DNA from: Gilvimarinus sp. 2_MG-2023 | GTDB lineage: Bacteria; Pseudomonadota; Gammaproteobacteria; Pseudomonadales; Cellvibrionaceae | DNA: 64,000 bases | Direction: 5' to 3' | Assembly: GCF_030547685.1 (NCBI RefSeq) | Contig: NZ_JAUOQM010000048.1 | Span: 280,358 to 344,357, forward strand | Shown: positions 1 through 64,000 of the stretch, in pieces | How the letters are laid out: each line of letters starts with the position of its first letter | Numbering within the stretch: position 1 is the stretch's first letter | Notes under the pieces: model-generated | What the model saw: only the letters and a program-made list of their open reading frames with translations | What the model was told of the DNA's origin: nothing | The model's database searches: none | Position numbers and translations under genes: made by a program

Positions 1-26
1 GGCCAGCTTTAAAGCTGGCCTTTTTT
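1..26. terminator. Palindrome with T-tract downstream of rpsA
   Basis: Positions 1-20 form a perfect palindrome (8-bp stem, TTAA loop) followed on the plus strand by six T. It lies 15 nt past the rpsA stop. The T-tract suits a plus-strand transcript arriving from outside the window. For rpsA the tract would have to lie left of position 1, so a bidirectional role is possible but not visible. Confidence 0.6.
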
Positions 27-41
27 GAGCTCAGACTAAAA

Positions 42-1721
42 TCAGTCTTTTGCTTCCATTTGCGCCTTGATCAAGTCACCCAAGGTCGCAGGCTGGGCTT
101 GCTCGGCCTGCTTGGTAGAGTGCTCTTTCACAGCTGCTTTCTCTTCGGCCACATCTTTCGACTTAACCGACAGGCTGATAGTGCGGTTTTTGCGGTCAAC
201 GCTAATGATCTTAGCTTCAACTTCTTCACCTTCTTTCAGCACGTTGCGGGCGTCTTCAACTTTCTCACGTGACAACTCAGAGGCTTTCAATACAGCTTCT
301 ACGTCGTCAGCCAGAGTGATGATAGCGGCCTTAGCATCAACTTCTTTGACGGTACCTTTGATCACAGTGCCTTTGTCGTTTTCAGCAACATACTCTGAGA
401 ACGGATCAGCTTCTAACTGCTTGATACCCAGTGAGATACGCTCACGCTCTGGGTCAATGGCCAGAACAACAGTCTCAATCTCGTCGCCTTTCTTGTACTT
501 ACGCACGGCTTCTTCGCCGGCTTCGTGCCAAGAGATGTCAGACAAGTGAACCAGACCATCAATACCGCCATCCAGACCAATGAAGATACCGAAATCGGTG
601 ATCGACTTAATCTTACCGGTGATCTTGTCGCCTTTGGCACAAGTACGGGCAAACGCGTCCCAGGGGTTTTCCTGACACTGTTTAACACCCAGTGAGATAC
701 GACGACGCTCTTCGTCGATATCCAGAATCATCACCTCAATCTCGTCGCCAACGTTAACAACTTTAGAGGGGTGGATGTTCTTGTTGGTCCAATCCATTTC
801 AGACACGTGAACCAGACCTTCAACGCCTTCTTCCAGCTCTGCGAAACAACCGTAGTCGGTCAGGTTAGTTACCACAGCCTTAACGCGGGCACCTTCTGGG
901 TAGCGACCAGTGATTTGCAACCATGGATCTTCACCCAATTGCTTCAGACCCAGAGATACGCGATTGCGCTCGCGGTCGAACTTCAGCACTTTAACGTCAA
1001 TTTCGTCACCAACGTTAACGATTTCGCCTGGGTGCTTAATGCGCTTCCAAGCCATATCGGTAATGTGCAGCAGGCCGTCAACACCGCCCAGATCTACGAA
1101 CGCGCCGTAGTCGGTCAGGTTCTTAACGATACCTTTAACAACCATGCCTTCTTGCAGGGTTGCCAACAGCTCTTCACGCTCTGCAGAGTTTGCTTGCTCC
1201 AATACCGCGCGGCGAGATACCACAACGTTATTGCGCTTCTGATCGAGCTTGATCACTTTAAATTCTAATTCTTTGCCTTCCAGGTGAGCGGTTTCGCGCA
1301 CAGGGCGAACGTCAACCAAAGAACCAGGCAAGAAGGCGCGGATACCAGCAACGTCAACGGTGAAACCACCTTTAACCTTACCGTTAATAACACCTTTAAC
1401 AACCTCATCGGCTGAGTGTGCCGCTTCCAGCACTTTCCAAGCTTCAGCGCGCTTGGCTTTTTCGCGAGACAGGCGAGTCTCACCGAAACCGTCTTCCACG
1501 GTTTCCAGGGCAACTTGAACTTCATCGCCCACTTCCAGCTTAACTTCACCATTTTCGTCGGCAAATTGATTAGCTGGAATAACGCCTTCAGATTTCAGAC
1601 CAGCGTGAACAGTCACCCAGTCTTTATCCACATCAATAACAACGCCGGTTACGATGGTGCCGGGCGCCATTTCGACGGTTTTCAAGCTCTCTTCAAATAA
1701 CTCTGCAAAACTCTCAGTCAT
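42..1721 (-). CDS. rpsA: 30S ribosomal protein S1
   Basis: RpsA binds single-stranded mRNA on the 30S subunit and helps initiate translation of messages with weak or structured leaders. The 559-residue product starts [13 protein letters not shown] and is close to the E. coli length (557). Six S1/OB repeats are readable, roughly at residues 20-87, 105-170, 190-258, 275-345, 362-432 and 450-518, with recurring '[11 protein letters not shown]' and 'ISLG.KQ' signatures. The open frame runs on to 1877, but the family start is the ATG ending at 1721. That start has no clear Shine-Dalgarno sequence in front of it, as expected for rpsA, whose product controls its own translation. Upstream are galU and manB rather than the usual neighbour cmk. 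Confidence 0.97.
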
Positions 1722-1920
1722 GGTCACAAATATACCTGTATAAGTGCCGTTCGCAACATCAGAAAAGCGATGTCCGATACAGCGCCGCACAGCCAGTAGC
1801 GCGGGTCGATTAAAAAATTGAACCGGCCTGACCTCTTCGCTGGCAAGGACAAACCGATCGGCTGCTAACGTCTGCAAAATGACGAGAAAGATCGCCGTTT
1901 TTGCCTGCTTCTGCAGATGC

Positions 1921-1965
1921 AGGTGTTAGCAGGTGTTAGCAGGTGTTAGCAGGTGTTAGCAGGTG
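1921..1965. repeat. Tandem 10-bp repeats (4.5 copies)
   Basis: Four perfect head-to-tail copies of AGGTGTTAGC (plus strand) are followed by a half copy AGGTG. Read in the direction of rpsA transcription the unit is GCTAACACCT. The array lies about 200 nt before the rpsA start and 35 nt past the galU terminator. The unit is not a multiple of three and the array is outside any accepted gene. Confidence 0.9.
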
Positions 1966-2000
1966 GGGCAGGCTAGCAGAAACATTAAGCATTGGCAAGA

Positions 2001-2041
2001 TAAAAAGCGGCCGGAGGGGAACTTTACCCCTCCGGCCGCTT
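2001..2041 (-). terminator. Rho-independent terminator of galU
   Basis: A perfect 15-bp GC-rich stem (2005-2019 paired with 2027-2041) encloses a 7-nt loop. On the minus strand a run of T follows directly (complement of 2001-2006). It lies about 75 nt past the galU stop codon. Confidence 0.93.
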
Positions 2042-2115
2042 AATAACCGTGGTTTCAGTCGTGTTATCGCGGGCAGAGCACTCTAAGAACGACTCAGCCA
2101 CCTATGACTCTAGGC

Positions 2116-3021
2116 TTAACTGTCTTTCTTGCCCGCGTAGGTTTTTTGCAAAAACTCAGTCACACCCTGCCCCACTTCTGGATGTCTGGCACCATAAGTG
2201 ATGTTAGCAATCATGTAGCCGGTCTTACTGCCGCAATCGTGACTGCGTCCTACCAGTTCATAGGCCTCTACGCTTTCTTTTTCTAGCAGCATGTCGAGTG
2301 CGTCGGTCAGCTGAATTTCACCCCCGGCACCAGGTTGCGTGCGCTCAAGTAAATTCCATGTCTCAGCCGAGAGGACATACCGCCCCACGATTGACATATT
2401 AGAGGGCGCCTCATCGACCGGTGGCTTTTCCACCATCGCTTTAATTTTTTGGCTATTACCAGGTCCAATGTCTTTGCCGTCGCAATCGACCACGCCGTAC
2501 TTATAGACCCACTCCCAAGGCACGCCTTCAACCAAGATCTGACTAGCGCCGGTTTCATCGAAGCGACTCACCATGCCAGCAAGATTGTCTTTTTTTAGGT
2601 TGCACTCGTAGCTATCGACCAACACATCGGGCAGCAACACCGCGAAAGGCTCATCACCGATGACAGGCTTGGCACACATAATCGCGTGCCCCAAACCTTT
2701 TGCCTCCGCCTGACGTACCGATATAACGGTCAAGCCCTGCGGCGTAATCGACTGCACCTGCTCCAATAAAGAACGCTTAAGCCGGGCCTCGAGCTGTGCC
2801 TCAAGCTCAAAACTGGTATCAAAATGGTTCTCAATGGAGTTTTTCGAGGCATGAGTAACCAACACAATCTCTTTAATACCCGCCGCTGCCGCTTCATCGA
2901 CGACATATTGAATCAACGGTTTATCGACCACCGGTAACATCTCTTTCGGCAAGGCCTTGGTCGCTGGCAACATGCGTGTTCCCAAACCTGCGACTGGAAT
3001 GACTGCTTTTTTAACTCTCAT
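2116..3021 (-). CDS. galU: UTP-glucose-1-phosphate uridylyltransferase
   Basis: GalU makes UDP-glucose from glucose-1-phosphate and UTP in the cytoplasm, supplying lipopolysaccharide, capsule and other glycan synthesis. The 301-residue protein has the nucleotidyltransferase glycine-rich signature [11 protein letters not shown] at residues 12-22, followed by the '[12 protein letters not shown]' segment typical of bacterial GalU. Length matches the family (about 280-302). The start lies 31 nt after the manB stop, so the two genes probably form one sugar-nucleotide unit, closed by the strong hairpin at 2001-2041. A related activity on another sugar phosphate cannot be excluded, but the GalU signature is very close. 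Confidence 0.95.
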
Positions 3022-3052
3022 TTATGACCCCACTTTCACCTTAGTTTTTCAA

Positions 3053-4408
3053 TTAGCTGTCTAACAGCGCAATGATCTCATCGGTTTTTTGTTGCATGAG
3101 TGCTTTATCGGCGCGACTTTCAACATTGAGTCGCACGACGGGCTCGGTGTTCGACATGCGCAAATTGAAACGCCAGTCATCGAACTCCATGCCAATTCCA
3201 TCGGTAATATCAATCGCTTTGGCCTCACCGGCAAAATGTGCCCGGACCTTTGCAATAGAGGCCTTAGCATCGTCAACGGTGCGGTTAATCTCTCCGGGAG
3301 ACGGATACTTAGCAATGCACTCCTCCATCATTGAGGAAAGCGTTGCAGATTTACGGATCATTAATTCGGTCACCAGCAGCCACGGGATCATGCCGCTGTC
3401 GCAGTAGAAAAAGTCGCGAAAGTAGTGATGGGCGCTCATTTCACCGCCGTAGATAGCGTCTTCTTTGCGCATCAACTCTTTAATAAAGGCATGGCCGGTT
3501 TTCGATTGCACCGCCTCGCCACCGCACTGCTCAGCAATGGCCTGGGTGTTCCACACCAGCCTCGGGTCGTGCACGACTTTACTGCCAGGTGCCTTAGTAA
3601 TGAACGCTTCGGCCAACAGACCTACCACGTAGTAACCTTCGACAAAGTCTCCTTTTTCATCGAAGAAGAAACAGCGGTCAAAGTCACCATCCCAAGCGAT
3701 ACCCAAATCGGCACCATGCTCGATTACCGCGTCGCGGGTTGAGTGACGGTTTTCGATCAAAAGAGGGTTGGGGATGCCGTTAGGAAAGCTGGCGTCGGGC
3801 TCGTGATGGATTTTGATAAATTCGAACGGCAGGTATTGCTCAATAGCATCAATAACATGCCCTGCGGCACCGTTACCGGCATTAACCACAATTTTTAATG
3901 GCTTCAGCTCGGCCACGTCAACATAGCTCAACAGGTGTTGTACGTAATCGGCGAGCACATCTTTTTTCTCATAGCCGCCGCGATCGGCCTCGGCAACCGT
4001 TTCGAATTCACCCTGCTCTGCGATACGCTTGATATCCAGCAGGCCGGTATCGCCACTGATGGGTTTGGAGTTTTCCCGTACCGGCTTCATTCCATTGTAA
4101 TCAATGGGGTTGTGGCTCGCGGTGACTTCAATGCCGCCATCCGCCTTTAGAAAGCTGGTGGCAAAGTACACCTCTTCGGTACCTGTCATGCCGATATCGA
4201 CAATACTGACCCCTTCGTCTCGCATACCATTGCCCACAGCGGTTTTTAGAGCTTCACTGGTTTGGCGTACATCACCGCCCAGAACGACGGTTTGGGGCTT
4301 TAAAAATTGACCGTATGCGCGGCCAATACGGTAGGCGATTTCTTCATTTAATTCCTCGCCTAATTTTCCGCGAATATCATAGGCTTTAAAACATGTCAGG
4401 CTGGGCAT
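3053..4408 (-). CDS. manB: Phosphomannomutase (CpsG/ManB type)
   Basis: This enzyme of the alpha-D-phosphohexomutase family interconverts mannose-6-phosphate and mannose-1-phosphate, leading to GDP-mannose for surface polysaccharides. The 451-residue protein is very like E. coli CpsG along its N-terminus ([18 protein letters not shown]). The phosphoserine loop TASHNP sits at residues 96-101 (Ser98) and the metal-binding loop DGDFDR is present mid-protein. I chose the ATG ending at 4408; the TTG 12 nt further upstream lies too close to the AGGGAG ribosome-binding site. A phosphoglucomutase side activity, as in AlgC, is possible. The 200-bp gap from cmk suggests a separate promoter. Confidence 0.92.
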
Positions 4409-4610
4409 AATTGAATTCAAACTCCCTAATTATATCGTCAACGTGGGCGGCGATGCCCTTTTAATCAATTCTCAAGTGACTGCACCAAGACATAGCACAA
4501 GCAGTTTACACACTTGAGGAATAATCAAACATTGTCATGATTGTGCCTTGTGATAGAACAATGCAGGTTTCACACCAACTTAGGCGCGCCCTGTGATTGC
4601 ACACAAGGCG

Positions 4611-5261
4611 TTAGTTTATATGCTTTAAGATGACCTGTAACACCTCATCAATCCCCAAATCGGTGCTATCTATTCGCACTGCATCATCGGCGGGCTTTAA
4701 CGGGGAGCTTGCGCGCGATTGATCGCGTTCATCCCGGTCTCGAATATCAGCAATTAAAGCGTTCATATCAACGCTTTCACCACGCTCTGCTAGCTGCTTA
4801 TAGCGACGCTCGGCGCGGGCCTCGGCGCTTGCGGTTAAAAAGAATTTATAGTCCGCATTGGGGAAAACGGTTGTGCCCATATCGCGACCGTCGGCCACCA
4901 GCGCACCTGTAGCGGCGAAATCACGCTGTCTTTGCAGCAGTGCCTCGCGGACTTCGGCAATAGCGGCTACCCTGGAGGCTTGCATACCGACTTGCTCGGT
5001 GCGAATCGCTAAGGTGACATCTTCCCCCGCCAGCGTGACCTCAACGCCTTTTGGAGTACTGATAAAAGTCACATCTAACTGACGCGCCAACTCCACCAAA
5101 GCCTCGACAGACTCTATGGCGATAGCGTGTTTGATACTGGCCAGTGCGACCAAACGATAAAGTGCACCACTATCGAGCAATGTGGCATTGAGTTCGGCCG
5201 ACAGCAGTTGGCTTATCGTACCTTTTCCGGCGCCACTGGGGCCATCTATCGTAACGATCAA
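4611..5261 (-). CDS. cmk: Cytidylate kinase
   Basis: Cmk phosphorylates CMP and dCMP with ATP, feeding pyrimidine nucleotide pools. The 216-residue protein opens with the P-loop GPSGAGKGT at residues 7-15. It continues with LLDSGALYR (substrate site) and VADGRDMGTTVFP, all standard for bacterial CMP kinase, and the length is normal. In many gammaproteobacteria cmk directly precedes rpsA; here manB and galU separate them. The gene begins 30 nt after the pyrF stop, so the two pyrimidine genes may be co-transcribed. Confidence 0.96.
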   Translation of the reverse strand: MIVTIDGPSGAGKGTISQLLSAELNATLLDSGALYRLVALASIKHAIAIESVEALVELARQLDVTFISTPKGVEVTLAGEDVTLAIRTEQVGMQASRVAAIAEVREALLQRQRDFAATGALVADGRDMGTTVFPNADYKFFLTASAEARAERRYKQLAERGESVDMNALIADIRDRDERDQSRASSPLKPADDAVRIDSTDLGIDEVLQVILKHIN

Positions 5262-5291
5262 AATACAGTCCTTACATTTTTCATGGAATAT

Positions 5292-5999
5292 TTACGCTTG
5301 ACTCATATCTAACAAGATTTGACGACAAGCTTGGTTGGGATCGGTCGCCTGAGTGACGGGTCGCCCTACCACCAGATAATCACTGCCCGCCGCTACCGCT
5401 TCTGCCGGGGTCATAACACGGCGCTGATCATCGGCAACCGCGCTGGCGGGTCGAATGCCTGGCGTTACGGTTAAAAAACCGTCGCCACACTGACGCTTGA
5501 GGTCACTTACCTCTTGCGCCGAACAAACCACACCATCGAGTTCACACTGTTTGGCTAAATCAGCCAAGTACAGTACCTGCTCACGAGGCGAGCGCCCCAC
5601 TCCAGTTTGAGCCAAGTCTAAATCACTCATACTTGTTAGCACAGTCACCCCAATCAGTAGAGGTTTAGACTGATATGGGACGAGCGCCTCACGGGCAGCT
5701 TCCATCATTCTGATACCACCGGTGGCGTGTACGTTGACCATCCACACGCCAAGCTCAGCCGCGGAAGCTACAGCCTTTGCAGTTGTATTTGGAATATCGT
5801 GAAATTTTAAATCGAGAAAAACGTCAAAGCCCAAGGCCATCAACTGTTCGATAAGCTGGGGGCCGGTAGCAGTAAAAAGCTCTTTCCCCACTTTTAATCG
5901 GCACTCTAAAGGCGAGAGCTGGTGCGCAATTTTTAAACAATCATCTGAATTATTGTAATCCATGGCCACCACTAACCGTGGCCCTTGTTGCTGACGCAT
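5292..5999 (-). CDS. pyrF: Orotidine 5'-phosphate decarboxylase
   Basis: PyrF carries out the last step of UMP synthesis, removing CO2 from OMP. The 235-residue TIM-barrel protein has the catalytic motif [10 protein letters not shown] at residues 63-72 with the Lys-Asp pair of the active site, and the phosphate-binding 'PGIRP' and 'VVGRPV' segments near the C-terminus. I start at the ATG ending at 5999 because AGAGGGGG lies at the right distance before it; an in-frame ATG ending at 6014 has no such site. The 204-nt gap upstream contains the terminator of the preceding gene, so a pyrF promoter probably lies between 6000 and 6119. Confidence 0.96.
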
Positions 6000-6119
6000 A
6001 TATCCCCCTCTCATTTGCCATCATCGTAGAGGGTATTAAAACAAACTTCGATCAGGCGCGCAGCAAGTTCTGCACGCCGTTGTGATTTACTCAAAAATCA
6101 AGGTAATCTGAGTGTAATA

Positions 6120-6152
6120 GAAAAACTCCCCAGTGGGTAACCAGCGGGGAGT
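6120..6152 (-). terminator. Rho-independent terminator after the ComEA-like gene
   Basis: ACTCCCC (6125-6131) pairs with GGGGAGT (6146-6152), with a further TGG/CCA pairing inside the loop. On the minus strand five T follow. It lies about 50 nt past the stop at 6204. Confidence 0.88.
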
Positions 6153-6203
6153 CGATTTATGTGGAATTGAGCCCTTTACAACTGGCATTCGCTCAATCTG
6201 ATG

Positions 6204-6479
6204 TCACTCCAAACTGACCTGCTTTCGAATGGATTCTAATGTGGATTCACCGATGCCATTCACGGACAGTAGTTCATCGACAGTCTCAAACGGCCCATGC
6301 TCTTCACGCCAAGCAATAATCGCTTTTGCCTTGCTTTCGCCTATCCCTTTGAGCTGCACCAAAGACGTTAGGCCGGCTTCATTGACATTAATAATCGACA
6401 TGCTCTGATTTTCATCCGCGAAACCAGGCATTGCTAGAACAACACATACTAAAGTGACAAGTCTAATTAGCTTTTTCAT
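6204..6479 (-). CDS. Secreted ComEA-like helix-hairpin-helix protein
   Basis: A 91-residue protein with an N-terminal signal peptide (basic MKKLIR, hydrophobic core to about residue 17, cleavage probably after PGFA) and two helix-hairpin-helix motifs, about residues 31-56 (LVQLKGIGESKAKAIIAWR) and 61-86 (LSVNGIGESTLESI). This is the compact ComEA architecture of gammaproteobacteria, whose periplasmic DNA binding helps pull in DNA during transformation. Many small members are annotated only by domain and not all are shown to act in uptake. A good GGGAGG site precedes the start. It is flanked by terminators on both sides and so is its own transcription unit. DNA binding is likely; a competence role is inference. 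Confidence 0.85.
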   Translation of the reverse strand: MKKLIRLVTLVCVVLAMPGFADENQSMSIINVNEAGLTSLVQLKGIGESKAKAIIAWREEHGPFETVDELLSVNGIGESTLESIRKQVSLE

Positions 6480-6566
6480 CGCTAACCTCCCTGTAGGTAA
6501 GTGAAAAATTAAGCAGTCGCTGCTGCCCTTTCAACTTAGAATCTAGCAGAGGGTTTTACAATGCCG

Positions 6567-6610
6567 AAAAAACTGAAACCCTTGTAAGACTTCTCTTACA
6601 AGGGTTTCAG
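6567..6610 (-). terminator. Rho-independent terminator of cysDN
   Basis: A perfect 17-bp stem (6573-6589 with 6594-6610) closes a 4-nt loop, and six T follow on the minus strand. It starts 22 nt past the cysN stop and isolates cysDN from the next gene. Confidence 0.95.
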
Positions 6611-6631
6611 AAGGTCGTGCAAAAGCTGTAT

Positions 6632-8053
6632 TTACTTCAATAGGTCTTGCAGATTTTTAGCTTCCCAATGTGGAAAGTGTTTGCGTATCAGCGCATTGAG
6701 TTCAATTTCAAACTCACTATGTCCACTCACAACGGATGAGCTAACGTCTGCCTGGGTATCGATAACCATACCCGCACCCACCGTAATATTGGTCAATCGG
6801 TCAATCACGATAAAAGCACCAGTGGCGCGATTGCGTTGATAGTTATCGACCACAACGGGCTGATCCAAACTTAATCGCCCTACCGCGATATCGTTTAGAC
6901 TCAGCTGATCAGTATCTGTGTGCTCTTGGGTGTTGACATCAATTTGATAATCAAACGAGGCAAAGCGACCGTTAACAACTTTGCTGGCAAATTTGAATAG
7001 ATAGTCGGCATTGGGGACGCATGCTTTCTCATTCATCCACACCACATGGGTTTTTAAGCCGCTGGTCATTTCGACCTGATCATCGGCTTTTACCAAGGTG
7101 TCGCCCCGACTGACATCGATCTCATCTTCAAGGGTAATGGTCACCGCTTGACCGGCAAACGCCTGTTCTAAATTGCCATCGAAAGTAACAATCTCTTTTA
7201 CTTTGCTGGTTTTATTGGAAGGCAAGGCGCGAACAGTGTCTCCGGGTTTTACAATGCCCGACTCGACTGTGCCACAAAAACCGCGAAAGTCGAGATTGGG
7301 TCGATTTACATATTGAACCGGGAAGCGGAAATCGTCGAAATTTTTGTCAGCCGTGACCGGTACAGTTTCTAAAATTTCCATTAAGGTCTGACCGGCATAC
7401 CAATCAGAGCGCTCGGAGCGATTGACGACGTTATCGCCATCGAGTGCCGAGATAGGCACAAACTGAACATTAGTCATGCCAAGCTTTTGTGAGAACTCCA
7501 AATAATCAGACTTTATTTGGTCAAATACATTCTCATCAAAATCTTTAAGATCCATTTTGTTGACCGCGACAACCACATGTTTTACTCCCAACAAAGAAGC
7601 AATGTAACTGTGGCGGCGTGTTTGGGTAACAACACCGTAGCGGGCATCAATCAAAATTACAGCCAAATCGCAGGTTGAAGCACCAGTGGCCATATTGCGG
7701 GTGTACTGTTCGTGCCCCGGCGTATCGGCAATAATAAATTTACGCTTTGCGGTAGAGAAATAGCGATAGGCAACATCGATGGTGATGCCCTGCTCTCGTT
7801 CGGCCTGCAAACCATCAACCAGCAGAGCCAAATCAAACTCTTGACCGGTGGTGCCGTGGCGAGTGGTGTCAGATCGAACTGCATCCAATTGATCTTCGTA
7901 GATCATTTTTGAATCGTGCAGCAGGCGGCCGATTAACGTACTTTTACCGTCATCCACACTGCCACAGGTTAGAAACCGCAACAGCTCTTTATGTTCATGC
8001 TGCTTAAGGTAAGCATCAATATCTGTTTCGATAAGTTCAGACTGGTGACTCAT
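6632..8053 (-). CDS. cysN: Sulfate adenylyltransferase subunit 1 (GTPase)
   Basis: CysN is the GTP-hydrolysing partner of CysD; together they form adenosine 5'-phosphosulfate from ATP and sulfate in assimilatory sulfate activation. The 473-residue protein has the EF-Tu-like G motifs GSVDDGKS (residues 31-38), DTPGHEQY and NKMD, then beta-barrel domains. Length equals stand-alone CysN of E. coli (475), so there is no fused CysC (APS kinase) domain, and cysC is not elsewhere in this window. It lies 103 nt after cysD and ends at a strong terminator. Confidence 0.96.
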
Positions 8054-8156
8054 TCTACTTTCTCAACTTGGTTCGTTCCCCCGCAACGTAAGCGCTGCGG
8101 GTCATGAATATGCTTGCTAGGTAATGTGAAAAGCGCTCGGCAGTAAGCCCGAGGCC

Positions 8157-9068
8157 CTAGAAGTACCCTTCCTGCTTTTTCTTTTCCATCGAGCCCGAGC
8201 TGTCGTGATCAATCACGCGCCCCTGGCGCTCGGATGTGGTCGTCAGCAACATTTCCTGAATAATTTCGGGCAAGGTTGTGGCTTCTGACTCAACCGCACC
8301 GGTGAGTGGGTAGCAGCCCAGAGTACGGAAGCGGACCATTTTCTCTTCCACTTTTTCACCGGGTTCCAGTGGCATTCTGTCATCGTCCACCATAATCAAA
8401 GTGCCATCGCGTTCAACCACGGGGCGCTTATCGGCAAAGTACAATGGCACCAATGGGATATCTTCCAGGTGGATATACTGCCAAATGTCGAGCTCGGTCC
8501 AGTTCGACAAAGGAAATACGCGAATGCTTTCGCCACTATCAACCCGGCCGTTATAGATATTCCACAACTCTGGACGTTGATTTTTGGGGTCCCAGCGATG
8601 GTTGCGGTCGCGGAACGAGTAAACGCGCTCTTTGGCGCGTGACTTCTCTTCGTCGCGGCGGGCACCACCAAAGGCAGCATCAAATTTATATTTATCCAGC
8701 GCCTGCTTAAGGGACTGGGTTTTCATAATGTCCGTATGCTTAGCACTACCGTGGGTGAACGGACCTACGCCCATATCAACACCTTCTTGGTTAACATGTA
8801 CCAAGAGATCCCAACCCAAGTCTTTGACACGCTGATCGCGGAACTCAATCATTTCGCGAAATTTCCAGGTGGTATCAACATGCATTAATGGGAAAGGCGG
8901 TTTGCCGGGGTGGAAGGCCTTCATCGCGAGGTGCATCATCACCGCGGAGTCTTTACCAATCGAATAGAGCATAACCGGGTTATCAAACTCGGCCGCCACT
9001 TCGCGGATAATATGGATACTTTCAGCTTCAAGCTGCTTTAGGTGCGTCAGATTGTATTGCTCAGACAT
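8157..9068 (-). CDS. cysD: Sulfate adenylyltransferase subunit 2
   Basis: CysD is the catalytic ATP-pyrophosphatase-type subunit that adenylates sulfate. The modified PP-loop SIGKDS is at residues 36-41 and the C-terminus has the family's Gly-Cys-Tyr-Pro segment ([14 protein letters not shown]). From the ATG ending at 9068 the protein has 303 residues, matching E. coli (302); a longer frame with an ATG ending at 9089 and more upstream residues is not family-like. A weak GAG-type ribosome site precedes the chosen start. The 182-nt gap behind tyrA should contain a promoter, probably CysB-controlled by analogy, though I cannot point to a CysB box. Confidence 0.95.
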
Positions 9069-9250
9069 TCCGCTCACATTTTCAGTCATTCGGTTAGTGG
9101 GATGCCAACTCAGTTGGCGGCGCGTATTATAGGGGAACTTGGCCCAATACTCTAATCGAGGCAAGGTACATGGAAATAAGCGCCTTGTTAACGATTAAAT
9201 AATTCTATGCTTATAGCCTGCAGGTCTGTGGCATGCGTGCCCCATCCAAA

Positions 9251-10177
9251 TTACGGCTCATCACCGCTGTTGGTCGACCCTAGCTGTGTGTAGAGATCGC
9301 GGGCCTCCTTGGCACGGGCGAAGGTGGCAAGCAGGTAGTCGCCATCATCGGTTTCAATCGCGGTTTTTAAGCGCTGTAGATTATCCATAAACAACTCTAG
9401 CGAGGCTGTCACCGCATCCTTATTGGCTCGCATAATATCGTGCCACATACGCGGATCACTGGAGGCAATACGGGTGAAATCACGGAACCCACCGGCGGCA
9501 TATCGGAAAATATTGGGATTGTCGAGGTCGTGGGCCAGTGTATCCACCAACGAATAGGCAATCGCGTGGGGTAAGTGGCTGGTCGCACCGAGCACCTGAT
9601 CATGCTCAGCAATCGGCATATTAATTACCTCGGCCCCCAGTGCTTGCCACAACTGAGTGACACACTGCATTGAGCTGACCGAGGTAGAGTCCACCGGTGT
9701 GAGTATCACGCGATGATTAAGATATAAATCCGGATTAGCGGCGCAAACTCCGCTTTTTTCTGAGCCGGCAATAGGATGGCCCAACACCAGATTTGTGGGA
9801 ATATCGCCAAACACACGCCGAGCGGCCTCGGCGACACTGCCCTTAACGCTGGCGCCATCGGTGACCGTTACACCGCGAGCCAGACAAGGTTTAAGTTTTT
9901 CCAGTACCGACTCCACCGACAACGTAGGGACGGCGATAAACACCATATCGCCCTCGCCGAGCTCAGCGATAATCTCATCCAAGTTCAGACAGGCTCGGTC
10001 AATCACTCCTAGCTCAATGGCTTGCTGGGCGGTTTGAGCGCGGCGAACAACCCCAATGCGCTCTTTTGCCAGCCCTCTGACACCGGCGCCTTTGCTGAAA
10101 CTGCCACCGATAAGTCCCAACCCAACCACTACCAATTTATTAATCAAAGGCTTTGCACCCGTTTGAGTTCCGAGCAT
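9251..10177 (-). CDS. tyrA: Prephenate dehydrogenase (stand-alone)
   Basis: This NAD(P)-dependent dehydrogenase converts prephenate (or arogenate) towards tyrosine. The 308-residue protein has the dinucleotide-binding GLGLIGGS at residues 19-26, GHPIAGSEKSG, and the helical C-terminal domain with HDQVLGATSHLPH, all standard for the family. It starts 2 nt after the pheA stop, so the pair is translationally linked. In Pseudomonas the corresponding gene is fused to aroA (EPSP synthase); here the protein ends at the dehydrogenase domain and cysD follows, with no aroA. Cyclohexadienyl specificity cannot be told from sequence alone. Confidence 0.93.
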   Translation of the reverse strand: MLGTQTGAKPLINKLVVVGLGLIGGSFSKGAGVRGLAKERIGVVRRAQTAQQAIELGVIDRACLNLDEIIAELGEGDMVFIAVPTLSVESVLEKLKPCLARGVTVTDGASVKGSVAEAARRVFGDIPTNLVLGHPIAGSEKSGVCAANPDLYLNHRVILTPVDSTSVSSMQCVTQLWQALGAEVINMPIAEHDQVLGATSHLPHAIAYSLVDTLAHDLDNPNIFRYAAGGFRDFTRIASSDPRMWHDIMRANKDAVTASLELFMDNLQRLKTAIETDDGDYLLATFARAKEARDLYTQLGSTNSGDEP

Positions 10178-10179
10178 TA

Positions 10180-11283
10180 TTAAAGAACAGCCTTAGGGTA
10201 AGAACCGAGAATTTTAAGGTCGGCAACTCGCGTGGCCACTTCGGTTAAAGTACTGCTGATCAGCGGGTCGTCCTGGTGGCCGGTGAAATCGACAAAAAAG
10301 ACGTAAGTCCAGACTCCTGAGCGCGACGGACGAGTTTCCACTCTGGTGAGGTCAATGTTGTTTCTGTGAAAGGGCTCAAGCAGCCGATGCAAGGCACCTG
10401 GCTGATTACGCATAGCCACCAACAGCGAGGTTTTGTCTTTGCCACTGGCCGGAACATCCTGGGTGCCAATAATCAAAAAGCGGGTGCTATTATCCGGCTG
10501 ATCTTCAATTTTTTCGGCGATTATGCGTAAATCGTATAGCTCGGCAGCCTTTTGTGGTGCTATCGCTGCCGCATTCCACTCACCTTTAAGTCGGCGAGCA
10601 GCCTCAGCGTTGCTGCTAACCGCAATTCGCTCAATATTAGGATAGTGTGAATCCAACCATTTACGACACTGCGCTAAGGACTGACCGTGGGAGTATATGC
10701 GAGAGATGCTCTCTACATTGGTGACATCCGATACAACCAAATTATGATGCACCCTGAGCTCAACCTCTCCGCAAATACGAAGGTTTGAGTTCATAAAATT
10801 ATCCAAGGTATGGCTAACCACCCCCTCGGTGGAGTTTTCCACGGGCACCACGCCATAATTTACGGCGCCAGCTTCAACTTCGCGAAACACTTCATCGATC
10901 GCCGAAAAGGGTACGGCCAGCGCCGATTGGCCGAAGTGCTTTAGTGCGGCTTGCTGAGTAAAGGTCCCTTCAGGCCCTAAATAGGCCACTTTGACCGGTT
11001 GCTCCAGCGCCAGGCAAGCCGACATAATTTCCCGAAACAAGCGCGCCATTTCTTCATCTTTTAGCGGGCCCTGGTTGCGAGCCATGGCCTTACGCAGTAC
11101 TTGAGCCTCCCGCTCAGGCCGGTAAAACACGGCATCGGTTGAACCGGATGCGGTTTTAACCTCGGCCACTCGCTGGGCACACTGGGCTCGCTCGGATATC
11201 AAGTAACCAATTTGCGCATCAATATCGTCAATTTTGTCGCGCAGCTCTAGCAGCGCGGCTTGTTGCGTATCGCTATCGGTCAT
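10180..11283 (-). CDS. pheA: Bifunctional chorismate mutase / prephenate dehydratase
   Basis: The P-protein converts chorismate to prephenate and then to phenylpyruvate. Three domains follow in order: AroQ-type chorismate mutase (about residues 8-92), prephenate dehydratase (about 97-275, with the catalytic Thr-Arg-Phe at 267-269), and an ACT domain (about 284-362) carrying GALH (296-299) and ETRPSR (316-321), the usual phenylalanine-feedback signatures. The 367-residue length is typical. Its ATG overlaps the gyrA stop by one base (TAATG), which implies co-transcription with gyrA. The serC and hisC genes that often lie on either side are absent. Confidence 0.96.
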   Translation of the reverse strand: MTDSDTQQAALLELRDKIDDIDAQIGYLISERAQCAQRVAEVKTASGSTDAVFYRPEREAQVLRKAMARNQGPLKDEEMARLFREIMSACLALEQPVKVAYLGPEGTFTQQAALKHFGQSALAVPFSAIDEVFREVEAGAVNYGVVPVENSTEGVVSHTLDNFMNSNLRICGEVELRVHHNLVVSDVTNVESISRIYSHGQSLAQCRKWLDSHYPNIERIAVSSNAEAARRLKGEWNAAAIAPQKAAELYDLRIIAEKIEDQPDNSTRFLIIGTQDVPASGKDKTSLLVAMRNQPGALHRLLEPFHRNNIDLTRVETRPSRSGVWTYVFFVDFTGHQDDPLISSTLTEVATRVADLKILGSYPKAVL

Positions 11284-13919
11284 TACTCATCATTTCCTTC
11301 ATTGCTCTCATCACTGCTAGCGTCGCTGGCCGGTGCCGTAGGCTCCTCACTAGTTTCTGCTCCCTCGACTTGCTCTACATCTTGCTCATCAGCGGTGTCT
11401 TCGATTCGGGCAGCACCTTTTAAGTGCTCGCCGTCGCGCAGCTTAATAAGTCGAACGCCTTGGGTATTACGACTTAAAATAGACACCTCATCGGCTCGGG
11501 TACGCACCAAAGTGCCTTGATCAGAGATAAGCATAATCTCTTCGCCATCCAGCAGTTGTACCGCGCCCACTAAGGGGCCATTGCGTTCGCTGCTAGCCAT
11601 GGCAATAACGCCCTGACCGCCTCGACCTTTGGCTGGGAATTCCGACACTTCAGTACGCTTGCCGTAGCCGTTTTCACTGACAGTTAACACCTTGCCATCT
11701 TCAACCGGCACCACCATTCCAATGACCGAGTGCTCTTCACTTAAGCGGATACCACGCACCCCGCGGCTGATGCGACCCATGGATCGTACGGCCGTTTCAT
11801 TAAAGCGCGCTGCTTTACCATTACTGGCAAACAACACAATGTCTTTGCTGCCATCGGTAATGGCGGTGTACACCAGGTTGTCACCTTCCTCTAGGTCAAT
11901 GGCTCGCAAACCAACACTGCGCGGACGGGAGAATTGATCGAGAGAGGTCTTTTTAACCGTGCCTTTTTCGGTGGCCATAAAGACAAAGTGATCGGCATCG
12001 AATTCACGCACAGGCAGAATTGAGGTAATCCGTTCGCCCTCTTCCAGCGGCATCAGATTGACTACTGGTCGGCCGCGAGACTGACGCCCGGCAACCGGGA
12101 TTTGATAGACTTTTAACCAATACACTTTACCCGCACTGGTAAAACACAGAACGGTATCGTGGGTACTGGCAATCAATAGATGCTCGACAAAGTCTTCATC
12201 TTTCACGGCAGTGGCAGATTTACCCATACCACCGCGACGCTGAGCCTGATAATCAGCCAATGGCTGGCTTTTGGCGTATCCGCCGTGGGAGATAGTCACC
12301 ACTCGCTGCTCTTCGTTGATCAAATCTTCCATCGTCAAGTCGAGTGTGGAAGCGGTAATTTCGGTGCGTCGCTCATCGCCGTAATCGGCAACAATTTGCT
12401 CTAACTCTTCGCGAATAACCGTCATCAAGCGGCTAAAATTGGCCAAAATATCTAGATATTCGGCTATCTGCTCCACTTTCTCTTTGTATTCACTGAGCAG
12501 CTTGTCGTGCTCCATGCCAGTGAGGCGGTGCAGTCGCAACTCTAGAATTGCCTGTGCCTGAGCGGGCGATAAGAAATACTTGCCTTCTCGCATACCGAAG
12601 GTATCGGGCAAGTCCTCCGGCCGGCATGCATCTTCGCCAGCGCGCTCGAGGAACTGCCCCATTTCCGAGGCATCCCAGCCACGAGAAATTAACGCTTCTT
12701 TTGCCTCAGCAGGCGATGGCGAACTCTTAATGAGCTCGATAACAGGGTCGATGTTGGCAATCGCGACAGCCAGACCCTCAAGAATATGGCCGCGCTCGCG
12801 AGCTTTGCGCAACAAATAGACAGTGCGTCGTGTCACCACTTCGCGGCGGTGGCGCACAAAAGCTTCCAGCAGTTCTTTGAGGTTGAGTACTTTAGGCTGA
12901 CCATCCACCAGCGCCACAATGTTTATGCCAAAGACATTTTGCAGTTGTGTTTGGGAGTACAGGTTGTTGAGAAGAACCTCAGCCGATTCGTTGCGCTTGA
13001 CCTCAATGACCACCCGCAAGCCATCCTTGTCGGACTCGTCACGAAGCTCACTGATACCTTCAATTTTTTTGTCTTTAACGAGCTCGGCGATTCTTTCAAT
13101 CAGTCGAGCCTTGTTTAGCTGATATGGAATCTCAGTAACGATAATAGTTTCGCGGCCGGTTTTATCGTTGACCTCGATATCGGCCTTAGCACGTACATAG
13201 ATGCGTCCGCGGCCAGTGCGGTAAGCCTGTACGATACCAGCGCGGCCATTGATAATAGCGCCGGTAGGAAAGTCGGGGCCTGGAATATACTCCATCAACT
13301 CATCGATGGTGATGTCTTCGTTATCGATTAAGGCCAGGCAACCCTTAACCACTTCGGTTAAGTTATGCGGTGGGATATTGGTGGCCATACCGACCGCAAT
13401 ACCGGATGAGCCGTTAACCAGGAGATTGGGGACCCGGGTGGGCAGTACATCGGGAATTTGTTCGCTGCCATCGTAGTTAGGGACATAATCGACGGTTTCT
13501 TTGTCGAGATCGGCCAGCAATTCGTGCGCAATTTTCTGCATACGCACTTCGGTATAACGCATGGCAGCGGCGCTATCGCCATCGATTGAGCCGAAGTTAC
13601 CCTGCCCGTCTACCAGCATGTAGCGCAATGAGAACGGTTGCGCCATACGCACAACGGTGTCATACACTGCTGAATCACCGTGCGGATGGTATTTACCGAT
13701 CACATCCCCGACAACACGGGCCGACTTTAAGTAGGATTTATTCCAGTCGTTTTTAAGTTCGCTCATGGCGAACAACACCCGCCTGTGCACGGGTTTTAAG
13801 CCATCTCGCACATCCGGCAAGGCCCGGCCTACAATGACACTCATAGCATAGTCGAGATACGACTGCTTAAGCTCATCTTCAATATTAACGGGAAGTACTT
13901 CTTTCGCTAAATCGCCCAT
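11283..13919 (-). CDS. gyrA: DNA gyrase subunit A
   Basis: GyrA is the DNA-cleaving and wrapping subunit of the A2B2 gyrase that introduces negative supercoils. The 878-residue protein has catalytic Tyr122 ([10 protein letters not shown]) and a C-terminal beta-pinwheel with the gyrase-specific box QRRGGMG. Its acidic tail is rich in Glu, Asp and Ser. The quinolone-resistance region reads [10 protein letters not shown] with Ser83 and Asp87, the residues of the drug-sensitive form. The gene leads the gyrA-pheA-tyrA unit. Divergent from mtaD across 241 bp, it should have its promoter there. Confidence 0.98.
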
Positions 13920-14095
13920 GGAATAACGCGTTCCTTATTGTCTTAAGCGGTGCTTCGGTCGTACAGGACTGAGTTGAGCAAGCCCTGCACCGGCTCCGGG
14001 CCCACCCTCTTCACAGAGGGCAAAGAGCTGGCAATATTACCATAAAATCAGACGCATAGGTGAGTAACAACACCCACACCCTGCTGTCAGTAAGG

Positions 14096-14101
14096 TATAA
14101 T
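14096..14101 (+). promoter_or_regulatory. Candidate -10 box for mtaD
   Basis: A perfect TATAAT lies 60 nt before the mtaD start in the 241-bp gyrA-mtaD divergent region. No good -35 element is visible 16-18 nt upstream, so this may need an activator or may be chance. Confidence 0.3.
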
Positions 14102-14160
14102 TTAGCCGTGAAATTCGATGCACTTTGTTCAAGTAAGGTGCTCCATACAAGGACAAGACA

Positions 14161-15486
14161 ATGCCCGCGCGCAAAGCTGTGCAATTATTAATCAAAGCCC
14201 GCTGGATAATCCCCATTCTACCCGCCGAACGCGTTTATCAAGATTGTGCCATCGCGGTATCCGGAGGACGAATTGTCGCCATCCTTCCCTGGGAAGAAGC
14301 CGACAAGCAATTTACCCCAGAACAAAGTGTTAATCTTGACCAGCACGTCGTGATGCCTGGATTGGTGAATTGCCACGGACATGCCGCCATGTCACTACTG
14401 CGTGGCTTTGCCGACGACTACCCGCTCGACACATGGCTCAATCAGCACATTTGGCCCGCAGAAAAGGCCCATGTTGACGGGGATTTTGTCCGCGACGGCA
14501 CCGAACTGGCCATTGCTGAAATGATTCGCTCAGGTACCACCTGCTTTGCTGACATGTACTTCTTTCCCGAGCAGGTGGCAAAGGTAGCCCGCCGCGCTCA
14601 TATGCGCAGTCAAATCACCTTTCCGGTATTAGATTTCCCCACCAATTGGGGGGAAGGGCCAGATGAGTACATTGCCAAAGGGCTAGAGTTGCACGACGAG
14701 TACCGGGCCGATGACCTTATTCGCATCGGCTTTGGCCCACACGCTCCTTATACTGTATCGGATGAACACCTACAGCGTATTGCCGTGTTAGCCGAAGAAA
14801 TGCAGGCCCCCATTCAGATACACCTGCATGAAACCGCTCAGGAAGTTGAAGATTCGATTGCAAAATACGGCATGCGGCCTATCGAGCGCATCCACCAACT
14901 GGGTTTACTCACACCACAGACTCAGTGCGTTCACATGACGCAAATTGACAGCACGGATTTAGCACTGCTCACCCAAAGTGGTGCCCATGTGATTCACTGC
15001 CCCGAGTCCAACCTTAAACTCGCCAGCGGTTTTTGCCCAGTGGGTCAACTCATCGATAACAACACCAATGTTGCCTTGGGGACCGACGGCGCCGCCAGCA
15101 ACAATGACCTCAATATGCTAGGCGAACTTGAAACGGCGGGCCTGCTTGCCAAAGCCGTCGCAGGCAACCCGGCACAACCCAGCGCCCATGAAATACTGGC
15201 CATGGCAACCATTAATGGCGCCAAAGCTATGGGACTTGAGGGCGAGATTGGTAGCCTAGAGGTCGGCAAGGCCGCGGATATAATCGCCTTGGAAACTAAA
15301 CATATCGGTTGTCGGCCTATTTACGATATCGCCTCTACCCTCGCATACAACAATCGCTCTCTTTCGGTTAGCCATAGCTGGGTGGCCGGCAGAGCATTAA
15401 TGCTGTCATCGCACTTGCAAACCTTAAATGAGCGTGACATTGCAGACAAAGCGAATGCTTGGTCCAAGAAAATTAACCGTGAGTAA
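14161..15486 (+). CDS. mtaD: 5-methylthioadenosine / S-adenosylhomocysteine deaminase family
   Basis: A 441-residue amidohydrolase of the TRZ/ATZ branch. Metal-binding motifs are readable: CHGHAAMSLLRG (His72, His74), IHLHETAQE, and GTDGAASNNDLNM near residue 305. Such proteins next to ubiG in pseudomonads deaminate methylthioadenosine or S-adenosylhomocysteine; the link to SAM turnover fits the neighbouring SAM-dependent methyltransferase UbiG. A clear AAGGA site lies 7 nt before the ATG. The stop is 4 nt before ubiG, so this begins a four-gene plus-strand operon. Substrate preference is inferred from family and context, and other aminated heterocycles are possible. Confidence 0.85.
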   Translation: MPARKAVQLLIKARWIIPILPAERVYQDCAIAVSGGRIVAILPWEEADKQFTPEQSVNLDQHVVMPGLVNCHGHAAMSLLRGFADDYPLDTWLNQHIWPAEKAHVDGDFVRDGTELAIAEMIRSGTTCFADMYFFPEQVAKVARRAHMRSQITFPVLDFPTNWGEGPDEYIAKGLELHDEYRADDLIRIGFGPHAPYTVSDEHLQRIAVLAEEMQAPIQIHLHETAQEVEDSIAKYGMRPIERIHQLGLLTPQTQCVHMTQIDSTDLALLTQSGAHVIHCPESNLKLASGFCPVGQLIDNNTNVALGTDGAASNNDLNMLGELETAGLLAKAVAGNPAQPSAHEILAMATINGAKAMGLEGEIGSLEVGKAADIIALETKHIGCRPIYDIASTLAYNNRSLSVSHSWVAGRALMLSSHLQTLNERDIADKANAWSKKINRE

Positions 15487-15490
15487 CTCC

Positions 15491-16213
15491 ATGAACGAGC
15501 CAAAAAACACCGACAACGTCGATCCGCATGAACTGGAGAAATTCGAGCAAATCGCCGAGCACTGGTGGGATCAGAACGGTGAATTTAAACCTTTGCATCA
15601 AATGAACCCTATCAGAGCCAACTTTATTGATGAGCGCTCACCGGTGGCCGGATTAAAAGTACTAGACATAGGCTGTGGTGGCGGGATTTTGTGCGAGGCT
15701 TTGGCCCAAAGAGGCGCCAAGGTTACCGGCATTGACTTAGGTGAAGCACCTCTACAGGTCGCTAAAACCCACGCCGATCAGCAGTCTTTAAATATCCTCT
15801 ATAAAAAAATCAGCGCCGAAGCTTTTGCCCAGCAACATGCCGGTGAATTTGATATTGTCACCTGCCTAGAGATGCTCGAACATGTCCCCGAGCCTGCTTC
15901 TATTGTTCAGGCCTGCAACCAATTATTAAAACCCGGCGGACATGGCTATTTCTCGACATTAAATCGCAATCCAAAATCTTGGGCCATGGCGGTTGTGGGT
16001 GCCGAGTATGTATTGGGCTTATTACCCAAGGGAACGCATGATTATCAAAAATTTATTAAACCGAGTGAGTTGGGCGCTATGGTTCGACGTGCAGGGTTAC
16101 AAACTCAGCAGTTAGCCGGCATCACCTACAATCCCATTATGCAAAGCTTTAGCATTTCTGCCGACGATGTCAGCGTGAATTATATATTACACGCCCAAAA
16201 ACCTAACTTATGA
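15491..16213 (+). CDS. ubiG: Ubiquinone biosynthesis O-methyltransferase
   Basis: UbiG performs both O-methylations of ubiquinone synthesis using S-adenosylmethionine. The 240-residue protein equals E. coli UbiG in length. It begins with the typical 'FEQIAEHWWDQNGEFKPLHQMNP.R' region and has the SAM-binding motif DIGCGGG at residues 59-65, followed by CLEMLEHV. The frame is open upstream to 15428 inside mtaD, but the family start is the ATG at 15491. Its stop overlaps an ATG (ATGA) that could also serve as an early mupP start. Confidence 0.96.
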   Translation: MNEPKNTDNVDPHELEKFEQIAEHWWDQNGEFKPLHQMNPIRANFIDERSPVAGLKVLDIGCGGGILCEALAQRGAKVTGIDLGEAPLQVAKTHADQQSLNILYKKISAEAFAQQHAGEFDIVTCLEMLEHVPEPASIVQACNQLLKPGGHGYFSTLNRNPKSWAMAVVGAEYVLGLLPKGTHDYQKFIKPSELGAMVRRAGLQTQQLAGITYNPIMQSFSISADDVSVNYILHAQKPNL

Positions 16214-16230
16214 GAACGGAATCAACGTTA

Positions 16231-16917
16231 ATGTCCTCACCTCTTACTGCGGTAATGTTTGATCTCGACGGCACCTTGCTCGACACAGCGCCCGACTTTG
16301 TTATGGCATTAAATCAATTGCGCCGCGATTACAATAAAGAAGGCTTACCGTTTAACGTTATACGCGAACAAGTATCTAACGGGGCTGCGGCACTGGTCAC
16401 CCTTGGTTTTGATTGCACGACTGAAGATAAAACCTTTGCCCCATTGCGCCAGCAACTTCTCGATCACTATTTACATGGTATCGGCAAGGAAACCCGTTTT
16501 TTTCCAGGCATTGAAACCCTTTTACAAGACTTAAAAAATAAAGGAGTGCCTTGGGGCATTGCCACCAACAAGCCTCGACTTTATACCGAAGCTTTATTGA
16601 AAAAAATTAACTTCCCGACGCCGCCGAATTTTGTGGTTTGCCCGGATGATGTTGTCAATCGAAAACCTCATCCTGAATCATTGATTCTGGCCGCCAAGCA
16701 TCTAAAGGTCGACTGTCAAAACATTCTCTATCTGGGAGATCACAGACGTGATATTGAATGTGGTAACGATGCCGGGGCGACTACCATTGCCTGTGGTTAT
16801 GGCTATATTGATGCAAACGACCCTGCCGAATCATGGTTGGCCGATTTTTTAGTCCAACATTCGGAACAGCTACCCGATTTAGTCCATCATTTATTGATGC
16901 AATCAAGAGACCGATAA
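16231..16917 (+). CDS. mupP: N-acetylmuramate 6-phosphate phosphatase (HAD family)
   Basis: A haloacid-dehalogenase phosphatase of phosphoglycolate-phosphatase type. Motif I is DLDGT at residues 11-15, motif II lies in GIATNKPR, and motif IV is YLGDHRRDIE. In pseudomonads the gene between ubiG and yciK encodes MupP, which acts in cell-wall recycling before MurU; older annotation calls it Gph. The order here is the same. I start at the ATG at 16231, preceded by ACGGA, giving 228 residues; an ATG at 16210 overlapping the ubiG stop would add seven residues and has no ribosome site. Assignment to MupP rather than Gph rests on context. Confidence 0.82.
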   Translation: MSSPLTAVMFDLDGTLLDTAPDFVMALNQLRRDYNKEGLPFNVIREQVSNGAAALVTLGFDCTTEDKTFAPLRQQLLDHYLHGIGKETRFFPGIETLLQDLKNKGVPWGIATNKPRLYTEALLKKINFPTPPNFVVCPDDVVNRKPHPESLILAAKHLKVDCQNILYLGDHRRDIECGNDAGATTIACGYGYIDANDPAESWLADFLVQHSEQLPDLVHHLLMQSRDR

Positions 16918-16923
16918 CTATCC

Positions 16924-17691
16924 ATGAGCGAAACCATTAACACTCTGCCAATTGATTACATTCCGGCCTCCCAAGCACTGACCAATGACATCATCCTCGT
17001 CACTGGAGCCGGCGATGGGATTGGTCGTGTAGCGGCATTAACTTACGCCAGCCACGGCGCCACCGTTATTCTACTGGGGCGAACCCTGGCAAAACTAGAA
17101 GCCGTTTACGACGACATTGAAAATACGGGCGGTCCGCAACCCGCCATATATCCGATGAATTTTGAAGGCGCCACAGAAAAAGAATACACCGATCTCTGTA
17201 ATGCCTTACAAAGCGAATTCGGTGGTTTAAGCGGAATCTTACACAACGCCTCAGAGCTGGGCGATCGCATGCCCATCAGAGATTATGCCAATGACACCTG
17301 GGCTCGCATAATGCAGGTAAACGCCAATGCACCCTTTATGCTAACGAAAGCCTTGCTGCCATTATTGCATAGCTCCCCTACTGGCCACGCCAGTGTGATT
17401 TTCACCGGCTCGTCGGTGGCGCGCCAAGGGCGCGCCTATTGGGGCGCTTACGCGGCCAGTAAAGCGGCGCAAGAAAACTTAATGCAAACATTGGCCGATG
17501 AGCTCGACGGCACCAGTGTGCGTAGCAACAGCATCAACCCCGGGGCCACCCGCACTGCCATGCGTGCATCCGCTTATCCGGCCGAAGACCCTCAAACCAT
17601 TAAAACTCCCGAGCAAATTATGCCGCTCTATCTTTATTTGATGGACAAGAAGTCTATTGCCATAAATGGTCAGTTGTTTAACGCTCAATAA
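16924..17691 (+). CDS. yciK: YciK-family short-chain oxidoreductase
   Basis: A 255-residue classical short-chain dehydrogenase. The cofactor-binding motif TGAGDGIG is at residues 27-34, an NAS segment (HNASELG) follows, and the catalytic YxxxK occurs in AYAASKAAQ. The family is conserved beside ubiG-mupP in pseudomonads and as yciK in E. coli; its substrate is not established. It begins 6 nt after mupP and ends the plus-strand operon. The 88-bp gap to the converging DUF2802 gene holds only a weak AGTTTT/AAAACT hairpin (17740-17754). Confidence 0.9.
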   Translation: MSETINTLPIDYIPASQALTNDIILVTGAGDGIGRVAALTYASHGATVILLGRTLAKLEAVYDDIENTGGPQPAIYPMNFEGATEKEYTDLCNALQSEFGGLSGILHNASELGDRMPIRDYANDTWARIMQVNANAPFMLTKALLPLLHSSPTGHASVIFTGSSVARQGRAYWGAYAASKAAQENLMQTLADELDGTSVRSNSINPGATRTAMRASAYPAEDPQTIKTPEQIMPLYLYLMDKKSIAINGQLFNAQ

Positions 17692-17779
17692 CATAAAGCG
17701 TGGAATTGAGTGCGCGCAGATGGGTTATTGCAGAAAGAAAGTTTTGTTAAAACTACTAATAATAATTTAGAAAAAACAA

Positions 17780-18151
17780 TTAAGCGGTAGGTTTTTTGCG
17801 CAAAGCATCCAACAGGGAAGATTCGGCGCGGGAGAGGCCGCAGCGGCTAGCCACCTCTTCACGCGACACACCCATTTCCAACAGGTGAGTCGCCTCCGAG
17901 TATGGTCGTACACTGGCGGGAATATCATCCGCGTCAGTGCCTCGAACGCTTGAACTAGACTCCATAGCCATAATACGCTGCCCCATACCAATTGCGCCGG
18001 ATTTTAGGGTGGTCAAATCTTTCGCGGTACTGTTTAGCTGAGATTGGATTCGGCCAATTCGGTTGCTGAGCAACATACACCAAACGCCACAAGCCACAGT
18101 CGCAAGAAGCGCTGCGGCTAATAACCATAAAAGTAACGGGCTCTCAGTCAT
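17780..18151 (-). CDS. DUF2802 membrane-anchored protein of the chemotaxis operon
   Basis: A 123-residue protein of unknown function. One N-terminal membrane helix (about residues 7-28) is followed by a short coiled segment and a cytoplasmic C-terminal part of about 45 residues (ATHLLEMGVSREEVASRCGLS) that looks like a helix-turn-helix. This is the DUF2802 pattern, regularly found right after cheW in Pseudomonas-type flagellar clusters. The start lies 22 nt after the cheW stop, so it is the last gene of the parC-parP-cheW unit. A role in array or motor function is inference from position. Confidence 0.8.
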   Translation of the reverse strand: MTESPLLLWLLAAALLATVACGVWCMLLSNRIGRIQSQLNSTAKDLTTLKSGAIGMGQRIMAMESSSSVRGTDADDIPASVRPYSEATHLLEMGVSREEVASRCGLSRAESSLLDALRKKPTA

Positions 18152-18173
18152 ATAGAAAAGCTCATTGGCTCGC

Positions 18174-18659
18174 TTAAATATCTTCTAACTCTGCCCACTC
18201 GTGGTCGGAAAGCAGCTTGTTGAGTTCAATCAAAATAAGCAATTCATCATTCTTGTGGCACACGCCTTGGATAAATTTAGCACTTTCCTCATTGCCGACA
18301 TTAGGTGCCATTTCGATTTCAGATTGACGCAGATAGACAACCTCGGCCACGCTATCCACCAAAATACCAATAACGTGATTGTCGGCCTCGATAATCACAA
18401 TACGTGTATTATCGGTCACCTCACCGGTAGGGAGAGCGAATCGATGGCGAGTATCAATAACGGTTACGACATTACCCCGTAAATTAATAATCCCTAATAC
18501 GTAGGCCGGCGCACCCGGTACTGGTGCTATCTCTGTGTAGCGCAGCACCTCTTGGACCTGCATTACATTGATGCCGTAGGTTTCACCATCCAGCCGAAAT
18601 GTCACCCATTGCAACACCGGATCGTCGGCATTATGATTTTGATTGGCATTGCTAGCCAT
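18174..18659 (-). CDS. cheW: Chemotaxis coupling protein CheW
   Basis: CheW links chemoreceptors to the kinase CheA in the polar array. The product has 161 residues; a single CheW/SH3-like domain covers about residues 17-155, with the family segments YGINVMQVQEVLRY, VLGIINLRGNVVTVIDTR and VDSVAEVV. I chose the ATG ending at 18659 because GAGG lies 8 nt ahead; the ATG ending at 18665 touches that site. A 121-nt gap separates it from parP upstream. Confidence 0.95.
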   Translation of the reverse strand: MASNANQNHNADDPVLQWVTFRLDGETYGINVMQVQEVLRYTEIAPVPGAPAYVLGIINLRGNVVTVIDTRHRFALPTGEVTDNTRIVIIEADNHVIGILVDSVAEVVYLRQSEIEMAPNVGNEESAKFIQGVCHKNDELLILIELNKLLSDHEWAELEDI

Positions 18660-18780
18660 GCACATTTCCTCGCTCGCTGGGCACTTAGCCCTTAATAATC
18701 TCTACACCAAATAGCATAACACTATTCATTACTATAGCTTACCGCACAAAATGCGCCAACAACACTAGCTTGGACTAACC

Positions 18781-19641
18781 TCAAGCGAGCCGGGCATTTT
18801 TATCCGAGTCAGTTAACAATTTACCGACCATAGGTATATCCAGCAGAGCACACATATGGGCTTTAACAGTGCCTGCCAGCCAGGGTCGCTGGGTACGAGT
18901 ACCACGCCATTTTACATCTTCCGGGCTTAAGGTAATGGGCTGCTCGACATTATCGACAGCCAAACCCCAAGGCACACCATTGATAGAGATCACGTATTTA
19001 GCCGTTTGCTCAAAGGCGGGATCATATCGCTCTGGCATCACAAATTTTGCTGTATTGACGGTACGTACCTTGCCAGATGCGGTGGGTTGAAGTCCCATAA
19101 ACCAATCAGCCTGCCCAAATAAAGGCGTTAATTCATCGGTCAAAGGCTGAATTTGCCCCAAAGAGATTAAGGGCACCGCTAAGGTCAAACCGCTTACTTT
19201 AAATAACAACACCTCAAAGGTGTTTTGTGCCCAGCGAGGACGGCCATTATCAAGCCATTCGAGCTGTTCATCTAGCACATTTAAGGCAACAGCATCCTCT
19301 ATTGCCTCTAGAGTTTCACCAACTGAAGGCGACTCTTTACTCGTAACTTGGCTGACGGGCACCACCGGTGCTTGCACAGGCACAGCGGCGGGCTCGTTTA
19401 GGTCTACATCGGCCACCTGCTCTACTTGAACACGCGCGCTTTGCAGTAATTTTTGCAGCTGCTCGCGCTTAATTGCCATAACATCTTTTTCGGCAAGCGG
19501 CATCGGTTTTACGGCTTCGGATTGAGGTGCAGCTATCGCAGGCGACGCCGCAGACCGAGTTGACGATTCTGATTCAGACCCGACGCCCAACAAATCGCTG
19601 AGATAGTCCTGGAGTACATCATCAGTTTTGCTATCACTCAT
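18781..19641 (-). CDS. parP: ParP-like CheW-domain protein for polar array placement
   Basis: A 286-residue protein with an acidic N-terminal peptide (residues 7-20, DVLQDYLSDLLG), a long Pro/Ala/Val-rich linker (about 30-110) and a C-terminal CheW-like domain (about 140-275). In Vibrio, ParP with this layout binds CheA and receptors through its C-terminal AIF domain and recruits the ParA-like ATPase ParC, keeping chemosensory arrays at the pole. Here it overlaps parC by one base, which strongly supports the pairing. In Pseudomonas the homologue is usually labelled simply CheW-like. The exact role is inferred from architecture and neighbours. Confidence 0.78.
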   Translation of the reverse strand: MSDSKTDDVLQDYLSDLLGVGSESESSTRSAASPAIAAPQSEAVKPMPLAEKDVMAIKREQLQKLLQSARVQVEQVADVDLNEPAAVPVQAPVVPVSQVTSKESPSVGETLEAIEDAVALNVLDEQLEWLDNGRPRWAQNTFEVLLFKVSGLTLAVPLISLGQIQPLTDELTPLFGQADWFMGLQPTASGKVRTVNTAKFVMPERYDPAFEQTAKYVISINGVPWGLAVDNVEQPITLSPEDVKWRGTRTQRPWLAGTVKAHMCALLDIPMVGKLLTDSDKNARLA

Positions 19642-20453
19642 CAGCCGACCCCTACTTTTTGTGAAGTATTAGCCGATTTATTGCTTTTGCTGCGGACTAA
19701 CCATTTATATAAAGATCGGTAGGCCTCAACGCCTCGGCTTTGCGGCTCGAATAGATGTGGTGGGACCCCCGCCTTACTGGCATCACGAAACTTAGTATCA
19801 ATTGGAACCTTGCCCGGCCAAGTCTGCAAAGGATAATCATGGCGTATGGTTCGCAAGGTTGAGACGGATGCTTGTGTTCGGCGATCGAACATAGCCGGTA
19901 CGATACAGTAGCTGACTTGTTTTTGATTGGATTTTGCCATCATATTCAGCGTGTTGACCATTCGCTCAAGCCCTTTCAGAGCGAGGTATTCTGTTTGCAC
20001 CGGAATAATCAACTCATGACAAGCTGCCAGCGCATTGATCATCAGTACGCCTAGCAAAGGAGGGGTATCAATAATGGCCAAGTCGTAATCGTCACTGACC
20101 GCGGATAATACCTCACCTATAACTAACCCCAAAGCACCCTGCCCCACAGCGCGGCGCTCCAATGTCGCCAAGGCGGTAGCCGATGGGATTAAATCAAGTT
20201 TCTGATGGCCACTATTGATAATGACCGACTTTACAAAGTCCCGACTTAACTTGCCTCGTTCGGCAAAGAGCGTAAAAGCACTGAGTTTTACGGTATCCGG
20301 GTTTTGACCAAAGTAGCTGGTCAAAGAGCCATGCGGGTCCAAATCAATCAGCAATACGCGACGGCCTTGCTCGGCGGCAAGGCCGGCTAGTGCTGCGCTG
20401 GTGGTCGTTTTACCTACACCACCTTTTTGATTTGCCACCGTCCAAACGATCAA
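19641..20453 (-). CDS. parC: ParC-like ParA-family ATPase
   Basis: A 270-residue MinD/ParA-type ATPase with the deviant Walker A KGGVGKTT at residues 10-17, LLIDLDPHGS and an IDTPP motif. Chromosomal orphan copies in flagellar clusters position chemosensory arrays (ParC of Vibrio) rather than partitioning DNA; no ParB or parS-like gene is nearby. The start is TTG, with GGAG 6 nt upstream and no better ATG. A good RpoN-type promoter (20515-20530) precedes it directly after motD, so parC, parP, cheW and the DUF2802 gene may be transcribed independently of the che-mot genes. The symbol should not be confused with topoisomerase IV ParC. Confidence 0.85.
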   Translation of the reverse strand: MIVWTVANQKGGVGKTTTSAALAGLAAEQGRRVLLIDLDPHGSLTSYFGQNPDTVKLSAFTLFAERGKLSRDFVKSVIINSGHQKLDLIPSATALATLERRAVGQGALGLVIGEVLSAVSDDYDLAIIDTPPLLGVLMINALAACHELIIPVQTEYLALKGLERMVNTLNMMAKSNQKQVSYCIVPAMFDRRTQASVSTLRTIRHDYPLQTWPGKVPIDTKFRDASKAGVPPHLFEPQSRGVEAYRSLYKWLVRSKSNKSANTSQKVGVG

Positions 20454-20514
20454 TGTTTACTCCAGCGTCAATATGCTGACACAGTTTATAGTATTGGCCC
20501 TATTCGGTATCAAC

Positions 20515-20530
20515 AGCAACTATTGTGCCT
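20515..20530 (-). promoter_or_regulatory. Candidate RpoN (sigma-54) promoter of parC-parP-cheW
   Basis: On the minus strand the sequence is AGGCACAATAGTTGCT. It has GG and GC separated by exactly 10 nt and matches the TGGCAC-N5-TTGCW consensus except the first base. It starts 1 nt past the motD stop codon and lies about 62 nt before the parC start. Confidence 0.62.
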
Positions 20531-20531
20531 A

Positions 20532-21449
20532 CTAGTTTTCACGAGGTAAATCAGGATCACTGCTAAACAGCAAATCGCCGTCTTCCATCTGCACAGCCTC
20601 TATCAAGCCTTGATTCGAATCAGGTCTTTTGACGGTATCGGCCGACTGCGCCATATCTTCAGGTGTATTTTCAGCTTCAGAGGCTGGCGCAAGTGCCGCG
20701 TCTCCGGCCAGCGCATCGATCGAGTTGCGCGGTCGGTCAAAGGCATCGCGGGCAATCATCACGGCCACTCGTCTGTTTTGTGCTCGCCCATCGGCACTGT
20801 CGTTCGCCGCTACTGGTTGATGCTCACCATAGCCCACAGCCGCAAGTCGGGTGGCATCGACACCGTTTGCCACCATCCATTTTACGATCGCGCTGGCGCG
20901 CGCCGAAGACAATTCCCAGTTACTGGGATAGCGCTCAGTATTGATCGGTACATTATCCGTAAAGCCTTCAATTTGAATCGGGTTTTGGGTTTCGGCCAAA
21001 ATAGTAGATACTTTACTAAAAATTTCACGGGCTTGCGCACTGGCATCGGCACTGGCGGAATCAAATAAAATATTGTCGCGTAGTTCAATTTGCAGCCACA
21101 TTTCATTACTTGAAATGCGCATTAATTCATCATCAATCAGTTGATCAAATTCATCACGAAAGTTTTGTTCTAAAATTCCTAAATTTCCGCCGCGAGCCAT
21201 ATTTAAATGAACGACCGACTGTTGCTGGTTTAGTATGGGGCGATCGATATCGATAGTTTTTTTCTGTGTTGAATCAGATTCAAAGGCCTGATCAAGCGTT
21301 GTGGAAAGCACTCGATACTTACTTTCATTCACTTGTGAAATAGAGTACATCACCACAAAGAATGCAAATAACAACGTAATAAAGTCGGCATAGGATACCA
21401 ACCAACGTTCGTGATTTACTTTTAGCTCTGATGATCGGCGGCGAGGCAT
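20532..21449 (-). CDS. motD: Flagellar motor stator protein MotD (MotB family)
   Basis: MotD is the peptidoglycan-anchored B-type stator subunit that works with MotC. The 305-residue protein has a short basic N-terminus and one membrane helix (about residues 17-38, VSYADFITLLFAFFVVMYS) containing the essential proton-binding Asp of SYADF. An OmpA-like peptidoglycan-binding domain (about 130-235) shows 'IEGFTDNVPI', 'SNWELSSARA' and 'NRRVAV'. The C-terminal 70 residues are low-complexity. Pseudomonas uses MotCD for swarming-type torque. It begins 13 nt after motC. Confidence 0.93.
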   Translation of the reverse strand: MPRRRSSELKVNHERWLVSYADFITLLFAFFVVMYSISQVNESKYRVLSTTLDQAFESDSTQKKTIDIDRPILNQQQSVVHLNMARGGNLGILEQNFRDEFDQLIDDELMRISSNEMWLQIELRDNILFDSASADASAQAREIFSKVSTILAETQNPIQIEGFTDNVPINTERYPSNWELSSARASAIVKWMVANGVDATRLAAVGYGEHQPVAANDSADGRAQNRRVAVMIARDAFDRPRNSIDALAGDAALAPASEAENTPEDMAQSADTVKRPDSNQGLIEAVQMEDGDLLFSSDPDLPREN

Positions 21450-21462
21450 AACAGGGTCTACA

Positions 21463-22203
21463 TTAATTGAGGTAGCCGCTCAGCTTTACCTGAATGGCTT
21501 TAGGGTTTTCACCATCGGCAATCCCCATGACCCCCTCGATGAAAAGCTCTTGGTAGCGACTGTCGCGGTCCACACACTGCCGTAATTTATTGGCAATAGG
21601 CAATAAAAATAAATTGGCAAGCGCCACACCATAAATTGTTGCGACGAAAGCAACGGCTATACCTGGCCCCAATTGTTCGGGATCTGCCAAATTGCGCATA
21701 ACATGTATAAGCCCCATGACTGCGCCTATAATGCCTATGGTTGGCGAGTAACCTCCCATGCTTTCATACACACGAACGGCCTCCATGTATTTTTGCTCTT
21801 TTAAAATCATGTCTCCTTCCAGTACGCGTTTAATACTGTCAGGCTCATTACCATCAACTAATAACTCCAGACTTTTTTGGGCAAATGGGTCTTTTTCTTC
21901 TTCCGCCAAACGCTCTAGCCCTAACAGCCCTTCTTTACGTGCAACTGACGACCAATGAGTTATTTTCTTCACGCCTTTGGCATAATCCACAGACGGTGGT
22001 CGAAACACCCAAGGGAACATCCCCAACGCCCGCGACAAACAATCTTTCGGGGTCTGCAACATGGCAGCGCCAGCCGTACCGCCAAATACAATTAACGCGG
22101 CAGGCAAATTAACCAGCGAACCCAGAGATCCGCCCTCAATAAAATTACCGCCAATAATAGCCGCAAAACCAAGTATGACGCCAATAATACTGAGCAGATC
22201 CAT
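21463..22203 (-). CDS. motC: Flagellar motor stator protein MotC (MotA family)
   Basis: MotC is the A-type stator subunit, a four-helix membrane protein whose cytoplasmic loop contacts FliG. The 246-residue product starts MDLLSIIGVILGFAAIIGG and has the family motif GGYSPTIGIIGAVMGLIHVM before the third helix. The loop between helices 2 and 3 (about residues 70-145) is charged as expected. Its ATG overlaps the cheB stop by one base (TAATG). A separate motAB pair, common in relatives, is not in this window. Confidence 0.94.
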   Translation of the reverse strand: MDLLSIIGVILGFAAIIGGNFIEGGSLGSLVNLPAALIVFGGTAGAAMLQTPKDCLSRALGMFPWVFRPPSVDYAKGVKKITHWSSVARKEGLLGLERLAEEEKDPFAQKSLELLVDGNEPDSIKRVLEGDMILKEQKYMEAVRVYESMGGYSPTIGIIGAVMGLIHVMRNLADPEQLGPGIAVAFVATIYGVALANLFLLPIANKLRQCVDRDSRYQELFIEGVMGIADGENPKAIQVKLSGYLN

Positions 22204-23318
22204 TAGGTCACCTCATTGGCGATTTCTATGCCAATCTCTTTTAATGGCAGTATTCGATCAGATAAATTAGCTCTAGCGACCGCCATTGGCATACCGTAAA
22301 TGACACAACTGGCTTCATCTTGACTCCAGATTTGAGCGCCCTTTTGTTTTAGCAGTTCTGCCCCCTTGCATCCATCAGACCCCATCCCGGTTAGCACAAC
22401 GCCAAGCACACGATCCGACAAACTATTAGCGGCGGAACCGAAAGTGATATCCAAGCTGGGTTTATAGTTAATTCTCACATCATCGGGCATTACTTTTACT
22501 TTTGAGCCACGAGAATCCAGCATCATTTGCTTACCCCCGGGCGCCAACAATGCCACACCCGGCCGTAAGGTGTCGCCATCCACCGCTTCGCGAACCTCAA
22601 TAGCACATTGCTTGTTAAGTCTTTCGGCAAAAGCTTTAGTAAAATTCTCCGGCATATGCTGTACCAGCAAAATAGGTATTGGAAAATTTCCCGGCAATTT
22701 AGTCAACACATCGGTCAATGCCACCGGCCCTCCGGTTGAGGCGCCAACCACGAGCAGTTTAGGCTTGGAAAATGTCTTTTTAGTTGAGCTGGATTTCGTT
22801 GATTCGACTCTTGGCCGGCTGCTCGTTAATGGTTGCCGTTTCGGCAGCGGGGTTACACGATCAGCAGTGGCTGCATGCCTTGTTGCAGTATTGGCCGAAC
22901 TAACGACTGGGGTACTTTTTGCTTGACGAGCTAAAGTAAGTAATCGTTCGTGTAATTTTTGAGTTAAAGTCACGGAGTTGCGAGACACTTCGGCAAAATC
23001 TTTGGGGATAAAATCCAAAGCACCTGCGGCCAATGCATCCAGAGTAATACGTGCACCTTCGTAGGTTAACGAAGAAAACATTAAGATAGGCGTAGGGTTT
23101 TCGGCCATAATATGCCTGACCGCGGTTACCCCGTCCATCACCGGCATTTCGAAATCCATGGTGATAATATCAGGTTTGGCCTTGGCAACCATTTCTACAG
23201 CTTCTCGGCCATTACTTGCAACAGCAACCACCTGAAGATTTGCATTTTTACCGATAATTTCCTTCAATCGTGTTTGAAAGAAGTGTGAATCATCTACAAT
23301 CATTACCCGTACGGGCAT
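22203..23318 (-). CDS. cheB: Chemotaxis response regulator / glutamate methylesterase CheB
   Basis: CheB removes methyl groups from chemoreceptors when phosphorylated by CheA, giving adaptation. A receiver domain occupies residues 1-120 (acidic pair at 9-10, phosphoacceptor Asp55 in TMDFEMPVMDG). A Ser/Thr-rich linker follows, then the methylesterase domain from about 180 with GASTGGP (catalytic Ser), VQHMPENF (His) and LTGMGSDG (Asp). The 371-residue length is normal for the Pseudomonas form. No cheR is present in this window; in Pseudomonas it lies elsewhere, near flgM/flgB. Confidence 0.96.
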   Translation of the reverse strand: MPVRVMIVDDSHFFQTRLKEIIGKNANLQVVAVASNGREAVEMVAKAKPDIITMDFEMPVMDGVTAVRHIMAENPTPILMFSSLTYEGARITLDALAAGALDFIPKDFAEVSRNSVTLTQKLHERLLTLARQAKSTPVVSSANTATRHAATADRVTPLPKRQPLTSSRPRVESTKSSSTKKTFSKPKLLVVGASTGGPVALTDVLTKLPGNFPIPILLVQHMPENFTKAFAERLNKQCAIEVREAVDGDTLRPGVALLAPGGKQMMLDSRGSKVKVMPDDVRINYKPSLDITFGSAANSLSDRVLGVVLTGMGSDGCKGAELLKQKGAQIWSQDEASCVIYGMPMAVARANLSDRILPLKEIGIEIANEVT

Positions 23319-23368
23319 GCCTTATCTCCATTTATCAGGATAAAATCCATAACCGTTACAACTCAAAA

Positions 23369-25642
23369 TCACGCGCCATTAGAATAGCTCTGCAATAAGC
23401 TAGGCACATCTAAAATAAGAGCGATGGTGCCATCACCGGTAATCGTAGCGCCGGCCATCCCCGGGGTACCCTGTAACATTTTACCCAGAGGTTTAATAAC
23501 AACCTCTTCCTGTCCGATCAATTGGTCTACAACAAAACCCACACGCCGTGTGCCTACCGTTACAATCACCACATGGCCTTCTTTTTGATTTTTGGTGGAT
23601 ACATGCGCACCATTGATCAACCAATTTTTCAGGAAAAATAGAGGTATTGCCTGATCTCGTATTGCCACGCACTCTTGGCCATCCACCACGTGGGAACGGG
23701 TAAGATCCATATGGAAAATTTCATTTACACTGACCAAAGGCAAAGCAAAGGTCTGATTTTCCAACATGATCATCAACGTTGGCATGATTGCCAGGGTAAG
23801 CGGGACTTTAATATTAAAGCGAGTGCCCTCACCCAATTTCGATTGAATTTCTATCGAACCATTTAATTGGGTGATTTTAGTTTTCACCACATCCATTCCG
23901 ACGCCGCGGCCCGACACGTCGGAGATTTCTTTTTTCGTTGAAAAGCCGGGAGCAAAAATTAACGCAAAGGCTTCACTATCGGATAACCGCTGCACAGTAT
24001 CCTCATCATAGACACCTTTCTCCACTGCAATCTTGCGCAGCTTATCCGGATCCATACCGGCGCCATCGTCGGTAATAGACAGAAGAATATGATCGCCCTC
24101 TTGCTCCGCGCCCAGCACAACACACCCTTTGCGTGGTTTGCCTTTTTGTTCCCGAATTTCTGGCAGTTCGATACCGTGATCTACCGAATTGCGCACTAAG
24201 TGAACTAAGGGATCGGCCAAAGCTTCAACCAAGTTTTTATCCAGGTCGGTTTCTTCACCGACCAGTTCAAGGTCAATCTCTTTTTTCAAATTGCGAGCCA
24301 AGTCCCGCACCACACGAGGAAAGCGACCAAACACCTTTTTAATTGGCTGCATACGAGTTTTCATAACGGATGACTGCAAATCAGCCGTTACAACATCAAG
24401 ATTAGAGACCGCCTTAGATAAAGACTCATTTTGAGCGCTATCACCTAATCGCACCAATCGATTGCGCACCAAGACCAGCTCGCCCACCATATTCATGATT
24501 TCATCGAGCCGTTGCGTATCTACCCGCACTGTTGTTTCTACTTGGGCTGGCGCGCCTTCTCGCTCAGGCCGGCCTTTTTGTGGGCCACCCGGTGTAGCGC
24601 TTTTGGCTTGAGCCTGAGACGCTGAAGCTTTAGGCGCTAATTCTACTTTTGGCTTAGCAGAAGGTGTTGGAGCGGGAGCTTTGTCTTGAGCTGCATTACT
24701 TTGAGGCCCTTTGCCTTTACCGTGTATTTGATCCAGCAAAGCTTCAAATTCGTCGTCGCTGATATCATCACTGGCTCCAGCGGCTTTAGCCGGCTCGGAG
24801 CTGTCGGCGGCTGGCGTGCTCTCAGCAGGAGCTGAGCCAGCGGTTTTTGTCGGGGCCTTACCCTTGCCGTGTAATTCGTCCAACAGAGCCTCAAACTCGT
24901 CATCGCTAATCTCATCACTTGAGGTTGCCGGCTTGCTATTGCCGCTTGGCGCTGAAGGCGCTGCCGCACCGGGAGCTTGCCCGGCACCGTGAAGTTGATC
25001 GAGTAATGCATCAAATTCATCTTCGGAAATCTCATCACTACTACCATCAGGTGTAGTGGCCGCAGTAGTGCTCGCGCCGCTCGGTTCGTTAGTAGATTGG
25101 CCCGCCGTAGTACCGGATAAGGCATCCAAAAGGTCATTAAATTCGTCGTCGGTGATATCGCTGCTAGCGCGAACGGTATCGGGCGAAGCGCTTTGCGACT
25201 CAGACGGGACAGCACCGTCATCGGCAGGGGCTGCGCTGGGTCCGTTCAGATCCTCGCAGGCGACCAGTTTTTCGAGCTGTGAAAGGAGTTCGGGGTCGGC
25301 CGCGGTGAGCTCTTCGCGTTGAGAGACCTGTTCGAATTGCAAATTAACGGCATCTAGCGCTTGCAACACAACATCCATAAGCTCAGATGTCACTTCGCGT
25401 TTACCATTGCGCAGAATATCGAACAGGTTTTCGGTGACGTGACAGCATTCCACCATCGCGTTTAATTGTAAAAAACCGGCCCCACCCTTAACGGTATGAA
25501 AACCGCGAAAAATGGCATTCAGTAATTCACGGTCGTCGGGCTGACGCTCCAGTTCGACCAGTTGTTCTGAGAGGTTCTCTAGAATCTCACCGGCTTCAAC
25601 CAGGAAATCCTGTAGAATTTCTTCATCATCACCGAATCCCAT
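23369..25642 (-). CDS. cheA: Chemotaxis histidine kinase CheA
   Basis: CheA autophosphorylates and passes phosphate to CheY and CheB. The 757-residue protein has an N-terminal Hpt (P1) domain with His49 (GFHTVKGG), dimerisation P3 (about 366-430), kinase P4 (about 431-615, with VRNSVDHG, DDGAGMD and GRGVGMDVV) and a CheW-like P5 (about 618-752). Between P1 and P3 there is no recognisable P2 domain. Instead, residues 160-310 carry four copies of a peptide of the form SDDEFEALLDQLHG, spaced by Ala/Pro/Ser linkers. A good AGGAAGAG site precedes the ATG. The gene sits in cheY-cheZ-cheA-cheB order. Confidence 0.97.
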   Translation of the reverse strand: MGFGDDEEILQDFLVEAGEILENLSEQLVELERQPDDRELLNAIFRGFHTVKGGAGFLQLNAMVECCHVTENLFDILRNGKREVTSELMDVVLQALDAVNLQFEQVSQREELTAADPELLSQLEKLVACEDLNGPSAAPADDGAVPSESQSASPDTVRASSDITDDEFNDLLDALSGTTAGQSTNEPSGASTTAATTPDGSSDEISEDEFDALLDQLHGAGQAPGAAAPSAPSGNSKPATSSDEISDDEFEALLDELHGKGKAPTKTAGSAPAESTPAADSSEPAKAAGASDDISDDEFEALLDQIHGKGKGPQSNAAQDKAPAPTPSAKPKVELAPKASASQAQAKSATPGGPQKGRPEREGAPAQVETTVRVDTQRLDEIMNMVGELVLVRNRLVRLGDSAQNESLSKAVSNLDVVTADLQSSVMKTRMQPIKKVFGRFPRVVRDLARNLKKEIDLELVGEETDLDKNLVEALADPLVHLVRNSVDHGIELPEIREQKGKPRKGCVVLGAEQEGDHILLSITDDGAGMDPDKLRKIAVEKGVYDEDTVQRLSDSEAFALIFAPGFSTKKEISDVSGRGVGMDVVKTKITQLNGSIEIQSKLGEGTRFNIKVPLTLAIMPTLMIMLENQTFALPLVSVNEIFHMDLTRSHVVDGQECVAIRDQAIPLFFLKNWLINGAHVSTKNQKEGHVVIVTVGTRRVGFVVDQLIGQEEVVIKPLGKMLQGTPGMAGATITGDGTIALILDVPSLLQSYSNGA
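24719..25162 (-). repeat. Four coding repeats in the CheA P1-P3 linker
   Basis: CheA residues 161-177, 202-219, 242-259 and 291-308 repeat an acidic amphipathic peptide: S-D-x-I-(S/T)-x-D-E-F-(N/D/E)-(D/A)-L-L-D, then usually (Q/E)-(L/I)-H-G. Copies are separated by 24-31 residues of Ala/Pro/Ser/Gly-rich linker. Conservation is at the protein level with DNA drift, so the copies appear selected rather than freshly duplicated. Confidence 0.9.
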
Positions 25643-25653
25643 TCACTCTTCCT

Positions 25654-26448
25654 CTAAAAGCCGAGACTGGACAGCAGGTCATCTACTTCGTCCTGACTTG
25701 ATACTACGTCTTCTTTTTCTTTATCAATTTGAGGGCCTTCGCCTTTACTGACTTCAACAACGCGGGCCTTACCCTCGTTATCGGCCTCAACTTGTAAACC
25801 TGTAATCTCTTCTACCTGACCGGCGATTCGAACCAAACTGACCAAATCCTGTTCGACTTCATTAATCAGACCCATTACGCGCTTGAGCACTTGACCGGTT
25901 AGATCCTGAAAGCCCTGCTCGAGAATGATTTCCTGCAGGTTTTTCCCCAGCTGCTGAGTACCACTTTCCATTTGGCCCAAAAAATCATCCATACGGGTGT
26001 AGAGTGCTCTGAACTCGTCCGCACTCATGTCTCCACTTTGCAACCGGGTCCACTCTTGTTTGAGAGAGTTAGCCTCTTGTCCCAGGTTCATCGCAATAGG
26101 AGCGGCCTCTTCAACCATGTCCATGGTCTTGTCAGCGGCACTCTGGGTTAAATCAATGACATACTTTAAACGGTCGGTAGCATCGCGAATTTCAGAACGC
26201 TCAATACTGGGAGGTTCTGAGGAGAGGTCGCCGTCAACATTGAAATTGACAATGGCACTGTGCAGACCGCGGGTTAAACGGCCCACAGACTGGAAAAGAT
26301 GCTGATCCCGGGAAGACACTATCGATTCAATTAAGCGGGTCGCCTCATCGTAATCATTACCTTGAAGTTTCTCCACCAGCAAACTGGCACTTTCTTGCAG
26401 TTCTTTGACGAACATTTTGTTGTCGTTTTCTTGAGTATCAGACGTCAT
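25654..26448 (-). CDS. cheZ: CheY phosphatase CheZ
   Basis: CheZ speeds dephosphorylation of CheY. The 264-residue, largely helical protein contains the catalytic segment QGFQDLTGQVLKRV (the Asp and Gln of the E. coli active site are both present). It ends with the CheY-docking peptide DEVDDLLSSLGF (residues 253-264). A stretch of about 30 charged residues links the helical hairpin to this tail. It lies 34 nt after cheY and 11 nt before cheA. Confidence 0.95.
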   Translation of the reverse strand: MTSDTQENDNKMFVKELQESASLLVEKLQGNDYDEATRLIESIVSSRDQHLFQSVGRLTRGLHSAIVNFNVDGDLSSEPPSIERSEIRDATDRLKYVIDLTQSAADKTMDMVEEAAPIAMNLGQEANSLKQEWTRLQSGDMSADEFRALYTRMDDFLGQMESGTQQLGKNLQEIILEQGFQDLTGQVLKRVMGLINEVEQDLVSLVRIAGQVEEITGLQVEADNEGKARVVEVSKGEGPQIDKEKEDVVSSQDEVDDLLSSLGF

Positions 26449-26482
26449 CGGAGTGCCTTTATTGTTGTAATTTTCTGAGCTA

Positions 26483-26866
26483 TTAACCTACCCGCTCGAA
26501 AATCTTCTCAATCTTCTCTTTCAGTGCCGCCGCAGTGAAAGGCTTGACGACATAACCATTAACACCCGCTTGCGCCGCCTCAACAATTTGATCCCGCTTT
26601 GCTTCGGCAGTGACCATAAGAACTGGCAAAGGCGCCAGTTTCTCATCGGCGCGAACTGCTTTAAGCAAATCGATACCACTCATCCCTGGCATGTTCCAGT
26701 CGGTAATCAAGAAATCAAACCCGCCGCTTTTCAGCATCGGCAGTGCAGTCACACCATCATCAGCTTCGTGGGTATTGGTAAACCCAAGGTCTCTGAGTAG
26801 ATTTTTGATGATCCGCCGCATTGTCGAAAAGTCATCGACAATTAGAATCTTCATTTCTTTATCCAA
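26483..26866 (-). CDS. cheY: Chemotaxis response regulator CheY
   Basis: CheY-P binds FliM and changes the direction of flagellar rotation. The single receiver domain of 127 residues has all key residues: acidic pair Asp11-Asp12, phosphoacceptor Asp56 ([11 protein letters not shown]), Thr86 (VTAEA) and Lys108 (VKPF). It heads the cheYZAB-motCD block. The 139-nt gap after fliA contains a perfect dyad (26956-26985) and probably the promoter, though I find no sigma-28 or RpoN consensus there. Confidence 0.96.
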
Positions 26867-26955
26867 TGCTGCCTCCGTATCACTCTCAAGGGAGTCTGAA
26901 TTACTCTAATTCTAGTCGCTGGGGAGAATGAATCCAGTGCCAGCGGCCACTTTAC

Positions 26956-26985
26956 GTTCCGATCCTATATTTTTGAGATCGGAAC
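26956..26985. repeat. Inverted repeat between fliA and cheY
   Basis: GTTCCGATC (26956-26964) and GATCGGAAC (26977-26985) form a perfect 9-bp inverted repeat with a 12-nt AT-rich spacer. It lies 20 nt past the fliA stop. No T-tract follows on the minus strand, so it is either an imperfect terminator or an operator for cheY. Confidence 0.7.
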
Positions 26986-27005
26986 CCGGCTATTGTACCC
27001 TATGA

Positions 27006-27749
27006 TCAATCATTCTGGGTCCAATCTGACAGTCTGGACCTGAGTCTGCTAGCCGCCTGAGAATGTATCTGACTAACCCGGGACTCACTAACGCCTAATA
27101 TTTGACCAATTTCTTTAAGATTTAGCTCTTTATCATAGTAAAGGGCCAACACCATTTTTTCCCGTTCCGGCAATTGGTTTATCGCCTGACTGAGAGATAC
27201 CTTTAGGCTTTCTCGCGTTATATTGTCCTGAGGGTTATCAAACTCGCTGGATTCACCGGAAAGAGAAGCTCCGGCATCGTCGGTAAAGGTTTCTTCATAG
27301 CTAAACAAACGGCTGGAATTGGCATCGCGCAGCATTGCGTGATAATCGTTCAGTTCAACCCCTAATTCGGCTGCCACTTCACTGTCGTCGGCATCGCGTC
27401 CATGTCGAGCCTCCACCCGGGTAATAGCCTCGCTGACACGTCGAGCGTTGCGATGAACAGATCTTGGAGCCCAGTCCCCGCGTCGCATTTCATCGACGAT
27501 GGCACCTCGAATTCGAATGCCAGCATAGGTTTCAAAGCTAGCGCCTTTAGATCCGTCGTATTTTTGTGCCGCCTCAAGAAGGCCAATCATGCCCGCCTGT
27601 ATTAAATCATCGACCTGCACTGATGCAGGCATTCTTAACATCATATGGTGAGCGATACGCTTTACCAGTGAGGCGTAGTCTTCGACATTGATAGGATTCG
27701 CCTGGGAATTAGAATTACTGTACATAGCCAACCCATTTGCCGCGTTCAT
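27006..27749 (-). CDS. fliA: RNA polymerase sigma-28 factor FliA
   Basis: FliA directs transcription of late flagellar genes (filament, cap, chemotaxis) once FlgM is exported. The 247-residue protein has sigma region 2 (LVKRIAHHMMLRMPASVQVDDLIQAGMIGLLEA, given in part by DDLIQAGMIGLL) and region 4 with the helix-turn-helix LKEIGQILGVSESRVSQIHS. Its N-terminus (MNAANGLAMYS) resembles Pseudomonas FliA, so I keep the first ATG, 3 nt after the fleN stop. Matching promoters are visible before fliC and fliD in this window. Confidence 0.97.
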   Translation of the reverse strand: MNAANGLAMYSNSNSQANPINVEDYASLVKRIAHHMMLRMPASVQVDDLIQAGMIGLLEAAQKYDGSKGASFETYAGIRIRGAIVDEMRRGDWAPRSVHRNARRVSEAITRVEARHGRDADDSEVAAELGVELNDYHAMLRDANSSRLFSYEETFTDDAGASLSGESSEFDNPQDNITRESLKVSLSQAINQLPEREKMVLALYYDKELNLKEIGQILGVSESRVSQIHSQAASRLRSRLSDWTQND

Positions 27750-27752
27750 TAC

Positions 27753-28580
27753 TCAATACCCCGCCCCACCCGTTTGCAGAAGCCGCTCTACAAAAAACTC
27801 TAACTTGCCGGTTGGTGCAGCCGGCAGAGGCCAACCATCAACCGTTTTTGCCAATTGGCGGATAGCCTGAGCAGCTTTGCAATTAGGTGCAAATTCCAGT
27901 AAAGCTTTCTGCTTTTGCACCGATTTGCGAACGGTCTCATCGAAAGGAACCTGTCCAACATACTGCAGTGTTACCTCTAGGAACCGCTCACAAACAGCAT
28001 TGAGTTTGGCGAACATGAGCTGCCCCTCTCTGGCTCCTCGCGTCATGTTGGCCACCACTCGAAAGCGCTGCACATCGTGTTCTTTATTCAGAAGTTTGAT
28101 CAGTGCGTAGGCATCGGTAATCGATGATGGCTCATCGCATACCACGACGAGCACCTCATTGGCCGCACGAGCAAAACTCACCACGGTATCGGAAATACCT
28201 GCCGCAGTATCAATGACGAGCACATCAACTTGATCACTCAAATCACTAAAGGCAGAAATCAGCCCAGCGTGCTCTTGGGGGCTCAACTCCGCCATTCTTT
28301 GTACACCCGAGGCCGCCGGTACAATTTTGATACCGGCAGGCCCGGTGACTAACACATCCTCAAGATCACAATTGCCCGCTAGTACATCAGCTAAGGTGTA
28401 TTTGGGGGAGATTCCTAAGAGTACATCGACATTGGCCAAGCCAAGATCAGCATCCAGCAATACCACACGGCGACGCAGCTGAGCCAGTGCCATACTGAGA
28501 TTAACCGAAATATTACTTTTACCTACACCGCCTTTACCACCGGAAACAGCAATGACTTGCACAGGGCGATTTTGACTCAT
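27753..28580 (-). CDS. fleN: Flagellar number regulator FleN (FlhG)
   Basis: FleN/FlhG is a MinD-like ATPase that restrains FleQ and limits polar flagella to one. The 275-residue protein has the deviant Walker A KGGVGKS at residues 16-22, VLLDADLGLANVD and VIDTAAGISDTV, typical of FleN. It lies between flhF and fliA as in all FlhF/FlhG polar flagellates. A 106-nt gap to flhF contains a CTCACC/GGTGAG dyad (28602-28615) that could be a regulatory site. Confidence 0.95.
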   Translation of the reverse strand: MSQNRPVQVIAVSGGKGGVGKSNISVNLSMALAQLRRRVVLLDADLGLANVDVLLGISPKYTLADVLAGNCDLEDVLVTGPAGIKIVPAASGVQRMAELSPQEHAGLISAFSDLSDQVDVLVIDTAAGISDTVVSFARAANEVLVVVCDEPSSITDAYALIKLLNKEHDVQRFRVVANMTRGAREGQLMFAKLNAVCERFLEVTLQYVGQVPFDETVRKSVQKQKALLEFAPNCKAAQAIRQLAKTVDGWPLPAAPTGKLEFFVERLLQTGGAGY

Positions 28581-28686
28581 CTCAACACTCTCTTTGTCGC
28601 ACTCACCCAGGTGAGGCCCAATAAGTTATCTGTAATACGCAATCTATTGTCAATCATTACACAGTAATGCCTGTCACTCACAGAGT

Positions 28687-30081
28687 TTATCGCCGCACAG
28701 TTACTTTTGATTCAGCATTGCCCGCGACACGCACTGCTCGGCTCAATAAACTCGGGCCTTTGGCAACCGCTATATCATCAGGAATTTCCTGACCATCGGT
28801 AGTATAGGCTATTGGCAGTTTTGCCTGTATCGCACAATCAATGGCCTCGCCGATACTGGTGGTTTCATCCAGTTTAGACAACACACAACCCTGCAGCTTT
28901 GCCTCATTGTAGGCGTGAAGTGACGCTTTTAACATCTGAGCTTGGCTATTGGCCGGCAAAACCAGCAAACTGCGCACTTTAGGGATCTGGGCCAGAGCTT
29001 TCATCTGTTGTTTTAGCACAGGGTCGCCGTGACGCAAGCCTGCGGTATCAATAAGCACCAATTCGACATTGCGTAAACTGCGCAACACTTGGGGCAAAGG
29101 GTTGTGATCATCAACTACTCTCAGGGGCACTTTTAGAATGCTCGCCAGAGAACGCAATTGGTCGTGTGCCGCTAAACGCTGAGTATCGGTGGTCACTAAA
29201 GCGACTTTATCAGCGCCGTGTTGCATGACATAGCGCGCCGCTAGCTTGGCAACGGTTGTGGTTTTTCCGGCGCCGGTTGGCCCAACAAAGGCAAAAACAC
29301 CCCCGCTGGCGGTCACATCTTCTCGGCAAACTGGTATGGCTTTCGCCAAACGGGCCATTACCTCAGGCCAAGCCTTGGCAATTAAACGATTGTTTAAAGG
29401 CTTTTTTAGCACCGCTCGGGTTACGCGTTCAGAAAACCCCAAATTATATAAGCGCTGGGCCATGCCGCCATTAATAGGTGCGGCCGCTTTGGTGTTAGGC
29501 GGCGCAGACGCGAAAGACGACAACTGCTGTTCAAGCAATTGTCGCATTTGTAAGATTTCTTCTTGTAAATCCGCAATACTCTGACGCTCTGCACCTGAGT
29601 CTGCACGCTCGGTCAGCTCAAGTTTAGCTGTCTCAATTGGTTCGTCCAGCAAACCATAACGTTCGGCCGCTGATTGAGTTTTAACCGTTGCTTTAGGCTT
29701 GGTCATGTTGCCTACCGCTGCATTAGACACGCGGATACCGGCATTAACAACCTGACGCTCTGCCAAATACTCATCAGCAGACTCATCAACTGCCGCACGG
29801 GCAGCCAAGCGACGACTGGCCAACTCAATGTCGGCCATTATATCGGCTCCACTTTTATCTGACTTATCTTGGTGGTCGGGAAACAATGGCTGTGGCTGAG
29901 ATTGACTCGACAACATACCCGGCGCTGCTTGAACCGTGGTAGCATCGGAGCTACTGGTTAAAATTTCCACACCCTCTTTTACCCGTCGGGTAGAAAGAAT
30001 CACAGCATCTTCGCCGAGGTTTTGGCGCACTAATTCAAGTGCCCGCCGCATATCTTTGGCTACAAACCTTTTTGCTTTCAT
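28687..30081 (-). CDS. flhF: Flagellar placement GTPase FlhF
   Basis: FlhF is an SRP-type GTPase that recruits the first flagellar parts to the cell pole. The 464-residue protein has an N-terminal basic region (MKAKRFVAKDMRRAL), a variable middle segment (about residues 45-200) and the NG domain with GPTGAGKTT at 267-275, VTTDTQRLAA and LIDTAGLRHGDP. The TKxD-type base-recognition site is LSKLDETTS. AGGAGATA precedes the start, 20 nt after flhA, so it is translated from the flhA transcript. Confidence 0.96.
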   Translation of the reverse strand: MKAKRFVAKDMRRALELVRQNLGEDAVILSTRRVKEGVEILTSSSDATTVQAAPGMLSSQSQPQPLFPDHQDKSDKSGADIMADIELASRRLAARAAVDESADEYLAERQVVNAGIRVSNAAVGNMTKPKATVKTQSAAERYGLLDEPIETAKLELTERADSGAERQSIADLQEEILQMRQLLEQQLSSFASAPPNTKAAAPINGGMAQRLYNLGFSERVTRAVLKKPLNNRLIAKAWPEVMARLAKAIPVCREDVTASGGVFAFVGPTGAGKTTTVAKLAARYVMQHGADKVALVTTDTQRLAAHDQLRSLASILKVPLRVVDDHNPLPQVLRSLRNVELVLIDTAGLRHGDPVLKQQMKALAQIPKVRSLLVLPANSQAQMLKASLHAYNEAKLQGCVLSKLDETTSIGEAIDCAIQAKLPIAYTTDGQEIPDDIAVAKGPSLLSRAVRVAGNAESKVTVRR

Positions 30082-30101
30082 GCCTATCTCCTACTTCACC
30101 T

Positions 30102-32309
30102 TTAGCCGTCAGCGGTAACCGAGGCATCGATGGTAATTTGCTTGTTGTCTGGTATCTCTGTGTATGCCAGCACATGCATATCCGCGATACTGTGTCTGCA
30201 AAAACGCGCCAACATAATTCGCAAAGGCGCCGCCACCAGTAAAACGGTTGGCTTGCCGGCCATTTCCTGCTTCTGTGCGGCCTCTGCCAATGATTTTTGT
30301 AGCTTCTCTGCCAACCCTGGCTCTACAAAAGCGCTCTCTTCTACCCCGGCTTTATGTGCTTGCTGAACAGTACCCAGCAACAATTGTTCCAACTGAGGGT
30401 GTAACGTGATAACCGGCAGCTCGGCCGCGGTACCATTGATACTTTGGATGATTTGACGGCCCAGTGAGACTCTCGCCGCGGCGGTTAAAGTGGCGGGATC
30501 TTGACTCTTTCCTGCCACCCCCGCCAAAGCTTCGGCGATTGAGCGTATATCGCGAATAGGAACCCGCTCGCGCAATAGGTTCTGCAATACTTTTAACAGG
30601 GTATTCAAGGTCACTGTGTTGGGTACTAACTCTTCGACCAATCGAGGTGAAGTTTTCTCCAGCATATCGAGCAACTTTTGTACATCTTCATGGCCAATTA
30701 GCTCATGGATATTATCTTGCAAGATATGATTCAGGTGGGTAGCCACCACAGTACTCGTATCAACAACTGTGTAACCTAGAGTTTGTGCCTGCTCTTTTTG
30801 TCCACTCGTAATCCAAATTGCATCCAAACCAAAAGCGGGATCTTTGCCTTTAATACCATCGATATCGCCAAAAACTTGGCCCGGGTTAATCGCCAGCTCG
30901 CGGTCCGGGTGTACCTCAGCCTCGGCCACAGTTACCCCCATAAGGCTTAATCGATAGGCATTAGGCGCAAGCTCTAGGTTGTCTCGTATATGAACGGTAG
31001 GCACCAAGAACCCCATTTCCTGGGACAGCTTCTTCCGCACGCCTTTAATGCGACCCAATAGCGTACCGCCTTGGTTTTTATCCACCATGGGAATTAACCG
31101 ATACCCGACTTCCAGTCCAATCACATCCACCGGCTGAACATCATCCCAGCCGAGCTCAGTGTTCTCTGCCGGGGGCAAAGCACCCGCTGGAGCTGGTGCT
31201 GGGCCTGGGGCCATCGATTGACCGGCAGGTTTAGCAACTGGCCGACCAGCATTAGCACCACCGGGCATATAATTATCCTCAACGGGCTCGGGTTGCTGTT
31301 TGCGCCAGTGAATATAATAGGCAAAGGCTCCACATAAGATCGCTAAGCCCAAAAAGGCCACATGGGGCATGCCAGGTATAGCACCCATGATAAATAAAAT
31401 GCCTGCCGCTATCATAAGTGCTTTCGGTGAATCGAACATTTGCGACATCACTTGAGAGCGCATATCTTGCGAGCTATTCACCCGGGTAACCAAAATAGCG
31501 GTAGCGGTAGACAGCATTAGCGACGGTATTTGCGCCACTAAACCGTCACCGATTGTCAACAGAATGTATTTTTGTAAAGCATCGGCGAACTCCAACTCAT
31601 GCTGGACCATACCGATACCCAAGCCGCCAATGATATTAATTGCCAAAATCAAAATCCCGGCGATTGCATCGCCGCGTACAAATTTGCTGGCACCATCCAT
31701 TGCACCGTAGAAATCCGCTTCACTGGCCACATCTTCACGCCGCTGCTTGGCCTCTTCTTGATCAATAAGCCCCGCGTTCAAATCGGCATCAATCGCCATT
31801 TGCTTACCGGGCATGGCATCGAGGGTAAATCTGGCACTGACCTCGGAGATCCGTCCGGCACCCTTGGTCACAACGACAAAATTAATGATCATCAAAATCA
31901 AGAAGACCACCAAGCCCACCGCGTAATTGCCGCCTATGACGACCTCACCAAAGGCTTGAATCACCTTACCTGCGGCATCACCGCCTTCGTGCCCATTGAG
32001 CAAGACAACTCGGGTTGAAGCGACGTTAAGCGCTAAGCGCATTAACGTCGCCACCAATAAAATAGTCGGGAAAGCGGCAAAATCTAATGGCCGTAGGGCA
32101 TAAACCCCCACCAGCAACACCACGATCGATAAGGCAATATTGAAAGAAAAGAAAGCGTCGAGCATAAACGCGGGCATGGGTAAGATCATCATGCCCAGCA
32201 ACATAATCAGTAAAACAGGGATGCCTAGGTTTCCCCGGCCCATTCCCTTGACTTGATTAAATGCGGCCTTGCCATCAGCCTTTGTGAATTGCCCCAAAGA
32301 TAGTGCCAT
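30102..32309 (-). CDS. flhA: Flagellar export gate protein FlhA
   Basis: FlhA forms the nonameric core of the flagellar type III export gate, using proton motive force and docking chaperone-substrate complexes. The 735-residue protein has about eight membrane helices in the first 345 residues, including the family FHIPEP-region signature 'ATLMRLALNVASTRVVL'. A Pro/Ala/Gly-rich linker (about 345-385) is followed by the cytoplasmic domain. Length is near the family norm (about 690-710) with a slightly long linker. It begins the flhA-flhF-fleN-fliA unit; a weak RpoN-type site lies upstream at 32356-32371. Confidence 0.97.
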   Translation of the reverse strand: MALSLGQFTKADGKAAFNQVKGMGRGNLGIPVLLIMLLGMMILPMPAFMLDAFFSFNIALSIVVLLVGVYALRPLDFAAFPTILLVATLMRLALNVASTRVVLLNGHEGGDAAGKVIQAFGEVVIGGNYAVGLVVFLILMIINFVVVTKGAGRISEVSARFTLDAMPGKQMAIDADLNAGLIDQEEAKQRREDVASEADFYGAMDGASKFVRGDAIAGILILAINIIGGLGIGMVQHELEFADALQKYILLTIGDGLVAQIPSLMLSTATAILVTRVNSSQDMRSQVMSQMFDSPKALMIAAGILFIMGAIPGMPHVAFLGLAILCGAFAYYIHWRKQQPEPVEDNYMPGGANAGRPVAKPAGQSMAPGPAPAPAGALPPAENTELGWDDVQPVDVIGLEVGYRLIPMVDKNQGGTLLGRIKGVRKKLSQEMGFLVPTVHIRDNLELAPNAYRLSLMGVTVAEAEVHPDRELAINPGQVFGDIDGIKGKDPAFGLDAIWITSGQKEQAQTLGYTVVDTSTVVATHLNHILQDNIHELIGHEDVQKLLDMLEKTSPRLVEELVPNTVTLNTLLKVLQNLLRERVPIRDIRSIAEALAGVAGKSQDPATLTAAARVSLGRQIIQSINGTAAELPVITLHPQLEQLLLGTVQQAHKAGVEESAFVEPGLAEKLQKSLAEAAQKQEMAGKPTVLLVAAPLRIMLARFCRHSIADMHVLAYTEIPDNKQITIDASVTADG

Positions 32310-32355
32310 AAAGTTGTACGTTTTTTTGACGCTCTGTTGTAGTTTCTTGCTCTAT

Positions 32356-32371
32356 CGCAAGAACCATACCT
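32356..32371 (-). promoter_or_regulatory. Possible RpoN promoter of flhA
   Basis: The minus strand reads AGGTATGGTTCTTGCG: GG and GC are 10 nt apart and the -12 part TTGC is perfect, but the -24 part is weak. It is 47 nt before the flhA start. The -12 part overlaps a perfect inverted repeat, TTCTTGC-N6-GCAAGAA (32344-32363). Confidence 0.4.
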
Positions 32372-32449
32372 AAGTGTTAAAGCGAAACAAAAAAAGGAGG
32401 CAGGTTAGATTAAAGGAAAAACAGATAGCACTAGCAGGCAGGTCAAAAA

Positions 32450-33586
32450 TCAATCATATCGCATATCCCGCGGTACATTAATATCACGTGGAAAAACCGG
32501 CCTCTCCCCTTTGCCTTGGCGAAAATTTCTTAGACCAAACACATAGGCTAAAACTTGAGCAACGGCCATATAAAGTCCTGCTGGAATTTCAGCATCAACC
32601 TCTGTGGTATGGAATATCGCACGGGCCAATACGGGTGATTCAATGATATCAATCTTGTTGTTTTTAGCGATATCGCGAATACGAAAAGCCGTATGATCAC
32701 CGCCTTTAGCCAATAGGATGGGGGTAGACATGTCATCTGGGTTGTATTTTAGAGCGACGGAAAAGTGTGTTGGGTTGGTAATAACCACATCGGCTTCGGG
32801 TACCTGTGACATCATTCGGCGTTGGGCGATTTCTCTTTGCATCTGCCTAATGCGCCCTTTTACCTCTGGCTTACCATCGGTATCTTTATGCTCATCTTTG
32901 AGTTCTTGATGGGACATTTTCAATTTTTTGGCGTGATCCCAAATTTGAAAAGGCACATCAATCGCGGCAACCAATATAGTGACTGCCGACATAGCAATGG
33001 TGGTATAGGCGCTGATCAGCACAGACTCAACGATAGCCACATTGGTCTCTAAGGCCCCTAGCTGCATCATATCCTGCTGCCATATAAAAAGAGCCAAAAC
33101 AGCAACCGACATGACCACGGAAACTTTCCCAAGAGATTTGGCCAACTCTACCAAAGCCTTGACCGAAAACATTCGCTTTAAGCCTGCCAATGGATTCATT
33201 CGACTAAACTTTGGCGCCATAGCTTTAGCACTTAACATCCAGCCCCCTAAAGCTATAGGGCCAACAATGGAGGCCACCAATAAAATCGCCAAAAAAGGAG
33301 CAATAGAGATTAGTCCTGCGTAAAAAGAGCTTACAAGGTGACCTATCATCGCTGATGTATCGAATATTTCTGTACGACTTAAGGTGAAATTATTTTGAGT
33401 TAAAGCCACAAATTTATCAGCAATTAAACGACCAAATACAAACAGACCGATGGATCCTGCCAGCAATATAAAAGTTGTGGTTAAATCGCGAGATCGTGGA
33501 ATTTGTCCGTCTTCACGGGCTTTTTCAAGTTTTCGTGCGGAGGGTTCTTCCGTTTTTTCCTGACTGCTGTCGTTGTCTTCAGCCAT
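32450..33586 (-). CDS. flhB: Flagellar export switch protein FlhB
   Basis: FlhB switches export from rod/hook to filament substrates by self-cleavage. The 378-residue protein has four membrane helices in residues 35-210 and a cytoplasmic domain with the autocleavage site NPTH at 271-274. The acidic/basic N-terminal segment (SSQEKTEEPSARKLEKAREDGQIPRS) is typical. Its ATG overlaps the fliR stop (TAATG). It ends the fliL-to-flhB run; a 140-nt gap follows before flhA. Confidence 0.97.
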   Translation of the reverse strand: MAEDNDSSQEKTEEPSARKLEKAREDGQIPRSRDLTTTFILLAGSIGLFVFGRLIADKFVALTQNNFTLSRTEIFDTSAMIGHLVSSFYAGLISIAPFLAILLVASIVGPIALGGWMLSAKAMAPKFSRMNPLAGLKRMFSVKALVELAKSLGKVSVVMSVAVLALFIWQQDMMQLGALETNVAIVESVLISAYTTIAMSAVTILVAAIDVPFQIWDHAKKLKMSHQELKDEHKDTDGKPEVKGRIRQMQREIAQRRMMSQVPEADVVITNPTHFSVALKYNPDDMSTPILLAKGGDHTAFRIRDIAKNNKIDIIESPVLARAIFHTTEVDAEIPAGLYMAVAQVLAYVFGLRNFRQGKGERPVFPRDINVPRDMRYD

Positions 33587-34371
33587 TATGGGAGCCTCAA
33601 CAGAGCACGGCTAAACATACCCGCCTGATAAAAGACATCTTCGAAGTATGGTAAAAATACAATCAGACTCAGCCACATAAACAACAATCCGAAAATCAAG
33701 GTAATCGGAAAGCCGACGCTAAAAACATTAATTTGAGGCGCAGATCGGTTCATAATGCCAAACGCCATATTGATCACGAGCATAGCTGTAAACAGTGGCA
33801 ACACCACTACCAAAGCCGCACTAAACATCCAACTGCCCATATTGGCGATTTGAATAAACTGATCGGGGCCAAACCCTGCCCCACCAACAGGAAAGGTCGA
33901 GAAACTTTCTACGATTAATGCAATGATTAGTAGGTGACCATCAAAGATCAAAAATAAAACGGTAGACAATAAAAGATAAAACTGAGAAAGGACTGTAACA
34001 GTAATACCGTTGCTAGGATCGTTCATAGAGGCAAAACCTAACCCCATTTTCATAGCGATCAGCTGGCCGGCCAAGACAAATATATGTAAAACCACCTGAA
34101 AACTAAAACCCAGAGCTAATCCGATCAATACTTCATTGGCAACAATCATTAAAGCAGGACCACTCAGTAGGTCAACTCCCCTGGGCACTTCAATCATGGG
34201 GCTGACCAGTAGAGTGACAAACAAAGCTAACAAGACACGAACACGTGCTGTTACCGTTTTAGCCCCGAAGATTGGCGCCGCCATAAATACTGCACCAATA
34301 CGCAGAAAGGGCCAGAGATATTGACCAATAAACTGCATCAGCTGATCGGTACTGAGAACAAGCTCTTGCAC
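33586..34371 (-). CDS. fliR: Flagellar export gate protein FliR
   Basis: FliR is part of the FliPQR channel complex of the export gate in the basal body. The 261-residue hydrophobic protein has about six membrane helices and the family segments FLRIGAVFMAAPIFG and IALGFSFQVVLHIFVLAGQL. It begins 3 nt after fliQ and overlaps flhB by one base, in the standard fliPQR-flhB order. Confidence 0.95.
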   Translation of the reverse strand: MQELVLSTDQLMQFIGQYLWPFLRIGAVFMAAPIFGAKTVTARVRVLLALFVTLLVSPMIEVPRGVDLLSGPALMIVANEVLIGLALGFSFQVVLHIFVLAGQLIAMKMGLGFASMNDPSNGITVTVLSQFYLLLSTVLFLIFDGHLLIIALIVESFSTFPVGGAGFGPDQFIQIANMGSWMFSAALVVVLPLFTAMLVINMAFGIMNRSAPQINVFSVGFPITLIFGLLFMWLSLIVFLPYFEDVFYQAGMFSRALLRLP

Positions 34372-34374
34372 AGC

Positions 34375-34644
34375 TTAGCCTATGAGCCCTGGAATACTAT
34401 TAAAAAGGCGATTAAATAAATCGCTTAATTTAGATACCATCCAGTTCCCCGCCAACATAATGGTCAATAGCATGATAATCAAACGTGGCAAAAAGCTGAG
34501 AGTTTGCTCATTAATTTGAGTGGCCGCTTGAAACATGCTGACCACTAAACCTACGACCAAACTTGGCCCCACAATTAATAGAACCATGATGACGGTCAAG
34601 TAAAGCCCATCGGCAAATAAACTGAGTGCGATTTCTGGAGTCAT
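34375..34644 (-). CDS. fliQ: Flagellar export gate protein FliQ
   Basis: FliQ is the small two-helix subunit of the export gate. The 89-residue protein begins MTPEIALSLFADGLYL, has helices at about residues 14-38 and 50-72, and the linking ATQINEQTLSFLPR motif typical of FliQ/SctS. It lies 21 nt after fliP and 3 nt before fliR. Confidence 0.96.
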   Translation of the reverse strand: MTPEIALSLFADGLYLTVIMVLLIVGPSLVVGLVVSMFQAATQINEQTLSFLPRLIIMLLTIMLAGNWMVSKLSDLFNRLFNSIPGLIG

Positions 34645-34665
34645 TAGGGCCTCCGATCTATAGAG

Positions 34666-35511
34666 CTAAACACCGAAACTGGCCGCCAAGGTACCAATAA
34701 TCATGGCCCACCCATCTACCAATACAAACAGCATGATTTTAAATGGCAAGGACACAATCAGGGGCGAGAGCATCATCATACCCATAGCCATCAGAACACT
34801 GGCAACCACGATATCAATCACAAGAAACGGAATGAAAATAATAAAACCAATCTGAAATGCGGTTTTGAGTTCGCTGGTCACAAATGCTGGAACCAGAATA
34901 GTAAAAGGCGTTTCTTCCGGGGTTTGAATTTCAACATTGCCGGCGATTCCGACAAACAATGCAATATCGCTCTCACGAGTTTGCGACAACATAAACTGAT
35001 GAAAAGGTCTTGAAGCTTCAGCCAGGGCCTGCTGTGCAGTTAACTCACTATTCAAATATGGCTGCAAAGCGTTGGCATTCGCCTCATCAAATACCGGCTT
35101 CATAATAAACAGCGTCAAAAATAAAGAAAGACCTATTAAGATTTGATTGGAGGGTGACTGCTGCAACCCCAATGCCTGACGCAAAATAGCAAACACAATA
35201 ATAATACGGGTAAAAGACGTCATCAGCATTAACAACGCTGGCAAGAACGTCAGCATTGTCATCATGGCGAGGATTTGTAGGGTTACCGTATACTCTTGTT
35301 CACCATCGGCATTGGTTTGTACGGTGAAGGCAGGCAGCCCCGGAATTGCAGGCAAAGCACTCTGAGTACCAAGCAAGCCCTCAGCCTCACTCTGTGCAGC
35401 AACCGAATCATCCGTTGGTTGTTGTGCCCAGCTGTGGGTGACACTTAATAACCCCCCGACCAGCACTATGATTTTGCTTAACAAAATGAGCGTACGCAAC
35501 AGGTTACTCAT
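34666..35511 (-). CDS. fliP: Flagellar export gate protein FliP
   Basis: FliP forms the pentameric core of the export channel. From the ATG ending at 35511 the protein has 281 residues, with a cleavable signal peptide (about residues 1-30, ending SWA) and a short variable segment. Four membrane helices follow, with the family motifs [32 protein letters not shown] and LVDGW near the end. I prefer this start, which overlaps the fliO stop by 8 nt; the in-frame ATG ending at 35535 would lie further inside fliO and lacks a ribosome site. Confidence 0.95.
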
Positions 35512-35980
35512 GACTCGATTTTCCCTGTGAATCATTATTGTCTACAGCCTTTGGCTTTTGACCGGTCATAACCGCTTTGAGTTTTTCGCTGAATAGCTCG
35601 CCACTTTGTATCTCGGTGCTGGCAATCGCCTCGTCAAATACATGTAAGGTTTGAATAGACTGGGCGGTAACTCCGAGCAAAAGCTGTTTGTCGGCAACAT
35701 CGACAATAACCAATCGCTCTTTGGCACCCAATGGCAAGGTGGCGACCACTTTCATAACCGCTGAACGGGACAAAAACCCACCGCCCATGCCCACCCGACG
35801 CACCAGCCAAGCCAGAGCAAATATCAGCACTACCACAAACACCAGCGACAACAACACAGAAAACAGCTGAGCCGACCCTACACCGGCCGAGACTTCGGCA
35901 CTGGTTTTATCTTGTGCTAAAGCTGGTAACCCGGCACATAATATCAAACCAGAACTCACTGCCTGGAAAATTTGCATCAA
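35504..35980 (-). CDS. fliO: Flagellar protein FliO
   Basis: FliO assists assembly of FliP in the export gate. The 158-residue protein has a signal-like N-terminus, one membrane helix (about residues 38-61, [21 protein letters not shown]) and a cytoplasmic domain with the conserved '[25 protein letters not shown]' pattern. It begins 1 nt after the fliN stop and overlaps fliP. Confidence 0.92.
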
Positions 35981-35981
35981 T

Positions 35982-36452
35982 TTATTTCAACTTTTTAATA
36001 CGTTCAGATGGACTGATGACATCTGTCATCCGAATCCCGAACTTCTCGTTAACCACGACCACTTCGCCATGAGCGATTAAAGTGCCATTGACCCTGACAT
36101 CAAGTGGTTCGCCGGCCAGTCGGTCTAATTCAATGACTGAGCCCTGATTGAGCTGGAGTAAATTGCGAATGGTAATGGCAGTGCTACCTACCTCCATTGA
36201 AATAGAGACGGGAATATCGAGAATAAGATCAAGTTCGGGACCTAACTCCCGCGGAGAACCTTCATTTTGTAATTCATCGAAACCAACAGCACTGGAATCA
36301 TCACCAGCGGTTTGAGCCAAGACTTCATCCACATCCACCTCGGAGCTTTCATCGCCTACTTGCTCTTCCATAGCGGCAGCCCACTCATCCGCCATTGCTC
36401 CTTGATCCAATTCGGAATCTTCACCAGTGTTTGTTTCATCATCATTTGCCAC
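35982..36452 (-). CDS. fliN: Flagellar motor switch protein FliN
   Basis: FliN forms the base of the C-ring and helps bind the FliH-FliI export ATPase. The 156-residue protein has an acidic, variable N-terminal 70 residues (with DEWAAAMEEQ) and the SpoA domain at about 75-152 (LDLILDIPVSISMEVG, LDRLAGEPLDV). This long form is usual in Pseudomonas relatives (about 150-157); E. coli FliN is shorter. It starts at GTG with GGAGG 8 nt ahead and overlaps fliM by 11 nt. Confidence 0.95.
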   Translation of the reverse strand: MANDDETNTGEDSELDQGAMADEWAAAMEEQVGDESSEVDVDEVLAQTAGDDSSAVGFDELQNEGSPRELGPELDLILDIPVSISMEVGSTAITIRNLLQLNQGSVIELDRLAGEPLDVRVNGTLIAHGEVVVVNEKFGIRMTDVISPSERIKKLK

Positions 36453-37452
36453 GTGAATTTCCTCCTTCAGTAACGGTTATATTGTAAGCGCTACTGTGAT
36501 CTATAAACTCGTTAATTTTAAATGCCAGATTACCTTTGTGCTGCCCAAGCTGCGTACGAAATACAGGGACACCATTGGCAGTCATTACATGTTGTGAGGG
36601 CCATTCAATTGGAATGACATCACCTGCTTCTAAATCCATTATGTCGCGCAGTGGGATATCACATTGAACCAACTCGCACTCTAAATCCACCGCTGCCGCT
36701 AAAACGTCTTCTCGCAGTGCTTTTACCCAGCGCTCATCTTGCTCTTCGCTGTCGCTTTGTAAACCTGCATCTAACACTTCGCGGATCGGTTCAATCATTG
36801 AATAGGGTATGGTGATATGAAGCTCGCCACCGCCACCGTCAAGTTCTATATGAAAAGTACTGACCACCACGACTTCACTAGGGCTCACAATATTTGCCAA
36901 TGATGGGTTCACTTCAGAGTTAATGTATTCAAACTCTATTGGCATTACAGCCTTCCAAGCTTCACCCAAATCGATAAATACCTGATTCAACACCATCTGC
37001 ACAACACGTAACTCAGTGGGGGTAAACTCACGGCCTTCAATTTTGGCATGGCGACCATCACCACCAAAAAAATTATCTACTAATTTAAAAACCAGTCTGG
37101 CGTCTAAGATGACTAACCCCGTGCCACGCAGCGGTCGAAACTTAATCATATTTAAGCTGGTAGGTACATACAGGGTATGCACGTATTCACCAAACTTTTG
37201 AATTTGTACCCCGCCAACCGACACATCGGCGGTGCGACGCAGCATATTAAACATGCTGATACGGGTGTAACGAGCAAAACGCTCGTTGATCATTTCCAGG
37301 GTCGGCATACGCCCCCGGACAATTCGATCCTGGCTTGTTAAATCATAAGATCGTACCGCACCTGGGTCACTGTCGGCATCGGTATCAATATCGCCATCAT
37401 CAACACCATGTAACAGCGCATCGATTTCATCCTGACTTAATAAGTCCTGCAC
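36442..37452 (-). CDS. fliM: Flagellar motor switch protein FliM
   Basis: FliM is the middle C-ring protein and the target of CheY-P. The 336-residue protein begins with the CheY-binding peptide LLSQDEIDALLHG (residues 4-16). A middle CheC-like domain (about 45-235) and a SpoA C-terminal domain (about 250-325) follow. The start is GTG; there is no ATG nearby and the N-terminal peptide must be kept for function. It lies 10 nt after fliL. Confidence 0.97.
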   Translation of the reverse strand: MQDLLSQDEIDALLHGVDDGDIDTDADSDPGAVRSYDLTSQDRIVRGRMPTLEMINERFARYTRISMFNMLRRTADVSVGGVQIQKFGEYVHTLYVPTSLNMIKFRPLRGTGLVILDARLVFKLVDNFFGGDGRHAKIEGREFTPTELRVVQMVLNQVFIDLGEAWKAVMPIEFEYINSEVNPSLANIVSPSEVVVVSTFHIELDGGGGELHITIPYSMIEPIREVLDAGLQSDSEEQDERWVKALREDVLAAAVDLECELVQCDIPLRDIMDLEAGDVIPIEWPSQHVMTANGVPVFRTQLGQHKGNLAFKINEFIDHSSAYNITVTEGGNSRGK

Positions 37453-37462
37453 AGCTCAACCC

Positions 37463-37996
37463 CTATTGTAAGACCATGTTGGTGAACAAAACTTGTTCTA
37501 TACCCGGCTCACCAATCTCTTTTTCCAGTACCTGCTGTATTTTTAGCAAGGCTTGCTGACGCAGCAGCTCCTTGCCCTCAGCGGTTTGCAATTCTTGGTA
37601 GTCCTGATTGCGCAGTAACATCACCATCGCATTTCGCAAGGCTGGCATGTGCAATTCTAGCGCCGCAACCACATCGTTATTGCGTAACATTAAGGTTACA
37701 TGTAGCTGCATATACCTTTGCCGACCGCGCACCTCGTAATTGGTGGTGAAGTCGGGCTTCATGGGATAATAAATAGCCGGCTGAATCTCGGGCGCTTCCT
37801 CTTCGATCTCTTCAGCCACCTCATCGGTCAATAGCTCTTCATCATCCTCAGAACCATTGAGAAGGTAGAGCGTTACGGCGACGGACACCCCAATCAACAG
37901 CAGTAGTATCAAGGCAATGATTATCCACTTTTTTTTACTGCCAGCGGTTTTTGGTTCTGCGCCAGCTTCGCCACCCTCTTGATCTTCTTCCGCCAT
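37463..37996 (-). CDS. fliL: Flagellar basal body protein FliL
   Basis: FliL surrounds the stator and supports torque. The 177-residue protein has one membrane helix (about residues 25-46) following a charged N-terminus, an acidic stretch (EDDEELLTDEVAEEIEEE), and the periplasmic stomatin-like domain to the C-terminus (LMLRNNDVVAALELHMPALRN). A near-perfect RpoN promoter lies 49 nt upstream, so fliL starts its own fliLMNOPQR-flhB operon. Confidence 0.94.
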   Translation of the reverse strand: MAEEDQEGGEAGAEPKTAGSKKKWIIIALILLLLIGVSVAVTLYLLNGSEDDEELLTDEVAEEIEEEAPEIQPAIYYPMKPDFTTNYEVRGRQRYMQLHVTLMLRNNDVVAALELHMPALRNAMVMLLRNQDYQELQTAEGKELLRQQALLKIQQVLEKEIGEPGIEQVLFTNMVLQ

Positions 37997-38044
37997 GTCA
38001 AATTTCCGTCATTTGCAGTATTTATCGGTATTTTTGATTACTTC

Positions 38045-38060
38045 AGCAAAGGTCGTGCCA
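38045..38060 (-). promoter_or_regulatory. RpoN (sigma-54) promoter of fliL
   Basis: The minus strand reads TGGCACGACCTTTGCT, a perfect match to TGGCACG-N4-TTGCW. It is 49 nt before the fliL start. The flagellar activator would be FleQ or FleR. Confidence 0.88.
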
Positions 38061-38171
38061 TAGGCTTAACCCTTATATCTCTGAAGTGTATCGGACAGCG
38101 GGGAAAGGAACAATGAAGAAATAACGCAACAAAGTAGAGGCAATAGACTGGCGGGAGTATCTAAGGATCTT

Positions 38172-38214
38172 AATTACACTCCCTCGGTTAATGGTTAACC
38201 GGGGGAGTGTAATT
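38172..38214. repeat. Long perfect hairpin between fliK and fliL
   Basis: Positions 38172-38191 pair with 38195-38214 over 20 bp, with one G-T pair and a 3-nt loop. Neither strand shows a T-tract after the stem. It lies 40 nt past the fliK stop and 110 nt upstream of the fliL promoter, so it may end fliK transcription in an atypical way or protect a 3' end. Confidence 0.85.
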
Positions 38215-38254
38215 CAGCAGCTGTCGCAGGAAATAGCATATAAACCGATTGCCC

Positions 38255-39835
38255 TTAGGCATATTGATCGAGCAGCCCCACCGTGGAAATGACGGTTGGG
38301 GAGCCTTGTTCAGATTCCCCCTGTGAAGCCTCTCCCCCATGACCACCCGCCTCACCTTCAGAATCACCTTCATGACCTGCCATCTGCGGCTGATCTTCGC
38401 TGGAAACATCGACATCCACCTGAGTCATACCTTGTTCGGCCAACATTTCCCGTAAGCGGAAAGCGTTTTGGTCTAGTGCCTCACGCACTACCGCATGATG
38501 ACTGGTGAAATTAACCTGAGTCTGCTCGTTATTGATTGAGATTTTCACCTGCAAGGGGCCAAGGTCGGGAGGGTCTAATCGGATTTCAGCGGTTTTAATA
38601 CCTTGCTGTGCCAAAAGCACCACTCTTTGATTTACCGCCTGCCCCCAATCAGGGCTTTGAAAACTGGTAGTCACCTGAGCCTGAGCCACTGGCACCCGAA
38701 CTTGACCTGATGCCTGAGAGACTTGCTGTGTTAGCTGAGCTAGGTTGGCCACATTGTTAATGGAGGAACGATCACCTATTCCCTCACCACGACTTGAAAA
38801 TAAATTATGCAGCTGGGCAGCCTCACTGACTAAGCGGTTTTTCTCACCTCCGGCTTGGGGCAGCAGGCCGGCAAATGGATTGTCGGCCTGCAATTTAACA
38901 ATGGCTGCACTCTCGCCAGACTGGGCCTGAGTCTCTCCGCCCTGCCAGGCAGCTGCATTATTGTTAAACCCAGTGCTATCGGCTAAGCGTTGAGAAAATG
39001 GGTTATCGCCAGCCATTACCGCAGATTTCAGCTGGGCAATGGTCGACCTCTGAGCAGAATCCAATACACTCGCCAGATTTTTTGCCACCTGAGCAAGTTC
39101 AGCGACTTGTGCGCGTAACCCCGCTATCCCCTCTGCCCCCTGAACTTGAGCCAAGAGGGCATTTTGCAGATCGTCAGACAGATCGCTTCGAGCTAAAATG
39201 GCTTTTAGCTCCTCCAATGCAGCCTCCCCATCCTCGGCTGTTGCCAATACTTGATCAAACTTAGCCAGGATCTCGTCTAGGGATTGAAGCTGTTTAACCG
39301 TGCCTCCCTCGAGCAAGGCAGAGAGCTCAGGAGAGAGTTCATTGAGTTGCCCTTGCGCCAGCATCAAAGATAATAGCGTTGATTGATCTTCAGCGGGCAG
39401 AGCCCTAATAGCGTTTGCCTGCGAGTCAGGCAGAGAAGCCAACAGCTTTTCTTGTTCGGGAGTTAATGAGTCATCTACCGTTGACTGAGAGCTCGAATCC
39501 ACTGCGTTTGAGTGGTATCCCGGCTTATTCGCAGAACTTGCCGCGGAGCTTTTAGAGTCTATTCCTGTATGCGCTTCAGTAACCCTGTCATTTCTGTCGT
39601 TGTACTCAAACCGCTGGGGATTGTTTTGCTGAACTTTACTGGACGGGCTTTGGTTTTGCGCTGTATCAGAGCGATGACTAACAGCAGCAGGCTTAGAGGC
39701 TGCGCGTACAGATGCCGTGGATTGCATAACACTAGAGAATAGATCGCCAGAGCTTGCGGTTTGGCGCCCGCTTTTGTCTGCACCAGGCAGGTTCTGCAGG
39801 TTCAGTAACGCACTGATGGTGGTTGAGTCGGCCAT
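38255..39835 (-). CDS. fliK: Flagellar hook-length control protein FliK
   Basis: FliK measures hook length and triggers the FlhB specificity switch. The 526-residue protein is Gln/Ser/Ala-rich and mostly disordered for the first 380 residues. The conserved C-terminal domain (about 400-480) has the typical 'AEIRLDPPDLGPLQVKISINN' core (in part LDPPDLGPLQV) and 'VREALDQNAFRLREML'. It ends in a Gly/Glu-rich tail. GGAGATA precedes the ATG. A good RpoN site lies 76 nt upstream. Confidence 0.93.
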   Translation of the reverse strand: MADSTTISALLNLQNLPGADKSGRQTASSGDLFSSVMQSTASVRAASKPAAVSHRSDTAQNQSPSSKVQQNNPQRFEYNDRNDRVTEAHTGIDSKSSAASSANKPGYHSNAVDSSSQSTVDDSLTPEQEKLLASLPDSQANAIRALPAEDQSTLLSLMLAQGQLNELSPELSALLEGGTVKQLQSLDEILAKFDQVLATAEDGEAALEELKAILARSDLSDDLQNALLAQVQGAEGIAGLRAQVAELAQVAKNLASVLDSAQRSTIAQLKSAVMAGDNPFSQRLADSTGFNNNAAAWQGGETQAQSGESAAIVKLQADNPFAGLLPQAGGEKNRLVSEAAQLHNLFSSRGEGIGDRSSINNVANLAQLTQQVSQASGQVRVPVAQAQVTTSFQSPDWGQAVNQRVVLLAQQGIKTAEIRLDPPDLGPLQVKISINNEQTQVNFTSHHAVVREALDQNAFRLREMLAEQGMTQVDVDVSSEDQPQMAGHEGDSEGEAGGHGGEASQGESEQGSPTVISTVGLLDQYA

Positions 39836-39910
39836 TTTTCGCTATCTCCTGTCAAAAACGGCAAGCCATTGCCGCTTTAGTCGTCTCTTGTTTTACTTAC
39901 CTTAAGAGAT

Positions 39911-39926
39911 AGCAAGTGAAGTGCCA
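39911..39926 (-). promoter_or_regulatory. RpoN (sigma-54) promoter of fliK
   Basis: The minus strand reads TGGCACTTCACTTGCT: full -24 TGGCAC, full -12 TTGCT and correct spacing. It lies between the hptB stop (39940) and the fliK start (39835), so fliK can be expressed apart from the control module upstream. Confidence 0.82.
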
Positions 39927-39939
39927 GTTTAGTTGAGCT

Positions 39940-40281
39940 TTATAAATAGATATCCAGCTGACTTTTCACTATTTGATATTCTTCTTTAATATCAATGATT
40001 TGAGACTCCAAGTCTCGCAAAATTCCTGCCTGAGCTCGATCTTCAACATTCTTGCAGAGTCTAACTAGCTCATTAGCACCGATGTTACTGCTGCTGCCTT
40101 TAAAGCTGTGGGCCGCGCGCCTTAGCTCTTCGGCCAAACCTGCGGCCAAGGCTTTTTGCATATCCTGTATTCTCTGCTGGGAATCACTGAGAAAGGTTTC
40201 AATCAAACGCTGAAAATCCTCCTCCATTACCTCTTGCAGTGTTGCCAAGGTTTCGTGATCAATGTGATTACTCCCGGTCAT
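39940..40281 (-). CDS. hptB: Histidine phosphotransfer protein, HptB type
   Basis: A stand-alone Hpt domain of 113 residues with the phosphorylatable His58 in RRAAHSFKGSSSNIGA. In P. aeruginosa HptB takes phosphate from hybrid kinases and passes it to HsbR, affecting swimming, swarming and biofilm. The order HsbA-HsbR-HptB seen here (in transcription order) supports that call. I start at the ATG ending at 40281 with GAGG 7 nt ahead rather than the GTG two codons upstream. It lies 22 nt after hsbR. Confidence 0.85.
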   Translation of the reverse strand: MTGSNHIDHETLATLQEVMEEDFQRLIETFLSDSQQRIQDMQKALAAGLAEELRRAAHSFKGSSSNIGANELVRLCKNVEDRAQAGILRDLESQIIDIKEEYQIVKSQLDIYL

Positions 40282-40303
40282 GGGCACACCTCGTTATTAT
40301 GAT

Positions 40304-42013
40304 TTAATCATCCACTCGCCAGCGGTACTGAGCTTTAACACAATTGCCGGGGGGCACCACCTGCAGTGAGTCACACAACGAAGAGGCGAGCTTAAGCCCC
40401 CGGCCACTGTACTCTTTTCCAGTGTCGCTTAATGCCAACCCAGACACATCATAGCCTACCCCACTGTCTTCAACCGTGATTTCTAAGGTGCCGCCACCTT
40501 CCGAGGTCCGATGCTTAAGCTCGATTCGAATATAACCTTCTACAACCTCTCGGGTTCGCTGTTTGCGTAGCTCGTAGTAGCGCTCAAAACCCGCGGGATC
40601 ATTTTTAAGCTTAGAATCCAAACCAAGCACACCATGCTCTAAGGCGTTGGTATAAAGCTCTGAGATAACGGTATACAAAGTGCCGCTGTGGTTACGAAGT
40701 CCCGGCACCTCCAGCAAAACACTCAGTAACAATGGCAACGGATCAAAAATAGAGAAACTTGAAGGTTTCACTTCAAAGGCTAGGCTCCACTCCGCCAATT
40801 GCGACTGTGCCTTAGCCGGTTCAGACTGTTCTTTAAAAGCGACCTCTACCGGAGCCATTAAAATTTCTATTAGAGATAGATCATCACTTTTCTCAACATC
40901 ACCGGAAAATTGCTTAACTTGATGTAACAACTCAGAAAACAACTGGGAAGGATCTTTGTTTTTAGTAAATGAGGCGAGCAACCTCTGTTCGCCAAACATC
41001 TCCCCGTCGGCGTTTCGAGACTCGTGAATACCGTCAGACCAGAGATAGATACGTTCGCCGTGATCGAGCTGAAACAAGACCGGATCGGCTTTAAAGTCTT
41101 TATTGTTCAGAACACCTAGCGGTAAATGGGTCGACTTGATCGGTTCAATCGTGCCATCGTTATGATAGATATAAGCCGCCGGCAGGCCACCGTTCCAGAC
41201 TCGAATGGATTTTTTGCGAAAATTCACCTCAACCATGGCAGCGCAACAAAATAATCCAACCGGCAGAATGCCCTTCAGCTTACCGTTAATCTCCGACAGT
41301 ATATCCACCATCGAAAAGCCTTTATTGACCATGTCATAAAAGGTGGTTGCCAGTGGCATAGCGCCGATAGCAGCCGGTAAGCCGTGGCCGGTAAAGTCAC
41401 CCAACAACAGCATCATATTACCCGCCGGGGTGGATGAGGCCACCATTACATCGCCATTAAAAACCGCCAAAGGTGAGAGGTAATATTGCAAGCTGTCGGT
41501 ATTTAAATCGCCACCGCGGGTAATATTGTCGAACACTTGTTTGGCGACCGTTTGCTCTTGCAAGAAATGTTCGTTGTGCAAGGCAATTTGGTCACGCTGA
41601 TTTAGCATAGTGCGATTCATGGTTCGCATGCGGTAAAACGCTTTGATTTTTGCCTGCAGAATCACTCGATTGTAGGGTTTTGATAGGAAGTCATCGCCGC
41701 CGGCTTCAAGACATTTCACCAGTGATGGAGTGTCAGTTAATGAGGTTAAAAATATGATCGGAATAAGCTCTTCACCGGCCAATATTTTGATTCGACGGGC
41801 CGCCTCAAAACCATCCATATTTGGCATTAAAGCGTCGAGTAAAACAACATCAGGGCGTAATTTCTCAAATTTTTTCACGGCCTCAACACCATCGCGCGCG
41901 CTGATAACCCGATGCCCTTCTTTTTTAACAATAGCTTCCAGAATCAACCGATCGGTATCGGTATCATCCGCAACCAGTACGGTAATCTCCCGATCATTGC
42001 GTATCACATCCAT
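40304..42013 (-). CDS. hsbR: HsbR-type response regulator with PP2C phosphatase and kinase domains
   Basis: A 569-residue regulator with three parts: receiver domain (residues 8-125; phosphoacceptor Asp60 in VLLDALMPNMDG), SpoIIE/PP2C-type Ser/Thr phosphatase (about 180-385; GDFTGHGLPAAIGAMP), and a C-terminal GHKL anti-sigma-type kinase domain (about 420-565; SELYTNALEHG, GRGLKLASSLCD). In P. aeruginosa HsbR switches between phosphatase and kinase activity on HsbA depending on phosphate from HptB. It lies directly between hsbA and hptB. The exact wiring in this organism is inferred. Confidence 0.87.
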   Translation of the reverse strand: MDVIRNDREITVLVADDTDTDRLILEAIVKKEGHRVISARDGVEAVKKFEKLRPDVVLLDALMPNMDGFEAARRIKILAGEELIPIIFLTSLTDTPSLVKCLEAGGDDFLSKPYNRVILQAKIKAFYRMRTMNRTMLNQRDQIALHNEHFLQEQTVAKQVFDNITRGGDLNTDSLQYYLSPLAVFNGDVMVASSTPAGNMMLLLGDFTGHGLPAAIGAMPLATTFYDMVNKGFSMVDILSEINGKLKGILPVGLFCCAAMVEVNFRKKSIRVWNGGLPAAYIYHNDGTIEPIKSTHLPLGVLNNKDFKADPVLFQLDHGERIYLWSDGIHESRNADGEMFGEQRLLASFTKNKDPSQLFSELLHQVKQFSGDVEKSDDLSLIEILMAPVEVAFKEQSEPAKAQSQLAEWSLAFEVKPSSFSIFDPLPLLLSVLLEVPGLRNHSGTLYTVISELYTNALEHGVLGLDSKLKNDPAGFERYYELRKQRTREVVEGYIRIELKHRTSEGGGTLEITVEDSGVGYDVSGLALSDTGKEYSGRGLKLASSLCDSLQVVPPGNCVKAQYRWRVDD

Positions 42014-42028
42014 GCCCCTGTACAGGTG

Positions 42029-42334
42029 CTAATCTATAGTGAAAAGCTGTTCGAAATTCGAGATTGTCAAAATACGTTTGACATCAGTACTGGTGTTTTT
42101 TATTTCAATACTGGCATTGTCGCCACCGGCGTGATCGCGCAGGAGCAAAAGCATACCCAGAGCCGAGCTGTCTAAATAAGCGGTATCGCTCATATCAATC
42201 ACATAGCGGCTGGGTTTGGCATCCAAATTTTCGTAGGCGCCCCTAAAATCCTGATGTGAACTGAAATCAAACCGCCCGTTGATCGCGATAGTGAGAATTG
42301 TTCCATCATCGGATACCGTGGTAGATATTGCCAT
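42029..42334 (-). CDS. hsbA: HsbA-type anti-sigma factor antagonist (STAS)
   Basis: A 101-residue STAS protein with the phosphorylation loop LDSSALGML (Ser56/Ser57). In P. aeruginosa the homologue HsbA binds the anti-sigma factor FlgM when unphosphorylated, freeing FliA, and binds a diguanylate cyclase when phosphorylated. That cyclase (HsbD) is not in this window, nor is flgM. The gene lies 133 nt after the fliJ stop and leads the three-gene module. I see no RpoN or sigma-28 promoter in the gap. Confidence 0.85.
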   Translation of the reverse strand: MAISTTVSDDGTILTIAINGRFDFSSHQDFRGAYENLDAKPSRYVIDMSDTAYLDSSALGMLLLLRDHAGGDNASIEIKNTSTDVKRILTISNFEQLFTID

Positions 42335-42467
42335 ATTTAACCCCGTTGCCTAATTACCTGTAATTCCAGCTGTCTTATCGTAGACACCTGTGAACCTGTC
42401 CCTTTCAGTTAACTGCAAGAATAGCCTATTTTGGCGCTTAAACGTAACCATAATCCTCAGTATTGAG

Positions 42468-42914
42468 CTAATCTTTAGGGCGATTCAAAGCCGCAGCCGC
42501 CATTTCATCTAACTCTTTCTGTAAACGGCGTTCGGCGTCTTTATCCTCACCAGCTCTAAGCCGATTAATCAGCTCTTCAATAGATTTACAGCGGTTGTGT
42601 TGAGAGAACCAGTGCTGGCGAATTTTAGTTAATTGAGCTTCAAGCTCGCTCAGCTGTTGTTGCTGCTGTTCTAGCATAGCTTCTAGATTATGAATAAAAG
42701 CGCTGTAGTGGGATAACTGCCCAGGTGACATGGCCAACTGCGTGTGACTCATTCGTTCAAGATAATTTTGCCGGTATTCGGTCAGCTGGCCTAGCTGTTC
42801 GCGCTGCTGTTGGACGATCTGCTGGTGCTGTTGCAGGTAACCGGCCGCCTCCTGCTCGTGCCGTTTCGCGACCATGAGCACAACCCCCATGCGCTCGGAT
42901 CGACGGGCAGCCAC
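42468..42914 (-). CDS. fliJ: Flagellar export chaperone FliJ
   Basis: FliJ is the central-stalk-like coiled coil of the export ATPase and escorts chaperones. The 148-residue protein is almost wholly helical, Gln/Glu/Leu-rich coiled coil, starting MAARRSERMGVVLMVAKRHEQEAA, which aligns with Pseudomonas FliJ. The start is GTG, 7 nt after the fliI stop; an internal ATG eight codons later would lose part of the conserved N-terminus. Confidence 0.88.
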   Translation of the reverse strand: MAARRSERMGVVLMVAKRHEQEAAGYLQQHQQIVQQQREQLGQLTEYRQNYLERMSHTQLAMSPGQLSHYSAFIHNLEAMLEQQQQQLSELEAQLTKIRQHWFSQHNRCKSIEELINRLRAGEDKDAERRLQKELDEMAAAALNRPKD

Positions 42915-42921
42915 CGGTTAG

Positions 42922-44316
42922 CTAGCCTCTGCCGTGTTCGGCGGCCAGCGGGCTGGGTGCCGCTGCCGATCGAGGATTGGCCGGGCCTTTTTGCAAGACG
43001 GCATTAAGATTGGTAGTGGATTCTGCCATATGCACGGACTGAGTGAGCCCCTGCTGAATAAAGGCACGCAATTTGGGGAAACGCTCAATGGCCTCATCTG
43101 TGGCCGGATCGGTGCCTGGACTATAGGCGCCAATGGCGATGAGATCACGATTTTGCTGATACCGCGACAGCATCTGCTTAAATTTCTGCATCGCTTTAAG
43201 CTGATCTTCTTGAACGATATTGGGCATGGCGCGGCTAATAGAAGCCTCGACATCAATTGCAGGGTAAATACCTTCTTCGGCCAGCTGACGCGACAAAACA
43301 ATGTGCCCATCGAGAATGGCCCTAGCCGAGTCGGCTATGGGGTCTTGCAGATCATCCCCTTCGGTTAAAACCGTATAAAAAGCAGTGATGGAGCCCTCTC
43401 CCTCGGCGGCGTTGCCGGCCCGCTCCACCAATTCTGGAATCTTGGCAAATACCGACGGCGGATAACCTTTGGTAGCAGGTGGCTCACCAATGGCCAGGGA
43501 AATCTCCCGCTGAGCTTGGGCAAAACGAGTCAGTGAATCCATCAACAGGAGTACATTGAGCCCCTGATCTCGATAGTACTCGGCCACCCGACTGGCCAAC
43601 TGTGAAGCCCGCAGGCGCATTAAGGGAGCATCATCAGCCGGTGAGGCCACTACAACCGCACGTGCCAGCCCCTCTTCCCCCAGGATATGATCAATAAACT
43701 CTTTAACCTCGCGACCGCGCTCACCAACTAACCCCACCACTACGACATCGGCTGTTGTGTACTTGGTCATCATGCCCATCAACACACTTTTACCCACCCC
43801 GCTGCCGGCGAACAAACCCATACGCTGGCCACGGCCCACGGTAATTAAGGCATTTATAGCCCGAATTCCGACATCCAGCGGTTCACTGATGGGGTGGCGT
43901 TTAAGCGGATTAATATCATTGGGAAGACTGTCGAGGATGTCACTGCCCAGCAAAGGGCCCTTATCATCCAGCGGTTGGCCTAAGCCGTTGATCACACGCC
44001 CTAAGGTTTGCAAGCCAATGCGCATGGCCATGCTATGAGCCAGTGGTACAACTCTTGCTCCAGGCTCCAAGCCTTCTACTCGCTTGACCGGCATTAAATA
44101 GATGCTGGCACCGGCAAAACCGACCACCTCTGCCTCGACCTTGCGACCGTCGCGCGATATCACCACGCACTGCCGCCCCACAGAGACATTTAAGCCAATG
44201 GCCTCGAGCGTCAAACCCACCGAGCGCACTAATCGGCCCTCGGCTTCAGGGATAAGAGCCGTACTTTCGGGTAAATAACGACGCAACCGATAAGACAGCG
44301 GGCGACGCTCAGTCAT
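42922..44316 (-). CDS. fliI: Flagellum-specific export ATPase FliI
   Basis: FliI hydrolyses ATP to help deliver substrates to the export gate and resembles F1-beta. The 464-residue protein has Walker A GSGVGKS at residues 171-177, the Walker B region LLLMDSLTRFAQAQ and the family signature 'PSVFAKIPELVERAG'. The first eight bases overlap fliH. Confidence 0.97.
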   Translation of the reverse strand: MTERRPLSYRLRRYLPESTALIPEAEGRLVRSVGLTLEAIGLNVSVGRQCVVISRDGRKVEAEVVGFAGASIYLMPVKRVEGLEPGARVVPLAHSMAMRIGLQTLGRVINGLGQPLDDKGPLLGSDILDSLPNDINPLKRHPISEPLDVGIRAINALITVGRGQRMGLFAGSGVGKSVLMGMMTKYTTADVVVVGLVGERGREVKEFIDHILGEEGLARAVVVASPADDAPLMRLRASQLASRVAEYYRDQGLNVLLLMDSLTRFAQAQREISLAIGEPPATKGYPPSVFAKIPELVERAGNAAEGEGSITAFYTVLTEGDDLQDPIADSARAILDGHIVLSRQLAEEGIYPAIDVEASISRAMPNIVQEDQLKAMQKFKQMLSRYQQNRDLIAIGAYSPGTDPATDEAIERFPKLRAFIQQGLTQSVHMAESTTNLNAVLQKGPANPRSAAAPSPLAAEHGRG

Positions 44317-45382
44317 GATTTACCTCGTCATCTGCAGGCGCGCTATCGGTTTGCGCTGTCTCGGGGGTGGCGGCCGCCTTACTTTTTTCGGCCGTGTTCG
44401 TCGTTTCAGTAGTGCTCGCTGTTTCGAAAGCGTCTGTTATATCAGACGACGCAGCACCAGCTGTGTCCGTGGGTGCCTGAGTAGACTCAGTACCGTCATT
44501 TGGACGGTCGACAGGCGCAGGTTCAGCGGCTGACATGGTCTCTGACATAGAATCAAAAGCCGATGAGCCACCACTTGGGGTCTTGCTTGCAGACGCGCGC
44601 TCCAGAGAACTCAATAGTTGTTCGTCAGAAGTGTTTTCATCGACATTATGCTGGCTGAGGAAGCTTTCAATAATATCGTCTAAGCGGCGCTCTATGGTGT
44701 GATCGACTGTGCTATCGGTGGTCACTACTTTAACGCCGCCCGCGGCAATGTCCGGAGCGGCTTGAAAATGCCAATCCAGCGCGTGCTCTTGGCAATAGGT
44801 TTCAACCACGGATAAATCATCGGGGTTAAGGTGCACACTGATTTGCTCTCGCCCACCGGGCAGAGCCGCAACCGCTTGGCGAACCAGTGCAACCATATCG
44901 CCCGAATCAGTGGTCAATTCTCTGGCCACCACCGCTCGGGTTAAGCGCTCAAGTGTCGTGAGCAACATAGATTCGAGCAAATCATCTTGCCGATCGATTG
45001 GCTCGAGTAGGTTAGATGCCAGGCTTTGGAATGTTTTTTGTTCGGCTGTTAACTGTTGCCGCATTTCGAGTAGCCCCTGCTGCTGGCCACTTTTGAAACC
45101 TTCGTCGTAACCGTTTTTAAGTCCTTCTTCGCGCCCCTCGGTGAACCCTTCATTCTCGGCCTGCTTGACGATATCCGCCAACTGCTCGGCCGTTAAAGGC
45201 TTAGATTGCTCGTTAGCCTCCACCTCGACATCTTCAATGCTTTCAACATTCTCATCCTCGGCTTGACGTTTTTCAGCACTCAATACCTGTCCGTCATCAC
45301 CGATTACCGGCATGGTCCAAGATTGCCAAGTATCTCCATCGGCGGCGGGGATTCGATTGGGGTTGGTTTTGGGTTCTTTCAT
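44309..45382 (-). CDS. fliH: Flagellar assembly protein FliH
   Basis: FliH is the stator-like regulator of FliI and anchors it to FliN and FlhA. The 357-residue protein has tryptophans near the N-terminus (TWQSWTMPV), a GxxxG glycine-zipper stretch (about residues 79-103, EGFTEGREEGLKNG) and the helical C-terminal FliI-binding domain (about 115-250). Residues 262-357 form a Ser/Thr/Ala-rich, apparently disordered tail with no match to the usual FliH end; E. coli FliH is only 228 residues. It lies 17 nt after fliG. Confidence 0.92.
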   Translation of the reverse strand: MKEPKTNPNRIPAADGDTWQSWTMPVIGDDGQVLSAEKRQAEDENVESIEDVEVEANEQSKPLTAEQLADIVKQAENEGFTEGREEGLKNGYDEGFKSGQQQGLLEMRQQLTAEQKTFQSLASNLLEPIDRQDDLLESMLLTTLERLTRAVVARELTTDSGDMVALVRQAVAALPGGREQISVHLNPDDLSVVETYCQEHALDWHFQAAPDIAAGGVKVVTTDSTVDHTIERRLDDIIESFLSQHNVDENTSDEQLLSSLERASASKTPSGGSSAFDSMSETMSAAEPAPVDRPNDGTESTQAPTDTAGAASSDITDAFETASTTETTNTAEKSKAAATPETAQTDSAPADDEVNHD

Positions 45383-45399
45383 AGGCGAACTCTAGTAGG

Positions 45400-46425
45400 T
45401 TAAAGCATTTGCTCACCAGAGCCACCAAGTACAATCTCGCCGGCATCGGCCATTCGTCTGGCAATGGTAAGAATTTCTTTTTGCGCAGACTCAACTTCTG
45501 AGACTCGCACCGGACCTTTCACCTCTAGATCATCGCGCAGCAACTCGGCCGCACGTTTGGACATATTTTTGAATATTTTTTCCTGCAGTTCGTTTTCAGC
45601 GCCTTTGAGCGCAACGATGAGCACCTCAGAGGATACCTCGCGCAGGAGCATTTGGATGCCGCGATCATCGACGTCTTTGAGGTTATCAAAGACAAACATC
45701 AGATCTTGAATCTGGTTGCCCATATCCTCATCAACTTCTTTAATGGCATCCATCAGCTCGGCTTCGATACCACCATCGAGATTGTTCATAATTTCAGCGG
45801 CAACCTTATAGCCACCCATGGACTTGGTTTGAGAGCCCGCTTTGCCCGAGAATTGTTTTTCCAGAATATCGTTTAATTCTTGCAATGCACTGGGTTGAAC
45901 GGTGTCCAGGGAGGCCACTCGCATCATGATATCGATGCGCACTTTCTCAGTGAAGTGTGACAGCACTTCGGCCGACTGGTCGGCGTCCAGATAGGCAATC
46001 ACGATGGCTTGAATTTGGGGGTGTTCATTGCGAATAATATCGGCAATAGAGCGGGCCTCCATCCACTTTAAAGTATCCAAACCCGTGGTATTACCACCGA
46101 GCAAAATACGGTCAACCAATGAGCTTGCCTTATCTTCACCCAGCGCGGTAACCAGCATATTGCGGATATAATTATCGGCACCCATACCTAAACCGGTCAG
46201 GTTGCGGGCCTCCTCCAAAAAGCTTTGCATCACCACCTGAACGTCGCTTTGCTGAACGTTTTGGAGTGACGACATGGCACTACCAATGCGCTGGACTTCT
46301 TTTGGGCCCATATGCTTTAGCACTTCGGCCGCATCCTGCTCACCCAATGACATCAACAAAATGGCCGCTTGATCCACCTTGTCAAGCTTTGTTACCTGGG
46401 GCGTGTCGTCTTTTTTTTCAGCCAC
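45400..46425 (-). CDS. fliG: Flagellar motor switch protein FliG
   Basis: FliG is the C-ring protein that interacts with the stators to make torque. The 341-residue protein has N, middle and C domains, with the 'EHPQ' motif (IIRNEHPQIQAIVIAYL) in the middle domain and 'DDRGIQMLLREV' preceding the charged torque helix. The start is GTG, 5 nt after the fliF stop, and matches the Pseudomonas N-terminus (KLDKVDQAAILLMSLGEQDAA). Confidence 0.97.
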   Translation of the reverse strand: MAEKKDDTPQVTKLDKVDQAAILLMSLGEQDAAEVLKHMGPKEVQRIGSAMSSLQNVQQSDVQVVMQSFLEEARNLTGLGMGADNYIRNMLVTALGEDKASSLVDRILLGGNTTGLDTLKWMEARSIADIIRNEHPQIQAIVIAYLDADQSAEVLSHFTEKVRIDIMMRVASLDTVQPSALQELNDILEKQFSGKAGSQTKSMGGYKVAAEIMNNLDGGIEAELMDAIKEVDEDMGNQIQDLMFVFDNLKDVDDRGIQMLLREVSSEVLIVALKGAENELQEKIFKNMSKRAAELLRDDLEVKGPVRVSEVESAQKEILTIARRMADAGEIVLGGSGEQML

Positions 46426-46430
46426 GATTG

Positions 46431-48131
46431 TTACTCATCTTTATTAATCCAGGATTTCACCACCTGAGCGACCCGGCCCGGATCCTCAGCAATCAGTCCT
46501 TTAATGGCGTTAAGCTGCTGCTCATAACCCTCTTCGGGCCCAGGTAAGGCAACCGCCCCCCCGGTTAGAGTGACAGAATCACTCGACATATCGCCGCCAA
46601 GGCCTGCATCTTCCAGTGCTTGTAACTGGCGCGCCTCTTCATCTTCGGCCGTTTCGGCCCCAGTGTTGGCGATGCTTTTCAGTATTGGGCGCAGCAAGCC
46701 AAATATTAACGCTAGGATCAGTAAAAAACCGGCCAAGGGCTTCACATAGGGCTGCAGCCACGCTTGTTGCCACCAAGGTACCTCAACCGCTTCCATTTGC
46801 CCATCATTACGCGCTGCAAAAGATGAATTAATCACCGTTACGCTGTCGCCGCGCGCCTCAGAAAAGCCCACTGCGTTCTGCACCAAGGTCACTAAACGAT
46901 CAATCTCTTGCGGCTCCCAGGCTGTGCGAACATTTTGTCCTTCGGCATCGACCGTCAATTTATCATCCAGCACCACCGCCACACTCAAGCGTTCAATATT
47001 ACCCTGCTGGCGACGGGTGTAACTGATGGTTCTATCCACCTCATAATTGCGGGTGACATCCTCGCGGCTGTGCTGAACCGGTGGTTCAGCTAAGGGCAGA
47101 CCAGTCGCCGGATCAATTTGCTCGGGTGCCTGACCATCGATCGGAGGCTGGTTCGTCAGCGCGCCGGGAATACCACCCAGAGTTTCGTCACCGGTACGGC
47201 GCTCATTTTGCAGATGCTCACTGCGCACCACCGGCTGCTCATCGTCATACACCTCTTGAGCCTGCTCAACAGCGGTGAAGTCCACATCGGCATTAATTTC
47301 TGCGCGAAAATTACCGCCGCCCAGTACCGGCTCTAAAATGCTATTAACTCGTTTTAACAGGCTCTCTTCCAACTGTTCAGTGTACTGTCTCTGCTTACCA
47401 GCCAGCTCCAGCTCGGGCGATTCATCCCCAGCCGACAACAAACTTCCATGCTGATCGATGACCGTCACATCTTCATAACTAAGCTCGGAGATACTAGAGG
47501 CCACTAGATTAGCGATGGCTTTCACTTGTCGCGGCGCCACGTCACGGCCGGGAAAAACTTCGAGAAATACGGATGCGCTGGGCTTTCTGGCATCGCGTAC
47601 AAAGACACTGCGCTTGGGAATGGCCAAGTGAACCCGAGCCGAACGCACGGTATGAATACTGGTTACAGTACGTGCCAGTTCCCCTTCTAAACTTCTGTGA
47701 TACCGGGCACTTTCTATAAACTGGCTAGTGCCTAATGCCTGCTCCTGCTCCAACAATTCAAAGCCGACCGATTGGGTATTGCCAATTCCCACTTCCGCCA
47801 GCTTTAAACGAGCGCTGTGTACCTCATCAGAAGTCACCAATAGAGCACCTGTAGAAGGCTCGATTTTATAATGAATTTGGTTCTGCTCTAAAATATCGAC
47901 CACTTGGGCGGAGTCGAGCCGATCGAGACTACCGTACAGAGGACGATATTCCTCACCCTGGCTCCAGAGCACCACATAAAAACCAATCGCTACCGATGCG
48001 GCTAAACCCACCATTAGCCCCACTTGGCGCAACAGCGTTAAACTGCTAAAACCCTCAACCAAATCATTGCCTCGGGCGGATTTGTCTGCACTGGGATCGG
48101 CTAAATCTGACATCGCTTGCTCTTCGGCCAT
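46431..48131 (-). CDS. fliF: Flagellar M-ring protein FliF
   Basis: FliF forms the MS-ring, the base on which the flagellum is built. The 566-residue protein has two membrane helices (about residues 35-55 and 435-455), YscJ-like ring-building domains between them (with 'VRSARVHLAIP' and 'SVFLEVFPGRDVAPRQVKAIANLVASS', in part VAPRQVKAIANLVA) and a cytoplasmic tail that binds FliG. It lies 14 nt after fliE. Confidence 0.97.
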   Translation of the reverse strand: MAEEQAMSDLADPSADKSARGNDLVEGFSSLTLLRQVGLMVGLAASVAIGFYVVLWSQGEEYRPLYGSLDRLDSAQVVDILEQNQIHYKIEPSTGALLVTSDEVHSARLKLAEVGIGNTQSVGFELLEQEQALGTSQFIESARYHRSLEGELARTVTSIHTVRSARVHLAIPKRSVFVRDARKPSASVFLEVFPGRDVAPRQVKAIANLVASSISELSYEDVTVIDQHGSLLSAGDESPELELAGKQRQYTEQLEESLLKRVNSILEPVLGGGNFRAEINADVDFTAVEQAQEVYDDEQPVVRSEHLQNERRTGDETLGGIPGALTNQPPIDGQAPEQIDPATGLPLAEPPVQHSREDVTRNYEVDRTISYTRRQQGNIERLSVAVVLDDKLTVDAEGQNVRTAWEPQEIDRLVTLVQNAVGFSEARGDSVTVINSSFAARNDGQMEAVEVPWWQQAWLQPYVKPLAGFLLILALIFGLLRPILKSIANTGAETAEDEEARQLQALEDAGLGGDMSSDSVTLTGGAVALPGPEEGYEQQLNAIKGLIAEDPGRVAQVVKSWINKDE

Positions 48132-48145
48132 GATGCGTTACTCCA

Positions 48146-48511
48146 TTAAATCGGCATGTTCATAATGTCGCGGTAGGCCTCTACCAACTTATTGCGTACT
48201 TGTAGCGCCGCCTCAAAAGAGACGCTGGCTTTTTGCGAAGCAATCATCACATCGGTAATGTCCACACTGGGGTCACCCTGCTGATATGCGTTAGCCAATT
48301 GTCCGGCGTTTTGTTGTACATCATTAACCGAGTTGACTGCCTGAGACATCATCTCGGCAAAGCCCGGCACCTGATTGGCCTGATTGACGCGCCCTGTCGA
48401 TTCAGTCGCGATACTTTCCTGCAGCCCTTGGGGCTTTTGAAAAGCCTGTGTTTGCGATTTGAGCGAACGCATCTCGTGCAGCAAATTATTGATGTCTACT
48501 CGATTACTCAT
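48146..48511 (-). CDS. fliE: Flagellar hook-basal body protein FliE
   Basis: FliE joins the MS-ring to the rod. The 121-residue protein is helical with a variable N-terminal half and the conserved C-terminal 'DVMIASQKASVSFEAALQVRNKLVEAYRDIM' segment (core VSFEAALQVRNKLV). It leads fliEFGHIJ, and an RpoN site lies 74 nt upstream. Confidence 0.95.
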   Translation of the reverse strand: MSNRVDINNLLHEMRSLKSQTQAFQKPQGLQESIATESTGRVNQANQVPGFAEMMSQAVNSVNDVQQNAGQLANAYQQGDPSVDITDVMIASQKASVSFEAALQVRNKLVEAYRDIMNMPI

Positions 48512-48584
48512 GTCGGTGCCATTTGGTGTCTATGTGTCGATTAATTGGCGGTTTACGGATAAAAACCGTCGTTATATTGAATAC

Positions 48585-48600
48585 TGCACAAAATGGGCCA
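48585..48600 (-). promoter_or_regulatory. RpoN (sigma-54) promoter of fliE
   Basis: The minus strand reads TGGCCCATTTTGTGCA: TGG and GC with exact 10-nt spacing, one mismatch in each box. It lies between the fleR terminator and fliE, where a promoter is required. Confidence 0.68.
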
Positions 48601-48644
48601 AGGTTTGCCGCCGGCAATTATTCACCGCCCTCAGCTCACGCGCA

Positions 48645-48677
48645 TAAAAAAACCGCCTCAGACACACTGAAGCGGTT
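48645..48677 (-). terminator. Rho-independent terminator of fleSR
   Basis: AACCGC (48651-48656) pairs with GCGGTT (48672-48677), extended by inner TCA/TGA pairs. On the minus strand seven or more T follow. It lies 27 nt past the fleR stop. Confidence 0.88.
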
Positions 48678-48703
48678 ATATAGCAGCAGCTGAAAACCTT
48701 CTC

Positions 48704-50167
48704 TTAAATATCCAGCGTTAAACCTTCCTCTTTTAATCGAGCAATTTTATAGCGTAAAGTTCGGGGGCTTATACCCAAAGTTTCAGCGGTTTTTTTGCGG
48801 CTACCTCGCTCGGTGATTAACGTTTGGCGAATAATTTCAAATTCACGCTGCTTTAAATCACTGCCGAGCACTGCGCCTGTGGAATCACTGCCAATATTCT
48901 CACGCAGGTCGCTTTCATTCTCGGCTGTCGCACTAGCGGCTGCCTCCCTCGCTGGAGCGGCGGCATGGCCATTTAATAAACTGGGTTTGGCACTGTAACA
49001 AGTGGTATCAATCAATCCCAAATCAGAATCGGTAATAACACGGCCCGGCTGAAGAATTAGCGCGCGCTGCATAATATTATCCAGCTCGCGCACATTGCCC
49101 GGCCAGCGATAATCCAATAGAGCCGCCTTGGCAAATTTATCCAGGGTGATAGCGCGGCGGTTTTGTTTTAAAGCGTGACGCTGCAGCAGTTTTTCTGCCA
49201 AAGGAACGATGTCTTCTGGTCGATCGCGCAGTGGCGCCCACTGCAGAGGTAAAATGCTGAGCCGGTAATATAAATCTTCGCGAAATTGCCCAGCCATTAC
49301 CGCCTCTCGCATATCGCGGTTAGAAGTGGCAATCACCCGCACATTCAGTTTAATGGTTTTTCGTCCACCTAAACGTTCCACTTCTCGCTCTTGCAAGACA
49401 CGCAATAATTTTGCCTGCAAGCCGATATCCATTTCCGAGATTTCATCCAACAGCAGTGTGCCACCATTGGCCTGCTCGAATTTTCCCGGAGCGCTAGCAT
49501 GTGCGCCGGTATAAGCGCCTTTCTCATGCCCGAACAATGTTGCCTCAAGCATATTTTCAGGAATTGCAGCGCAGTTAATGGCGACAAAAGGCTTGGCTGC
49601 CCGGGGAGAGTGGTTATGAATATAGCGTGCTAGCACCTCTTTACCGGTACCAGATTCGCCAATAATTAAGACGGTGGATTCAGATTGCGCAACGCGTTCG
49701 GCTAATTGTAATAATTGCTGACTGGCCTCAGATTGGGCCACTGGTTCATCGTCATCACAACCGCCCCCCTGCCCCACATGTTTGGCAACAATATTCAGTA
49801 ACGCGTCGGGCTCAAAGGGCTTAACCAAATAATCAACCGCGCCTTCTTTAATTGCCATCACCGAGTCAGAAATGCTGGCGTAAGCGGTAATCAATAAAAA
49901 GGGAATGTGCGGATAATCGGTCTTAACGTTTCTAAGCAAGTCGTAACCGGACAACTTACCCATATTGACATCGGATACGATCAATCGGATATCAGCTACA
50001 GTCTTTAAACGAATGAGCGCCTGCTCGGCGCAATCGGCCTCCAGTACCTCATAGCCTGCTAACTCCAGAGTATCCACCAAAGCTTCACGCAAACTTGGGT
50101 CATCTTCTGTCACCAAAACTTTGGCGCCAGTGACGTCTAGTGGGGCTATCACAGCGGTATCATTCAT
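48704..50167 (-). CDS. fleR: RpoN-dependent response regulator FleR
   Basis: FleR activates middle flagellar genes with RpoN after phosphorylation by FleS. The 487-residue protein has a receiver domain (phosphoacceptor Asp66 in VSDVNMGKLSG), an AAA+ domain with GESGTGKE at residues 170-177 and GAYTGA at 217-222 (sigma-54 contact loop, with Tyr in place of the commoner Phe), and a C-terminal Fis-type helix-turn-helix (KTAETLGISPRTLRYKI). I start at the ATG ending at 50167 with AGGTGAG ahead; the frame's earlier GTG is not needed. It lies 25 nt after fleS. Confidence 0.94.
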   Translation of the reverse strand: MNDTAVIAPLDVTGAKVLVTEDDPSLREALVDTLELAGYEVLEADCAEQALIRLKTVADIRLIVSDVNMGKLSGYDLLRNVKTDYPHIPFLLITAYASISDSVMAIKEGAVDYLVKPFEPDALLNIVAKHVGQGGGCDDDEPVAQSEASQQLLQLAERVAQSESTVLIIGESGTGKEVLARYIHNHSPRAAKPFVAINCAAIPENMLEATLFGHEKGAYTGAHASAPGKFEQANGGTLLLDEISEMDIGLQAKLLRVLQEREVERLGGRKTIKLNVRVIATSNRDMREAVMAGQFREDLYYRLSILPLQWAPLRDRPEDIVPLAEKLLQRHALKQNRRAITLDKFAKAALLDYRWPGNVRELDNIMQRALILQPGRVITDSDLGLIDTTCYSAKPSLLNGHAAAPAREAAASATAENESDLRENIGSDSTGAVLGSDLKQREFEIIRQTLITERGSRKKTAETLGISPRTLRYKIARLKEEGLTLDI

Positions 50168-50192
50168 TTTTCTCACCTAATCAAAAAATTAT

Positions 50193-51416
50193 TTAGCTGT
50201 TTACGGTAGCTTCTGCATCGCAGGGCAATAAAAGCGTGGCTTTTACGCCATCGCCTAGTTCTGATTGCAACCTAAAACGCCCGCCGTGAACTTTGGCTAC
50301 CGCCTTAACTACGGCAATCCCTAAGCCTGTGCCCTGCGATTTGGTCGTTACAAACAAATCGCCCAAGGTTGGCAACAATTGCGGATCGATACCGGGGCCG
50401 CTATCGCGAATTTCAATTGCCAGCCAAGGTCTCTGGTCGATATAAAACTGATTGAAGCGGATGCCTATTTTGGCCCGACTACCCACTGCCTGAATGGCGT
50501 TATTAACGAGATTAAGCAGTGCACTGACCAGCGCATCGCGATTACAATGCAAGTACGCATTAACCCCCTGTACATTCCACTCAACACAACTGTTGCTGCT
50601 TGATACAGGCACCTCCATCGCCTCGGCCAACTCCGCCTGTAATTCAGCAACACTACAAAGGTCTTGCACTGGCAATTCACCTTTTACAAACAGCAACATA
50701 TCTTGTACTTGCCGCTCCATATGCAGCAAACGGTTGGAGACCTTACCGGCAAACCCCTGTCTTTTCTCTTGTGTGAGGTTGTCGCGTTTTAAGTGATTGG
50801 CATAAAGCAGTGCAGCCGATAATGGCGTGCGAATTTGGTGGGCTAGAGCCGACACCATTTTACCCAGCGCCGATAATCGTTCGTGCTTGGCAAGCTCACC
50901 TTGAAGGCGCCGGGTTTCGGTCTGATCGGTTAATAGGATAATTTGCCCGTCGTCACCTAAATTGCGGGTGGCCAGACTGATTCGGCGGCCATCACTCAGT
51001 GATACTTCATGTCCATCATCTTGTTTGGGAGCAAAACTGCGGGCAATCACCACCCGCCAAAGCTCACCTTCCAGCGGCTCTCCTAACAAGTCAATGGCCG
51101 CTGGATTGCATTCGCGTACGTAACCGCGCGAGTCCAGCACCACAACCCCTCCGGGCAACACGTTGAGTAATCCTTCCAGACGGTGGGCAATACGTTCTTT
51201 TTCAGCCAACTCCTGCAAGCGTTGATGGGTGACCTCGGTCAGCTCTTCATTCAGCTCGGCTACGCGTAACTCTAGCTGGCGATAGGAATCGGTTAGCTGC
51301 TCAGACATATCGGAAAACATGGAAAAGGCTTCGGCCAGTGCCTGCGCCTTGTCTTTATGTGTCGACTCCGCCCCTGGGTGTCCGGGAAGCTGATGCACTT
51401 CGGCTTTTTTTGCCAT
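50193..51416 (-). CDS. fleS: Flagellar sensor histidine kinase FleS
   Basis: FleS phosphorylates FleR. The 407-residue protein has no membrane helix. It carries a coiled segment, a PAS domain (about residues 80-170), a HisKA domain with His193 (SALAHQIRTPLSAAL), and a GHKL ATPase domain (NLVNNAIQAVG, IRDSGPGIDPQLL, GTGLGIAVVKAV). I use the ATG ending at 51416, which agrees with Pseudomonas FleS length; the longer frame begins at TTG (51443). A clear RpoN site lies 68 nt upstream, as known for fleSR. Confidence 0.93.
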   Translation of the reverse strand: MAKKAEVHQLPGHPGAESTHKDKAQALAEAFSMFSDMSEQLTDSYRQLELRVAELNEELTEVTHQRLQELAEKERIAHRLEGLLNVLPGGVVVLDSRGYVRECNPAAIDLLGEPLEGELWRVVIARSFAPKQDDGHEVSLSDGRRISLATRNLGDDGQIILLTDQTETRRLQGELAKHERLSALGKMVSALAHQIRTPLSAALLYANHLKRDNLTQEKRQGFAGKVSNRLLHMERQVQDMLLFVKGELPVQDLCSVAELQAELAEAMEVPVSSSNSCVEWNVQGVNAYLHCNRDALVSALLNLVNNAIQAVGSRAKIGIRFNQFYIDQRPWLAIEIRDSGPGIDPQLLPTLGDLFVTTKSQGTGLGIAVVKAVAKVHGGRFRLQSELGDGVKATLLLPCDAEATVNS

Positions 51417-51483
51417 GAAATTTACCCAATGCCTTATGTTCAATGACGACTATCTGTCGTATCGGATGCGTTAGGTCTTTAAT

Positions 51484-51499
51484 TGCAATAGTGATGCCA
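51484..51499 (-). promoter_or_regulatory. RpoN (sigma-54) promoter of fleSR
   Basis: The minus strand reads TGGCATCACTATTGCA, with GG and GC 10 nt apart and only one mismatch to TGGCAC-N5-TTGCA. It is 68 nt before fleS. In Pseudomonas this operon is FleQ- and RpoN-dependent. Confidence 0.82.
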
Positions 51500-51811
51500 G
51501 CGCGAACAACCCTTTATATTCAAGCACTTAGAGACAACATTGGCAGGCTGGGTCAATTTTTTGGCTTAAAATGAGTTACACAGAGGGTTGAGTATTAAGG
51601 GAGTGCATTTTTGACATCCGGCAGGCTTCTCTAAACCTCCGGCATGGCCAGCGTGGCCTGTAGAGTGTCAATACTGTGTTTTGTCTCGACGACCAGAGTC
51701 TATACTTTGCCTGTGGCAATACACGATAGAGGGTTACTTCCAGCCTTGTTCTTCGGAGCTTCCATACAAGACTATACTCGTCTTAACCATCTTTTGATGG
51801 GTGGAGACACT

Positions 51812-51862
51812 ATGAAAAATAGCGCCCAGATTACAAACCACACTGAAAGCCCGAGTACGTAA
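51812..51862 (+). CDS. Possible 16-residue peptide
   Basis: ATG at 51812 opens a 16-codon frame (MKNSAQITNHTESPST) ending in TAA. GGTGGAG lies 5 nt ahead and partly overlaps a CCATC-TTTT-GATGG hairpin. I do not recognise the peptide. It is divergent from fleS and convergent with fleQ. It could be a leader peptide, part of a small RNA or chance. Confidence 0.2.
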   Translation: MKNSAQITNHTESPST

Positions 51863-51881
51863 GTGTTTTTCAACAGCTTGC

Positions 51882-51916
51882 TAGAAATAAGAGCCCATAA
51901 TTGTATTCAGGGCTCT
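51882..51916 (-). terminator. Rho-independent terminator of fleQ
   Basis: AGAGCCC (51890-51896) pairs with GGGCTCT (51910-51916). On the minus strand TTATTTCT follows. It lies 19 nt past the fleQ stop. Confidence 0.78.
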
Positions 51917-51934
51917 AGTGTTGGAGGGGTAAGA

Positions 51935-53371
51935 TCAACGCTGTAAATCGTATTTACGCATTTTTTCCACCAAGGTGGTACGTCGAATGGATAAACGCTC
52001 AGCAGCTCGAGCGACCACACCACCAGAGTCATTAAGGGCTTGCTGAATAAGCCCCTTTTCTAAACTGGTTAAATAATCACGCAAATCAATACCCTGATCC
52101 GGCAACAACGGCGTATCGCCCATACTGACCATGGTGGTGCTTTTGGCTTCTGGTTGCACTTGACCTGCGCCAAAGTCCTCCTCAAGGACATCGACATGGC
52201 GATATTTAACAGGTAGGTCTGTAACACCCGCCACTGCAAAGGGGTGCATAATTGCCATGCGCTCCACCAAGTTAGCCAGCTCGCGAATATTGCCGGACCA
52301 CTCATGGCGACAAAGAGATAAAATGGCCGCCGAATTAAATCGAACCGAGCCACGATTCTCACTCTCCATGCGCGAGACCAATTCATTCACCAATAGCGGG
52401 ATATCTTCGGCACGATCTTTTAGAGCAGGCAACTCTATAGGAAATACATTCAGGCGGTAATATAAGTCTTCGCGAAATTTACCTTCATCGATCATGGTTT
52501 CTAAATTGCGATGAGTAGCGGCGATAATGCGAACGTTAGTTGCAACGGTTTTATTACTACCAACGCGCTCGTAGCAACGCTCTTGCAGTACGCGCAGAAT
52601 TTTAACCTGCATGTTTAGAGGCATATCGCCAATTTCGTCCAAAAACAGAGTGCCGCCTTCGGCCAGCTCAAAACGGCCCGCACGGGCTGATATTGCTCCG
52701 GTAAAAGCCCCCTTTTCATGACCAAAGAGCTCACTTTCCAGCAACTCGGCAGGAATGGCGCCACAGTTCACTGGCACAAAAGGCTTTTCACGACGGTCGG
52801 AGTGATAGTGTAGATTGCGGGCCACGACTTCTTTTCCCGTGCCCGATTCACCGGTGATCAGTACCGACACTTCTTTGTCGGCAACCTGACTCATCATTTC
52901 GCGTACGTTTTGCACCTCGCGGCTAGTGCCAACTAAAGAGCGAAACAAATGCACCGGGCGCTGCTGGCTGTGTTTTTTATTGGCGCTTTGTGCCTCGCAA
53001 TACAAACGGGCTCGGTGTATTAAATCCAATAGAGGGTTGTAAGTCATGGCGACATCAATAGCACCAATCACTTTGCACTTTAAGAGAGGATCAAAGCCAT
53101 CGGTAACAGGCTTCTCACCAATCAACGCAATTGCAACTTCATCGTTCCAAGCGTGAATTTTCTCAACCAGAGACTCACCCCAATCCGTGCAATGTTCACT
53201 GATTAAAATCAACACATAATCGCCACCCTCTGGCTCTTGGGCGATATGCTCATCGAGGCCAGTGGTACTGATAAAGTGGCCTTCTTCCCCTAAAAAATCA
53301 AAAATCGCCCGAAACGTTGACGTGCGCTGTGCATCGTCTTCCAGGATCAAGAGTTTGTTATTTCGACACAT
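51935..53371 (-). CDS. fleQ: Flagellar master regulator FleQ
   Basis: FleQ is the RpoN enhancer-binding protein at the top of the Pseudomonas-type flagellar cascade and binds c-di-GMP to control polysaccharide genes. The 478-residue protein has an N-terminal FleQ receiver-like domain that lacks the phosphoacceptor Asp (segment YVLILISEH, residues 52-60). The AAA+ domain has GESGTGKE at 174-181 and GAFTGA at 221-226, and a Fis-type helix-turn-helix lies at the C-terminus ([20 protein letters not shown]). It is transcribed separately from fleSR, with its own terminator. Confidence 0.95.
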
Positions 53372-53455
53372 ACATCAACCACATGATCTGCAGGAACGGC
53401 TTTAGCTCCCTGTTTCACCAATCTGCACGTCAAAACTTCACGCACCCCTATTACA

Positions 53456-53484
53456 GGAATAGACGGCGTTTGAAGTTTAGTCAA
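53456..53484 (-). promoter_or_regulatory. Possible sigma-70 promoter of fleQ
   Basis: On the minus strand TTGACT (complement of 53479-53484) and TATTCC (complement of 53456-53461) are 17 nt apart, about 85 nt before the fleQ start. The -35 is good and the -10 poor. No RpoN site is present in this gap, which fits a sigma-70-driven master regulator. Confidence 0.35.
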
Positions 53485-53541
53485 ATAATTGACAGAAAAC
53501 AGGGGCAATCAGCGTAAAAACAATAGCTTAGGAGGATTATC

Positions 53542-53940
53542 TCAAGCTTTCCCTTCAGTCGCAATCCCATCCCAACCAGCTTTTAAGGTTTTTAGGAGAC
53601 GCCCGACCTCTTGCAACAACTCGGGGTTTTGATCGCGGGTTGCGTCGAACAAGCGAAATTCACAATACTGATACAAGCTATCCAGCTGGTTGGCGAGCTC
53701 GCCAGCCTGTTCGTCCAGGCTGTGACGTAAAGCGGCTACAATCTCAATAACACGACCAACTAATGCGCCCGACGACGCATAATCGGCTCGAGTCATCGAG
53801 ACTTCCGCCTGTTGGAGGCGAGTTAAGGCCCCTTCAAATAACAATTGGATTAAACGATGAGGGGACGCCGAGTTCACATCGACCTCGAGGCCGAGCTTGC
53901 GATATTGTGACGCCGCCTTGGTTCCGCTGTAACCTACCAT
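53542..53940 (-). CDS. Second FliS-family flagellin chaperone
   Basis: A 132-residue FliS homologue. It starts MVGYSGTKAASQYRKLGLEVDV, followed by the family motif SASPHRLIQLLFEGALTRL (compare 'SPHRLVQMLFEGAL' in the other copy) and ends in LKAGWDGIATEGKA. FliS binds the flagellin C-terminus to stop early polymerisation. I start at the ATG ending at 53940, where the FliS similarity begins; the frame runs on upstream into the previous gene. Its separate job, if any, is unknown; options are a second flagellin or another export client. Confidence 0.85.
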   Translation of the reverse strand: MVGYSGTKAASQYRKLGLEVDVNSASPHRLIQLLFEGALTRLQQAEVSMTRADYASSGALVGRVIEIVAALRHSLDEQAGELANQLDSLYQYCEFRLFDATRDQNPELLQEVGRLLKTLKAGWDGIATEGKA

Positions 53941-53962
53941 ACAGTCCTCGACTCCGAGCCGG

Positions 53963-54241
53963 TTAACCAACCGCTTTGCATTGCGCAAGGCGATTACATT
54001 CTTGTAGCATTTGCCGATAAACAGCCTTTAAGTCGCGCATGGCATCTAAGAGTGTAGCTTTGTCGGTGCCGTTGGCGCTAACCAGTGCGTCGAGCACTAC
54101 CGCACAGGTGTCGTCCAGCTGGCGCACACGGTGATAATCACCGCGCGCCAAGGCGCGGTACATATCCGCCTGTACTTGTTGTAACTGCTCCACGCCTAAA
54201 GGGCCCTGTAAAGACGGACGATCAATCAGCTGCAAGCTCAT
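53963..54241 (-). CDS. FliT-like flagellar chaperone
   Basis: A 92-residue, helical protein without strong motifs (LQQVQADMYRALARGDYHRV, in part, and a C-terminal helix LKAVYRQMLQECNRL). Size, helical nature and position between two fliS copies after fliD suggest FliT, which chaperones FliD. The sequence is too short and diverged for certainty. The start I use (ATG ending at 54241) is 2 nt after the fliS stop; the frame continues into fliS. Confidence 0.6.
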   Translation of the reverse strand: MSLQLIDRPSLQGPLGVEQLQQVQADMYRALARGDYHRVRQLDDTCAVVLDALVSANGTDKATLLDAMRDLKAVYRQMLQECNRLAQCKAVG

Positions 54242-54243
54242 TA

Positions 54244-54645
54244 CTACACTCCCGGCCCGGCGGAGATACCGTCCCAAGCCGTTTTAATTTCGCCTAATAA
54301 ACGTCCACACTCATCAAGCATAGCCGGATCACTTTGGCGATTGGCTTCTATTAATCTACGCGCAATATAATCGTACAACTGATCCAGGCTGGCTGAGAGA
54401 TCACCGCCTTCGGTGTCATTCAAGCTACCCTGCAAGCCTTGCACAATGTTTATGGCTTTTGAGATTTTCTCACCTCTGAGCGCAATATCGCTGCGTAACA
54501 TAGCCCCTTTTGCTTCGGCTATGCGCTGTAAAGCACCCTCAAAAAGCATTTGAACTAACCTATGAGGGGAGGCATCAACGACACTGGATTGAACGTTGAC
54601 TTGCTGGTACTGTTTGGCGGCAGCGCTGTAAGGACTCATACACAC
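54244..54645 (-). CDS. fliS: Flagellin export chaperone FliS
   Basis: FliS binds newly made flagellin and guides it to FlhA. The 133-residue protein starts with the usual MCMSPYSAAAKQYQQVNVQS segment and has SPHRLVQMLFEGALQRIAEAK and the C-terminal LGEIKTAWDGIS. It lies 161 nt after fliD and is presumably on the fliD transcript from the sigma-28 promoter. Confidence 0.93.
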   Translation of the reverse strand: MCMSPYSAAAKQYQQVNVQSSVVDASPHRLVQMLFEGALQRIAEAKGAMLRSDIALRGEKISKAINIVQGLQGSLNDTEGGDLSASLDQLYDYIARRLIEANRQSDPAMLDECGRLLGEIKTAWDGISAGPGV

Positions 54646-54806
54646 ACTCTCTGTTGCGGCTATTTAAGGTTTATCAAAGCTAAAGTGCTAACGGCTGCGG
54701 GCAATAAAACTTTAGTATCAACACTCTTTATTTCTAAACTATTTGTCAAATAATCGCCCACACATAAACACCCGATAGAGCCAAACGCTCTTTGCTGAAT
54801 AACCGC

Positions 54807-56822
54807 TTAACTCTGCGCAGTGAAAGGTAGGCGATCGTTAATATCCTGCAAAAAGGAGCCTGTATTGGTTAAGTTATTAACGATCAGTTCCATTGCCAAA
54901 AATTGGCTTTCTAAACGCGCTCGATATGCATCGGTTCGACGATCCAATTCAGTTCGATCGTCTTCGATATCAACTAAGTCTTGCTCGATATTACTTTCTC
55001 GCGATGCAATAAGACCAGTGCTACCTAAAAAACCATTAATCAAGCTGCTCATAGTGCCGGAAAAACCACGCGAGAAGTTAATAGTGGCTGTCGTAGCCCC
55101 CTCTTTAATTTTCAAGGCGAGCCCCTCTGCTGCCGTACCAAGCTTGGGCAGTAGTACCTGTCCTGAACCGAATGCAACCTCACCATCGACAGTACCGGCC
55201 ACATTGGTCCCTACTCCACCGGTTGCCACACTTAAACCCAAGTCTGCTGTATCAGCACCTATGCTAGTAATATTCACTTTACTACTGCTACCATAGGCGT
55301 TGGAGATAAAATTAAGTGCGCCAGCGTCATAATCCACCGTGATACTGGTAGAGGTTCCGGACAACTCTTGCCCCGCATTAATCAATGACTCGATTTCAGC
55401 GGCCAATTCAGCACCGCTGGTGTAAGTTTTCCCATCTGGCAAACTGATTTGGGCAGTTTTGTCATCGACTTCTACTGCAAAACTATAATCTTTACCCGTG
55501 GTATCCAAAGGAAACCCAGCCGTTGCTGCACCTGATAAGGAGCCGCGACTAGGTTGCTGGGTAATAATGACTTCGTAGCTACCCGGCTGGCTGTATTGGG
55601 TAAAATTCGTCACCTCAACGGCAGCCGAGTCTGACCCGGTTTGCGGTACAAATATGTCACGCACTAAATCGTAGTTTTGGGCCATCACCGCATTGAAATT
55701 CGTATTGACCCGAGCAGGATCTTCATCGATTGAAAGCGTACCATCTGTCACATTCGTTTGAATGCCCAACTGCGCCAAAGACGAGAAGTCACCTTGTATA
55801 CCCGGAACTGTGCTCTTAATAACATTGCGCACTTGATCAATAATATTATCGGCCATGGAGTCGGTATGCAGGCTTCCGTACTCACCGGTTTCATCATTAA
55901 TGCCGACCAGCTGCTCAACCGCATTTATAAAGGTGTTATAGGCCTCAACAAAATCACGGATTGCGGTTTCAGCCAAGTCTCGATCTTCACCAATAGTGAT
56001 ATTGACCGTTTCAGTATTGGACACATTGAACAGATCCATGGACAAACCGTTAATAACATCATCCACGCTATTGGTCTCACGAGTCACCTGTAGGCCATTA
56101 ACTCGTAAAATCGCATCTTTCCCTTCCTGCTGCTGAGTCATATTTTGACTGACAGTGTTAAAGTCAAACTGAGACAAACCTGGGGAACCTGCATCTTCGG
56201 CCACCGTCAGCTCAACTTCATTGCTAGCCCCGGTGGGGCCCGTTAACAGTAAACGGAAGCTACTGCCATCACTAACAATACTAGCCTGCACCCCGACATC
56301 GGCGGCGTTTATCGCATCCCGCAACCCTTCCAGGGTATTATTAGAATCATCGATAACAATCGTGGCACCATTTTTTTCGGTATCTACCGAAAAATCATCC
56401 AAAGCAGCATTCCATTGCCCTAACCGCAGGGTGATTTCCCCTTTGCCAACTTCCGCATCGGCACTGCTAAATCCTGAGCTTGCCAGGGACTGAGATTGAG
56501 CGATTTGCTCAACTTGCACTTGATAACTGCCGGCGATTGCACTGGAATCCAGTTCAGTTAAACCGAGCAATGAAGTCTCGGGTACAGAAACGGATTTGGC
56601 ATCAAAGGTGTCAGCACTGCCTAACTGTGCAACAGAAAGCTCCAACTCCGACAATGCGCTGCGTAACAAGCCGTAGTCAGAAATTTGCGTTTCTAAAGTT
56701 GCCTCTTTGGTATCCAGACGGTTTTCATCCGGGGCACGGTTTATGCTCACCAAATCATTGATCAAGCTGGTGGTATCAATTCCCGAACCCCCACCGAGAC
56801 TGCTGATAATGTTGTTTGCCAT
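54807..56822 (-). CDS. fliD: Flagellar filament cap protein FliD
   Basis: FliD caps the filament and folds incoming flagellin. The 671-residue protein has the N-terminal FliD_N region (SGIDTTSLINDLV), central beta-rich domains and the C-terminal coiled region (SLINGFLGSTGLIASRES to LTNTGSFLQDINDR). It is about 200 residues longer than E. coli FliD (468). Extra domains lie around residues 395-560 and resemble flagellin-type inserts (ELAAEIESLINAG). A sigma-28 promoter lies 41 nt upstream. Confidence 0.95.
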   Translation of the reverse strand: MANNIISSLGGGSGIDTTSLINDLVSINRAPDENRLDTKEATLETQISDYGLLRSALSELELSVAQLGSADTFDAKSVSVPETSLLGLTELDSSAIAGSYQVQVEQIAQSQSLASSGFSSADAEVGKGEITLRLGQWNAALDDFSVDTEKNGATIVIDDSNNTLEGLRDAINAADVGVQASIVSDGSSFRLLLTGPTGASNEVELTVAEDAGSPGLSQFDFNTVSQNMTQQQEGKDAILRVNGLQVTRETNSVDDVINGLSMDLFNVSNTETVNITIGEDRDLAETAIRDFVEAYNTFINAVEQLVGINDETGEYGSLHTDSMADNIIDQVRNVIKSTVPGIQGDFSSLAQLGIQTNVTDGTLSIDEDPARVNTNFNAVMAQNYDLVRDIFVPQTGSDSAAVEVTNFTQYSQPGSYEVIITQQPSRGSLSGAATAGFPLDTTGKDYSFAVEVDDKTAQISLPDGKTYTSGAELAAEIESLINAGQELSGTSTSITVDYDAGALNFISNAYGSSSKVNITSIGADTADLGLSVATGGVGTNVAGTVDGEVAFGSGQVLLPKLGTAAEGLALKIKEGATTATINFSRGFSGTMSSLINGFLGSTGLIASRESNIEQDLVDIEDDRTELDRRTDAYRARLESQFLAMELIVNNLTNTGSFLQDINDRLPFTAQS

Positions 56823-56862
56823 ACCCTACTCCAGATATCAAAAAATTATTGCCTACATGAGG

Positions 56863-56889
56863 TTATCGACTAAACTCAGCTTTACTTTA
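56863..56889 (-). promoter_or_regulatory. Sigma-28 (FliA) promoter of fliD
   Basis: On the minus strand TAAA (complement of 56886-56889) is followed after exactly 15 nt by GTCGATAA (complement of 56863-56870). That is one mismatch to the FliA consensus TAAA-N15-GCCGATAA. It is 41 nt before fliD. Confidence 0.85.
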
Positions 56890-56908
56890 AACCTTCCTTA
56901 ATTTTAGA

Positions 56909-56936
56909 GCAAAAAAAAGGTGCCGTAAGGCACCTT
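56909..56936 (-). terminator. Rho-independent terminator of flaG
   Basis: AAGGTGCC (56917-56924) pairs with GGCACCTT (56929-56936) around GTAA. On the minus strand eight T follow. It starts 20 nt past the flaG stop. Confidence 0.94.
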
Positions 56937-56955
56937 GAAGCGTTCTTTTTGACTA

Positions 56956-57345
56956 TTATGCCTGAGCAGTCAGTAAAGATACCGGCTCATCTGCATTCAA
57001 TTCACGGGCCAACTTTAAGAAAATCTCATCCGGGATTTGTCGAATTAGCTTTTTAGTAGAGCTATCTAACACTTTCACAATAGTGTCACCTGAGTCACCA
57101 TCATAACTAAACTGCAGGTCGCGCTGGGTAGACTGTATGAACTCATTCATATGGGCTACCGCTTGCTGAACACTTTGCTGAAATTCTCCCGCGGGGATCT
57201 TCTCTGCCTCTACCACCTGATGTTTTGTTTCTTCGGGTGGCAAACTTTTGCCGCTTGGTTTAGCGAAGTCAGCCTGTGCCGATGAAGCCGCACCAGAGCG
57301 CGCAGGGCTATAGCGTTCTGCCACTGTTGCGTTCACTTCATTCAT
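56956..57345 (-). CDS. flaG: Flagellar protein FlaG
   Basis: FlaG is a small protein found beside flagellin genes and linked to filament length in some species. The 129-residue product has a variable N-terminal half and the conserved C-terminal FlaG region (residues about 75-122: LQFSYDGDSGDTIVKVLD, LIRQIPDEIFLKLARELN). GAGGAT precedes the ATG. Only 17 nt separate the start from the fliC terminator stem, so transcription must come by read-through. Confidence 0.93.
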   Translation of the reverse strand: MNEVNATVAERYSPARSGAASSAQADFAKPSGKSLPPEETKHQVVEAEKIPAGEFQQSVQQAVAHMNEFIQSTQRDLQFSYDGDSGDTIVKVLDSSTKKLIRQIPDEIFLKLARELNADEPVSLLTAQA

Positions 57346-57361
57346 AGCTTAATCCTCAATC

Positions 57362-57389
57362 AATAAAACCCACCGGTGACCCGGTGGGT
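57362..57389 (-). terminator. Rho-independent terminator of fliC
   Basis: ACCCACCGG (57368-57376) pairs perfectly with CCGGTGGGT (57381-57389) around a 4-nt loop. On the minus strand TTTTATTG follows. It starts 11 nt past the fliC stop. Confidence 0.9.
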
Positions 57390-57399
57390 AGATTCAGTC

Positions 57400-59136
57400 T
57401 TATTGCAGCAAAGACAGTACTTGCTGTGGACGGGCATTCGCCTGAGCCAGCATGGCAGTAGCTGCTTGTTGTAACACCTGAGACTTACTCAATGCCGCGG
57501 TCTCTTGAGCGAAATCTGCATCCATGATTCGAGACTTAGCAGCAGACGTCTTCTCTGATACGTTGGTCAAGTTAGATACAGTGAAGTCCAGGCGGTTGTT
57601 TACCGCACCCAAGTCTGCACGGGTTTCACTTACCTGGCTGATTGCTTCGTCGAGAATCCCAATGGCTTTTTGAGCACCTGCCGCCGTGGAGATATCAATA
57701 CTTGCCACAGAACCTGAACTGCCAGCTGCATTACGTTCCTGCAAACCAGTGGCGGCTAAAACGCTAGCTGCAGTAGATGAATCGCCAGCCTTAATGGATA
57801 TTTCACCACCGTCAGTGGAGCGAAGCGCAATAGCACCTGTGGTATCACCGGCAAAGGCGACAACGCCGGTCAAGTCGGAAGATTCATTGATAACCTTAAT
57901 GACTTCGGCAGCCTGAGTTGAAATAGTTGGCGTACCGTCCTGATCATCAATAGCACCTATTTCAATTCCATTGATGATTAAATCACCTTCTTCAAGGTCA
58001 GTACTGGCAGTCGTCGCCGCACCCTGTAAATTTCCATCATCATCGTGAGCATCAATGCCGAGCGCCTGGAGCTCCGCGGCAGTTGCAGTACCCATTTCAA
58101 TTTTCACACCGGACTTATCGGCAGAGGTATCATTGAAAACCATTGAGAAGTTTGTGGTTGCCGCATCTAGCCCAGAGTTGGTTAGTGCATCACCAGAACC
58201 TGCCACTGTAACCGAAGTAGCGCCAGCGCCACTTAATTCGATACGGCCTGCATCGTTAATACGCGCTTCAAGCGAGGTTTCATCGTTGATTTTGGCAACC
58301 AACTCGTCAAGACTCTTAGTGCCACTAACTTGGGTAACCTGAGTTTCACCATTACCATCGGTGACCGTTAGAGTTAGCTGATCGGTACCAGTAACAAGTA
58401 CACCAGAACCTACGCTAGACCCTTCTACGTTCACGATAGCTGAGGCCTCAGCACCTTTGCCATCCAAATCTGCGTTGATAGTCGCCAACGCCTCATTTAG
58501 GGTAGTGGCAGTATCTAAGGCACTGATATCAGTATCATTAATTGAGATGTCGCCAGCAGTATCCAAGGCTGTTAGATCCGCCAGACCATTTGTAGCAGCC
58601 TCACCCACGATATCGCCAGACGTTCCACCTAAAGAACTGGTACTGAACGAACCTACAGAAATTTCGATGGTCTGATTCTGCTCAGAACCTACTTGTAGCG
58701 CGGTATCTTGCAAGCTGCCATCCAGCAGCGCTTGGCCATTGAATGTTGTTTCTGCTGCAATGCGGCTCACTTCTTCTTTGAGCTGCTGTGCTTCTGAATC
58801 CAATCGTGCACGGTCGTCATCTGAATAGATGCCGTTAGCAGACTGAACCGATAGTTCACGCATACGCTGCAGAATGTTGGTCACCTCTTGCAAGGCACCC
58901 TCTGCGGTTTGAATCATCGACACACCATCGTTGGCGTTACGAACCGCTTGATCCAGACCACGGATTTGCGAGGTCATACGGTTAGCAATCGCGAGACCGG
59001 CGGCATCGTCTTTTGCTGAGTTGATACGGTTACCGGACGACAAACGTTCGGTGGCTTGGTCAAGCGCGTTGCCTGATTGTAACAGCTGGCGCTGAGTATT
59101 CAGGGAGGCAACGTTGGTATTAATTACTAGAGCCAT
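57400..59136 (-). CDS. fliC: Flagellin
   Basis: Flagellin is the filament subunit exported by the flagellar system. The 578-residue protein has the conserved D0/D1 ends: MALVINTNVASLNTQRQL and LSSGNRINSAKDDAAGLAIA at the N-terminus, and ARIMDADFAQ-type sequence (SRIMDADFAQETAALS) with LAQANARPQQVLSLLQ at the C-terminus. The exposed middle, about residues 175-475, is acidic, Thr/Ser/Ala/Asp-rich, and contains three flagellin_IN-like segments (about 195-260, 258-315, 383-450). No cysteine is present. A single flagellin gene is seen here. Confidence 0.97.
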   Translation of the reverse strand: MALVINTNVASLNTQRQLLQSGNALDQATERLSSGNRINSAKDDAAGLAIANRMTSQIRGLDQAVRNANDGVSMIQTAEGALQEVTNILQRMRELSVQSANGIYSDDDRARLDSEAQQLKEEVSRIAAETTFNGQALLDGSLQDTALQVGSEQNQTIEISVGSFSTSSLGGTSGDIVGEAATNGLADLTALDTAGDISINDTDISALDTATTLNEALATINADLDGKGAEASAIVNVEGSSVGSGVLVTGTDQLTLTVTDGNGETQVTQVSGTKSLDELVAKINDETSLEARINDAGRIELSGAGATSVTVAGSGDALTNSGLDAATTNFSMVFNDTSADKSGVKIEMGTATAAELQALGIDAHDDDGNLQGAATTASTDLEEGDLIINGIEIGAIDDQDGTPTISTQAAEVIKVINESSDLTGVVAFAGDTTGAIALRSTDGGEISIKAGDSSTAASVLAATGLQERNAAGSSGSVASIDISTAAGAQKAIGILDEAISQVSETRADLGAVNNRLDFTVSNLTNVSEKTSAAKSRIMDADFAQETAALSKSQVLQQAATAMLAQANARPQQVLSLLQ

Positions 59137-59232
59137 GAGTAATCTCCTAAGTTTTTTTCCTGTTCACAGTCTTGCCAGCTGTGATCAGCCGATTTACCGA
59201 AGCCGCAGGGTTTGCATTTGCTTCTGTGTAGG

Positions 59233-59259
59233 TTATCGGTCAGTTTTCAGGAAGCTTTA
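59233..59259 (-). promoter_or_regulatory. Sigma-28 (FliA) promoter of fliC
   Basis: On the minus strand TAAA (complement of 59256-59259) is followed after 15 nt by ACCGATAA (complement of 59233-59240), one mismatch to the FliA consensus. The leader to the fliC start is about 90 nt. Confidence 0.9.
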
Positions 59260-59332
59260 GGATTTTTGGCATTTTTTTAAAAAATATCTTAACTGGTTGA
59301 TTTTATTTGTTATTTTTCTTCCAATTAAGTCT

Positions 59333-59656
59333 TTAAGAGCGGTGATAAGCGTTAATAGCGCGATTATTGGTGCGATTTTGCTGATGCTCCTGACGAATAT
59401 CGGCCAGGTAACGTTGAGATATTGCCTGAATTGTCTGATTTTGCCTTTGCAAGGCCGCAATTTCAGCACTTAAAGCCATTGATTCGGACTCATCCAAGGT
59501 CTGCAGTGCTGGGCAATCCAGCTGATGCAGCACCTGATCACGCTGCAGGCTTAATTCACCAAACCGGTCCCATTCACCCTTTTCAGCATTATCCCGCAAA
59601 CGTTTATTAAACTCTTTCGTTTGCTCAATAATACCGCGCCAGTCAAATTCTTGCAT
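59333..59656 (-). CDS. Small helical protein between flgL and fliC
   Basis: A 107-residue protein that I do not recognise. It is predicted wholly helical, rich in Gln, Glu, Arg and Asn, with no signal peptide or membrane segment. The central region (ELSLQRDQVLHQLDCPAL) resembles the short helical-hairpin chaperones of the FliT/FlgN type, but without a diagnostic motif. It begins 13 nt after flgL and so probably shares the flgKL transcript; it ends before the fliC promoter. A chaperone for FlgK, FlgL or FliC is one possible role, by position only. Confidence 0.6.
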   Translation of the reverse strand: MQEFDWRGIIEQTKEFNKRLRDNAEKGEWDRFGELSLQRDQVLHQLDCPALQTLDESESMALSAEIAALQRQNQTIQAISQRYLADIRQEHQQNRTNNRAINAYHRS

Positions 59657-59669
59657 CAGTCACCCGTGA

Positions 59670-61256
59670 TTACGAAATGTAATTAAACAGCGATAAGCCC
59701 GCCACCTTCACAAAGCTCTGCTGTGCCGCCGATAATACCAGCTGCTGCATCTCCAATCGGGTGGCAGCTTCAGCATAATCCAGCGCTTCTAGGTCATTTA
59801 ACACCGTTTCTGTATAGAGCTTGGTATCGAGGTTCTGTTCGCGGGTACTCTCCAACGTGTTGAGTCTAGCCCCCACCTCGCCCTGAACCACCGAGATATT
59901 GGTAACGGCATTGTCTAGATTGGCCAGCGTTTGCCCGACCACCTCTGCTAGGCGCTCCTCGCTTGCGGGCGTACCATCAAGCTCATCCATGGCCTCACTT
60001 AATCGAGTGAGCGTGGTCGATAAGCTTTGCTTGTTAGTGCTAATAAGCGTGAATGAATCCCCTTTTACGGCCTCTATTCCATCAACTGATGCAGTGCCCG
60101 CACCACTGGTGGTAATCCCTAGCATAGCATCGACCGCAGCACTGGGGGATTGCACCACTAATGATTGGCCACTGGCGGCGCTAAAACCGGTCGCATCTGC
60201 CACCACGCCTAAGCGTGCCAATTTGGTGGCATTGGTTCCGCTATTAAGTGCCGCCGCTAGGTCTGCCGCACTGGTAATGTTCTGATTCAGGACCAAGGTC
60301 TCGGTTTGATCTCCTAAGCTAAGCGTGATTTCAGCTTGGCTCACCGTAAAGTCAGTCGGGGTTATACCGCCATAGTTAACGGTCGATGGAGTCGCTAATG
60401 CCGCCTCAGAAGGTGCCCCCAAAATACTAAACGAGGCTCCCGCCACTTCGATACTCTGACCGCTGACAAATGGCTCGTTGGCGAGTAAGGTCTGCCCGGT
60501 TGCCTGGTTAATAACCGAAAAGTTAGCACCCGCAGGAATCACTGCACTGGTTTCATTGAACTGGATGATTAGGTTATCTGGGTAGAGCTCATCAAAAGCC
60601 TCTTGATCGACTACATCGCCAACACTTATACGCGCAGCCGGAGTGGCGCGATTTGCGGGATTAGCTTCAGTGTAGAAAGTGTTATGACTGCTGGGGATGT
60701 CGACAAATATACGCTTGCCCGAATCACTCACATCCACAGCAACACTGCCAGAGGCCTGCACCTGACGCTGACCTTCATCGCCGTGGTAACTGAGCTGACC
60801 GTCAGCGTTCAAACTAAAGGGTTGTGCGTCCCCCTGATAGCCTGAAAAGATATACTGGCCTGCTGCGTTGCGTGTATTTTGCAAGCTGAGCAACTCTTCA
60901 ATACGGCTATTCGTTTCAGCAACTAAGGCTTTATAATCGTCCGGTGTTAATACGGCCGTGTTACCCGCACTAACAGCCAACTCCTGCATTCTCTGAACCA
61001 GCGACAAAACGCTATCGAGCGCTGTCTCTTCTAAATTCAGACTGTTCTCAGCCACATCAATATTTTTAATATGCTGCTCGGTTCGACTTATTTCTTCGTT
61101 CAACTGCAGTATTTGAGTGGCTGCTACTGGGTCGTCAGCAGGGCTGAGTACGCGCTTGCCTGAGGCCATTTGCTCCTGAGTTTTAGTCAAGGCAGTCTGG
61201 GCATTTGTCATGCCGATGTTAGCAATGTTGTATATTTGCGAAGTAGCCACACGCAT
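59670..61256 (-). CDS. flgL: Flagellar hook-filament junction protein FlgL
   Basis: FlgL forms the second junction ring between hook and filament. The 528-residue protein has flagellin-like ends (MRVATSQIYNIANIGMTNAQ; KRVLSPADDPVAA near residue 35; C-terminal YAEAATRLEMQQLVLSAAQQ). E. coli FlgL has 317 residues; the extra length lies in the middle, about residues 175-420, including a segment (ITSAADLAAALNSG) resembling flagellin inserts. It lies 31 nt after flgK. Confidence 0.95.
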   Translation of the reverse strand: MRVATSQIYNIANIGMTNAQTALTKTQEQMASGKRVLSPADDPVAATQILQLNEEISRTEQHIKNIDVAENSLNLEETALDSVLSLVQRMQELAVSAGNTAVLTPDDYKALVAETNSRIEELLSLQNTRNAAGQYIFSGYQGDAQPFSLNADGQLSYHGDEGQRQVQASGSVAVDVSDSGKRIFVDIPSSHNTFYTEANPANRATPAARISVGDVVDQEAFDELYPDNLIIQFNETSAVIPAGANFSVINQATGQTLLANEPFVSGQSIEVAGASFSILGAPSEAALATPSTVNYGGITPTDFTVSQAEITLSLGDQTETLVLNQNITSAADLAAALNSGTNATKLARLGVVADATGFSAASGQSLVVQSPSAAVDAMLGITTSGAGTASVDGIEAVKGDSFTLISTNKQSLSTTLTRLSEAMDELDGTPASEERLAEVVGQTLANLDNAVTNISVVQGEVGARLNTLESTREQNLDTKLYTETVLNDLEALDYAEAATRLEMQQLVLSAAQQSFVKVAGLSLFNYIS

Positions 61257-61287
61257 GGCAAAACCCTTTCGTTATCGACCTTTAAGC

Positions 61288-64000
61288 CTAAATAGAATTA
61301 ATTAAGGTATCAAACAGGTCACGTGCCACAGTAATCACACGTGCATTGGCACTATAAACCTGCTCAAACTTAATCAAATTAGCCGCCTCTTCATCCAAAT
61401 TAACCCCTGAGATACTGTCTCGCAGACTTTGGGTTTGCTCCAGCAAGTCTTTCGCCGCACTGGCATTAGTGCTGGAGAGGTTGCTCTTGGTGCCAATATC
61501 TTCCACCAGTCGACCGTAGGCTTCAGCAAAGCTTAAGCCACCATCATCGATGGTTCCAGCCGTTTCCAACTCGGCAAATTTCAATCCGTTGCGGTTGTCA
61601 TTACTTGCATCGGCATTGAAGTCTATAGTGAATGTATCGCCCGCTTGTGGCTGACCTTTAATCGTAACCTGAAAACCTAAGTAATTTGATTGTACAAAGT
61701 CTTCTGCCGTTGTATCTCCTAACAGAGGGCTTTCACTTGACGCGCTGATTAACTCAATGCCATCTGACATGGCAATATCCATGCGCCCACCGACAGTGAT
61801 AGCATTGTCTGCGCCAGCGTTGAGCGCCTGATCGAGCCCACCCACTCCGTCGCTGACATCAATAGTGTCGCCGGGTGCGCCATCCAGTCGGATGTCCAAA
61901 TTTACGCCACTAGATGCTGCCACAAATAATTGCGGCTGACCGCCACTTCCCGTTGTAATACTCGCGTTAACACCTTTCGCCACTAACGCAGGATTGGCAT
62001 TAATTTGCTCAGCAATATATTGATAAAAGCCAAGCTCATCAGTATTTGGGTCCGGTACGCCTGACGCTATTAATGCGCCATCGTACTCAACCAAATCCTC
62101 TCCGTTAATCTGTAACTGCAAAGGGTTGGTGAATGTGGTGCTAATACCACTAATACTAGCGGTAGTATGTGCATTGACGGTAACACCAGCGATACCACTG
62201 AGCAAAGACGCTGTTTGTTCAGCTGACGCATTGGGCGCGGTGAGCACGACCTGTTCCTGTCTAAGGCCGGTGTCTGGATCAGTGCTAACAAAAGTATAAC
62301 GCTCGGCAGGGTATTGATTCGGCTGTGCCGGACCGACCATCCCCAGAGCTTCAGGCACACGACTCCCCAAGCCCGTTGTAAACCCATCTCCCGCCACTAA
62401 AGTTGAGCCAGGATCTGTAGCAAATACGGAATTTTCCAAATTAGGGGTAAATTCCATATTGTTCATCGGTGGATTAAGTGGTACAGGATAAGCGGGGTTA
62501 GAGTTATCTAATACCTCATAGGTCGTCTCTGAGGTGAAGCGTATTACTAAAGGAGGGCTAAGCTCCCCCGCACTCGCAAACATCGGTAACGTATTGCCCT
62601 CGGCGTCAGTGACTTGCATCAGCTCACCGGCACTCACAAGCCCGCTGCCTGCATTACCAGACGATGTACCCGTACGTATAGGCGATGCTAACGCTATGTC
62701 CTCGGGGCGAGTCAATAAGGTTTCAATATCCCGAGCGCCATTTGCAGTCGGCTGTATCGTAAATTTATCTCCAGCCTGGAAAGAACCGGACACCAAATTA
62801 ACACTAATACCATCAAAACTAATTTCCGCGGGATAGGCTCCAGGCAATAAACCCTGAGCAACGATTTCATTATCATCTTTGCGAGTAATAACGTAGTTTT
62901 TTGACCCTGTGGGAATCTTCAATTCGTAATCGCTAGTGGTTAGCTGGCTTATATCGTCAATAGTGACGCTGATTTGCCGATCGGACGGCGCTGCATTATC
63001 ACCATGAAGTACTCGATCAGCTGCTAGAGAGGGATCATTAATATCGACGAACAAATTCGCACCATAGTCACCATCCAGGTCTAGGCCTTGCTGCTGCAAC
63101 TGATTAAATTCTTCGGTTAGCGCTAGGGCAACCCGACCGAGCTCATTTTTGGCAGGCTGCAATACATCACTGCGAAAGTTTAATAACCCGCCTAATTTGC
63201 CACCGTTGATTTGGCTAGTCACATCCGCAGTTTGTGACCCATTTTGAAGCTGAACTTGCCCCTGCTCGTCCACCGAAAAACTACCGACATTAGTACCAAC
63301 TACCAGAGCCTGGCCGCTGGCAATATAGACATTCATCTGTCCATTCCCAGAGTCAACCGATTGAATGTCAATAAGTTCCGACAACTGCAACAACGCTTCA
63401 TCGCGCTTATCAAGCAAATCATTGGGCATAGCAGAAGCCCCACCGACTTTATTGAGTTGATTATTTATATCGGCAATGGACTGAGCAAGAGAGGTCACCT
63501 GTTTGGTAACGGTCTTAACCTCGATATTGATATCAGTTTGCAGGTCATGTAAACGATCATAAATTTGATTAAAGCGCAGTGCTACACTTTCAGCTTGGTC
63601 GACGAATAATTGCCGTGCCGGAGTAGAAGAAGGCTCATCCGCGGCATTTTGCACCGCAGAGAAAAAATCCTGCAAAGCGCCGGACAGGCCACTGCTACTA
63701 TCGGCAAAAAGACTGTCAATTTTTCCTATATTTACGTTGTAAGTTTCAATCTGTCCATACGCGGAGGTATCCAAGCGCAGTTGACCATTCACAAACTGAT
63801 CAACGACCCGCTCAATGGATGTGGTGCTTACGCCACTGCCAAGAAAACCAGCAGAGCCGATACTTTGTTCCGGACGTGTGGTGTATTCAACTTGCTGGCG
63901 GCTGTACCCCTCTGTATTCGCATTTGAGATATTGTGCCCTGCGGTTCGCAGGGCATTTTGGCTCGCCTGCAGGCCGGAAATTGCGTTGGATAAGATACCG
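61288..64000 (-). CDS. flgK: Flagellar hook-associated protein FlgK (start beyond the window)
   Basis: FlgK forms the first junction ring. The reading frame is open to the right edge: 69 codons upstream of 63792 encode the typical FlgK N-terminus (NAISGLQASQNALRTAGHN, NTEGYSRQQVEYTTRP), so only a few residues are missing. At least 903 residues are visible, against 547 in E. coli. The conserved C-terminus is VNLDEEAANLIKFEQVYSANARVI and LFDTLINSI. The extra 350 or so residues lie in the centre (about 350-750 counted from the visible start). Confidence 0.95.
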   Translation of the reverse strand, partial: GILSNAISGLQASQNALRTAGHNISNANTEGYSRQQVEYTTRPEQSIGSAGFLGSGVSTTSIERVVDQFVNGQLRLDTSAYGQIETYNVNIGKIDSLFADSSSGLSGALQDFFSAVQNAADEPSSTPARQLFVDQAESVALRFNQIYDRLHDLQTDINIEVKTVTKQVTSLAQSIADINNQLNKVGGASAMPNDLLDKRDEALLQLSELIDIQSVDSGNGQMNVYIASGQALVVGTNVGSFSVDEQGQVQLQNGSQTADVTSQINGGKLGGLLNFRSDVLQPAKNELGRVALALTEEFNQLQQQGLDLDGDYGANLFVDINDPSLAADRVLHGDNAAPSDRQISVTIDDISQLTTSDYELKIPTGSKNYVITRKDDNEIVAQGLLPGAYPAEISFDGISVNLVSGSFQAGDKFTIQPTANGARDIETLLTRPEDIALASPIRTGTSSGNAGSGLVSAGELMQVTDAEGNTLPMFASAGELSPPLVIRFTSETTYEVLDNSNPAYPVPLNPPMNNMEFTPNLENSVFATDPGSTLVAGDGFTTGLGSRVPEALGMVGPAQPNQYPAERYTFVSTDPDTGLRQEQVVLTAPNASAEQTASLLSGIAGVTVNAHTTASISGISTTFTNPLQLQINGEDLVEYDGALIASGVPDPNTDELGFYQYIAEQINANPALVAKGVNASITTGSGGQPQLFVAASSGVNLDIRLDGAPGDTIDVSDGVGGLDQALNAGADNAITVGGRMDIAMSDGIELISASSESPLLGDTTAEDFVQSNYLGFQVTIKGQPQAGDTFTIDFNADASNDNRNGLKFAELETAGTIDDGGLSFAEAYGRLVEDIGTKSNLSSTNASAAKDLLEQTQSLRDSISGVNLDEEAANLIKFEQVYSANARVITVARDLFDTLINSI

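Follow-up and report, generated by a model that had tools for sequence, protein, structure and literature searches.

Outer-domain modules of flagellar axial proteins in Gilvimarinus: a homologous module in the hook protein FlgE and the junction protein FlgK, and its covariation across relatives

Introduction

The outer domains of flagellar axial proteins have been described in several systems, of which the following is taken from the accessible parts of the published reports. Both head domains of FliD of Pseudomonas aeruginosa resemble FlgK and FliC (PMC5072837), and the D2 domain of FlgL has been described as resembling that of FlgK (PMC6155364). In Campylobacter jejuni, FliD has an extra D4 domain and FlgL a bulky D2, both of which are absent from Salmonella (PMC12221982), and the divergence of FlgK has been argued to be an adaptation to a hook protein carrying two extra domains (PMC5691160). 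The length of the hook protein varies greatly (PMC5069557), and in the giant flagellins of marine gammaproteobacteria the outer region grows by internal duplication and insertion (PMC6248924). Because such outer domains have already been published, including the folds shared by FliC, FliD and FlgK and the hook–junction compensation of Campylobacter, the modules described below belong to a known kind.

In this study, we analysed a stretch of 64,000 nucleotides of Gilvimarinus sp. 2_MG-2023 (the window; positions 280,358 to 344,357 of contig NZ_JAUOQM010000048.1), following up a preliminary description made from its sequence. The source genome groups with Gilvimarinus.

Results

At the end of the window, the minus strand encodes a flagellar cluster comprising flgK, flgL, a FliT-family gene, fliC, flaG, fliD, fliS, a 104-aa ORF and a second fliS. 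The flgK gene (61288..63999, minus strand, as are all genes and modules below) has 903 codons in the window; in the whole-genome locus the protein is 905 aa, the start codon lying just past the window edge. FlgK belongs to the orthologue family TIGR02492 (352.1 bits against the curated NCBIfam cut-off of 170.75), and FlgL (59670..61256, 528 aa) to TIGR02550 (293 bits against 127.2). A FliT-family chaperone gene, identified by Pfam (59333..59656), lies between flgL and fliC (57400..59136, 578 aa; Flagellin_N/Flagellin_C in Pfam), and flaG (56956..57345) lies between fliC and fliD (54807..56822, 671 aa; FliD_N/FliD_C in Pfam). The 104-aa ORF, flanked by the two fliS paralogues (53542-54645 of the window), has no Pfam match at E<=1. 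The hook gene flgE (L166:6023-8377, 784 aa) is just outside the window.

The preliminary description had called FlgK, FlgL, FliC and FliD all enlarged relative to E. coli. Their sizes (905 aa for FlgK in the whole-genome locus, 528 for FlgL, 578 for FliC and 671 for FliD) were confirmed, but the comparison overstates the enlargement: E. coli is a poor size baseline for these proteins because FlgL is often about 400–440 aa in this family and order, and the FliD insert region is held by 34 of 43 FliDs. The inserted modules of FlgL (residues ~284-400) and FlgK (residues ~530-775) are discrete and occur in 48 of 111 FlgLs and 56 of 106 FlgKs, and NCBIfam already includes models of FlgL with 524 or more positions. 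FlgKs of the order fall mainly into short (about 640–700 aa) and long (about 860–930 and 1005–1064 aa) classes; outside the order, the medians over the 90 genomes of the class with both proteins measured were 649 aa for FlgK and 428 for FlgE. FliD is 670–678 aa in all eight Gilvimarinus genomes sampled, and its insert is therefore stable within the genus. FlgE, at 784 aa, exceeds its counterparts in two same-genus relatives by about 360 residues, some of which belong to a segment homologous to the FlgK insert. In one Cellvibrionaceae genome, an in-frame stop splits flgL (L098:10001-11586 and L047) into frames of 421 and 105 aa.

The inserts had been likened to modules of the Flagellin_IN type, one segment being named in each protein. 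None of the four segments reached the curated cut-off of Flagellin_IN (PF07196), which is 22.7 bits: EVIKVINESSD of FliC scored 16.2 bits and ADLAAALNSG of FlgL 12.1, and neither ELAAEIESLINAG of FliD nor YIAEQINANPA of FlgK was listed at E<=10. The same holds for the inserts as such, with 12.1 bits for FlgL and nothing listed at E<=10 for FliD and FlgK. The FlgL value is at noise level, because an unrelated 755-aa frame of the same genome scores 13.6 bits. Two segments other than those named reached or approached the cut-off. One is FliC 254-303, with 29.8 bits (28.8 when scanned as a fragment), in the outer D2 region of FliC (residues ~170-480; 57697..58629), where a second IN-type unit at 408-442 stays below it. 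The other is FliD 155-189, with 24.9 bits (22.4 as a fragment), in the ordinary D2/D3 head domains of FliD (residues ~85-275; 55998..56570). When whole proteins were scanned with hmmscan, Flagellin_IN was listed in none, FliC included. At E<=10, matches occurred in 10 of 14 control genomes, among which are organisms that we take to be non-flagellated. Flagellin_IN was thus rejected as the single explanation of the inserts, which lie below the cut-off, where matches reach even an unrelated frame of the genome.

FlgE came to attention through a weak match to Flagellin_IN located beyond the window. Comparison of FlgK with FlgE of the same genome by BLASTP gave 31% over 161 columns (E 1e-6), and in profile–profile comparison the FlgK module (61681..62418) matched the FlgE module at 99.8% over 208 columns, a value that none of 60 column shuffles attained. 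With an HMM of the FlgK module and a threshold of E<1e-3, the module was detected in 41 of the 83 FlgEs that were complete, including that of the same genome at 1.2e-20; the best reversed decoy lay at 0.081. At the same threshold it detected 13 of 77 FliCs, one of 43 FliDs and one of 111 FlgLs; the FliC of the window, at E 0.14, was not found. These comparisons indicate that the FlgE and FlgK modules are homologous over most of both inserts.

The predicted model of FlgK has a mean pLDDT of 85.1, with 10-residue block means of 80–93 across the module stretch. Residues 538-764 of the model aligned with D2/D3 of P. aeruginosa FliC (8erm_B) with a Z score of 14.6 and an rmsd of 3.4 A over 181 of 203 residues, and Foldseek gave E 2.5e-6 for the same comparison; the predicted insert thus superposes on a solved flagellin D2/D3 fold. 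Slices of the alignments were also run against each other in hhalign, with reversed profiles serving as control. The FlgK insert matched the FliC outer region at 94.4% (reversed controls below 1%), and a narrower FlgK-insert profile matched FliC D2 at 82.2% (reversed 6.6%); the FlgE module matched FliC D2 at 96.8% in profile–profile comparison. A tree was built from 108 module copies, which remained of 126 matched stretches once those filling less than half of the columns had been dropped. In this tree the FlgK, FlgE and FliC copies cluster by protein, with five label changes against a mean of 42 in shuffled trees, and the nearest neighbour is a copy from the same protein in 105 of the 108. 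Because the copies cluster in this way, the sharing of the module looks old, and recent copying between flgE and flgK inside one genome was rejected.

The FliD inserted module (residues ~394-585; 55068..55643) matched D2/D3 of FliD itself at 96.6% over 160 columns in hhalign and at 93.3% over 158 columns in a rerun, which identifies it at profile level as a duplicated, diverged second copy of the FliD D2/D3 head. A search of the PDB with the FliD-insert profile returned no FliD at E<=10, and none of the four module profiles found a relative below E 0.4 among PDB sequences. FliD D3 matched part of FliC D2 at 88.8% (reversed 4.9% and 0.6%); within FliC D2 itself, two parts matched at 95.9%. The FliD and FlgK inserts matched at 38.2% (reversed 5.3–6.5%) and at 14.2% in a rerun, a weak link between the two module sets. 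The FlgE of one relative (G009, L041) carries a stretch matching the FliD-insert profile (E 5.2e-21), a possible case of module exchange between cap and hook.

In the predicted FlgL model (mean pLDDT 83.1), the insert (residues ~284-400; 60057..60407) runs through two strands, two helices, three further strands and a last helix; whole-chain fold comparison mainly reflected the remainder of the protein. Three same-genus relatives lack the insert, although the parts of their FlgLs that align are 77–81% identical. Its nearest profile relative is the FliD insert, with mixed evidence. Family-level profiles of the two matched at 91.7%, and at 84.9% in a rerun with a score of 39.4 against a best of 19.9 among 60 column shuffles. 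With a broad set including distant FlgLs, the value was 18.8% (reversed control 6.6%), the highest for the FlgL insert in that set. At E<1e-3, an HMM of the FlgL insert detected no FliD among 43, the best reaching 0.04, and an HMM of the FliD insert detected three of 111 FlgLs, giving 0.074 for the FlgL of the window. Because these single-profile searches did not confirm the profile–profile match, the relation between the two inserts is probable but not proven. Homology between the FlgL and FlgK inserts was not established: broad slices gave 6.8–10.8% (reversed controls 0.1%), and a rerun 2.2% with a score of 20.2, barely over the best of 60 shuffles (19.5). The D2 domains of FlgL and FlgK matched at 93.8% in hhalign. 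DNA-level repeats were discarded as a link between the inserts, since only nine two-copy families of 20–27 nt, 73–82% identical, were found. Of the proposal that the inserts are of a related kind, what stands is that those of FlgK, FliD and probably FlgL appear from the profiles, and for FlgK from the predicted fold, to be outer-domain modules related to flagellin or to FliD D2/D3; a kinship between the FlgL and FlgK inserts does not. The likeness noted earlier is real for most inserts as remote homology detected by profiles, and not as the curated Flagellin_IN motif.

Covariation was examined in 114 record sets, retained from 128 after removal of identical FlgLs. Phylogenetic contrasts were computed on a quick tree of FlgG, FlgH and FlgI, of which 99 of the 114 sets had enough. 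The length contrasts of FlgE and FlgK gave r 0.72 (83 tips, permutation p 0.0002), and 0.58 without the three strongest nodes. Removal of three nodes lowered FlgE–FliD from 0.50 to 0.15, FlgK–FliD from 0.36 to 0.06 and FlgK–FlgL from 0.25 (permutation p 0.019) to 0.19; FlgE–FliC gave 0.44, FlgK–FliC and FliC–FliD 0.40 each, and FlgE–FlgL 0.19. FlgL length showed no correlation with that of FliC (0.06) or FliD (-0.04). FlgL was also tied to FlgK only weakly, and the idea that all four sizes track together was not supported among the relatives checked. The strongest size link sits outside the set of proteins first considered, in FlgE, which is encoded beyond the window, shares the FlgK module and covaries with FlgK the most.

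Presence of the module, tested in the 83 sets with complete FlgE and FlgK and leaving out the other 31, agreed between the two proteins in 76 genomes (36 with both, 40 with neither, two with FlgK only and five with FlgE only); the profile was built from FlgK inserts, so that the FlgK matches, though not the FlgE matches, arise by construction. The fewest changes on the tree were eight for the FlgK module, seven for the FlgE module and 18 for a long FlgL (>=490 aa), which comes and goes largely by itself. Among five supported independent pairs differing in the FlgK module, FlgE followed suit in an average of 3.5 and changed in the opposite direction in 0.0 (median p 0.125, the pairs being too few).

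Individual genomes illustrate the range. Large FlgK (1151 aa), FlgE (1162) and FlgL (656) occur together in G050, and FlgLs of 766–769 aa accompany long FlgK and FlgE in G053 and G056. Many Pseudomonas records combine a long FlgL with short FlgK and FlgE (e.g., 557, 687 and 435 aa for L112). Four relatives (L066, L070, L138, L142) have giant FliDs (1163–1328 aa), large FliCs (954–1196 aa) and FlgLs that stay at 408–418 aa. FlgE is complete in two of these four, G041 and G045; FlgE, FliD, FliC and FlgK measure 1580, 1305, 976 and 1021 aa in G041, and 1193, 1163, 1196 and 1005 aa in G045.

Outside the order, 8 of the 11 genomes whose FlgK is at least 750 aa had a FlgE of at least 530 aa, against 5 of the 79 with smaller FlgK, and family means of the two proteins gave a Spearman coefficient of 0.35 over 72 families. 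Exceptions include G190 (FlgK 1218, FlgE 417) and G159 (FlgK 649, FlgE 773). These lengths are those of stop-to-stop frames, from which pieces at contig ends or below threshold were dropped (FlgK of G079, G116 and G194; FlgE of G116 and G216). Where a genome had two FlgEs the best was taken, except that for G138 the copy on the FlgK contig was used (542 aa instead of 405 aa), which works in favour of the correlation.

Two Gilvimarinus genomes, G002 and G006, have a FlgE of 419–423 aa and a FlgK of 639–648 aa, both without the module, while their FliC (573–578 aa) and FliD (671–674 aa) keep their size. In the FlgG/FlgH/FlgI tree the two branch as the sister group of the remaining six Gilvimarinus genomes; G025, G026 and G031, which come next on the tree, bear the modules. 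Because the outgroups of Gilvimarinus bear them, loss of both modules in G002 and G006 is the simplest reading. The changes go beyond the modules: FlgK D2/D3 and FlgL D2 are 28–33% identical to those of the window, against 59–78% in other Gilvimarinus, the cores are also more diverged (55% for the FlgK N core, against 68–75%), and one FlgK segment, the C core, is nearer, after G006, to a Marinimicrobium. Recombination may for this reason account for part of the difference. That the whole flg block was replaced is conceivable but not favoured; FlgG of both genomes is 89% identical to that of the window (89–95% in other Gilvimarinus) and the modules are missing all the same.

Discussion

Taking these results together, we suggest that surface modules drawn from a loosely related stock sit on conserved D0/D1 cores, with those of FlgE and FlgK forming a matched outer shell and those of FlgL and FliD being freer, a reading to which we give an even chance. 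One set would be the flagellin D2/D3-like module of FlgK and the hook protein FlgE; the other would comprise the FliD insert, a duplicated D2/D3 head, and the FlgL insert as its probable relative. FliC D2 would tie to the first set directly and to the second through the ordinary D3 of FliD. The FlgE and FlgK modules, placed on neighbouring layers of the growing structure, could form one matched shell over hook and junction, and a change in one would therefore be compensated in the other; such an arrangement would imply that the modules touch and agree in thickness or stiffness, and might benefit the cell. The modules of FlgL and FliD would sit on the next ring and on the cap, where they could be gained and lost with fewer constraints. 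In a more far-reaching form, which we put forward tentatively and think unlikely to hold in full, the flagella of the order use interchangeable outer modules, those of FlgE and FlgK have to match and are gained, lost and remodelled jointly as parts of one continuous outer shell, and the hook–junction boundary acts as a check of assembly compatibility.

It is possible, if somewhat unlikely, that each axial protein instead varies its outer domain alone, in the manner of flagellins, driven by phage, predators or surfaces, from a common stock and with hook and junction unmatched. Three observations fit such independent variation. Across 14 supported independent pairs differing in long FlgL, the FlgK module was unchanged in 10.1 on average; a FliD-type insert occurs in one FlgE (G009); and the D2 of G002 FliC (L034) is nearest to that of a Marinimicrobium (75%, against 43% to that of the window) and its ends are 88–91% identical to those of the window, so that this FliC likely underwent an outer-domain swap. 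The FlgE–FlgK correlation speaks against it, being the highest of all ten length pairs, none of the others exceeding 0.50, as does the absence of both modules from G002 and G006 at unchanged FliC and FliD sizes.

A correlation of FlgE with FlgK could also come from common descent alone, or from the neighbouring flg genes having been transferred in one piece, which we consider doubtful. The genes from flgE to flgK form one same-strand run, several concordant genomes across the class (FlgK 759–776 aa, FlgE 538–559 aa) may be one clade, and the independent-pairs test falls short of significance. Against this, the tree used for the contrasts was built from FlgG, FlgH and FlgI, which are encoded between flgE and flgK, and block transfer is therefore largely controlled; the ordinary FlgG identity of G002 and G006, which nevertheless miss both modules, points the same way. 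Least probable by far is the idea, raised for glycans or ligands in the preliminary description, that the modules offer a shared surface for binding glycans, ligands or substrates over the full length of the flagellum. It would suit the related outer folds of FlgK, FlgE, FliC and FliD and could draw on a nucleotidyltransferase and a phosphomannomutase-type gene among 20 neighbouring ORFs (both common housekeeping types), but the modules form two diverged sets with FlgK and FlgE copies in separate old clusters, the FlgL module is dispensable within the genus, and no glycosylation island was recognised in the 20 ORFs scanned of 37 of at least 180 aa in window positions 1-50000.

The matched FlgE–FlgK shell that we prefer would bear on flagellar architecture in general. 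A flagellin-type outer domain is present on hook and junction proteins, not on the filament alone. If hook and junction need matched outer modules, this would amount to a general, testable rule of constraint between neighbours, reaching beyond the single case of Campylobacter and open to direct test within Gilvimarinus, where some close relatives carry the modules and others do not.

Among known systems, the P. aeruginosa FliD study likewise describes outer-domain folds common to cap, junction and filament proteins; in its accessible part these are the ordinary domains, whereas here extra modules occur in FlgK, FliD and FlgL and also in the hook protein FlgE (PMC5072837). The D2/D3 domains of P. 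aeruginosa FliC (PDB 8erm), to which the FlgK insert was matched in fold, belong there to a filament protein and here to a junction protein. The giant flagellins show the same mode of outer-region growth, described in the accessible text for flagellin only, without matching changes in hook, junction or cap (PMC6248924). A partial literature search found no report of a module common to FlgE and FlgK that varies jointly across species. A further parallel is C. jejuni, with its large FlgL, extra FliD domain and enlarged hook protein and the idea of a fit of FlgK to FlgE (PMC5691160, PMC12221982). It differs in being one lineage in which, according to the accessible part of the report, the folding and position of FlgK D2 are altered and no matching module is present (PMC5691160); that its FlgK answered with a different D2 arrangement counts against a matched shell. 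Unlike in C. jejuni, the FlgK module described here is homologous to that of FlgE, and the two are missing together in two relatives.
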